A DNA stretch of 36,193 nt from Phycisphaerales bacterium (GTDB lineage: Bacteria > Planctomycetota > Phycisphaerae > Phycisphaerales > UBA1924): positions 1 through 36,193 of the forward strand of contig RECZ01000173.1 of assembly GCA_007693765.1 (NCBI GenBank). Reading direction: 5' to 3'. The stretch's first letter is position 1, and each line of letters opens with the position of its first letter. Positions 1 to 36,193 of the stretch are shown one piece after another. Position numbers and translations under genes: made by a program. A model generated the notes under the pieces. The model was not told the DNA's origin. It saw nothing but the letters and a program-made list of their open reading frames with translations, and did not search any database.

Positions 1-1701
1 CCGCGCATCGACATCTCGCCGGCCGCGCTCGCTCCCGACCACGAAGGCCCCGACAGGCCCGACAAGAATCCCGATTCGTTCGTGCGCATCGTCCCCGGCG
101 CGGGTTTCACGGCCGACACGCCCCAACCCGCGCCGATCGGCGCCCCCGGGGACGCGGGCCACGACGCCAAGGCGATCGCCCGCTGGGACGTCGTCCCCTA
201 CCAGACGTTCACCGGCGAGTTCCACATCGGCGTGGTGGCGTTCCACATGAACGGCATCGACCGCGTGGAGTTCTCCGCCGACGGCGGCGCGTGGGTGGCG
301 GTGGACAGGATGCAACTCAACCCGCGCACGGACGTGTGGGAATACACGGCCGTGCTGGACGCGGCCGACTTCGATGACGGCCCCGTGGAGGTGCGGGCGG
401 TGGTGTACCCGAGCGTCGGCGTGCCTCGCGTCCTCGCGGGGTCCGACATGCAGGTCGACAACGGCGAGCACTCGATCTTCCTGTATGCCGACGCAAGTGC
501 GCAGCTTGCAACTCGCGTCTCGTGGGTGGACCCGGTGAACGGCGCCGACAGCAACGACGGCCTGACTCCCGATTCCGCGAAACGAACGATGCACGGCGGC
601 CTCGTCGCGTTGCAGAACCAGTTCGGCGGCATCGATGGCGGCACGGTGTATTTGATGGCAGGTATTCACGAGTGGGAGTCGCGTTCGGGCCCGTCCATCA
701 ATCCGGTTCACGCGATGGTCACGTTCGAGGCTGCGCCGGGCTTGACCCCGGACGATGTGAAAATTGCTGACGATCCGACGATCAGCGGCCTTAGCCTGCG
801 CTCAAATATGGTGACGATCCGTGGCGTCACAATCCGGCAGCGGATTAGCGACACCACCGCGGCCTCGCACCCGACGTTGCTGTGGATCGACCGGTGCAAA
901 TTCCCCGGAGAGGGCATGACGACGAGCGTTCCGATGCCGCGCTCGGCGGATTGGCAACTCGGTCTGTACATGACCGGCGTGGAAGTGTCGAATGTCCGCA
1001 ACGCGTTCAAAGATCGCTTCCGTCTGGTGCGCCATGGTGTCGCACGTGACATCGGCGAGGACGCGTTCGTAAACGTATTCTGCGTTATCGACAGTTCGGT
1101 CGAACGGATGACCTTCGCTCACGCCAGCTATCACCCCGATGTAGTGCAGTATTTCGGGCCCCACGACAACACGATCGTGTACGGCTTGATCGCGACGGAT
1201 GCTCGGGCGCAGACAATATTCTCGCGCGGCAGCGAACGTCATGACAACGCGGCGTTCGTGAATGTCCTGATCGAGCGAACCGGCGAAGGCGTGTTGCTCG
1301 GTCAGTGGATCAGAGAGAGCAACCACGTGCTCTTTTCTCATTGCACGCACGTTGGCACAAGATTCTGGTTCCGTCCGACCGACCCGAACGGGCAAGAGAG
1401 ACCCGTTCGAAACCTTGTGGTCCGCAACTCGGTCTTTCAGGAAATACTGTATTCGGATTCGGGCTTGTACCCTGATCCCTCGGAGGTCTTCTACAACAAC
1501 CACTACATCACCGGGAATCGTTACGGGGCTTCCTCGACCTCCGGCGGCTCGTACAATACGATCTTCGCGAACACGGACCGCTTTAATCCCTTTGCCGGCG
1601 GCGTCCTCGATGGCCGGGTTGCGTTCCCTGACGCCCCCATCGATCTCTTCGGCGTCATGTTGCCGCAGCAGGCGGCGATCGGTTCCGCCCAGCCCGAGTG
1701 A
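1..1701 (+). CDS. Secreted parallel beta-helix (pectin-lyase-like) protein, 5' partial
   Basis: The frame is open to the left edge of the window (it reads PRIDISPAALAPDHEGP before the first possible GTG at 82), so the true start lies outside and the protein is N-terminally truncated here. The first ~150 visible residues form an Ig/beta-sandwich-like segment (VEFSADGGAWVAVDRM, GPVEVRAVVYPS). A motif typical of right-handed beta-helix proteins follows (SWVDPVNGADSNDGLTPDSA), then a long stretch rich in short beta strands and Asn/Val/Ile turns, as in pectate-lyase folds. Such proteins bind or cleave polysaccharides at the cell surface, but no catalytic residues can be assigned, so the activity is unknown. 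No C-terminal sorting tag is visible; the protein ends GSAQPE. A terminator follows 46 bases after the stop, which separates it from the exopolysaccharide operon. Confidence 0.8.
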   Translation, partial: PRIDISPAALAPDHEGPDRPDKNPDSFVRIVPGAGFTADTPQPAPIGAPGDAGHDAKAIARWDVVPYQTFTGEFHIGVVAFHMNGIDRVEFSADGGAWVAVDRMQLNPRTDVWEYTAVLDAADFDDGPVEVRAVVYPSVGVPRVLAGSDMQVDNGEHSIFLYADASAQLATRVSWVDPVNGADSNDGLTPDSAKRTMHGGLVALQNQFGGIDGGTVYLMAGIHEWESRSGPSINPVHAMVTFEAAPGLTPDDVKIADDPTISGLSLRSNMVTIRGVTIRQRISDTTAASHPTLLWIDRCKFPGEGMTTSVPMPRSADWQLGLYMTGVEVSNVRNAFKDRFRLVRHGVARDIGEDAFVNVFCVIDSSVERMTFAHASYHPDVVQYFGPHDNTIVYGLIATDARAQTIFSRGSERHDNAAFVNVLIERTGEGVLLGQWIRESNHVLFSHCTHVGTRFWFRPTDPNGQERPVRNLVVRNSVFQEILYSDSGLYPDPSEVFYNNHYITGNRYGASSTSGGSYNTIFANTDRFNPFAGGVLDGRVAFPDAPIDLFGVMLPQQAAIGSAQPE

Positions 1702-1746
1702 AGCGCGACTCGATGGCGGCGAACGAAAGAATGAACGACGCATACA

Positions 1747-1777
1747 CCGGCGATCGACAGGTTCGATCGCCGGTTTT
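1747..1777 (+). terminator. Intrinsic terminator after the beta-helix gene
   Basis: A perfect 11-bp stem CCGGCGATCGA (1747-1757) pairs with TCGATCGCCGG (1763-1773) across a 5-base loop and is followed by TTTT (1774-1777). It separates the first gene from the following operon. Confidence 0.85.
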
Positions 1778-1838
1778 CTACTGAAGTTTCGAACCTCCTC
1801 ACCACGACACAGCGTGAGACGCCATACGAACGCTCCAC

Positions 1839-1844
1839 GATAAT
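1839..1844 (+). promoter_or_regulatory. Possible -10 element (GATAAT) of the exopolysaccharide operon
   Basis: GATAAT matches five of six bases of the sigma70 -10 consensus. It is the only promoter-like hexamer I see between the terminator at 1777 and the first operon gene. No good -35 hexamer lies at the right distance. If it is real, transcription would start near 1851, leaving almost no 5' leader before the TTG at 1854. The site also overlaps the possible N-terminal extension of that gene, so the call is tentative. Confidence 0.25.
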
Positions 1845-1853
1845 CCTCTGGTC

Positions 1854-3146
1854 TTGCTCGCAGGAGCAGCTCTCGACACCTCGAACATGGGTGTGTCCGC
1901 GCTCGCGGTTTCGGCGATCGAGTCGATCGCGCAGCGGATACCCGACGCGACGCTCTATGTGCTCGACTACGGCCGGGGCGTCTCGAGCATCACGCAGGTG
2001 GTGAGCACGCCGCCTTCGTTCGGGGTCAAGAGGGCGGGGGCCTACCGAACCAGACGAGCGTGGAGAAGCGAGAGCTGGTTCCGATTGAACGTTGAGACGA
2101 TGTGCCCGGTTGTCATCTCAACGACAGCGCAGGTGCTTCGTCGGGCTACGGCCATGCTCGACGTCAGCGGCGGCGATAGTTTTACGACGCTCTACGGCAT
2201 GGAAAGATACCGATCGATTGCCGATCCGAAGCGGTATGCGCTGCGGCGGGGTCGTCCTCTCATCCTGTTGCCGCAGACCTACGGCCCGTTTACGAAAGAG
2301 GTCGAGGCGGACGCCGCGAACATCGTCCGTCAAGCCTCCGGCTGCTGGGCTCGTGATGAGCGTTCGTTCGCCGTCCTCCGTGCGCTTCTCGGGGATTCGT
2401 TCGACCCCGCGAAGCACCGCTGCGGCGTGGACATGGCCTTCGGGCTGCGAGCGCGGGACGGCACGCAGAAACTGCCGCCGAGCCTCCGATCCACGCTGGA
2501 GGCCGGCGCCGACGCGGGCCCGCTCGTCGGGTTCAACGTCAGCGGGCTGATTTACAACGATCCCGAGGGCGCTCGTGCCCGCTACGGGTTCCGTGCGGAC
2601 TACGCCGCGGCCGTGGAGGCGTTCCTCGAAGCCGTCCTCGGGACGGGCGCAGCGCGGGTGTTGCTCGTTCCGCACGTGGTCACGCCGGCCGGGCACTACG
2701 AGTCCGATCCCGAAGCGTGCGATCGCGTGGCCGCGACGCTCCGCGATCGGCACGCCGACCGCGTGTTCGTGGCGCCGCCGACGCTGGACCAGAGCGAGAT
2801 GAAGTGGCTCATCGCTCGCTGCGACTGGTTCTGCGGCACCCGCATGCACTCCACGATCGCGGGCCTCTCGTCGGGTGTTCCCACGGCGACGATCGCGTAT
2901 TCCGACAAGGCGCAGGGCGTGTTCGAATCGTGCGGCCAGGGGGCGCACGTGGTCGACCCCCGGCGGTGCGAGACGCAGGACGTGGTCGATCATCTCCTGC
3001 GTTCCTTCAACGGCCGCGACGTGGCCCGGGCGTCGCTCGCGGCGCACGTGCCGGGCGTGCTCGGGATGGCGGAACAGCAGATGGACGACATCGCTGCGAT
3101 GGTGCGTGAATCGACAAGTTCCGACGCGGGGTCGCGCCCGGCATGA
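1854..3146 (+). CDS. Polysaccharide pyruvyl transferase family protein
   Basis: The protein (430 aa from TTG 1854) matches the polysaccharide pyruvyl transferase family (CsaB/WcaK/PssM type), which moves pyruvate from phosphoenolpyruvate onto glycan sugars as a ketal. Visible family features in order are the N-terminal Rossmann strand with LLAGAALDTSNMG, LPQTYGPF, the WARDERSF segment, RCGVDMAFG, GFNVSGLIYN, and the C-terminal signature WFCGTRMHSTIAGLSSGVP followed by IAYSDKAQG. The start is uncertain. The frame has no ATG or GTG before the fold begins, and stays open back to the stop at 1815-1817. The first strand (NPLVLLAGA) begins before TTG 1854, so CTG 1848 or ATA 1824 are alternatives. 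It is the first gene of the operon and overlaps the flippase start by 4 bases (ATGA). Confidence 0.85.
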   Translation: MLAGAALDTSNMGVSALAVSAIESIAQRIPDATLYVLDYGRGVSSITQVVSTPPSFGVKRAGAYRTRRAWRSESWFRLNVETMCPVVISTTAQVLRRATAMLDVSGGDSFTTLYGMERYRSIADPKRYALRRGRPLILLPQTYGPFTKEVEADAANIVRQASGCWARDERSFAVLRALLGDSFDPAKHRCGVDMAFGLRARDGTQKLPPSLRSTLEAGADAGPLVGFNVSGLIYNDPEGARARYGFRADYAAAVEAFLEAVLGTGAARVLLVPHVVTPAGHYESDPEACDRVAATLRDRHADRVFVAPPTLDQSEMKWLIARCDWFCGTRMHSTIAGLSSGVPTATIAYSDKAQGVFESCGQGAHVVDPRRCETQDVVDHLLRSFNGRDVARASLAAHVPGVLGMAEQQMDDIAAMVRESTSSDAGSRPA

Positions 3147-4627
3147 GCTCGAAGCTGTACGTTCGTGGGGGCGTCGTGCTGACGGCCGGGGCCGTCGCGT
3201 CCTCGGCGTGCTCGTTCGCGCGCAACATCGTGATCGCCCGTCTGCTGGGCGTCGAAGACTACGGCATCGCGGCGATCTTTGTGATCGCGGTGTCCCTCAT
3301 CGAGCGGCTGAGCTATCTGGGGCTCGACCGCTTCATCGTGCAGAACGTCGCCGGCGGCGAGGAACGCGTGCAAGCGGTGGCGCAGGCGTTCCAGTTGGTG
3401 CGCGGCGTTGTCGGCGCGGCCCTGCTCTTCGCGCTCGCGCAGCCGATCGCCACGATGTTCGGTGTGCCGGAGGTCGCCCCGGCCTTCCGCTGGTTCGCGC
3501 TCTACCCGCTGATCCGAGGCATGGCGCATCTGGATCTGGCCCGATTCCAGCGGGAAATGAAATTCAAAGTGCTGGTGCTGACGGACCTGGCCCCGCAAGC
3601 GGTCACGCTGGCCATCGCGGCGCCGATCGCGCTGTGGCTCGGTGACTACCGGGTCATGCTGTTCGTCTTCATCGTGCAGGCGGCGTGCTACGTCGCGACG
3701 TCGCACGCGCTCGCCGAGAGGCCCTTCCGGCTCGCGTGGGACACAACCATCCTCGGTCAGATGCTGGTCTTCGGCTGGCCGTTGCTGCTCAACGGCCTGC
3801 TCATGTTCGGCATCCTCCAGGGCGATCTCGTGATCGTCGGGACCGCGCTGACAACGCTGGAACTGGGGTACTTCAGCGCCGCATTCACGCTGATGATGGC
3901 CCCGGCGGTGATCCTCACCAAGGTGCTCCAGTCGTATTTCCTGCCCTTGCTGGCTTCCGTGCAGAACGACAGCGCGACGTACGCCAAGCGGCACATCATG
4001 ACGACGCAGACGTGCCTTCTCGCGGGCGCCTCGTTCGCGGCCGGGGCGATGATCTGCGGGGACGACCTGCTCGTGCTCATGTACGGCGAGAAGTACGCGC
4101 CGGCGGCCGCGGTCGTGCCCTGGCTGGCGGCGATGCAGGGCGTCAGGATCTTCAGAATCTCCCAGAGCGTCGCGGCGATCGGCAAGGGGCAGACGACGAT
4201 CCCGATGTACGCGAACGTCGCTCGCAGCGTCGCGATCGTGCTGGCGATCGCGAGCGTGTTGCTCGGGTACGGCCTCGTCGGGGTCGCGGCGAGCTCTCTG
4301 CTGGGCGAACTCTTCGCCATGTTGTGGTCGCAGCGGCTCCTCCGCCGCAGGCTCGGGCTCACGACGGCCTCGTTCGGGCCGGCGTTGATCACCGTGGTGC
4401 TTCTGCTCGCCGCGCTGGGCGCGTGCCTCGCGATATTCGACAGGCAGCGACCCTTGCTCGTGATGGATTTCGCGCTGGGCATCGCGGCCTCGGGCTGCAT
4501 CGCTGTGGGCCTTCTGTGGGCGAGCAATGAACTGCGCCAAGCGGCGCGCAGGCACACGTCGCGTGGCGGAGACGATCCGCCGCGGCTCGATGAACACGCC
4601 GTGGCGGCGACGCTGGAGAACGCGTGA
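3143..4627 (+). CDS. Wzx-like polysaccharide flippase (MATE/MOP superfamily)
   Basis: This 494-aa, very hydrophobic protein has about 12-14 predicted membrane segments. It begins MSSKLYVRGGVVLTAGAV and continues with ARNIVIARLLGVEDYGIAA, which is characteristic of the polysaccharide biosynthesis/flippase family: an amphipathic start, helix 1, then the LG-x-xDYG turn. The family moves undecaprenyl-PP-linked repeat units across the inner membrane. The Arg/His-rich C-terminal tail after the last helix (ASNELRQAARRHTSRGGDD) would be cytoplasmic. It starts inside the stop codon of the pyruvyl transferase and ends in a GTGA overlap with the next gene, so the three are probably translationally coupled. 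The flippase identity is well supported; its substrate is not visible from sequence. Confidence 0.88.
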   Translation: MSSKLYVRGGVVLTAGAVASSACSFARNIVIARLLGVEDYGIAAIFVIAVSLIERLSYLGLDRFIVQNVAGGEERVQAVAQAFQLVRGVVGAALLFALAQPIATMFGVPEVAPAFRWFALYPLIRGMAHLDLARFQREMKFKVLVLTDLAPQAVTLAIAAPIALWLGDYRVMLFVFIVQAACYVATSHALAERPFRLAWDTTILGQMLVFGWPLLLNGLLMFGILQGDLVIVGTALTTLELGYFSAAFTLMMAPAVILTKVLQSYFLPLLASVQNDSATYAKRHIMTTQTCLLAGASFAAGAMICGDDLLVLMYGEKYAPAAAVVPWLAAMQGVRIFRISQSVAAIGKGQTTIPMYANVARSVAIVLAIASVLLGYGLVGVAASSLLGELFAMLWSQRLLRRRLGLTTASFGPALITVVLLLAALGACLAIFDRQRPLLVMDFALGIAASGCIAVGLLWASNELRQAARRHTSRGGDDPPRLDEHAVAATLENA

Positions 4628-5907
4628 AGCTCCCCGTCCTCGACATCCGTGAAGTGGTGGAACGCCAGCTCTGCACCGGCTGCGGCGCGTGCGCCTCGGT
4701 CGAGCCGGGTCGCTTCCGCATGGGGGACGCCGTCGAGTTCGGGCGTCGTCCCTTCCTTGTGGAGCGCCCCGCGCCCGAGACCGGCGACGCCCTGCGCGTA
4801 TGCCCCGGCGCGAGTCTCGAGCACACGTTCGATCGCAGCGACCCCGCCCTCGACCACGACCTGATGCCCTCGTGGGGGCCGGTGCTCGAAGTCTGGGAGG
4901 GGCACGCCGCGGCGGGTGATCTGCGCCGTGCGGGGTCGAGCGGGGGGGCGGCGTCGGCGCTGGCGCTGTTCGCGATCGAGCAGGGGGGCATGGCCGGCGT
5001 GCTGCACACGGCCGCGCGGAAAGGCGCGCCCCACCTCAACGAGACCGTCTACAGCACCACGCGGGCCGATCTGCTCGCGAACACCGGCTCGCGCTACGCC
5101 CCGGCCAGCCCGTGCGACTCGCTCGGCCTCATCGAGACGGCGCCCGCGCCCAGCGTCTTCATCGGCAAGCCCTGCGACGTCGCGGCGGCGCAGCGGGCGC
5201 GAAGACTCCGCCCGGCGCTGGACGAAAAACTCGGGCTCACCATCGCCTTCTTCTGCGCCGGGGCGCCCTCGACGCGCGGCACGCTCGAGCTCCTCCGGCG
5301 TGTGGGCGTGGAAGACCCCGCCTCGCTCAAGAGTCTGCGCTACCGCGGCGACGGCTGGCCGGGCATGTGGACCGCGGTGTGGACCGACAGCGCGGGCGAG
5401 GAACGCACCGCGCGGCTGAGCTACGCCGAGTCGTGGGACTTCCTGCAGCGCTACCGGCAGTGGCGCTGCTACATCTGCCCCGACCACACCGGCGAGTTCG
5501 CGGACATCGCCGTGGGCGACCCGTGGTACCGGCCGATCGAGGACGGCGAGCCCGGCAAATCGCTGATCGTCGCCCGTACGCCGCGCGGGCGCGACTTCCT
5601 GCACCGGGCCGCGGCGGCGGGGTACATCACGCTGGAGACCAAGGACGCCAGCCTGCTGCCCAGGTCGCAGCCGAACCTGCTCGCGACACGCGGCGGGCTG
5701 TGGGGGCGCCTCGTGGCGCTGCGTCTGCTTGGCGCACCGACGCCGCGGTACATCGGGTTCCCCATGTTCCGTGTTTGGCTGCGCCGATTGGGGCTCAAGC
5801 AGAAGACGCAATCGATCGCCGGCACGACCAAGCGCATCGGGCGCAAGCGCCTCCGCCGGCGGGTCGATGTGCGTGAGGATGACCACACGCGGAGCGCGGC
5901 GGCGTAA
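4624..5907 (+). CDS. Coenzyme F420 hydrogenase/dehydrogenase beta-subunit (FrhB) family iron-sulfur protein
   Basis: This 427-aa protein starts with GTG at 4624 inside the flippase stop codon. Near the N-terminus it has CTGCGAC (Cys17, Cys20, Cys23) plus CPG (Cys60), consistent with a 4Fe-4S site. It continues with the FrhB-family segments AGSSGGAASALALFAIEQG, SRYAPASP, VFIGKPCDVAAAQ and FFCAGAPSTRGT, and the C-terminal WRCYICPDHTGEFADIAVGDPW, which carries two more cysteines. FrhB-type proteins bind flavin and Fe-S clusters. Homologues without a hydrogenase are known in exopolysaccharide clusters, often beside pyruvyl transferases as here, where their chemistry is poorly defined. A redox step on a sugar or carrier is only an inference. 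The stop overlaps the next start by one base (TAATG). Confidence 0.88.
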   Translation: MKLPVLDIREVVERQLCTGCGACASVEPGRFRMGDAVEFGRRPFLVERPAPETGDALRVCPGASLEHTFDRSDPALDHDLMPSWGPVLEVWEGHAAAGDLRRAGSSGGAASALALFAIEQGGMAGVLHTAARKGAPHLNETVYSTTRADLLANTGSRYAPASPCDSLGLIETAPAPSVFIGKPCDVAAAQRARRLRPALDEKLGLTIAFFCAGAPSTRGTLELLRRVGVEDPASLKSLRYRGDGWPGMWTAVWTDSAGEERTARLSYAESWDFLQRYRQWRCYICPDHTGEFADIAVGDPWYRPIEDGEPGKSLIVARTPRGRDFLHRAAAAGYITLETKDASLLPRSQPNLLATRGGLWGRLVALRLLGAPTPRYIGFPMFRVWLRRLGLKQKTQSIAGTTKRIGRKRLRRRVDVREDDHTRSAAA

Positions 5908-7280
5908 TGGACGACGCACCCTTCTGGCTGCGGGAATGGCACGGGCAGACGACGATCCACCCGCTGGGGCTCGCCGCGCTGGGCGTGACCGTGATCCTCG
6001 TGCTGTCGCTGCCGCGCCGGTACATGCTCTGGCCGGTGATCGCGATCGGCTGCTTCGTGGCCACGGCTCAGCGGATCGTCGTCTTCAACATGGACTGGAC
6101 GCTCCTGCGTCTCACCCTGCTGGCGGCCGCGCTCCGCTGCGTGATGCTCTACGCGTCCCCCTCCACCCGGCCGCGCTGGCGCCCGATCGACACTTGGCTC
6201 GCGCTCTGGCTGGCGTGCGGCGTGGCGTTCTACGTCCTGCGCGAGCCGTCGATGTCCGCCCTCAACAACCGCCTCGGCTGGGCCTTCGATTACGCCGCGG
6301 GCTACGCCGTAGTGCGCTTCGCCGTGCGCACGTGGGACGATCTGAAGTCGCTCTGCCTCGCGGTGACGGCGATCGCCGTGCCCGTCTCCCTCGCGTTCAT
6401 CAACGAGCACATGACGCGCTACAACATCTTCCACATCTTCGGCGGCGTGCGCGAGATCACGTGGATCCGCGACGGCCGCCTGCGGTGCCAGGGCGCGTTC
6501 GCGCACCCCATCCTCGCGGGGACGTACTGGGCCGTGCTGCTGCCCCTGATCGCCAGCCAGTTCTGGGCGCGCGAGAAGACGCGGCGGCTGCTGGCCGCGC
6601 TCGGCGTGGCGTGCGCCGTGATCGTGGTGGCGACGTGCTCCTCCAGCACGCCGGTGATGTCCGTGCTCATGGGGGCGTTCGCCGGGGGCATGGTGCTGCT
6701 GCGCCACTGGCTGCGGTGGATCCTGCTCGGCTTCGCGTGCCTGCTGGTCTTCCTGCACCTCTCCATGCAGGCGCCGGTGTGGCACCTCATCAGCCGCATC
6801 GACATCGTCGGCGGCTCGACGGGGTGGCACCGCTACAACCTGTTCGACCAGTGGATCCGCAATTTCGACAACTGGGCCCTGATGGGCACCTCGAGCACGC
6901 ACACGTGGGACGCCCGCCCGGTGACCGACATCACCAATCAGTACGTGCTCGAGGCGATCCGCGGCGGGCTGCTGACGCTCATCATGTTCATCGGCATGAT
7001 CACCGCGACGTTCATGGCGGTGGGGCGCGCCGCGAAGGCGACCGATCGCGCCGGCATGAAGCCGGAGTTCGCCATGGTCTGGGCGATCGGCGCCGCGATG
7101 TTCGTGCACGTCGTGACGTTCTTCGGCGTGTCGTACTTCGGGCAGATCATCCTGCTGCTGGTCGCCGTGCCGGCGCTGGCGGCGTGCGTGGACGAGCTAA
7201 CTAGTCATCGCGGGCGTGCAGCGGCGATAGGCGCAAGAACTCGAATGTCGCCACATGCAGCCCATGCGAGGCGTGCGTAA
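5907..7280 (+). CDS. O-antigen ligase/polymerase (Wzy/WaaL)-like membrane protein
   Basis: This 457-aa polytopic membrane protein has about 10-12 hydrophobic segments. A large loop after LRCQGAFAHPILAGTYWAVLLP resembles the O-antigen ligase core (R-x-x-G-x-F-x-H-P followed by membrane helices). A later hydrophilic region (STGWHRYNLFDQWIRNFDNW) corresponds to the big periplasmic loop of Wzy_C proteins. With Wzx and a Wzc-like protein in the same operon, it is most likely the repeat-unit polymerase. It could instead be a ligase, because sequence alone does not separate the two. The final ~27 residues after CVDELT (from about 7201) are Arg/Ala/His-rich and do not look like the rest. The base composition also changes there, which could mark a recombination junction. 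Confidence 0.78.
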   Translation: MDDAPFWLREWHGQTTIHPLGLAALGVTVILVLSLPRRYMLWPVIAIGCFVATAQRIVVFNMDWTLLRLTLLAAALRCVMLYASPSTRPRWRPIDTWLALWLACGVAFYVLREPSMSALNNRLGWAFDYAAGYAVVRFAVRTWDDLKSLCLAVTAIAVPVSLAFINEHMTRYNIFHIFGGVREITWIRDGRLRCQGAFAHPILAGTYWAVLLPLIASQFWAREKTRRLLAALGVACAVIVVATCSSSTPVMSVLMGAFAGGMVLLRHWLRWILLGFACLLVFLHLSMQAPVWHLISRIDIVGGSTGWHRYNLFDQWIRNFDNWALMGTSSTHTWDARPVTDITNQYVLEAIRGGLLTLIMFIGMITATFMAVGRAAKATDRAGMKPEFAMVWAIGAAMFVHVVTFFGVSYFGQIILLLVAVPALAACVDELTSHRGRAAAIGARTRMSPHAAHARRA

Positions 7281-7346
7281 ATGAGCGAGGCGGGACCGCC
7301 ACTCTGCCCGCGATCAATCGGGCTGCCTCAGGACGCCATAAAATGA
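7281..7346 (+). CDS. Possible 21-codon linking ORF upstream of the FemAB-like gene
   Basis: An ATG directly follows the TAA of the Wzy-like gene (TAAATG) and opens 21 codons (MSEAGPPLCPRSIGLPQDAI...). It ends with a TGA that overlaps the ATG of the next gene at 7343. There is no independent evidence that it is translated. It is listed because the exact stop-start contacts at both ends would carry ribosomes across an otherwise unspanned 62-base gap. Confidence 0.2.
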   Translation: MSEAGPPLCPRSIGLPQDAIK

Positions 7347-8512
7347 ATGTCGCTGGCAACAACAATGTAATACATGAACAAGATGCACAGGCATGGCTGC
7401 GGTTGCTGCGCACGGGTGCAGTTGTTCCAAACAATTCTCCCGAGCGGTACAATGCGGTGATAAAAGCGTCAGCAGGAACGCTGCCGTGGATCAGATCGGA
7501 GTGGCGTGATGACAAGCCAATAGCGGCGGTAATCGGGAAGGTCGCCGAGCGCCGCATCACGTCGCCGATAGCGTACGGTTTTGCCCCCTCATTGAAAGCC
7601 AAATGCCTCGATATTGTTTATGGTGGAATCCTCACGGATGGCTCGGCGTCGGCGTGCGACTGGGTTGTAGATCGCATCGTCGAAGAACTTCAGTCGCATC
7701 GTGTCGATGTCGCAATAATTCATCATATACGATCCGATCACAGGGCTGTAGCATCACTATTAAGCGGCTGGTCGCATAGTGACGAGGCGCGCGAGCCGCA
7801 TATCCGATACCAGTTGGCGCCGAGCCCCAAGGCCCACCTCGACGCAATGTCTCGAAAGCATCGGTATAATGTCACAAGATCCGAGAAGCTGCTCCGGAAG
7901 GCGTGCGGCGAACTCACATTAAGCGTCGTCGATTCTCCGTCGGAGGTGGAGGAGTTTTCTGCGTGCGCTGCGGCGATCACAAGCGCCGGCTATCAAGGCG
8001 CTTTAAATGTAGGTTTTCGCGCCCTGCCGGCGCAGGTCGCGGCGATTCGGGCAGAGGCAGAGGCGGGCCGATTGTTGTGCTACGGGCTAAAAACGCCAGA
8101 TAAGATGATCGCTTATTGGGTAGGCTGTAGGTATGGCGACACGTACTTTGGCGAAGCCACGGCGTTTCATCCGGAATACAGATCGTTAAGCGCGGGGTCG
8201 GTTCTTCTGCAGTTGGTGTTTGCAGATTTAATCAGTCGTGGGGTAAAAGAATTTGATTATGGATATGGCGACGCCCCGTACAAAAGAATGTACGGCACCG
8301 AATTCTGGGATGAATCGACAGTGTCGCTCTATGCGACAACGATCCGTGGCCGCGCTGCCCGTCTGCACTCGATCGTGCGCGCGGCCGCGGCGGCGGCGTC
8401 TCGGCTTTCTGGCCCATATGCCCAACGGATAAAAACGCGTTGGCGAAAGCGGCTCGAATCGCGTGCAAAGCCGGCGGACACGCGGGCGTCAAGTGATAAT
8501 AGTACAACGTGA
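7343..8512 (+). CDS. FemAB/CelD(BcsL)-type GNAT acyltransferase
   Basis: This 389-aa protein has the double-GNAT layout of the GNAT_6/CelD-BcsL family. The N-terminal half is degenerate (IAAVIGKVAERRITSPIAYGF). The second half carries HRYNVTRSEKLLRKACG, then MIAYWVGCRYGDTYFGEATAFHPEYRSLSAG and a C-terminal GVKEFDYGYGDAPYKRMYG, the hallmark Y-x-x-x-D-x-x-YK end of this family. These cytoplasmic enzymes are common in exopolysaccharide clusters and probably acylate sugar intermediates, although the substrate is unknown. Base use differs sharply from the neighbours: many AT-ending and rare codons (ata, aat, gta, tta, aga) appear through about 8300, which suggests separate acquisition. The start ATG at 7343 overlaps the stop of a 21-codon ORF. 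Confidence 0.8.
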   Translation: MNVAGNNNVIHEQDAQAWLRLLRTGAVVPNNSPERYNAVIKASAGTLPWIRSEWRDDKPIAAVIGKVAERRITSPIAYGFAPSLKAKCLDIVYGGILTDGSASACDWVVDRIVEELQSHRVDVAIIHHIRSDHRAVASLLSGWSHSDEAREPHIRYQLAPSPKAHLDAMSRKHRYNVTRSEKLLRKACGELTLSVVDSPSEVEEFSACAAAITSAGYQGALNVGFRALPAQVAAIRAEAEAGRLLCYGLKTPDKMIAYWVGCRYGDTYFGEATAFHPEYRSLSAGSVLLQLVFADLISRGVKEFDYGYGDAPYKRMYGTEFWDESTVSLYATTIRGRAARLHSIVRAAAAAASRLSGPYAQRIKTRWRKRLESRAKPADTRASSDNSTT

Positions 8513-8703
8513 GGTCGATCGTTGTGAAGAGGCCGTGCGATCCAACCAAGATACGACACGCGACGCTTGGGGCGAGGGATAGGAGAGGCTTCTTGCGGAC
8601 GCGTCGAGGCCCCGCAGGCGAGTTCCCCGCGACCCGTCTGGGCCGCCGCGTTCGATCGAGGATGGTGCGTCGCCACGGCGGCGGGGAAGCGAGCGCGGAA
8701 TGA
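8509..8703 (+). CDS. Possible 64-aa linking ORF between the two GNAT genes
   Basis: GTG 8509 overlaps the TGA of the FemAB-like gene (GTGA), and its own TGA at 8701-8703 overlaps the ATG of the next GNAT gene (ATGA). The product would be very Arg/Gly-rich (MRSIVVKRPCDPTKIRH...), which is also what random GC-rich sequence encodes, so I do not claim a functional protein. The 187-base gap between the two GNAT genes holds nothing else recognisable. Confidence 0.2.
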   Translation: MRSIVVKRPCDPTKIRHATLGARDRRGFLRTRRGPAGEFPATRLGRRVRSRMVRRHGGGEASAE

Positions 8704-9353
8704 GCGGGCGCGATGCGAATTCGTCGTGGGCCGTGCGAGTCGAATCCGACGCGTCGTGCTGCGAGGAGGTCGCGCGGCTGTGCTCGGCAAGTTTCCCGTG
8801 GTCGATGCGATGGGTTCGGTGGTCGGGGTACCGAACGCGGTGGTGGCGGCAGGCGGTGGCGAGCGAGGGCGCCCGCATGATCACGGTGCGGGACGCCGGG
8901 GATTCGAGCATCCTCGGCTTCTGCCTGCTCGTCATCGACGAACTCGCCTTCCGAGACTCGATGCGGGCGGTCCATCGCAGCGCGTTGGAAACCGTGAGCG
9001 CAGCGCCCTACTTTCCGCTTGCGAAGGCGGCACGGGCCAGGATGCGGCGCAACGCACAGCGCCTGAGCACCCCACACGCCTCGCGTTCCGGCGAGCCCAA
9101 GGACACGCCGAGGCCGCGGGCATGGGTCGAGCTCATCGCGTCGCACCCGGAGCGGAGAGGGACCGGGATGATGCGATCGTTGCTGGACGAATCAGACCGG
9201 TTGGCGCGAGAACACGGGGGGCGGTGCATCGAGGCGATGACGGATAGTTGGAACATCCCCGCGGCCCGCATGTTCGAGCGCAACGGATACGAAATCGTCC
9301 GCGTGACCGGCGAGAAACTGATTCTTTCGAAACCGCTTGGTCAACCCGGGTAA
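8700..9353 (+). CDS. GNAT family N-acetyltransferase
   Basis: This 217-aa protein has a clear C-terminal GNAT core. A beta4 strand (WVELIASHPERRGTGMMRSLLDES) contains the acetyl-CoA loop R152-R153-G-T-G156 with its following helix, and then comes a typical alpha4/beta6-beta7 end (AMTDSWNIPAARMFERNGYEIV). The N-terminal ~110 residues are longer and less conserved than in minimal GNATs. The substrate cannot be told; operon context suggests acetylation of an amino sugar or glycan intermediate. A GGGGAAG stretch about 10 bases upstream of ATG 8700 may act as the ribosome binding site. The next gene's most likely start lies 10 bases after the stop. Confidence 0.82.
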   Translation: MSGRDANSSWAVRVESDASCCEEVARLCSASFPWSMRWVRWSGYRTRWWRQAVASEGARMITVRDAGDSSILGFCLLVIDELAFRDSMRAVHRSALETVSAAPYFPLAKAARARMRRNAQRLSTPHASRSGEPKDTPRPRAWVELIASHPERRGTGMMRSLLDESDRLAREHGGRCIEAMTDSWNIPAARMFERNGYEIVRVTGEKLILSKPLGQPG

Positions 9354-9363
9354 TCAGGATCGA

Positions 9364-10395
9364 ATGACGCCGGCGCTCTCCATCATCATCGTCAGCTACA
9401 ACACACGCGAGATGACGCTCGAGTGCCTCCGCTCCGTCTTCCGCGAGACACTCTCGACGCCCTTCGAGGTGATCGTGCTCGACAATGATTCGAGCGACGG
9501 CAGCGCCGACGGCATCGAATCAGAGTTCGCCGGGCGTGTCGCATTGATCCGATCGAAAGACAACCTCGGCTTCGCCCGCGCCAACAACGTCGCGGCCGAG
9601 CGGGCCCGCGGCGAATATCTCCTGCTGCTCAACCCGGACACGGTGGTGCTCGACAGCGCGATCGACAAACTCGTGGCCTTCGCGCGGTCCAGGCCGGAAG
9701 CGGGCATCTGGGGCGGGCGCACGCTCTTCGGCGATCGCACGCTCAACCCGACCTCCTGCTGGCGCCGCCAGACGCTCTGGAGCCTGCTCTGTCACGCGAC
9801 CGGGGCCTCGGCGCTCTTCCGGCGCAGCGGCCTACTCAACCCCGAGGGCATGGGCGGCTGGGCGCGCGACAGCGAGCGCGAGGTGGACATCGTCACCGGG
9901 TGCTTCTTCCTCATCGAGCGAGCCCTCTGGGAGCGTCTGGGCGGCTTCGACCCCGCCTTCTTCATGTACGGCGAGGAGGCCGACCTGTGCCTCCGCGCCC
10001 GGCGCTTCGGCGCCCGCCCCAGGGTCACGCCGCGGGCCGAGATCATCCACTACGGCGGTGCCTCGGAGCGCGTGAAGGCGGACAAACTCGTGCGATTGCT
10101 CCGCGCCAAGGCGATGCTGATCCGCCGCCACTGGCCCGCGTGGAAGGCGCCCATCGGCGTGCGCCTGCTCGCGGCCGGGTGCCTGAGCCGCACGTGCGCG
10201 GCGTGGTGCGTGCGTCCGTTCGATCGCGCGGCGTCCGATCGTGTGCTGGGCTATTGGGGCGCCGGGTGGTCCCGTCGGAAGGAATGGATGGAGGAGCCGC
10301 AGCCGGGCGCTTCGGGCCCGCAATCGGACTCGCCGGCTCGTACGGGGGCGACCGCTGATGATCGGAGCGTATCGACGCCGGGTGGCACGCGATGA
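9364..10395 (+). CDS. GT2 family glycosyltransferase (rhamnosyltransferase WbbL-like)
   Basis: I chose ATG 9364 rather than the earlier TTG 9337, because the GT-A fold begins right after it (MTPALSIIIVSYNTREMTLEC) and 9337 would overlap the GNAT gene. The 343-aa product has the GT2 nucleotide-sugar motifs: VLDNDSSDGSADG, KDNLGFARANN, and LLLNPDTVV, whose Asp takes the DxD role. It also has the acceptor-side block DIVTGCFFLIERALWERLGG followed by FDPAFFMYGEEADLCLRAR, which carries the presumed catalytic base. This is the WbbL/rhamnosyltransferase subgroup, which adds a sugar to a lipid-linked oligosaccharide at the inner face of the membrane. The sugar donor cannot be read from sequence. The last ~45 residues are low-complexity. 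The stop overlaps the deacetylase start. Confidence 0.88.
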   Translation: MTPALSIIIVSYNTREMTLECLRSVFRETLSTPFEVIVLDNDSSDGSADGIESEFAGRVALIRSKDNLGFARANNVAAERARGEYLLLLNPDTVVLDSAIDKLVAFARSRPEAGIWGGRTLFGDRTLNPTSCWRRQTLWSLLCHATGASALFRRSGLLNPEGMGGWARDSEREVDIVTGCFFLIERALWERLGGFDPAFFMYGEEADLCLRARRFGARPRVTPRAEIIHYGGASERVKADKLVRLLRAKAMLIRRHWPAWKAPIGVRLLAAGCLSRTCAAWCVRPFDRAASDRVLGYWGAGWSRRKEWMEEPQPGASGPQSDSPARTGATADDRSVSTPGGTR

Positions 10396-11111
10396 TGACG
10401 CCGCTCCTTGTTGGCGCCTGCGCAGTCGCCGCGATCGGCGCGGCCAATTACGCGCCGCAAGCCGAGCAGATCGTGTCGACACGACGCCTGCGCGATCGCG
10501 TCAAACGCCGACGCATGGTGTGCCTGACCTTCGATGACGGCCCGGGACCGACGCTCACGCCGCGGGTGCTGGAGGTGCTCCGCGAGGAAGGCGTGCGAGC
10601 GACGTTCTACCTGCTGGGGATGCGACTTCCCGGAGCACCGGAGATGCCCGCGAGACTGACCGCCGCGGGCCACGAGGTCGCGGCGCACTCCATGCGGCAC
10701 CGGCACGCGTGGAAGTGCACGCCGTGGGCGGCGTACGAGGACGTGGTCGCGGGGTACGACGCGCTCCGGGAGCATCTGGGTCCGGCGGCGAGGTTCCGGC
10801 CGCCGTACGGGAAACTGAACGCCGGCAGTTGGCTCGCGCTGCGGCGTCGCCGTGCGCCCGTCGATTGGTGGACGATCGATTCCGGAGACACGTGGCCCAC
10901 GCCGCCGAGCCCGGAGTCGATCGCCGAGCGGGTTGTCCGCGACGGGGGCGGCGTGGTGCTGCTGCACGACTTCGATCGCCAGGGCGGGGGCCGCGAGGAA
11001 CGCGCGGCGTTCGTGTTAGAAACAACCCGGCTTGTGATCCGCAGATCGAAGGACGCCGGCCTCACGCTGGGCGCCATGAGCGATCTCCACCGGAGCACCA
11101 ACACGGCATGA
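10392..11111 (+). CDS. Polysaccharide deacetylase (NodB domain)
   Basis: This 239-aa CE4/NodB protein has all five motifs: TFDDGPGP (Asp48 base, Asp49 metal ligand), HSMRH (metal ligands His99 and His103), RPPYG (136-140), DWWTIDSGD, and LLHDF (catalytic His172). A hydrophobic N-terminus (residues 4-20) is a likely membrane anchor or signal, with the domain outside. The enzyme would remove N- or O-acetyl groups from the polymer or its precursor. Two ATG codons lie in tandem (10392 and 10395); the first overlaps the preceding stop (ATGA). The motif set is complete, so it should be active. Deacetylation of an N-acetylhexosamine in the exopolysaccharide is the likely role, inferred from the neighbouring UDP-HexNAc dehydrogenase and glycosyltransferases. 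Confidence 0.9.
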   Translation: MMTPLLVGACAVAAIGAANYAPQAEQIVSTRRLRDRVKRRRMVCLTFDDGPGPTLTPRVLEVLREEGVRATFYLLGMRLPGAPEMPARLTAAGHEVAAHSMRHRHAWKCTPWAAYEDVVAGYDALREHLGPAARFRPPYGKLNAGSWLALRRRRAPVDWWTIDSGDTWPTPPSPESIAERVVRDGGGVVLLHDFDRQGGGREERAAFVLETTRLVIRRSKDAGLTLGAMSDLHRSTNTA

Positions 11112-11593
11112 CGAAGGAACCATCAATCCGCGGCCACGAGTCGTCCCCCCGGCGCATCCTCGCCATCGCCTCCGGCGGCGGGCACTGGGTGCAGCTTCTA
11201 CGCCTGCGCCCGGCGTTCGAGGGGCATCGGGTGGCGTACGTCACGGTGCGGGAGAGCTACCGCGCGGACATCGGCGACGAGCGTTTCTACGTCATCAACG
11301 ACGCCACGCGGTGGGACAAGGTCGGGCTGGTGCGCATGGCGTTGAAACTGTTGTGGATCATGCTCCGCGAGCGGCCGCGGGTGATCGTCTCGACCGGGGC
11401 GGCGCCGGGGTACTTCGCCATCCGCTTCGGGAAGCTGCTGGGCGCGCGCACGGTGTGGATCGACAGCATCGCCAACGTGGAGGAGATCTCGATGACGGGC
11501 TCCATCGTCGGCAAGCACGCGGACCTGTGGCTCACGCAGTGGGCGCACCTGGCCCGCCCCGAGGGGCCGCGGCACGAGGGGGCCGTGCTGTGA
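11108..11593 (+). CDS. pssD: Alg14/PssD-like subunit of a split glycosyltransferase
   Basis: This 161-aa protein starts with ATG 11108 inside the deacetylase stop. It carries SGGGHWVQLLRLRPAF at the N-terminus, then VIVSTGAAPGYFAIRFGKLLG, TVWIDSIANVEEISMTGSIV and LWLTQWAHLARP, the signature order of PssD/Cps14F and eukaryotic Alg14. These proteins form the N-terminal, membrane-associated half of a GT28-type glycosyltransferase. They recruit the catalytic half (Alg13/PssE), which is encoded immediately downstream with a GTGA overlap. Together they usually add the second sugar to a polyprenyl-PP-linked sugar. A longer in-frame ORF extends upstream, but only the part from 11108 looks like real protein. 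Confidence 0.88.
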   Translation: MTKEPSIRGHESSPRRILAIASGGGHWVQLLRLRPAFEGHRVAYVTVRESYRADIGDERFYVINDATRWDKVGLVRMALKLLWIMLRERPRVIVSTGAAPGYFAIRFGKLLGARTVWIDSIANVEEISMTGSIVGKHADLWLTQWAHLARPEGPRHEGAVL

Positions 11594-12075
11594 TCTTCGT
11601 GACCGTCGGCGCCCAGATGCCCTTCGACCGCATGGTGCGCGCGGTGGACGAGTGGGCCGCGGCGAGAGGGCGGACGGACGTCTTCGCGCAGATCAACGAG
11701 ACGGACTACGTGCCGAAGCACATCGAGTGGACGCGGTTCATCGAGCCGGAGCAGTTCCGGTCGCGGGTGGAGTCGGCGCGGGTGCTTGTGGCGCACGCGG
11801 GGATGGGGTCTATCCTGACGGCGCTGGAGGCGGGCAAGCCGATCCTCGTGATGCCCCGCCGGGGCGACCTGCGCGAGACGCGGAACGATCACCAGGTCGC
11901 GACCGCCAAGCGCTTCCTCGAACTGGGGAAGGTCGGCGTGGCGTTCGATGAGTCCGAACTGCCCGCCAAGTTGGATGAGCTCGATTCGCTCTCGGCGGCC
12001 GGGCGGATCAGCCCGTGGGCGTCTGACCGGCTGATCGGTGCGCTGCGGGCCTTCATCGGAGAAGATCGGGCTTGA
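11590..12075 (+). CDS. pssE: Alg13/PssE-like catalytic subunit of a split glycosyltransferase
   Basis: This 161-aa protein starts with GTG 11590 inside the stop of the Alg14-like gene (GTGA). It reads VIFVTVGAQMPFDRMVRAV at the N-terminus. The donor-binding block follows: VLVAHAGMGSILTALEAGKP, ILVMPRRGDLRETRNDHQ, then a helix with ATAKRFLELG. This is the C-terminal GT28 half that binds the UDP-sugar, as in PssE/Cps14G and Alg13. It needs the upstream partner for membrane location and activity. Both halves are the same length here, and the fixed order and overlap suggest equal production. The sugar transferred is unknown; GlcA, GlcNAc or galactose are known donors in the family. A 112-base gap follows. 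Confidence 0.88.
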   Translation: MIFVTVGAQMPFDRMVRAVDEWAAARGRTDVFAQINETDYVPKHIEWTRFIEPEQFRSRVESARVLVAHAGMGSILTALEAGKPILVMPRRGDLRETRNDHQVATAKRFLELGKVGVAFDESELPAKLDELDSLSAAGRISPWASDRLIGALRAFIGEDRA

Positions 12076-12187
12076 ACCATCGCCGCGACGCGGCCCATAA
12101 CCCCAATGAACCGGCGCGACATTCGTGCCGGCGCCGCGGCGAGCCGAAGAGACCACGCACCGCACGCACACCCCTACGGGCGACCAC

Positions 12188-13555
12188 ATGACACGCACGG
12201 TTGAACACACCACACCGCTGGACTCGCTCCGCTCCCGCCTCGACAAGGGCGCGGCGGTGGTCGGCGTTATCGGGCTCGGGTACGTCGGGCTGCCCCTCGC
12301 GCACGCGCTGCACGAGGGGGGGCTCACGGTCGTCGGCTTCGACATCGACCAATCGAAGATCGAGAGCATCCGGCAGGGCAAGAACTACCTGAAGCACTTC
12401 GGCGACGCGATGGCGTCGGACCTCGGCGAGAGCAAGCGCTTCAGCGCCACGACGGACTTCGCGCGGCTGGGCGAACCGGACGTGCTCATCGTCTGCCTGC
12501 CCACGCCGCTGGGCAAGCACCACGAGCCGGACCTGAGCTACGTGGAGGACTCCGGCCGCCAGATCGGGCGCACGCTGCGCGCCGGGCAGTTGATCGTGCT
12601 CGAATCCACGACGTACCCCGGCACCACGCGCGACGAGTTCCACGGCGCCATCCGCGAGGGCGCCGCGGGCACGCGCGGCGAGCGGCTGCGGGTGGGCGTG
12701 GATTACTTCCTGGCGTTCTCCCCCGAGCGCGAAGACCCGGGACGCAAATCGCACACCACGCGCACGATCCCCAAGCTGGTGGGGGGGCTGGACGAGGCGT
12801 CGACGGACGTCGCGTGCCGTCTCTACAAGTACGGCGTGGAAAACGTGGTGCCGGTGCGTTCGGCGGAGGTCGCCGAGGCCGCGAAGCTGCTGGAGAACAT
12901 CTTCCGCTGCGTGAACATCGCGATGGTGAACGAGCTGAAGGTGGTGCTCGACGCGATGGGCATCGACGTGTGGGAGGTGATCGAGGCGTCGTCGACGAAG
13001 CCCTTCGGGTTCATGCCGTTCTACCCCGGCCCCGGGCTGGGCGGCCACTGCATCCCGATCGACCCGTTCTACCTGACGTGGAAGGCCAAGGAGGTCGGCC
13101 ACCCGACGCGGTTCATCGAGCTGGCGGGCGAGATCAACACGCGCATGCCGCACTATGTGATCGACCGTTTGACGAACGCGCTCAACGATCGCGCCAAGGC
13201 GGTGAAGGGCGCTCGGGTGCTGGTGCTGGGCCTCGCGTACAAGCCGGACATCGACGACACCCGCGAGTCACCGTCGTTCGAGCTCATCGACCTGCTGCGC
13301 CGGCTCGGAGCAGGGGTCGATTACAGCGACCCGTTCGTGCCCCGCACCGTCCCCGTGCGGAAGCACGACCTGGCGATGACGAGCGTGACGCTCACGCCCG
13401 AGTCCGTCGCGTCGTACGACGCGGTGCTGATCGCCACCAACCACGCGGCGTTCGACTACGCGATGATCGCGAAGCACGCACGGCTCATCGTCGACACGCG
13501 CAACGCCATGAAGGATCACGCCTCCGTGTGCGGCGAACGACTGGTCAAGGCATGA
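12188..13555 (+). CDS. UDP-N-acetyl-D-hexosamine 6-dehydrogenase (nucleotide sugar dehydrogenase)
   Basis: This 455-aa enzyme oxidises C6 of a UDP-sugar to a uronic acid with two NAD+. It shows the N-terminal GLGYVG dinucleotide motif (residues 29-34), DVLIVCLPTPLGKHHEPDLS, ESTTYPGTT, FSPEREDPG, the middle helix AKLLENIFRCVNIAMVNEL, and the catalytic segment GPGLGGHCIPIDPFYL with Cys288. LGLAYKPDIDDTRESPS and a C-terminal Rossmann domain follow. The long SSTKPFGFMPFYPGPGLGG segment fits UDP-GlcNAc/GalNAc dehydrogenases (WbpA/WbpO/TviB group) better than UDP-glucose dehydrogenase. ATG 12188 was chosen because the upstream extension to GTG 12125 is low-complexity. The product would supply an acidic sugar to the glycosyltransferases beside it. 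Confidence 0.9.
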   Translation: MTRTVEHTTPLDSLRSRLDKGAAVVGVIGLGYVGLPLAHALHEGGLTVVGFDIDQSKIESIRQGKNYLKHFGDAMASDLGESKRFSATTDFARLGEPDVLIVCLPTPLGKHHEPDLSYVEDSGRQIGRTLRAGQLIVLESTTYPGTTRDEFHGAIREGAAGTRGERLRVGVDYFLAFSPEREDPGRKSHTTRTIPKLVGGLDEASTDVACRLYKYGVENVVPVRSAEVAEAAKLLENIFRCVNIAMVNELKVVLDAMGIDVWEVIEASSTKPFGFMPFYPGPGLGGHCIPIDPFYLTWKAKEVGHPTRFIELAGEINTRMPHYVIDRLTNALNDRAKAVKGARVLVLGLAYKPDIDDTRESPSFELIDLLRRLGAGVDYSDPFVPRTVPVRKHDLAMTSVTLTPESVASYDAVLIATNHAAFDYAMIAKHARLIVDTRNAMKDHASVCGERLVKA

Positions 13556-14778
13556 GCGCAACGCTCGAACGCACATCGGCGCGACAGAACGCGGCGCTGG
13601 CCCGCGCCGAGTTCGACGGCGTGATCTGCTTCGGCGGCGTCGACTGGTGGTACCACAACCGCGGCCACTACGACCTGCAGATGATGCGCGAACTCAGCGC
13701 CCGCGTGCCCGTGCTCTACGTCAACTCCATCGGGATGCGATTCCCCAAGGTGGGCGAGGGGGCGATGTTCCTCAAGCGCATCAAGCGGAAGCTCAAGAGC
13801 GTGCGCCGCGGGGCGGTGACCGTGCGGGAGGGGTTCGTCGTCTACAGCCCGCTCTCGATCCCCGGCGGTCGTGCGCGAAAGTTGTCTCGAAGGTTGCTGG
13901 CGTGGCAGGTGCGACGGGCGGCGCGGCGGATGGGCGTGCGTCGGCCGCTGGTGTGGGTGGCGTGCCCGCCGGCCGCGGAGGTGGTCGATGCGCTGCGCCC
14001 GGTCGGGCTGGTCTACCAGCGCACGGATCGCTTCGAGTCGTTCCACGGCGTCGACCCCGTGCGCATCTCCGGCTTCGATCGCGACATGAAGTCGCGGGCG
14101 GATGTGACGCTCTATTGCTCACATTTACTGATGGAGGAAGAGGCATCCCAGTGCCGCAACGCGGTCTTCGTCGACCACGGTGTGGACGCCGACCGTTTCG
14201 AGTCCGCGGGCGTCGGGGCGTCGCCGGCGCCGGAGGATGTATCGACCCTGCCGCGACCGCGGGCGGGGTTTGTGGGCGGCATCGATGCGCATACCTTCGA
14301 CCCGCCGCTGTTCGTCGAGGTGGCGAAGTCGCTGCCGGAGGTGACGTTCGTGCTGGTCGGCGCGTGCTCGCTGCCCGAGGGCTGGTGCGGCCTGCCCAAC
14401 GTACGCATGCTGGGTCAGCGCCCCTACGACGAGGTGGCCGGCTACATGGCGGCGTGCGATGTGCTGATCATGCCGTGGAACCGCAGCCCGTGGATCGAGG
14501 CGTGCAATCCGGTGAAGCTCAAGGAGTACCTCGCCGTCGGTCGCCCCGTGGTGACGACGCGGTTCCACGAGTTGGGCTGGTACGAGGGCCTGGTGCGCGT
14601 TGCGCACGACGCCGAGTCCTTCGCGGCCGAGATCCGCGCCGCGCTGGCGTCCACGCACGACGCCGCCCCGGGACGCGACCGCGTGCGGTCGGCGACGTGG
14701 ACGGCGCACGCATCGCGCGTCCTCGAGGCGTTGCGCGAGAGCGGGCTGACGCCGCGGGTGAGCCCCGAACAAGAATGA
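13552..14778 (+). CDS. GT4/GT1-like glycosyltransferase (GT-B fold)
   Basis: I set the start at ATG 13552, which overlaps the dehydrogenase stop, giving 408 aa. The much longer in-frame ORF upstream is a shadow of the dehydrogenase. The N-terminal half has GVDWWYHNRGHYDLQMMREL and VLYVNSIGMRFP, which I recognise from a family of exopolysaccharide glycosyltransferases. It also has LVYQRTDRFESFHGVD and VFVDHGVDADRF. The C-terminal donor domain shows GFVGGIDAHTFD, VTFVLVGACSLPEG, NVRMLGQRPYDEVAGYMAACDVLIMPW and CNPVKLKEYLAVGRPVVTT, an E-x7-E-like nucleotide-sugar motif. It probably acts on the lipid-linked repeat unit in the cytoplasm. Donor and linkage are unknown. Confidence 0.85.
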   Translation: MSATLERTSARQNAALARAEFDGVICFGGVDWWYHNRGHYDLQMMRELSARVPVLYVNSIGMRFPKVGEGAMFLKRIKRKLKSVRRGAVTVREGFVVYSPLSIPGGRARKLSRRLLAWQVRRAARRMGVRRPLVWVACPPAAEVVDALRPVGLVYQRTDRFESFHGVDPVRISGFDRDMKSRADVTLYCSHLLMEEEASQCRNAVFVDHGVDADRFESAGVGASPAPEDVSTLPRPRAGFVGGIDAHTFDPPLFVEVAKSLPEVTFVLVGACSLPEGWCGLPNVRMLGQRPYDEVAGYMAACDVLIMPWNRSPWIEACNPVKLKEYLAVGRPVVTTRFHELGWYEGLVRVAHDAESFAAEIRAALASTHDAAPGRDRVRSATWTAHASRVLEALRESGLTPRVSPEQE

Positions 14779-14788
14779 CAACCCAACG

Positions 14789-15697
14789 ATGACCACAGGC
14801 AACGGACATTCTTCGGGCGGCGACCTGGCGCTCTGCGTCGTGCTCGGGGGCGGTCTGCAATCGTCGCCGCTGCAGTCGCTGTGCCATATCTCGGTGCTCG
14901 ATCTCCCGATCACGCCGGGCGTGAGCGTGCTCGATCACGTGCTCGGCCGCGTCGAAGAAGCGCACGCGGCCGCCTCGCGGTCGCTGCCGGTGCGTGTTGT
15001 CTACGGCGACCCGGTGCCGAGGCCGTCGAAGCCGGCGGCGCGTCAGGGGCTGGAGATCGAGATCGTCCGCGAAGCGAACCGGTGGCGCGGACCGGCGGGC
15101 GTGCTGCTCGACGTCTGCGATCATCTCCCGAGCGACGCGAACATCCTGGTGATCGAGGGCGCCCGCTGGTACGGCGCGCCGATCGGGCCGCTCGTTGAGG
15201 CGCACGCGCAGCGCGGCGCGGAGGTCACGATCGCGCAGGCCGCGGATCGCTCCCCGGCGGGCGTGTACGTCATCCGGCGGTCCTCGCTGGACCCGACGCC
15301 GCGGTTGGGGTTCATGGACCTGAAGGAGCAGTTGCTGGGGCGCCTGCTGGCCGAGGGGCGGCGCATCGTCGTGCATACACTCGCGACGCCGGGCACGATG
15401 CCTCTTCGATCGCTCGAGGGCTACCTGCGGGCGGGCCGGGTCGCGTCGGGTTCGAGCGGGGAATGGAGCGTTCTGGACCCCGATTGTGAGGTCGGAGAGG
15501 GGGCCGTGGTGGTATCATCGGTCATAATGAGGGGCGCCCGGATCGAACCGGGGGCGGTCGTGGCCCGTTCCATCGTGCTGGAGGGCGCCGTGATTCAGTC
15601 GGGCGCCGAGACGGTCGATTCGGTGGTGCAGCCCGGTGCGGTTCTACAGCCCCCAGACCCGTTCAGCGACCGCACAGGACGCCGAGGATCGCGATGA
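14789..15697 (+). CDS. Nucleotidyltransferase-like protein with left-handed beta-helix tail; catalytic signature lost
   Basis: This 302-aa protein looks like a sugar-1-phosphate nucleotidyltransferase followed by hexapeptide repeats. The N-terminus reads LCVVLGGGLQSSPLQ (GGGLQSS at 20-26), where active enzymes have GG-x-GTR-x-x-PLT. The Pro-Lys that follows in active enzymes is replaced around LCHISVLDLP, while the next helix (GVSVLDHVLGRV) is kept. So the phosphate-binding Arg and the catalytic Lys both appear absent. The C-terminal ~70 residues (LDPDCEVGEGAVVVSSVIM, GARIEPGAVVARSIVLEGAV) form four to five beta-helix turns. It may be a structural or regulatory pseudoenzyme. It overlaps the exosortase start (ATGA), and the sugar-phosphate transferase at 19425 carries a possibly related module. 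Confidence 0.75.
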   Translation: MTTGNGHSSGGDLALCVVLGGGLQSSPLQSLCHISVLDLPITPGVSVLDHVLGRVEEAHAAASRSLPVRVVYGDPVPRPSKPAARQGLEIEIVREANRWRGPAGVLLDVCDHLPSDANILVIEGARWYGAPIGPLVEAHAQRGAEVTIAQAADRSPAGVYVIRRSSLDPTPRLGFMDLKEQLLGRLLAEGRRIVVHTLATPGTMPLRSLEGYLRAGRVASGSSGEWSVLDPDCEVGEGAVVVSSVIMRGARIEPGAVVARSIVLEGAVIQSGAETVDSVVQPGAVLQPPDPFSDRTGRRGSR

Positions 15698-16557
15698 GGC
15701 AACAGTGGCGTTTTCTTGATGGCCTGATGATCGCGCTCTTCGTCGGGCTCGCGGTGTACGCGACCCGGAGCGTGTGGATCGATATCTTCGCGCTCGCGCT
15801 GCGCAACGACGAGAGTTCGTACATCATCCTCGCGGCGCCGGTGGCGCTGTGGCTGGGTTGGCTCCGCCGCGAGCGGATCCGCTACTGCCGTCCGAGCCCG
15901 ACCGCGCTCGGCGCAATCGTCATCCTCGCCGGGTGGGCGTTGATGGCGATCGGCAATGAGTATTCGATCGACCTCTTCCGCGACACCGGCGCTCTCGTGG
16001 CCGTGGTGGGCGCGGTGTTCACGGTGGCCGGGAAGGAGATCTTCCTGCGCTTCGCGGCGGCGTGGGGCGCGCTGCTGTTCCTGATCCCCGTCCCCGGCCG
16101 CATCCGGCACGTCATCGCCACGCCGCTTCAGGAGGCGAGCGCCGTCTCGACGCAGTTCATGCTCGATCTCTTCGCCGTCTCCGTCGAGCGCCACGGCAAC
16201 ATGCTGGTCGTCAATGGCGCAGAGGTCGCGATCGCGGAGGCGTGCAACGGCATGCGCATGGTGGCGGCGATGGCGCTGATCGCCTACGCGTTCGTCTTCT
16301 CGTTCCCGATGCGTCTCTGGGCGAGGTTGCTCCTGCTGGGGCTCAGCGTCCCCGTGGCGATCCTGGCGAACGTGGTGCGCCTCGCGCCGACCTCGATCCT
16401 CTACGGCCACTCAACGCCCGACATCGCCAACACGTTCCATGACGTGGCGGGCTGGGCGGTGCTTGGACTCGCGCTGGGCATGATGTGGCTGGTGCTGGCG
16501 CTGCTGCGCTACCTCGAACTCCCGCTCGAGCCGTTCCGCATCAGAGAGGAGGCATGA
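15694..16557 (+). CDS. Exosortase (exosortase/archaeosortase family transpeptidase-like protein)
   Basis: This 287-aa integral membrane protein has about eight hydrophobic segments. It carries the exosortase catalytic set: Cys184 in EACNGMRM, Arg229 in LANVVRLAP and His249 in TFHDVAGW, in the right order and spacing. Exosortases cut C-terminal PEP-CTERM-type tags of exported proteins at the inner membrane, and the family is tied to extracellular polysaccharide production. Most members have Ser after the catalytic Cys (EACSG); here it is Asn. EpsI follows immediately with an ATGA overlap, and three proteins with matching tags are encoded 9-12 kb downstream. It is placed inside the polysaccharide operon between the nucleotidyltransferase-like protein and the chain-length factor. 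Confidence 0.92.
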   Translation: MRQQWRFLDGLMIALFVGLAVYATRSVWIDIFALALRNDESSYIILAAPVALWLGWLRRERIRYCRPSPTALGAIVILAGWALMAIGNEYSIDLFRDTGALVAVVGAVFTVAGKEIFLRFAAAWGALLFLIPVPGRIRHVIATPLQEASAVSTQFMLDLFAVSVERHGNMLVVNGAEVAIAEACNGMRMVAAMALIAYAFVFSFPMRLWARLLLLGLSVPVAILANVVRLAPTSILYGHSTPDIANTFHDVAGWAVLGLALGMMWLVLALLRYLELPLEPFRIREEA

Positions 16558-17252
16558 TCGTGATGAACCGACGCAAAGCGATCGCATTTGTCCCCTCGCT
16601 GATCGTGCTGGTGGCGATGGCCGTCTACGGCCACGAGCCGCTTCGCGCCAGCCGCGCCGATCAGGCGTACCTCGCGGCCGTCTCGGACGCGATCTCGAGC
16701 ATCCCGTACCGGATCGGCCCATGGATCGGCGCGGACGTCGAGGCGCAGGCCCCGGCGATACGGCTGCTCAGGCCGAACAAGCTGCTGCAACGGCGGTACC
16801 TCTCGCTCGACGGTTCGCGGTCGTTCAGCCTGCTCTTCGTGCACTGCTCCGACGCCCGCGACATGCAGGGCCACTACCCGCCGGTCTGCTACCCCTCGCA
16901 CGGCTGGGTCATCAACGAAACCGAGCGCGTCGATTTCGTGCTGGGCCAGTCGCGCATCCCCGCCGTCGTCTACCGCCTCAGCGCCCTGCGTCAGGGCGAA
17001 GAGCGGACCATGACAATCCTGAATTTCTTCGCGGTGCCCTCGGATCGTGAGGCCCTTGCGGCCGATATGGCCGCGGTGAACCGCGCATCGGCGACAACCG
17101 CCCGCTCCGGCCTCGGGGCGGCCCAGTTCCAGTTGATCGTGCCGGGTCACGCGACGTCCGAGGCGATGACGACGCTGATGCTCGAGATTGGCCCGGCGAT
17201 CGAGCCGCCGATTCGGAAGGTCATACATGGTGTCGGAACCGACCTATTCTGA
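16554..17252 (+). CDS. epsI: EpsI family exosortase-associated protein
   Basis: This 232-aa protein starts with ATG 16554 inside the exosortase stop, with AGAGGAGG directly upstream as a strong ribosome binding site. ATG 16563 is an alternative start. One N-terminal membrane segment (about residues 9-25, AFVPSLIVLVAMAVYG) is followed by a domain outside the cytoplasm. The family signature is present as HYPPVCYPSHGW (His107, Cys112, Trp118), equal to the H-x-P-x-x-C-Y-P-x-x-G-W motif of EpsI/DUF3485 proteins. In many species this domain is fused to the exosortase C-terminus; here it is separate. Its role is not settled, but it is a constant partner of exosortase. The next gene begins 26 bases before its end. 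Confidence 0.9.
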   Translation: MIVMNRRKAIAFVPSLIVLVAMAVYGHEPLRASRADQAYLAAVSDAISSIPYRIGPWIGADVEAQAPAIRLLRPNKLLQRRYLSLDGSRSFSLLFVHCSDARDMQGHYPPVCYPSHGWVINETERVDFVLGQSRIPAVVYRLSALRQGEERTMTILNFFAVPSDREALAADMAAVNRASATTARSGLGAAQFQLIVPGHATSEAMTTLMLEIGPAIEPPIRKVIHGVGTDLF

Positions 17253-19428
17253 TCCCCGCGACGCGGGCGCACTTGCGCCCGTGCAGGAAGAAGCGCCGGT
17301 CAACCCGGTCCTTCTTGTGCACCGCGCTCTGCGCGGCCGGTACGTGCCGGCGGCGGTGTGCGCGGTCGTGTTCGGGATCATCGGCGCAATTGTCGGGTGG
17401 TCGATCACGCAGCCGCTCTTCGCCAGCCAGGGGTGGATCCGCGCGTTCCCGAGGCAGCCGCGCGTGCTCTACGAGACCGAAGAGAACAAGATGCTGCCCA
17501 TGTTCGACGCCTTTGTCCGTTCGCAGGCGGACCTGATGCGCTCCCGACGCGTGATCGACCTGGCGCTGAACGAGCCCGCCCTCCGAGAAGCAGGCTGGCC
17601 CCCCGCGCCCGAAGGCGTGCAGCAGCTCATCGATGCGCTCGAGGTCTCTGCGGCCCGCGGCAGCGAGCTCATCAACGTCACGGTGATGCACACCAACCCA
17701 CAGAAAGCGCAGGCCGCGGCGAACGCGGTGCTCACGGCGTTCATGCGCTATCAGGAAGAGCAAGAGAGCCTCAGCGCCACCGACAGAGAACGGCGGCTCC
17801 GTGAAAACCAGCAGCTCCTCAGCGCCGAGCTGCGGACCATCCGCGAGTCGATCCTCCGCGCCTCCGAGCAGTTCGGCGGCGGCGACCCCGACATGCTGCT
17901 GCGCGCCCGCAGCGAGCAGCTCGCCCGCATCGATTCGATGCTCTCCGACCCCAGGCTGGCGATGAGCTCCGACGCCGCGCCCGGCGGCGCCCCCGTGCCC
18001 GACGCCGAGCTCAGCCCGGAAGAGCTTGCCCGGTTCGATCAGCGGCTCGCCGGGCTTCTCACCCAGCGGCAGAACATCGATCTGGAGATCCAGAGCAAAT
18101 CCATGCGCCTCGGCGACAGCCACCGCGACATGCGCGCCCTGCGCGAGCGACGCGACAGCCTGAGCGCGACCATCGATCGGCGCGTCGACGAACTGCGCGC
18201 CGCCCCCGGCCGCGTCGGCGACGGCGTCGCACTCGACGCCGCCAACGCGGACCCCGCCGCCACGCTGCAACACTACCAGTCGATGCGCAACCGCCTCACC
18301 GCCGAGATACGCGACCTGGCGCGCGCCCGCATGGAGATCAGATCGCTGCGCGACCGCGAAGAAGAGACGGAGACGCGCCTCGCGGACACCAACAAGGCGC
18401 TGGAGGTCATCCGCGTCGAAGACGAGATCATCCGCGGCGGGCGTGTGCGCATCCAGCAACGGGCCGCGACCCCGCTCCAGCCCGCCAAGGACCGGCGCAT
18501 GGCGCTCGCGGCGGGCGGGTTCATCGGCGGCTCCGGGGCGGCGGTCGGGCTCTTCGTGCTCGCCTCGTTCGTGCAGCGCCGACTCCGGTACGCCGACGAG
18601 CTGCAGTCGGTCAACGAAATGCTGCCGCTCATCGGCGTCGTTCCCGAGGCCCGCTCGGACGATGCGGAAGAAGCGCAGTTGATCACCATCGCGCTGCACC
18701 ACATCCGCAACAACCTGTTGCTGATGCGCCAGCGCAACGGGTCGCGCGGCACGGTCTACCTGATCACCAGCGCCGTGCAGGGCGAGGGCAAGACGACCCT
18801 CGGCATCGCGCTCAGCGCTTCCTTCGCGCAGGCGGGGTACAGCACAACGCTGGTCGATTGCGACTTCGTCGGCCGCGGCATGACGCGAGAACTCTCGCTC
18901 GACGACCGCCCCGGCCTCGCGGACGTGCTGTCCGGCACGCCCGCCGATCAGGGGCTGCACCCATCGCACATCGACGGTCTCAAACTCATGCCCGCCGGCC
19001 AGAACAAGGACAACTACGCCCTCCGCATGACGATCGAGGAGATCCGCCCCGTGATCGACGACCTGCGGCGGAAGTCTGACATCGTGATCGTGGACACGGG
19101 GCCGATCCTCGGCAGTCTCGAGGTCGGGCTCCTCGCCCAGATCTCCGACGCCGTCGTTCTGGTCTCGGCCCGCGGCACCGGCGTTCGGCTGGTCAACGCG
19201 GCCGTCGATAACGCGCGACGCTACTGCAAGAGCGGCGTCTCGATGGTCTTCAACCGCGCCCATCACCACGACCTGACCACCAGCGCCAGCTACTGCTCGG
19301 TCCACTCACGCAACGAGGACGAGCAGCCGGCCCGGCAACGAAAAGCCGCCACCGATCGCGGCCGCCTCGTGCGTTGCCTCGCCCCGGCGGAATCGGCCTC
19401 GCAGGACAACGGCACACACACACCATGA
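17227..19428 (+). CDS. Wzc-like polysaccharide chain-length regulator with BY-kinase/CpsD-like ATPase domain
   Basis: This 733-aa protein starts at ATG 17227 (GGAAGG upstream) and overlaps epsI by 26 bases. The Wzz domain begins with a transmembrane helix (about 40-60) and continues with long helical, coiled-coil-rich periplasmic sequence. A second helix lies at about 424-446 (LAAGGFIGGSGAAVGLFVLA). The cytoplasmic ATPase follows: Walker A SAVQGEGKTT (515-524), Walker A' VDCDF (Asp544/Asp546) and Walker B VIVDTGP (Asp623). It sets polymer length and coordinates polymerase and export. The usual C-terminal Tyr cluster for autophosphorylation is missing; the tail has one Tyr (SASYCSVHS). So it may work as an ATPase without the classical phospho-switch, or with a single site. 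Confidence 0.9.
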   Translation: MVSEPTYSDPRDAGALAPVQEEAPVNPVLLVHRALRGRYVPAAVCAVVFGIIGAIVGWSITQPLFASQGWIRAFPRQPRVLYETEENKMLPMFDAFVRSQADLMRSRRVIDLALNEPALREAGWPPAPEGVQQLIDALEVSAARGSELINVTVMHTNPQKAQAAANAVLTAFMRYQEEQESLSATDRERRLRENQQLLSAELRTIRESILRASEQFGGGDPDMLLRARSEQLARIDSMLSDPRLAMSSDAAPGGAPVPDAELSPEELARFDQRLAGLLTQRQNIDLEIQSKSMRLGDSHRDMRALRERRDSLSATIDRRVDELRAAPGRVGDGVALDAANADPAATLQHYQSMRNRLTAEIRDLARARMEIRSLRDREEETETRLADTNKALEVIRVEDEIIRGGRVRIQQRAATPLQPAKDRRMALAAGGFIGGSGAAVGLFVLASFVQRRLRYADELQSVNEMLPLIGVVPEARSDDAEEAQLITIALHHIRNNLLLMRQRNGSRGTVYLITSAVQGEGKTTLGIALSASFAQAGYSTTLVDCDFVGRGMTRELSLDDRPGLADVLSGTPADQGLHPSHIDGLKLMPAGQNKDNYALRMTIEEIRPVIDDLRRKSDIVIVDTGPILGSLEVGLLAQISDAVVLVSARGTGVRLVNAAVDNARRYCKSGVSMVFNRAHHHDLTTSASYCSVHSRNEDEQPARQRKAATDRGRLVRCLAPAESASQDNGTHTP

Positions 19429-20852
19429 CCATCGCAGGCGTCCAGACCCTCCCGGTGCGGACCGCCCCAACGGTTGATGACGGGCGGCTTGTCTGGGGGC
19501 TCGACGTGCGTCGGCTGCACGACCTGCACTGGGCGGCGCGGGGGATACAGGTCGTCCGCCCCGGCCAGCCGCACGACCCGAAGGGTCCCGCCGTCTTTCT
19601 GTTTCTTCGACACGATCAGGCGCTGATCGCGCAGGCCCGGCCATGGCTGAAGCGTCTGTCTTGGAGCGGCTGCCGCATCCTCCGCGTGCGCGTCGTCGAT
19701 CGCTCCGGGGCCGAATACACCGAGCAGATCGTCGCCAGCCCCGACAACGAGCTGCGCGCCATCAACCGCATCTACCCGACCAGGCATGGGCGCGTCGGCC
19801 GGGTCATCCTCTCGACAGACCAGCGCGCTGCGCAGCAGTGGGCGTCGTTCACGCCCGGCAAGGAGCGCTGGTCAACGTTCAGCCGCGACACCCAATGGCG
19901 ACGGCGCAGCGCGGCCTGGAGCACCAAGGGCAGGCTCTACGACCTCACCTCGGAGCGACGACGCGCCGATCTGCTCGGCGTGCTCATGGGCCAATGGCGA
20001 CAACTCGGGCAGGTCATCCCCGGCATCTACCAGTGGAAGCCCGGCGTGTGGGTGCACGAGAGTTCCCGGATTGCGCCATCGACGCGGCTGATCGGCCCGG
20101 TGTGGATCGGCGCGGGCTGCGAGGTCGATCAGGCCAAGCCGGTGATCGGGCCGCTGGTGATCCACGACGAGACGCCCTGCCGGCCGGTCGAAGACATCGA
20201 CTGGGAGGCGTTCCGGCTGCCCCAGTTCCCCCTCACGCCGCGGATCAGAGGCGGGCTCTCGCGAAGGGTCTCGAAGCGGGCGTTCGACATCGCCATGAGC
20301 ATGGGCGTCCTGGCGGGCACGATGCCGCTCTACCCGTTCATCATGCTGGCGATCTACATCGAAGACGGCCGCCCGTTCTTCTTCGCCCACCGGCGTCAGA
20401 CGCTGGGCGGGCGCGAGTTCCCGTGCTGGAAATTCCGGACGATGATCAAGGACGCGGACCGCCTCAAGGAGCAACTGCAGGCGCAGAACGTCTGCGACGG
20501 CCCGCAGTTCTTCATCGAGAACGATCCGCGCCTGCTGCGCTGCGGAAGGCTGCTGCGCCGCTTGCAGATGGACGAGCTGCCGCAGTTCTGGAACGTCCTG
20601 CGCGGGCACATGAGCATCGTCGGGCCGCGCCCGAGCCCGGACAAAGAAAACCAGTTCTGCCCAGCGTGGCGGGAGGCGAGGCTGAGCGTGCGCCCGGGGA
20701 TCACGGGCTTGTGGCAGGTCCGTCGGACGCGCCTCCCGGAAACAGATTTCCAGGAGTGGATCCGCTACGACCTCGAGTACGTGCAGCGCCAATCGTGGTC
20801 GATGGATATCTGGATTATCATCGAGACCGTTCGGAGAATTCTTCGGGGCTGA
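19425..20852 (+). CDS. Initiating sugar-phosphate transferase (WcaJ-like) fused to an N-terminal degenerate nucleotidyltransferase-like/beta-helix module
   Basis: This 475-aa protein's C-terminal ~200 residues are a classic bacterial sugar transferase: KRAFDIAMS (from 284), a hydrophobic hairpin, WKFRTMIKDAD, MDELPQFWNVLRG (Asp383-Glu384), MSIVGPRPSPDKEN and RPGITGLWQVR. It would move a sugar-1-phosphate from a UDP-sugar to undecaprenyl phosphate, the first step of the repeat unit. Instead of the usual multi-helix N-terminus or bare catalytic domain, it has ~280 soluble residues: an alpha/beta part (FLFLRHDQALIAQ...) and then hexapeptide-like turns (VWVHESSRIAPSTRLIGPVW). That resembles the free protein at 14789-15697. 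ATG 19425 overlaps the preceding stop. Initiation is well supported; the N-terminal role is unknown. Confidence 0.88.
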   Translation: MTIAGVQTLPVRTAPTVDDGRLVWGLDVRRLHDLHWAARGIQVVRPGQPHDPKGPAVFLFLRHDQALIAQARPWLKRLSWSGCRILRVRVVDRSGAEYTEQIVASPDNELRAINRIYPTRHGRVGRVILSTDQRAAQQWASFTPGKERWSTFSRDTQWRRRSAAWSTKGRLYDLTSERRRADLLGVLMGQWRQLGQVIPGIYQWKPGVWVHESSRIAPSTRLIGPVWIGAGCEVDQAKPVIGPLVIHDETPCRPVEDIDWEAFRLPQFPLTPRIRGGLSRRVSKRAFDIAMSMGVLAGTMPLYPFIMLAIYIEDGRPFFFAHRRQTLGGREFPCWKFRTMIKDADRLKEQLQAQNVCDGPQFFIENDPRLLRCGRLLRRLQMDELPQFWNVLRGHMSIVGPRPSPDKENQFCPAWREARLSVRPGITGLWQVRRTRLPETDFQEWIRYDLEYVQRQSWSMDIWIIIETVRRILRG

Positions 20853-20886
20853 GCCTCCCCGACACATCGCTCAGGGGTTCATCATC

Positions 20887-23800
20887 ATGCAGCGTCGCAC
20901 CAAGAAATTGTTGATCGTTCTCGTCGTGATCCCCGTCTTGGTGGTGGGCGCAGCCGGGGGTGCGCTCGTGCTCCGGCAGCACCAGGTGGCCAGATCGATC
21001 AACGAGGCGTACGAGCAGGGGCGTGCGGCGTACGAGGCCGAGGAGTATCAACGTGCGCTGCCGCTGCTGAGCCGCTACGTCGGTCGCAATCAGGACGACA
21101 CAGAGGCGCTGCTCATGCTCGCTGAGAGCCGCGCACGGGTGCCCACGCCCGACGGGAGCGAGCACGTCGTCGCGATACGCTTCGCCGAGGCCGCGCTCGC
21201 CAACGAGCCGAGGAACGTGCGAGCGCTGGAGATGCTCATCGGCCTTTACAGCCGCGTGAGTTTCGTGACCGAACTCAACCGCACCTGCGATCAACTGCTC
21301 GAAATCGATCCGAACCACACCGGCGCCATCCTCGCCAAGACCCGCGCGCTGATCGCGCTGGGCCGTTACGACGAGGCGCGTCGTGTCGCCGAGCGGCTGA
21401 CGGTCGAAGGTGAATCCGGCGCGCTGGCGCTGCGTCTCACGCTCGAGACGCGTCGGCTCCAGGGCGCCTCGGCGGCGGACCTCGCGGCCGAGGCCGCAGA
21501 GGCCGCGCAGCGCTGGCCCGAGGACATGGAGATCCTCGTCATACACGCCCAGTCGCTCTTCGGCGCCGGCGAGTCTGAGAAAGCGAAGGAATTGCTCACA
21601 CGCATCGCGGAGCTGCGCCCCACCAAGCTCCGCGTGATCGCCGACTACCTCCGCCTCGCCGACATCACCGGCAGCATGCTCCGTCTTGGGGCGTCCGAGA
21701 CCGCGTGGGCGCGCGACTCGGCGGCCCTCCGTGATCGCGCCCGCGCCGTCATCGAGGCCGCGATGGAGGACGAGCGTCTCGCGCCCGGAGCCGCGGCCAT
21801 TGGCGCGGGGTGGGAGTGGCGATCGCAGCGTTTCACGCAGGCCGAGCGGTGGCTCGAACGCGGCCTCGAGATCGCGCCTGCATCGGCTCATCTCCTCGGC
21901 ATGCGGGCGGTGCTCGCGCGCGACAGAGGTGAGCCGTGGTCCTCGTACGCCGATGCACTGCGGTCCTCTGATGAAATGGGCGCGAACGTATGGGTCGGGC
22001 TCATCGACGCGCTCGGGCACATCGATCGCCGGGAATGGGCAGAGGCGAGCGACCGTCTCCAGACGATCATGACGCAGACCGAGCAGAGCCTCGCCGCCGC
22101 ACAATCGTTCACCGACAGCAGCGCCGACGCGAAGCAGACGCAGGCGTCCGAGGCGCGCATCATGGCCGCGTTCTACAGCGGCTTCGTCGATCAGAACCGC
22201 GGCGATTGGCGTCTGGCGGTTCAACGCTGGGCGGCGCTCTCCGACGCCGAGCCCGCATGGACGCTGCCCCTGATCGCGGCCGCGCGGTCGCTGCTCGAGC
22301 GGGGGCAAACGCAGACAGCCTTCGACTACGCGCTCCGCGCCTTCCGCATCCGCAGCGGCGCCAGCGAGAGCATGCTCTTCGCCAGCGCGACCGTCGCGCG
22401 GCTCGAAGCAGAGGGCCCGTCCGACAACCTCTTCGCGCTCGTCACGCCGCTGCTGCAGGAGCTCGAAGCGAACGAAAACCTGCGGGGGCCCGCCCTCGTC
22501 CTGCGCGCACGCGCCGAGGCGGTCCGGCGCGATCAGGCGGCGCTCAGCGCGGCGATCGAAGCGCTGCAGGAACTCGACACCCCACCCGATGCGCAGATGC
22601 TCGCCGAGGCGATGCGACGCGTGCGCGTGTCCGGCCTCGACGGCTGGCAGACACTGCTCGCGATAACCGAGAAAGGCGGCGCAACCGCGGAATCAACGAT
22701 CTTCCGCGCGATCGAGTCCGCCGACGCCGGGCGCATCGACGAGGCGATCATGACCCTGCGCCGCGCCGCTGAAACCAACCCGGGACGCGCCGCGGCGCCC
22801 TACCGACTCCAGGAGGCCCGCGTCCTCGCCGGCGTCGGCAGGCAGGAGGAGGCGCGTGCGCTGCTCCACGCGATCTCACGCGAGCACGACGCCGACGCCG
22901 CCATTCAACTCGACATCCTCGAACAGCCCGCGGCGTGGACCGAGTCGTCGCTGGTCGAGACAGTGGTGCAGCGGTTGCGGGCCGCCTCCGGCGATGCGGG
23001 CGTGGAGTGGCGCCTCGCGGACGCGACCCGACTGCTGACGTTCGACCCGGATCCCGCCAAGGCGCAGGAAGTCATCGTCTCGCTCACCCGCATCGTGCGC
23101 GACAACCCTCAGCACGCCCAGGCGCTCTCGCTGCTGAGCGAGTGGATGCTGCTTCTCGACGATGAACGAGCGGCCATCGAGTACCTCACCCGCGCTGTGG
23201 ACGTCCGCGACTCGCCACCCTCGCTCCAGCCTCGCCTGATCGACCTCCTGCGTCAAACCGGCCGACGCGACGACGCCCGAGCGCGTCTCCGGCAGTTCGC
23301 CGACATCCAGCGCGTCTCGCCCGAGCTGCTGCGCACCCGCGCGCGCCTACTCGTGGAGTTCCGCATGACGGACCTCGCACGGCGCGATTTCGAGATCCTC
23401 TCGCGACTCGGCGCCCCCGACGACATGCTGGCGTACGCGGCCCTGCTCTTCGATCAAGGCTCCGTCAGCAGGGCGCTCGAGATCATCGAAGAGGTGCTCG
23501 CCATCCCGGGGATCGGGCGTGAACTGTTCATGGCCGGCGCAGAGTTGCTCGTCGACGCCGGTTACGCAGACCGCGCGCTCGTCCTGCTCGACGAGCGGGC
23601 GCAGGCCCAGAGCACGGGCGCGCCGGCAGCCGATCGCGGTCGGCTGCTGGAGCGCGCCGGCCGCTACGACGAGGCAGAGCGCGAGTACCGCGCGGCCGCC
23701 GAGGCCGCCGAGCAGCCCCAGCCCCACATCGAGCTCGCCCGGTACCTCATGCGTCGGGCTCGCCACGGCGAGGTGGCCGGCGTCCTGAGCGCGGCCCGCG

Positions 23801-25161
23801 CGAGGGGCGTCGTCTCGAGCGATATGGACGCGGTCGAGGTCCTCGCATCGGCGGTGTCGCAACCGCTCACCGATGAGCGTCGGCAGGCGGTCATCGACAC
23901 GATCCCCCCCGGACCGATGCGCGACCTCGCCGAGGCCACACGCTGGTACGACGCCAACCCCGGCCGCCGCGAGCAGTTCGTCGCGAGGCTCCGCCCCATC
24001 ACCGCCGAGGCCCCCGGCCTCGTCCTCGCGTGGCAGTTCCTGACATCGACGCTCATCGAGATGGGCGAAACCGAGCAGGCCGTCGCCGCCGCCCGCGCCG
24101 CGGGCAATGCCAACCCCACCTCGCCCGTCGCCGCGGGGCTGGAGGCCAACACGCTCATTCTCGCCGGCAGGGCCGCGGAGGCGAGGAGCGCGGCCGAACG
24201 CTGGCGCTCGCTCGCGACCCACCCCCTCGAACCCGTGCTCGCGCTCTCGACGATCGAGATCCGCGAGGGCCGCAAGGACGCCGCTCGCGCGATGCTCGAC
24301 GATCTCGCCCGGAACCTCGAACCCCGCGCGCAGGAGATCGACCCCGCCCTGTGGGCCGCCTTCGTGTCGAGGTACGCGCAGATCGGCGAGATCGAAAGGG
24401 CCCGCAGACTGGGCTCGAAACACGCCGCCGCCGACCTTGAATGGGCGATGGCGATGATGCTCGTGGCGGGCCGCGAGGCCACGCCCACCGACGCCGCCCG
24501 CGCGTGGCTCCGCGAGTTGGCCTCCGATGTGGCCTCGTCCGCCGACGGGCTGGCCACGCTCGCCGACGCCTACGTCGCCCTCGCCGATCGCACGGGATCG
24601 GATCAGGATTTCGAGTCCGCGATCGACGCGCTAAACCAGCGCGCCGCGCTGACGGAACGCACCACCGGCGAGCTCGTCTTCGAGGCGACGCTGCTCGAAC
24701 GCCTCCGGCGGCGCTCCGAGGCCGAATCGCTCTACCGCCGGGCGATCGCGCAGGACCCCGAGCAGTGGGTGGCACTGAACAACCTGGCCTACATGCTGCT
24801 GCGGCAGGGGGGTGCGGCGGATGAAGCGCTCGCGCTCGCCCGCCGCGCCTACGAGATCCTCGATCGGCGGGGAGCGCCGGGCCAGCTCCGTTCGAGCGTT
24901 CTGCACACGCTTGCGTTCGCGCAGCTGAAGGACGGAGACGCCGCCACGGCGCTGCAGACCGTCCGACAGTCGCTGGCGCTGGGCACGAGCACCGCGGAGA
25001 TCCTGCTCACCGAGGTCGAGGCGATCGAGGCCACCGGCGACACCGATCGGGCCCGCTCCGCCGCCGCCACGGTCGCGCGACAGATCGACGCCGGCGTGCT
25101 CACGGCGCGCGACGAAGATCGTGAGCGGCTCCGCGCCATCACCCAGCGTTTGGCCCGATAA
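20887..25161 (+). CDS. Giant membrane-anchored TPR-repeat protein
   Basis: This 1424-aa protein begins with basic residues and one membrane helix (about 9-29, LIVLVVIPVLVVGAAGGALVL), then an almost continuous array of tetratricopeptide-like helical hairpins (for example ALIALGRYDEARRVAERL, ALIALL-type loops and, near the end, EQWVALNNLAYMLLRQGG). The TPR array would lie outside the cytoplasm. Large TPR proteins are regular members of exosortase/exopolysaccharide clusters (the PrsT type), where they probably act as scaffolds for assembly or export. This one is longer than the PrsT proteins I know of (roughly 900 aa). It is the last gene of the operon, starts 34 bases after the sugar transferase (AGGGG upstream), and is followed by a terminator. 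Confidence 0.85.
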   Translation: MQRRTKKLLIVLVVIPVLVVGAAGGALVLRQHQVARSINEAYEQGRAAYEAEEYQRALPLLSRYVGRNQDDTEALLMLAESRARVPTPDGSEHVVAIRFAEAALANEPRNVRALEMLIGLYSRVSFVTELNRTCDQLLEIDPNHTGAILAKTRALIALGRYDEARRVAERLTVEGESGALALRLTLETRRLQGASAADLAAEAAEAAQRWPEDMEILVIHAQSLFGAGESEKAKELLTRIAELRPTKLRVIADYLRLADITGSMLRLGASETAWARDSAALRDRARAVIEAAMEDERLAPGAAAIGAGWEWRSQRFTQAERWLERGLEIAPASAHLLGMRAVLARDRGEPWSSYADALRSSDEMGANVWVGLIDALGHIDRREWAEASDRLQTIMTQTEQSLAAAQSFTDSSADAKQTQASEARIMAAFYSGFVDQNRGDWRLAVQRWAALSDAEPAWTLPLIAAARSLLERGQTQTAFDYALRAFRIRSGASESMLFASATVARLEAEGPSDNLFALVTPLLQELEANENLRGPALVLRARAEAVRRDQAALSAAIEALQELDTPPDAQMLAEAMRRVRVSGLDGWQTLLAITEKGGATAESTIFRAIESADAGRIDEAIMTLRRAAETNPGRAAAPYRLQEARVLAGVGRQEEARALLHAISREHDADAAIQLDILEQPAAWTESSLVETVVQRLRAASGDAGVEWRLADATRLLTFDPDPAKAQEVIVSLTRIVRDNPQHAQALSLLSEWMLLLDDERAAIEYLTRAVDVRDSPPSLQPRLIDLLRQTGRRDDARARLRQFADIQRVSPELLRTRARLLVEFRMTDLARRDFEILSRLGAPDDMLAYAALLFDQGSVSRALEIIEEVLAIPGIGRELFMAGAELLVDAGYADRALVLLDERAQAQSTGAPAADRGRLLERAGRYDEAEREYRAAAEAAEQPQPHIELARYLMRRARHGEVAGVLSAARARGVVSSDMDAVEVLASAVSQPLTDERRQAVIDTIPPGPMRDLAEATRWYDANPGRREQFVARLRPITAEAPGLVLAWQFLTSTLIEMGETEQAVAAARAAGNANPTSPVAAGLEANTLILAGRAAEARSAAERWRSLATHPLEPVLALSTIEIREGRKDAARAMLDDLARNLEPRAQEIDPALWAAFVSRYAQIGEIERARRLGSKHAAADLEWAMAMMLVAGREATPTDAARAWLRELASDVASSADGLATLADAYVALADRTGSDQDFESAIDALNQRAALTERTTGELVFEATLLERLRRRSEAESLYRRAIAQDPEQWVALNNLAYMLLRQGGAADEALALARRAYEILDRRGAPGQLRSSVLHTLAFAQLKDGDAATALQTVRQSLALGTSTAEILLTEVEAIEATGDTDRARSAAATVARQIDAGVLTARDEDRERLRAITQRLAR

Positions 25162-25629
25162 CGGCTTGGCTCGGTAACTTGCCTTCCCGATCCGCGGCGC
25201 GTGCACTGCGCGTCTTCGGGCGCCAGCACACCGCAGCGACACACCGGCCCCGCGCAGGTTCAGCAGCACGCACGCATTCATCACTCCCGCTCACGCGGGA
25301 GTTTTTTTTGCGCGCCCACCGAGTGTGCGGCCCCTCGTCGCGGCGTCGGTCTCGATGGGTTATCCCGCGCCGCCGGCGCAGGCGGCCCATCGTTATCGGC
25401 GGGCGTGAGCCAGGCCCCTCGCGTTTGCGGACGTTCGCGAAGAATCTGCCGCAAAATATGCGAGATACTTTGCCTTTCTCCCGGAAGGTGGTACTGTCCA
25501 AAGACTTACGGTCGGCGCCGCGCACAGATCGAGCGTCGGTAAGTCACGCCCCGTCGGCGCCATTCGTTACGCGTCGAGCATCCGGGTAGGCAGAGAGAAC
25601 AGTTCGCTTATTCGTAAGAGGTGAGAGAG
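25162..25629 (+). other. Intergenic region between the EPS operon and the first tagged protein
   Basis: Apart from the terminator at 25283-25309, this stretch has no convincing gene. It contains a locally AT-rich segment (25452-25476). GACTTAC (25503-25509) and GTAAGTC (25539-25545) form a 7-bp inverted repeat around a 29-base spacer, possibly in the 5' leader. Only a weak promoter candidate is visible (TTGCCT 25470-25475, then TACTGT 25492-25497, 16-base spacer). GAGGTGAGAG directly before ATG 25630 is a good ribosome binding site. Confidence 0.5.
25283..25309 (+). terminator. Intrinsic terminator of the exopolysaccharide operon
   Basis: The stem ACTCCCGC (25283-25290) and GCGGGAGT (25295-25302) close a 4-base loop (TCAC), followed by a run of eight T ending at 25309. 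It lies about 120 bases after the TPR gene. Confidence 0.92.
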
Positions 25630-26367
25630 ATGATCAATCTTCGTTTCATGGCTGTCGCGACAGCGCTCGTGGCCACGTCGGGCGTTTCGCTCGCCGGGGT
25701 CGTTCAGGTCCAAGCCAACCCCGGCGCGCCGTGGCAGCGTGCGGACACTTCGGGCGGCGGCTTCCGGGCCACCACGATCTCCGGCTTCAACGGGGTGATG
25801 GGCGGCCGCGGCGGCACCGCGACCTCCTTCATCACGTTCTGCCTCGAGCGCAACGAGCAGCTCAGCGGCAACAACGCCCAATACAACACCGAGATCTCGA
25901 CCAGCGCCACCATGGGCGGCGGCGGCGCCATCCCCGACGGTAAGGGCGGCATGCACGACCCCATCACCGCCGTCACCGCCACCCTCTACCGCGAGTTCCG
26001 CTTCGGCGGCACCTTCGGCGGCATCGCCACCGCGGGCCTCGATAGCTCGTCGTGGTCCACCTCCCTGACGGACTCCCTCCAGCTCGCGATCTGGTTCGAA
26101 GAGGGTGAGCTCACCAACTCCTCCCTGATGAACCAGTTCACCAGCGACAACGCCGCCGTCGCGATGCACACCTGGGCCATGAACCAGGTCGCCAACCTCA
26201 ACCTCGGCCAGTACGACATCGGCAACGTCCGCGTGCTGCGGATGTTCAACGCCGACGGCAGCAACTCCCAGGACCTGCTGACGATCATCCCGCTGCCCTC
26301 CGCCGCCGGTCTGGCGTGCCTCGGGCTGATCGCGGTCGGTGGCCGCAACCGCCGCCGGGCCTTCTGA
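25630..26367 (+). CDS. Secreted protein with IPLP-type C-terminal sorting tag (paralog A)
   Basis: I set the start at ATG 25630, preceded by GAGGTGAGAG, rather than the in-frame GTG at 25621; this gives 245 aa. The N-terminus is a signal peptide (MINLRFMAVATALVATSGVSLA, cleavage probably after SLA). The body is Gly/Ser/Thr-rich, with GGGFRAT, GGRGGTATSFITFCLERNE and LQLAIWFEEGEL. It ends with a PEP-CTERM-like tag: IPLPS, a hydrophobic helix (GLACLGLIAV) and RNRRRAF. Such tags are recognised by exosortases, so the exosortase at 15694-16557 is the natural candidate processor. The function of the mature protein is unknown; extracellular matrix or surface attachment is a family-level guess. A tandem paralog follows at 26775. 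Confidence 0.88.
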   Translation: MINLRFMAVATALVATSGVSLAGVVQVQANPGAPWQRADTSGGGFRATTISGFNGVMGGRGGTATSFITFCLERNEQLSGNNAQYNTEISTSATMGGGGAIPDGKGGMHDPITAVTATLYREFRFGGTFGGIATAGLDSSSWSTSLTDSLQLAIWFEEGELTNSSLMNQFTSDNAAVAMHTWAMNQVANLNLGQYDIGNVRVLRMFNADGSNSQDLLTIIPLPSAAGLACLGLIAVGGRNRRRAF

Positions 26368-26375
26368 GACCGGCC
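26284..26375 (+). repeat. 92-bp direct repeat, copy 1 (sorting-tag region of paralog A)
   Basis: This block is identical, base for base by my reading, to 27447-27538. It covers the codons for the whole IPLP tag, the TGA stop and the next 8 bases. The flanking 5' sequence still aligns with scattered mismatches, and the 3' flank diverges at once. Confidence 0.9.
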
Positions 26376-26410
26376 CAGGCCGCCTCCAACGTTCCCGACC
26401 CATCATGGAG

Positions 26411-26441
26411 CGAGGCCCCCACCCGGGGGCCTCGTTTTTTT
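26411..26441 (+). terminator. Intrinsic terminator of paralog A
   Basis: A perfect 10-bp stem CGAGGCCCCC (26411-26420) and GGGGGCCTCG (26425-26434) closes a 4-base loop (ACCC) and is followed by seven T (26435-26441). Confidence 0.94.
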
Positions 26442-26633
26442 GAGGCGGCCACATCAACGAATGCCCGGCGACGGAAAAAGTCAGGCAGAACAGATCTTTT
26501 CCCGGCGCCGCGAGGAAAATGCGGCGCCGACGCCCGCTCGTCAGCCGCTCCTGCGCTTACCCAGACTGACACGGCGCGTTCAGTCCACGCAAAAATAATC
26601 TTCGCGATATGCCGGAATAGGGGGTGTTCGGGG

Positions 26634-26662
26634 TGGACTTTAAAAAGCCCCTAGGGTAAATT
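26634..26662 (+). promoter_or_regulatory. Candidate sigma70-like promoter of paralog B
   Basis: TGGACT (26634-26639) and TAAATT (26657-26662) each match four of six consensus bases and are exactly 17 bases apart, in a locally AT-rich stretch. The spacer contains the palindrome CCCTAGGG, a possible operator. The start codon is 112 bases further on. Confidence 0.4.
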
Positions 26663-26774
26663 ATTAGTCGGAAATCGGACCTACCTGAGCGAGAGAGTCG
26701 TGGGTGGGCCCGGGCCAGATTCGGTACGTGCCGGAGTGGTTCGGAAGCACAACAAATCGCGTGGGAGAGTGAAA

Positions 26775-27530
26775 ATGAGAGCAGCAAAGTTCCTCGTCGC
26801 AGCGGCAACCGTTGCCGTGGCAACCGCCGGCGCACACGGCGCGCAGGTGAAAATCAACACCACGCCGACGAGCGTCGGCAGCGACTTTGTCGGCGGCAAC
26901 CAAGGCGGCGGCTTCCGCGCCACCGAGCAGGGCGGGTTCATCGGCGTCATGGGCGGACGCGGCGGCGACGCCTCGTCGTTCATCACGTTCTGCCTCGAGC
27001 GGAACGAGAACCTCGCCAACAACGTGGTGTACGACACCAAGATCTCTATCTATGCGGTGGGCGGCGGTGGCGGGGCCATCCCCGATCCCGACCCGTCGAA
27101 CCCGACCGGCTTCAAGGACCCCATCACCACCGTAACCGCGGCGCTCTACCGCGAGTTCCGCAGGGGCGGCAATTTCGGCGGTACGGGTGTCCTCGCCGCT
27201 CTGTCCGGCGGCGCGTGGAGCACCGAAGCTTCGACCGCTCTGCAGCTGGCGATCTGGAAGGAAGAGGGGGAGTTCAATGCTTCTCTCACCAACCAGTTCA
27301 ACAACAACACCATGGCCCAGCTCATGCACGCATGGGGGGTCGACAACGACACGGGCTCTCTCGGCAACGTCCGTGTGCTCCAGCTCTGGGCGTCCGGTTC
27401 GCTCCCGAACCCCGGGACGGGCGATGTGCGTCAGGACGTGCTGACCATCATCCCGCTGCCCTCCGCCGCCGGTCTGGCGTGCCTCGGGCTGATCGCGGTC
27501 GGTGGCCGCAACCGCCGCCGGGCCTTCTGA
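26775..27530 (+). CDS. Secreted protein with IPLP-type C-terminal sorting tag (paralog B)
   Basis: I chose ATG 26775 (GGGAGAG just upstream) over the longer GTG-start frame at 26700, because a clean signal peptide begins here (MRAAKFLVAAATVAVATAGA-HG-AQ). The 251-aa product aligns along its length with paralog A: GGGFRATEQGG, MGGRGGDASSFITFCLERNE, GGGGAIPDPDP, TAALYREFRRGGNFGG, LQLAIWKEEGEF and SLGNVRVLQLW. It ends with the same IPLPS-helix-RNRRRAF tag. The body has diverged while the tag region is identical in DNA. The two copies probably arose by tandem duplication. As with paralog A, export by Sec and processing by the local exosortase is the likely fate, and the function is unknown. Confidence 0.88.
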   Translation: MRAAKFLVAAATVAVATAGAHGAQVKINTTPTSVGSDFVGGNQGGGFRATEQGGFIGVMGGRGGDASSFITFCLERNENLANNVVYDTKISIYAVGGGGGAIPDPDPSNPTGFKDPITTVTAALYREFRRGGNFGGTGVLAALSGGAWSTEASTALQLAIWKEEGEFNASLTNQFNNNTMAQLMHAWGVDNDTGSLGNVRVLQLWASGSLPNPGTGDVRQDVLTIIPLPSAAGLACLGLIAVGGRNRRRAF

Positions 27531-27538
27531 GACCGGCC
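27447..27538 (+). repeat. 92-bp direct repeat, copy 2 (sorting-tag region of paralog B)
   Basis: This is the second copy of the block at 26284-26375, offset by 1163 bases, with no mismatch by my reading, including all synonymous sites, the stop codon and 8 bases beyond it. Confidence 0.9.
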
Positions 27539-27580
27539 TGATGAAGCACGGCCCTCGAGGCCGTCATGAGTACAACGCAT

Positions 27581-27612
27581 CGCGGGGTCCCTCACCGGGG
27601 CCCCGCGTTTTT
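27581..27612 (+). terminator. Intrinsic terminator of paralog B
   Basis: CGCGGGG (27581-27587) pairs with CCCCGCG (27601-27607), extended inwards by a T-G wobble and CCC/GGG around the loop TCACC. TTTTT follows (27608-27612). Confidence 0.9.
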
Positions 27613-28022
27613 CGTTGCGCTCTACGGCCGCACCCCCACGGGCGACGGGCACGTTGAGCACCGTGAAGCCGTAAAGCCCCGCGTGGCGGTGCACCACACC
27701 TGAAGGGGTATAGAGCCCCCCACGCGTCGACAGTGCCAGGCGCATAGCCCTCGATGTCGCGCGTGGCCCTCCTCCCGTTGCCGCGGCGGGCGGCGCGGGT
27801 CTATGCGCCCCGTCTCGTCCTCCACCGGCGCCCCCTTGGCTCATGGGCGATGAACAGGCTCATGCGATCCGCCACCCACTCCTCGCAGGGCCCCTCGACC
27901 GGTGTGTCGCACCACGGGCCGGAGCAAGCGAACACAACAGGCTCGCGCAGGCGGATTCGTGCCGCACCGCGGGATCACCCCAATCACCGGCTCGTACGAG
28001 TGCATAGGGGTGGAAGCGCACG

Positions 28023-28057
28023 AAAAACGCGGCGGCCGCTTGGAGGCGGCCGCCGCG
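28023..28057 (-). terminator. Intrinsic terminator of the minus-strand tagged-protein gene
   Basis: A perfect 12-bp inverted repeat (28028-28039 with 28046-28057, loop of 6) is followed, in the minus-strand sense, by five T (plus-strand AAAAA at 28023-28027). It lies 46 bases past the stop codon. Confidence 0.92.
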
Positions 28058-28102
28058 TTGATTTGGCGGTGTCGTGCTCCCGCGCGAGGCGGGGCGGTGA
28101 AA

Positions 28103-29062
28103 TCAGAGCCCGCGGCGACGACGCAACGCGATGACGCCCGTCAGGCCCGCCAGACCCAGCATCGCCGGGGTGGGCAGGGGGATGATCGTGGTTTCAAGCA
28201 TCGCCAAGGCATCCGTGAACGGGCCGTTTGCCACCTGCACCGAGCCGACGACCAGGTCGCCGACCATGGGGGTCAGGCCGGCGTAGCCGATGGGGGCGTC
28301 CTGCTCGAGCAGGGTGGTGTTGAGGAGGATCTGCCACGAGATGGGGATTCCAGCGTCGGCATCGTACTCCCAGATAAGGCGTGCGGCGTCGACGCCGGGC
28401 GTTCCGCCGGAGCGCAAAATGTGGCCGGGCTCCTGCAGGCCCATCATCTGGCCTGAGTAATCCTGCCAGACGTTGCTGTTGATGTTGAGCCACCCGGACG
28501 AGCGAACGAAGACGGTGCCGGGACCGCCGTCACTGGTGCTGGCGCCGCCATCACCGGAGCCGGGAGCGACAGTGCTGGTGGTCCACGTCGCGGCGGACGT
28601 GCCGAACTTGGCCTGCAGACGAAGGCGGCTCTCACCGTTGGCGAGAAGGTCGTTGACGCCTCCGCCGCTGAACGCGGCCCAACCGGCAGCCGCGGCGGCG
28701 ATATCGGCGAACGAGCCGCCGTAGCCGATGACGGTGTGCCCAACGTCCCAAGTCCGGGCGGAGGTCGTGTCCCACTGGTTGCTGGGGGAGGGGATTTTGT
28801 AGTACCCGTCGTACGCGGCGCCGTCGTGCCCGGCGAGGGAGAAGGCTGAGCTGTCATTGACGGTGAAGCTCGTGGTGTACATGTTGAAGCCGAGGTTGGC
28901 GCTGCCGCGCGAGTAGTTCCCGGCTTGCAACGAGTGTCCGGCGAACTGCCAGCCGTCGGCGGCGGGGTTCCCCGTAAGCGTGTGGGCGTTGACGGTCGCG
29001 GCGCCGACGGCGGCCGTTGCGGCGGCGACGAGCGCCCGGGCGGTGATGGATGTTCTGGCCAT
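28103..29062 (-). CDS. Secreted protein with a second IPLP-type C-terminal sorting tag
   Basis: I set the start at the ATG ending at 29062 (MARTSITARAL), with GGAGAG upstream; the open frame extends to 29509 but that part is not protein-like. The 319-aa product has a signal peptide (ALVAAATAAVGAATVNAHT) and a body rich in Gly, Ser, Trp and Asn (NPAADGWQFAGHSLQAGNY, WDVGHTVIGYGGSFADIAA). It ends with IPLPTPAMLGLAGLTGVIAL then RRRRGL. The tag has the same plan as in the two plus-strand paralogs but a different helix sequence, and the body is unrelated. It is a likely exosortase substrate of unknown function. The C-terminus is complete and a strong terminator follows. Confidence 0.88.
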   Translation of the reverse strand: MARTSITARALVAAATAAVGAATVNAHTLTGNPAADGWQFAGHSLQAGNYSRGSANLGFNMYTTSFTVNDSSAFSLAGHDGAAYDGYYKIPSPSNQWDTTSARTWDVGHTVIGYGGSFADIAAAAAGWAAFSGGGVNDLLANGESRLRLQAKFGTSAATWTTSTVAPGSGDGGASTSDGGPGTVFVRSSGWLNINSNVWQDYSGQMMGLQEPGHILRSGGTPGVDAARLIWEYDADAGIPISWQILLNTTLLEQDAPIGYAGLTPMVGDLVVGSVQVANGPFTDALAMLETTIIPLPTPAMLGLAGLTGVIALRRRRGL

Positions 29063-29184
29063 GATCTGGGTCTCTCCGAGGCAGGGGGGGCGGTCCCGAC
29101 GAGGGGGTCTGCAGCCCCACGAGGGCTCGTGATGCGTTGAGCACGAGCGCGTCCACGCGACAAACGGGGACGCCAAGTAGAGAT

Positions 29185-29213
29185 AATGTATCCGGATTCT
29201 GATATTTAGCCAA
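29185..29213 (-). promoter_or_regulatory. Candidate sigma70-like promoter for the minus-strand tagged-protein gene
   Basis: On the minus strand, TTGGCT (29213-29208) and TACATT (29190-29185) each match four of six consensus bases with a 17-base spacer, inside the AT-rich island. The leader to the ATG would be about 115 bases, similar to that of paralog B. Confidence 0.4.
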
Positions 29214-29377
29214 ACTAAATTCACAATATTTCGTTCAATATGAACGGCCGACGGGCAGTGCGGCCTCCGTGTCGGAGCCGATAACCAGACCCAGACGTCG
29301 CCGGAGCATTCGGGCAGGGCAGTGGCCGCATCGCCGCGGCCTGCGCTCCGTCCGCGGCTAACGGTCATCTGTCCAAC

Positions 29378-29425
29378 CCCGAACGCGATCAGAACGAGAT
29401 CGAGGTCGTTGGAGTCGACCCCACC
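29378..29425 (-). pseudogene. Possible relic of a dockerin/EF-hand-like C-terminal repeat
   Basis: The minus-strand frame reads GGVDSNDLDLVLIAFG, close in pattern to the repeats at the end of the subtilase in this window (GVVDFADLSLVLGSFG). Sequence on either side is not protein-like and no stop follows directly, so it is at most a decayed 3' fragment. A 16-residue match may also be chance. Confidence 0.25.
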
Positions 29426-29635
29426 GGGCCGCGCCGGGGTCCGTCTGTTCCGGTTGCGCGGGGGAGACGGCTCGTGGCACGTCGGGGATGCGGCCGCGTG
29501 GGGTCGCACGCTTCAGGAGGGATGGGGGGCGGTCGATGCTCGACTCCGATGGCTGTCGGAGGGTCGGGGACGGCGCAGCGTGCGCACCCCACCGCTCCTG
29601 GACCACACGAGTCTCCGCGAGCGAGGAAAACGCAC

Positions 29636-32449
29636 ATGCGAATCAGCAAGACCAACGCCGAGCGAAACACGTTCCGATCGATCACCGGGGGGCTCAGCGC
29701 GTTGGAGCGCAAGCCCGTCTACATCACCGCGCTCGTCGCGACGCTCGCGTCGCTCGCCGCGGCCGGCTGCTCCACGTCCACCAGCGCCAACCGCTCCTAC
29801 GGCTCCAACGCCATGACGCGCGACGCGATGGCGAACAAGGCCACCGTGAGCATCGACCCGCAGGGCGCGGTCGGTCGTCACAACAGGGAGTGGTTCGAGA
29901 AGCAGGGCTCGCACATCGAGTTGCCCGCCGTGTGGGTGAGCGAGGCCCGCACCGCGACCGCCGAGATCGAGGCCCGTCGCGCCGCCGCCCAGTCGATGCA
30001 GGTCGAGCGTCAGGCCGAGCACGTCACCGCGCTGGCCCAGGCCGATGCGCAGCGTCAGGGCGCCTTCAGCCGCCACGACGCCGACCTCGCCCGCGCCCGC
30101 CAGATGGAGAAGGAGTACAACGCCAAGATCGACGAGATGAACTCGTTCGCCGCCGCCAGGCAGCGCGGTTACGAGGTCGCCTCGCGTCAGGGCGCCGCCG
30201 ACATCCGCGCCACGCTGCAGGAGCGTCAGGCCGAGTTCGAGAAGATGCGCAGCCTCGCCGAGATGGAGCTCCGCCAAGCCGAGGCCCAGCATCAGCAGAT
30301 GCTCGCCACCCGGCGCGCCGTCGAGCAGCAGGGCCGCGTCCGCATCGATGAGATGACCAAGTCGATGGAGATGACGCAGTCCCGCACGGCCAGCAAGATC
30401 GCCGCGCTCCGCACCAGCTCCAAGTCGATCAACGACCAGACCCAGGCCCGCGTCTCTGAGATGCAGGAGCAGATCAAGTCTCTCGAGCAGCAGACCAAGG
30501 CCCGCAGCGCCGAGTTGCGCCAGCGCGCCGCCTCGCTGGAGGAGCAGAGCAAGGCCATCGCCGACGAGCTCAACGCCCGCGCCGAGGCCGTCTCCAAGAC
30601 CGACGTCGAGGGCTCCTACAACCTCGCCATCAAGAAGTCCGACATGGAGTTCGAGCAGGTCCGCGCCGAGGTCGAGGCCCTCTACCGCCGCGCCGAGGCC
30701 ATGATGCGCGAGACCGAGGGCGAGCTCTCCCGCCTGCGCGGCGAGGCCCAGAAGTTCCAGAACGTCTCCAGCGCCGACTTCAACCGCCAGATCGCCTCGC
30801 TCGAGTCGTTCCGCGACAGCGGCATCGCCGAGTCCGACACGATCCGCGCACAGGCCGACCGCATCGAGTCGCACGGCCGCGCCGAGTTCGTGAAGGCCGA
30901 GGTCGAGGCGATGGCCAAGGCCATCCGTGAGCAGGGCGCCCACCAGTCCACCCTCTCGCAGGCCCAGTACGAGAAGATCAAGGCCGAGGCCGAGTCCAAG
31001 GCCGCCAAGGTCCGCGCCGACATCCTCGCCACCATCGCCAAGCAGGCCTCGGTGAACAGCGTCGAGTTCCCCGGCAAGACCATCCCCACCGCGCCCGGCG
31101 CCTCGCGCACCGAGCCCACGCCCAGCCCCGAGGTGGCCGGCGCCAAGCCCCCGGTCGTGGAGCCCGAGCACGTCGCCGCGTTCAAGGTCTCGCTCGCGCA
31201 GGCCATGAACCTGCGTCAGCAGGCCGAGGTGAAGCACACCGACGTCCTCGCCACCTTCGAGGAGCGCTCCCGCAAGCTCGACATGTGGCTCGAGCAGCAG
31301 AACGCGCAGACGCGTGAGATGTACGCCAAGGCCAACGCATTCGAGCAGCACAACCGCGCCCGCATCTCCGAGGTCACCGCCCAGGCCGAGAACGAGCTCC
31401 GCAAGGGCGAGGCCGACATGCAGCGCGCCAAGGCCGAGGCCGAGGCCAACCGGAAGGACACCCTCGCCACCATCACCAACCTCCGCGCCGAGGCCCGGCG
31501 CGTGCTCGAGCGCGGCAAGGCCAGCGCCACCACGCTCCTCGCCAACGCCGAGGCCAACGACATCGCCGGCGCCGCCGAGGCACAGGCCATGCGCGTCGCC
31601 CTCGACTCCACGCGCCGCCGCGGCGTCGCCGAGGTCGCCCGCCTGAACGCCGAGGCATCGTCGCTCGAGTCCTCGCAGGGCGCGCTCGTCGCCCAGATGC
31701 GCAAGGAGATCGAGGCCGCCAATCACATCCTCCGCGCCGAGCTGGCCCGTCTCGACCAGTCCGCCGCGTCCTTCATCGAGGTCGCCCGCGCCACCTTCGA
31801 GGAGGCCAACACCATCGCCTCCGCCTACAACACCAAGTCTCAGGCCGAGATCGCCCGCATGGAGGCCTTCAACGAGTCCGCCCGTCTCGCGGCCCGCGCC
31901 GACGTCGACCACATGATGAACGTCGCCGGCGCCCAGCGCCTCACCGCCCAGGCCGATGTGCAGCGCACCGTCGCCAAGGCCGACGCCAACCGCGGCTTCT
32001 TCGAGGCCGACGACTCCGTCACCCGCTCGCGCATCGCGGCCCAGACCCGCATGTCCGACGCCGCAGTCGAGGCGTGGATGGCCGAGGCCAACGCCCTCGA
32101 GCAGGCCACCGTCGCCATGTTCCACTCCCGCGTCGTCGAGACGCTCTCCGACCGCAACCGCGCCTACGCCCAGCGCTACCTCAGCGATCAGCAGACCCGC
32201 GCCCGCACCGAGCAGGCCATGGCCGCCGCACAGGCGCACCAGCAGCTCGCCCAGCAGGCCATGCTCTCGCTCAACGAGAAGAACAGCAGCTTCCAGACCG
32301 CGGCCCAGCAGAACTGGGACATCCGTCTCGCGATGCCCTCCAACCTGCCCGCGCCCACCAGCAGCGACGTCGCCTACGAGAACGTCACCAACAAGGTGAA
32401 CGCCCGCACCGGTTCGATCTTCGCCAACGTCCCCGTCGACAACGACTAA
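29636..32449 (+). CDS. Large Ala/Glu-rich coiled-coil protein, putative lipoprotein
   Basis: I chose ATG 29636 (GAGGA at -11) although the frame is open from 29474; this gives 937 aa. After ~28 polar residues there is a hydrophobic segment (VYITALVATLASLAAAGC) ending in a possible lipobox with Cys45. The -3 residue is Ala rather than the usual Leu, so lipidation is likely but not sure. The rest is almost entirely helical, dominated by Ala, Glu, Arg, Gln and Lys with heptad patterning (EARRAAAQSMQVERQAEHV, ADMQRAKAEAEANRKDTLA). It is broken once by a Pro-rich linker near residues 480-510 (PTAPGASRTEPTPSPEVAGA). It would form a very long rod in the periplasm or at the outer surface. I recognise no family. 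A terminator follows. Confidence 0.82.
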   Translation: MRISKTNAERNTFRSITGGLSALERKPVYITALVATLASLAAAGCSTSTSANRSYGSNAMTRDAMANKATVSIDPQGAVGRHNREWFEKQGSHIELPAVWVSEARTATAEIEARRAAAQSMQVERQAEHVTALAQADAQRQGAFSRHDADLARARQMEKEYNAKIDEMNSFAAARQRGYEVASRQGAADIRATLQERQAEFEKMRSLAEMELRQAEAQHQQMLATRRAVEQQGRVRIDEMTKSMEMTQSRTASKIAALRTSSKSINDQTQARVSEMQEQIKSLEQQTKARSAELRQRAASLEEQSKAIADELNARAEAVSKTDVEGSYNLAIKKSDMEFEQVRAEVEALYRRAEAMMRETEGELSRLRGEAQKFQNVSSADFNRQIASLESFRDSGIAESDTIRAQADRIESHGRAEFVKAEVEAMAKAIREQGAHQSTLSQAQYEKIKAEAESKAAKVRADILATIAKQASVNSVEFPGKTIPTAPGASRTEPTPSPEVAGAKPPVVEPEHVAAFKVSLAQAMNLRQQAEVKHTDVLATFEERSRKLDMWLEQQNAQTREMYAKANAFEQHNRARISEVTAQAENELRKGEADMQRAKAEAEANRKDTLATITNLRAEARRVLERGKASATTLLANAEANDIAGAAEAQAMRVALDSTRRRGVAEVARLNAEASSLESSQGALVAQMRKEIEAANHILRAELARLDQSAASFIEVARATFEEANTIASAYNTKSQAEIARMEAFNESARLAARADVDHMMNVAGAQRLTAQADVQRTVAKADANRGFFEADDSVTRSRIAAQTRMSDAAVEAWMAEANALEQATVAMFHSRVVETLSDRNRAYAQRYLSDQQTRARTEQAMAAAQAHQQLAQQAMLSLNEKNSSFQTAAQQNWDIRLAMPSNLPAPTSSDVAYENVTNKVNARTGSIFANVPVDND

Positions 32450-32484
32450 GACCCGGCGACCGATCTCTCTGACGCCATCTTCAC

Positions 32485-32518
32485 GCGGGCGGGCTCCCAA
32501 CCGGGGCCCGCCCGCTTT
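32485..32518 (+). terminator. Intrinsic terminator of the coiled-coil gene
   Basis: GCGGGCGGGC (32485-32494) pairs with GCCCGCCCGC (32506-32515), extended by TCC/GGG inside, with a loop of about 5 bases. Only three T follow, so it is weaker than the others on paper. Confidence 0.75.
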
Positions 32519-32539
32519 GCTGCGCGCATCCGGCGCACG

Positions 32540-32573
32540 AAAAACGCCCCCGGCGCATCGCGCGCCGGGGGCG
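32540..32573 (-). terminator. Intrinsic terminator of the subtilase gene
   Basis: A perfect 12-bp stem (32545-32556 with 32562-32573, 5-base loop) is followed in the minus-strand sense by five T (plus-strand AAAAA at 32540-32544). Together with the terminator at 32485 it insulates the two convergent genes. Confidence 0.92.
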
Positions 32574-32600
32574 TGGATCAATCAGAACGAGGGCGACGCG

Positions 32601-35600
32601 TCAGCGGTGCTCGACCCAGCAGTCCGTGCCGAAGGCGCCCAGCACGAGGCTGAGGTCGGCGAAGTCGATCACGCCGTCGCCGTTGACGTCGCCCGGCAAC
32701 GAATCGCCCGTCGCGCCGAACGAGCCCAGCACGAGGCTGAGGTCGGCGAAGTCGACCACGCCGTCGCCGTTGGCGTCGCCGGGGCACGGCGGCAGCGGCG
32801 CGAAGGCGCGGATGCCGACGTCGTCGATGTTCCAGCCGTGGTACGTGACGGTGGAGTCCGTCGGGCCCATGCCCCACCGCAGGTAGACCGTCGCCTCGCC
32901 GTCGGCGACGCCGGAGATGTTGTACGTCTGCAGCGACCAGGACTGCTCGTTGATCGTCGGCTGCGAGGGCGTGTCGTGCACCCACACATCGACCCAGTTC
33001 ACGCCGTCGTTGCTCGCCTGGAAACGCGCCTTGTCGAACTGCGAGGCCTCCACGCCCAGCCAGCGCCGGAACTTCACCATCGTGCCGCTCAGTTCGGAGC
33101 AATCGATCGCCGTCGTGGTCAGCCACTCCGTCGTCGTCATGCTGTTGGGGTAGTGCCCGTTGCCGACGGTCAGGTTGTAGCCGTACACGTTGTCACCCGT
33201 GAAGCCGCTGACCGGGTCGAAACGCCCCGAGGTGCCCAGGCCTTGCGGAACGCCGAATTCCCACAGGCCCTCCATCGCCCAACCCGGGTCGGTGTCCATG
33301 TTCCAGAAGTACACGAGGTCGCGGTCGCCGATCTCCATCAGCACCGTGCCGATGTTCGAATCGCCGCCGTCCGGGGGCGTGCCGCCGTCGTTGGCGCGGA
33401 AACCGAACGACGCCGGGCCGCGGTAGTTGAACTGCGGCGTGTAGAGCACCTCGTCGCCGAACGCGGCGAGGGTGTAGGGCACGGCGGTGATCGGCCCCGC
33501 GTTCGGGTCGCTCAGCGAGCCCGTCGTCGGGAGCGACTGGACGATGTACGTCAGCACGCCGGGGTCCTTGGGCAGGCCGTCGTCGGTCGCCTGAAGCGTG
33601 ATCAGCGTCGGGGTGTTGAGGTCGATGGTCTCGAACGAGTTCTGCGCGATCGGCGGGCGCGGCCCGCAGGCGCTGTACGACGAGAGATCGCTCATGAAGA
33701 AGTCCACCGGCACGCCGCCGCCCGCGGACAGCCCCGCGAGCCCGTCGTTCGCCGAGAGTTCGAGCCACGTGATGACGATCGTCCCATCGAAGTGCATCTG
33801 CACCTGGAACGTGTTCGACGTGCCCGCGGCGGCGAACTCCGGCACGTTCACCCACGACACCACGACGCGGTCGCTCAGCACGAGGTACGAGGCCTCGCCC
33901 GTGGTGCGCAGGTCGAGATCGTCAAAGAGCGCCGAGATGCGCGGCTGGTTGAAGTGGTTCGCCAGCGACTCGGTGAACGTCGTGTTGCCGGAGTTGAACG
34001 TGATGTACCCGTTGGTGCCGACCCAGAAGCGGTCGTAGGACACGCCGTAGAGCGAGACCTCGACGCCCGTGGGCAGGTTCACCAGCGCGAAGCCGTCGAG
34101 GAAGTTGGGCGTCCCCGAGGCGTTCACGAAGCTCAGCGCCGTGCCGCCCGTCGGGTCGACCGGCAGCGCGCTGATCGAGTCCTCGAAGCAGGCGTCGTAC
34201 GCGTCGACGGAGGCGCTGGGCGAGAGCGTGATCGTGGAGAAGGCGAGGTCGTTGGGGTTGCCCGTCGGGGTGAAGAGTTCGGTGAAGTAATCCGGGATCT
34301 GCGGTGTGGCGAACGTGTGGCACACGCCGCTGTTGTCGTTGAAGCCCTCGTTGCCCGCGCTGTCGGTCGCCTCGACGCGGAAGAAGTAGGTGGTGTTGGT
34401 CTGCAGGCCCAGCAGGTTCGCGGTGTGCGAGGTCTGCGTGCCCGGCGTGTTGGCGACCCCGGTGAACGTGCCGCACACCGTGCCATAGACCACGCGCGCC
34501 GTCGCCGGCTCATTGGTGGTGAAAGTAATGCGGGCGTCGCGCGGGTTGATGTCGGCGACCAGCACGTCGCTGATGACGGGGGCGACGCAGTCGATCGCCG
34601 CCATGCCCACGCGGGGGATGTTCGTTCCGCCCATGCCGTCGTCGGCGTCGATGTAGGTCACGGTGATGGTGTCGCCGTGGGCCACCAGCAGCGCGCCGGG
34701 GGTGGGCGTGGTGCTGAGCGGCAGGTCGGCGCGGAAATCGGCCGTCAGTTCGCCCGTCTCGGTGAGCGTGATCATGAAGCCCGCGGGATCGCTGTCGGAC
34801 ATCACGTGCACATCCACCGTCTCGATCTTGTCGTCATCGGTGTTCAGGTCGCAGTCGACGACCTGCACGTTCACCACGGCGTCGCACGAGAAGACCTGAC
34901 GGTTGAACTTCGCCAGACCCACCGTCGAGCAGTTCACCAGGAAGGGCGAAGCGCTGAGCGAGAACGCCTGCGGCCCTTGCGGCACGCTGAAGCCCAGCAC
35001 CTGCACCGACCACACGCCGGGCGTCGGGTTCTCGACGAACACCTGCTCGACGTTGTTGATGCGGTCGACCTGCGTGCGCACCGCGGGGTTGGCGGGGTTG
35101 GCGGGGTCGAGCGTCCACGGGTAGTGGCGCACGCCGTTCGGGTCCGTCACCACGAGGTCGAGGTCGTTCACCAGCGAGGGGTAGACGTTGGGCGTGCCGG
35201 CGGGGTCGTCCCACACCAGTGTGGCCTTGAACTCCTGCCCCGCGTCCACGTTCACCAGCACGTTGTACGTCTCGCCCTGCCCGACGGAAGCCTCGAGGAA
35301 GTTGCCCGAGCGCAGGTGCTCGATCGCCGGCTGCACACGGATGGAGCCATATCCCGTCTTGTAGTCGGGGCCGAAGTTCTCGATGTCCTCGGCGGTGTGG
35401 ATGAGGAACGCCTTGTACGTCGAGGGCAGCGGGTCCGGCTCGCCGGAGTACTGCACACGGAAGTCTTCGAGGATCAGCGCGATGGCGCCCGTCGCGGTGG
35501 GGGCGGCCATCGAGGTGCCGCACGCGCTGCCGTAGGACGTGTCGCTGGCGCTGGTGCTCGACGAGACGGTGCTGTTGCCGCCGTTCCAGTCCGGGCCGGC

Positions 35601-36193
35601 CGCGTCGGGGCCGTTCTGGCAGCCGGGCGCGGCGACGTCCGGCTTCAGACGGCCATCGGTCGTCGGCCCCCAACTGGTGAAGTTTGTCACCGCGTCGTTG
35701 TTCGAGTGCAGCGCGCCCACCGTGATGTGGTTCTTGGCGTTGGCCGGGGGCGCCGTGGTGCCGTAGCCGGTGCCGCACCGCCCGTTGCCGCGCTCGTTGC
35801 CCGCGGCGAAGACGATGCTGATCGTCGGGCCGAAGGCGCCCCGGGCGATCGAGTCGATGACGGTGGAGGTCACGCCGTACTCGCCGTGCCACGAGCAGGG
35901 GAAGTTGTTGGCGGCGACGTTGGTGCCGATGGAGTTGTTCGCGATCGCCGCGCCCCAGTTGTTGATGGCGTCGTCGTAGTCATCCTCCATATCACCCGGG
36001 TCGGTGTAGAGGAAGCCCTGCTGCAGCCCGCCCGGCTGCTGGAAGCCGTACGACTGGATGGTGACGCCCGGCGCCATGCCGCGGTATGTGCCGCCGCTGG
36101 CGTTGCCGCCGCCGCCGACTGTCCCCGAGACGTGCGTGGCGTGGCTGGAGAGGTTGGAGTTGTCACGGATGAACAGGCGTCCTTCGAAGTCCA
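32601..36193 (-). CDS. Multidomain secreted subtilase (S8) with dockerin-like C-terminus, 5' partial
   Basis: The frame is open to the right edge, so the N-terminus is missing here; ATG 36077 is internal. The 38 residues before that ATG include SSHATHVSGTVGG, the active-site His motif. Counting from ATG 36077, FAAGNERGNG holds the oxyanion Asn94 and ACGTSMAAP the catalytic Ser189; the Asp lies outside the window. A beta-sandwich typical of Kp43-like subtilases follows (ATLVWDDPAGTP, NDLDLVVTDPNG), then a fibronectin-III-like part (ARITFTTNEPATARVVYG), a NIDO-like region (ISALFDDLDLRTTGEASYLV), a cadherin/Ig-like part and a MAM/InhA-like sandwich (WNMDTDPGWAMEGLWEFGVP). Two calcium-binding GDxNGDG repeats end it. 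It is probably an extracellular protease; substrate unknown. Confidence 0.9.
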   Translation of the reverse strand, partial: DFEGRLFIRDNSNLSSHATHVSGTVGGGGNASGGTYRGMAPGVTIQSYGFQQPGGLQQGFLYTDPGDMEDDYDDAINNWGAAIANNSIGTNVAANNFPCSWHGEYGVTSTVIDSIARGAFGPTISIVFAAGNERGNGRCGTGYGTTAPPANAKNHITVGALHSNNDAVTNFTSWGPTTDGRLKPDVAAPGCQNGPDAAGPDWNGGNSTVSSSTSASDTSYGSACGTSMAAPTATGAIALILEDFRVQYSGEPDPLPSTYKAFLIHTAEDIENFGPDYKTGYGSIRVQPAIEHLRSGNFLEASVGQGETYNVLVNVDAGQEFKATLVWDDPAGTPNVYPSLVNDLDLVVTDPNGVRHYPWTLDPANPANPAVRTQVDRINNVEQVFVENPTPGVWSVQVLGFSVPQGPQAFSLSASPFLVNCSTVGLAKFNRQVFSCDAVVNVQVVDCDLNTDDDKIETVDVHVMSDSDPAGFMITLTETGELTADFRADLPLSTTPTPGALLVAHGDTITVTYIDADDGMGGTNIPRVGMAAIDCVAPVISDVLVADINPRDARITFTTNEPATARVVYGTVCGTFTGVANTPGTQTSHTANLLGLQTNTTYFFRVEATDSAGNEGFNDNSGVCHTFATPQIPDYFTELFTPTGNPNDLAFSTITLSPSASVDAYDACFEDSISALPVDPTGGTALSFVNASGTPNFLDGFALVNLPTGVEVSLYGVSYDRFWVGTNGYITFNSGNTTFTESLANHFNQPRISALFDDLDLRTTGEASYLVLSDRVVVSWVNVPEFAAAGTSNTFQVQMHFDGTIVITWLELSANDGLAGLSAGGGVPVDFFMSDLSSYSACGPRPPIAQNSFETIDLNTPTLITLQATDDGLPKDPGVLTYIVQSLPTTGSLSDPNAGPITAVPYTLAAFGDEVLYTPQFNYRGPASFGFRANDGGTPPDGGDSNIGTVLMEIGDRDLVYFWNMDTDPGWAMEGLWEFGVPQGLGTSGRFDPVSGFTGDNVYGYNLTVGNGHYPNSMTTTEWLTTTAIDCSELSGTMVKFRRWLGVEASQFDKARFQASNDGVNWVDVWVHDTPSQPTINEQSWSLQTYNISGVADGEATVYLRWGMGPTDSTVTYHGWNIDDVGIRAFAPLPPCPGDANGDGVVDFADLSLVLGSFGATGDSLPGDVNGDGVIDFADLSLVLGAFGTDCWVEHR
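32638..32693 (-). repeat. Tandem dockerin/EF-hand-like repeat, copy nearest the C-terminus
   Basis: This 56-bp block repeats at 32725-32780 (87-base period, 29 codons) with two mismatches. It encodes GDVNGDGVIDFADLSLVLG, with Asp/Asn calcium ligands in the DxNxDGxxDxxD pattern. Confidence 0.85.
32725..32780 (-). repeat. Tandem dockerin/EF-hand-like repeat, first copy
   Basis: Partner of the block at 32638-32693. It encodes GDANGDGVVDFADLSLVLG. The low DNA divergence suggests recent duplication or homogenisation within the gene. Confidence 0.85.

Follow-up and report, generated by a model that had tools for sequence, protein, structure and literature searches.

The window analysed here, the whole 36,193-nucleotide stretch of DNA, is an entire contig (C7) of the draft genome of a Phycisphaerales bacterium (G000; 2.9 Mb in 176 contigs) and carries a locus of the exopolysaccharide/exosortase type. 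On its forward strand lie an exosortase gene (15694-16554; PF09721, 162.5 bits; TIGR02602, 124 bits, over the cut-off), a gene for an exosortase-associated, EpsI-like protein (16485-17252; DUF3485, PF11984) and one for a large TPR protein (20887-25161) that resembles the PrsT of PEP-CTERM/exosortase loci, with a TIGR02917 score of 130 bits that does not reach the cut-off of 312; a chain-length/tyrosine-kinase-like gene is also present. Just downstream of this locus, about 10 kb from the exosortase gene, sit two tandem genes on the same strand, 1163 bp apart: gene 1 (25630-26367, forward strand, 245 aa) and gene 2 (26775-27530, forward strand, 251 aa). Both translations begin with an N-terminal signal peptide and end in P-x-P, a hydrophobic stretch and a basic end, which we refer to as the tag. 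A third gene with a tag of the same IPLP type (28103-29509, reverse strand) has an unrelated body and does not share its tag DNA with the pair. Two tag styles occur in the genome, the IPLP type on C7 and C87 and a IPTPGAAALLGL type on most other contigs, and there are two exosortases, one in the window and the other on C98; it is possible that each tag style is paired with its own exosortase. Further along the window, the 3' end of a subtilase-like open reading frame (32604-36077, reverse strand) holds a direct repeat (32625-32696 and 32712-32783; 72 bp, 92%) and has a match to the NCBIfam GC-type dockerin that falls under the cut-off.

The tags resemble those of the PEP-CTERM/exosortase (EpsH) system (Haft et al. 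2006; PMC1569441) in several features, namely P-x-P, a hydrophobic stretch and an arginine-rich C-terminus, the proximity of exosortase, EpsI-like and EPS genes, and the presence of many tags per genome. They differ in that the IPLP-type tag scores just below the Pfam PEP-CTERM cut-off: with PF07589 the whole window proteins reach 14.2 and 14.1 bits (18.5 in the genome search) against a curated cut-off of 20.7, a value that the genome's PEP-CTERM genes all fail to reach. The P-x-P itself is kept in 63/63 relatives. Both gene products are predicted exosortase substrates, and the exosortase of the window is the likely enzyme to process their tags.

Ahead of the tag, the bodies look like thioester domains (TEDs), which have been described from Gram-positive LPXTG proteins (PMC4450167). 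In those adhesins three motifs, FC(L)E, LQ(xx)IW and QDxL, were defined, and the thioester bond joins the Cys of the first motif to the Gln of the last (PMC4450167). The same three motifs are found in the same order here, as Cys71 (FC), Gln151/Trp155 (Q..IW) and Gln214 (QDxL), so that by this rule the putative thioester pair would be Cys71 and Gln214; among 63 family members C71 is conserved in 56, Q151 in 60, W155 in all 63 and Q214 in 56. Whereas the TED adhesins are LPXTG-anchored, Gram-positive and mostly equipped with stalk domains (PMC4450167), the window proteins are short, have their last motif directly before the exosortase tag (Gln214 lies six residues ahead of it) and score below the Pfam cut-off, with PF08341 giving 16.1 bits for gene 2 against a cut-off of 22 and no match for gene 1. 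Across the family this model matches 13 of 36 members at E values up to 1, the best being 5e-5, and a structure model of the window proteins (pLDDT 31) was too poor for use. Taking one representative TED-like gene per genome, the distance to an exosortase gene is at most 35 kb in 20/29 genomes and at most 13 kb in 16/29, so this proximity is kept in most relatives that have TED-like genes. The domain resemblance and the gene neighbourhood suggest putative covalent-adhesin-like surface proteins that would be served by the nearby exosortase. Downstream of a TED-like gene of one relative (L094, G010:C4, 9543-11415) there are several short near-perfect inverted repeats of 28-41 bp (88-100%).

The two genes share a 92-bp block of exactly identical DNA (26284-26375 and 27447-27538, forward strand, offset 1163), which is confined to the sorting tag: it comprises the tag codons IIPLPSAAGLACLGLIAVGGRNRRRAF, the stop codon TGA and 8 bases beyond. 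The initial annotation had let this identity begin at the IPLP codons and continue past the stop for 8 bases; this is right, except that the block begins one Ile codon earlier. If the codons just upstream are included, the match extends to 105/107 bases (26269-26375 against 27432-27538, forward strand). A genome-wide search recovered the 92-mer just twice in 2.9 Mb, with no copies beyond these two genes. The identity far exceeds what the rest of the genes would predict, given that the bodies share 112/205 aligned residues (55% in protein), that 72/106 of their degenerate codons for the same residue are identical (73/108 with a slightly different alignment; about 68%), and that their divergence by the NG86 method is dS 0.77 and dN 0.43. 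The tag codons, in turn, are identical throughout, even at two glycines encoded by GGT (usage 0.07). Given how far the bodies have diverged, the probability that all 27 codons would be identical is 10^-5.8 with codon usage taken from the other genes of the window, and for 26 tag codons it is 6.4e-7 with codon usage taken from the bodies of tag genes in this genome; the chance of 8 matching bases past the stop is 3e-5.

It had been argued from the start that protein constraint on a tag could not account for this pattern, and the relatives, which carry many tandem arrays of this protein family, allow that argument to be made quantitatively. In 49 other within-locus pairs there were 501 tag codon matches against 479 expected from the bodies, so that protein constraint does not account for the identity; of all 50 pairs, from the window and its relatives, the one in the window stands out most strongly (P 6.4e-7). 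In most tandem pairs the tags have not been homogenised, and between genomes tag codons match less often than body codons (0.42 vs 0.54), so the idea that tags are under generally stronger silent-site conservation was rejected. Weaker tag-region tracts do occur in two further tandem pairs of this genome, on C75 (50 bp exact, 19/21 codons) and on C58 (94 bp at 92.5%). The same comparisons bear on whether selection on the tag DNA or RNA, through a structure, codon usage, a binding site or an overlapping gene, might hold both copies identical. The presence of the block in both genes and its reach past the stop would be in keeping with such selection. Against it, however, no folding signal was found in the block relative to shuffled sequence (z = +0.66), the tag codons of other tandem pairs are no more alike than those of their bodies, those compared across genomes are less so, and two rare codons lie inside the block; we therefore give this explanation very little credence.

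An artefact of assembly or read correction, which had been named as a reason to doubt the block, also appears very improbable. The genome is a draft, and two of its contigs, C55 (5808-5878) and C58 (69900-69993), terminate within or 5 bp beyond a tag nearly identical to another, such that breaks in the assembly may conceal additional copies. However, the two copies of the block studied here share a contig but have different flanks, a collapsed repeat would interrupt a contig and not generate identity within it, and the same phenomenon is seen in a relative whose genome is a single contig (G326, discussed below).

We consider it probable, on the strength of these comparisons, that the block is the product of a short, recent gene conversion limited to the tag, although the copying process itself is something we infer. 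Gene 1 and gene 2 would be tandem paralogues of long standing that encode thioester-domain-like surface proteins targeted by an exosortase; between their 3' ends a recent, non-reciprocal recombination would have taken place, seeded by tag DNA that was already similar. The copied tract would have measured some 92-107 bp and would have transferred the complete tag, together with the 8 bp that follow the stop, from one of the genes to its partner; for the proteins the consequence was probably slight, in that both tags would remain readable by the same exosortase. This reading is favoured because the genes are in tandem and in the same orientation, are only 1.16 kb apart, offer a conserved tag as a starting point, and show a tract that stops near the end of the homology; it also agrees with the suggestion of local recombination that accompanied the first description of the block. 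Silent-site identity rises sharply within the block above the divergence of the remainder of the paralogues, as expected of a conversion tract. Two observations speak against this reading: most tandem pairs have tags that were not made alike, and the 3' end of the tract runs 8 bp into otherwise dissimilar DNA, which simple homologous conversion does not require. Work on tufA/tufB has assumed that conversion does not reach beyond the repeated region (PMC5485169); these 8 bp may represent old homology or a small overrun. The tuf case is alike in presenting a continuous identical block in two paralogues of one chromosome, with a tract that ends near the ends of the homology (PMC5485169). It is unlike the present one in that the tuf genes are near-identical throughout, whereas the window genes have drifted far apart and are homogenised in the sorting tag alone.

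Tag identity of this kind recurs between neighbouring genes of relatives, as emerged from a survey that covered 257 tag genes, compared in 988 pairs within genomes, after genes counted twice because their loci overlap had been removed. Besides the window pair, three neighbouring pairs reached P<1e-6, with no significant protein similarity in their bodies and with near-identical tag DNA whose start is no more than a few bases from that of the tag. In G326 (C1, 1281020/1281892) the match is 64/65 bp; it begins with base two of the codon that opens the tag and stops 6 bp before the stop. The G195 pair (C67, 840/33) matches over 98/106 bp, but its signal-peptide DNA is also 82% alike over 60 bp, so this pair is possibly a remote duplicate. 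For the G160 pair (C5, 1259/121; 72/75 bp), remote homology is possible in view of a very weak protein match (E 0.03). Two apparent DNA matches between bodies proved to be overlapping open frames of the same DNA and were discarded as homology. Among pairs with unrelated bodies, P<1e-4 was found for 3/87 neighbours and 0/737 non-neighbours (Fisher 0.0011), an excess that should be taken as an indication and not as the result of a random survey, given that the set is enriched for neighbouring tags, that the pairs are non-independent and that some "unrelated" bodies may be remote homologues.

These data also bear on the proposal that the tag moves as a cassette. The 92-mer is on no other gene of this genome, but near-identical tag DNA on neighbours with unrelated or saturated bodies does exist in three relatives. 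In its strong form, in which a dedicated element would carry the tag around the genome as a freely moving unit, the proposal draws on three genomes, G326, G195 and G160, where unrelated neighbours have the same tag DNA, on related tag DNA on further contigs of G160, and on the tags of unrelated proteins in the window's genome, whose position-specific codon sharing is in weak excess (0.540 vs 0.497). About half of that excess recurs in the cross-genome control, however, and we rejected a wholesale genome-wide spread of one tag DNA on these grounds. With near-identical pairs concentrated among neighbours, no element borders noticed and the 92-mer confined to two genes, such a mobile element seems highly doubtful. 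A search of the GTDB contig collection for close relatives gave one distant Verrucomicrobia as its sole match.

If tags are overwritten within a genome, the tags of orthologues in sister species should be more different than their bodies suggest. A slight effect of this kind was seen in 45 close cross-genome pairs, where 501/857 tag codons match against 547 expected from the bodies. A single gene of G160 (C28:58986) illustrates the point: compared with its syntenic orthologue in the congeneric species G378, its body is 87% identical (131/169 codons the same), whereas the tags have only 10/22 codons and 56/69 bases in common, and within G160 itself the tag of an unrelated protein comes closer to this one, with 62/69 bases alike. 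The adjoining syntenic gene shows the opposite pattern. Here (L303, G160:C28, about 4880-5609, and L301, G378:C282, about 912-1629) the body has a protein identity of about 44-47%, and the signal peptide with its 5' flank and the tag with its 3' flank are kept at about 90-100% DNA identity, such that these PEP-CTERM genes have constant ends and a variable middle. Taken together, orthologue tags that have diverged too far in one gene and a body changed behind a kept tag in its neighbour suggest that recombination acts at the junction between body and tag, which appears to be a boundary at which the two can be parted in either direction.

It is precisely this second gene that makes body replacement the main rival to gene conversion in the window. 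Under that explanation the gene ends were duplicated recently and one body was then swapped by recombination for a divergent one, leaving the tag as a relic; the signal-peptide DNA which the G195 pair has in common besides its tag could be understood in the same way. The window pair, however, has neither similar 5' regions nor similar signal peptides, its 3' flanks cease to match 8 bp beyond the stop, and its bodies align along their length as ordinary tandem paralogues do, and so we regard body replacement as unlikely for these two genes.

Whether conversion in the window represents a wider phenomenon is a more tentative matter. It is possible, though we would not yet call it probable, that in this bacterial family the body/tag junction is a recurrent recombination boundary, across which tags are copied to neighbours, including those with unrelated bodies, and behind which bodies are exchanged while the tag remains constant. 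Gene conversion as such is already known, as is the modular, species-wise likeness of PEP-CTERM tags, which the 2006 description presents as a modular domain more alike within than between species (PMC1569441). The copying of tags between neighbours at the DNA level is not described in the portions of Haft et al. (2006; PMC1569441) that deal with this likeness, and a search of a limited literature found no paper that links PEP-CTERM to either gene conversion or thioester domains, nor one that reports tag-confined DNA tracts as a visible process, although a search of this scope is no proof of novelty.

Protein sequence alone does not reveal how the within-species likeness of PEP-CTERM tags arises. 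If the reading given above is true, it would supply a mechanism at the DNA level both for this likeness and for the modular spread of the tags, and it would offer new proteins a way into the set of exosortase substrates. It is plausible that new proteins gain exosortase recognition through tag copying, but since every gene compared was already tagged, the overwriting of an existing tag is sufficient to account for the data. The combination of tag-confined DNA identity between neighbours and over-diverged tags in orthologues means that strain collections could be used to test the process of spread. Such events would also account for the rebuilding of a surface-protein repertoire that one exosortase can still read.
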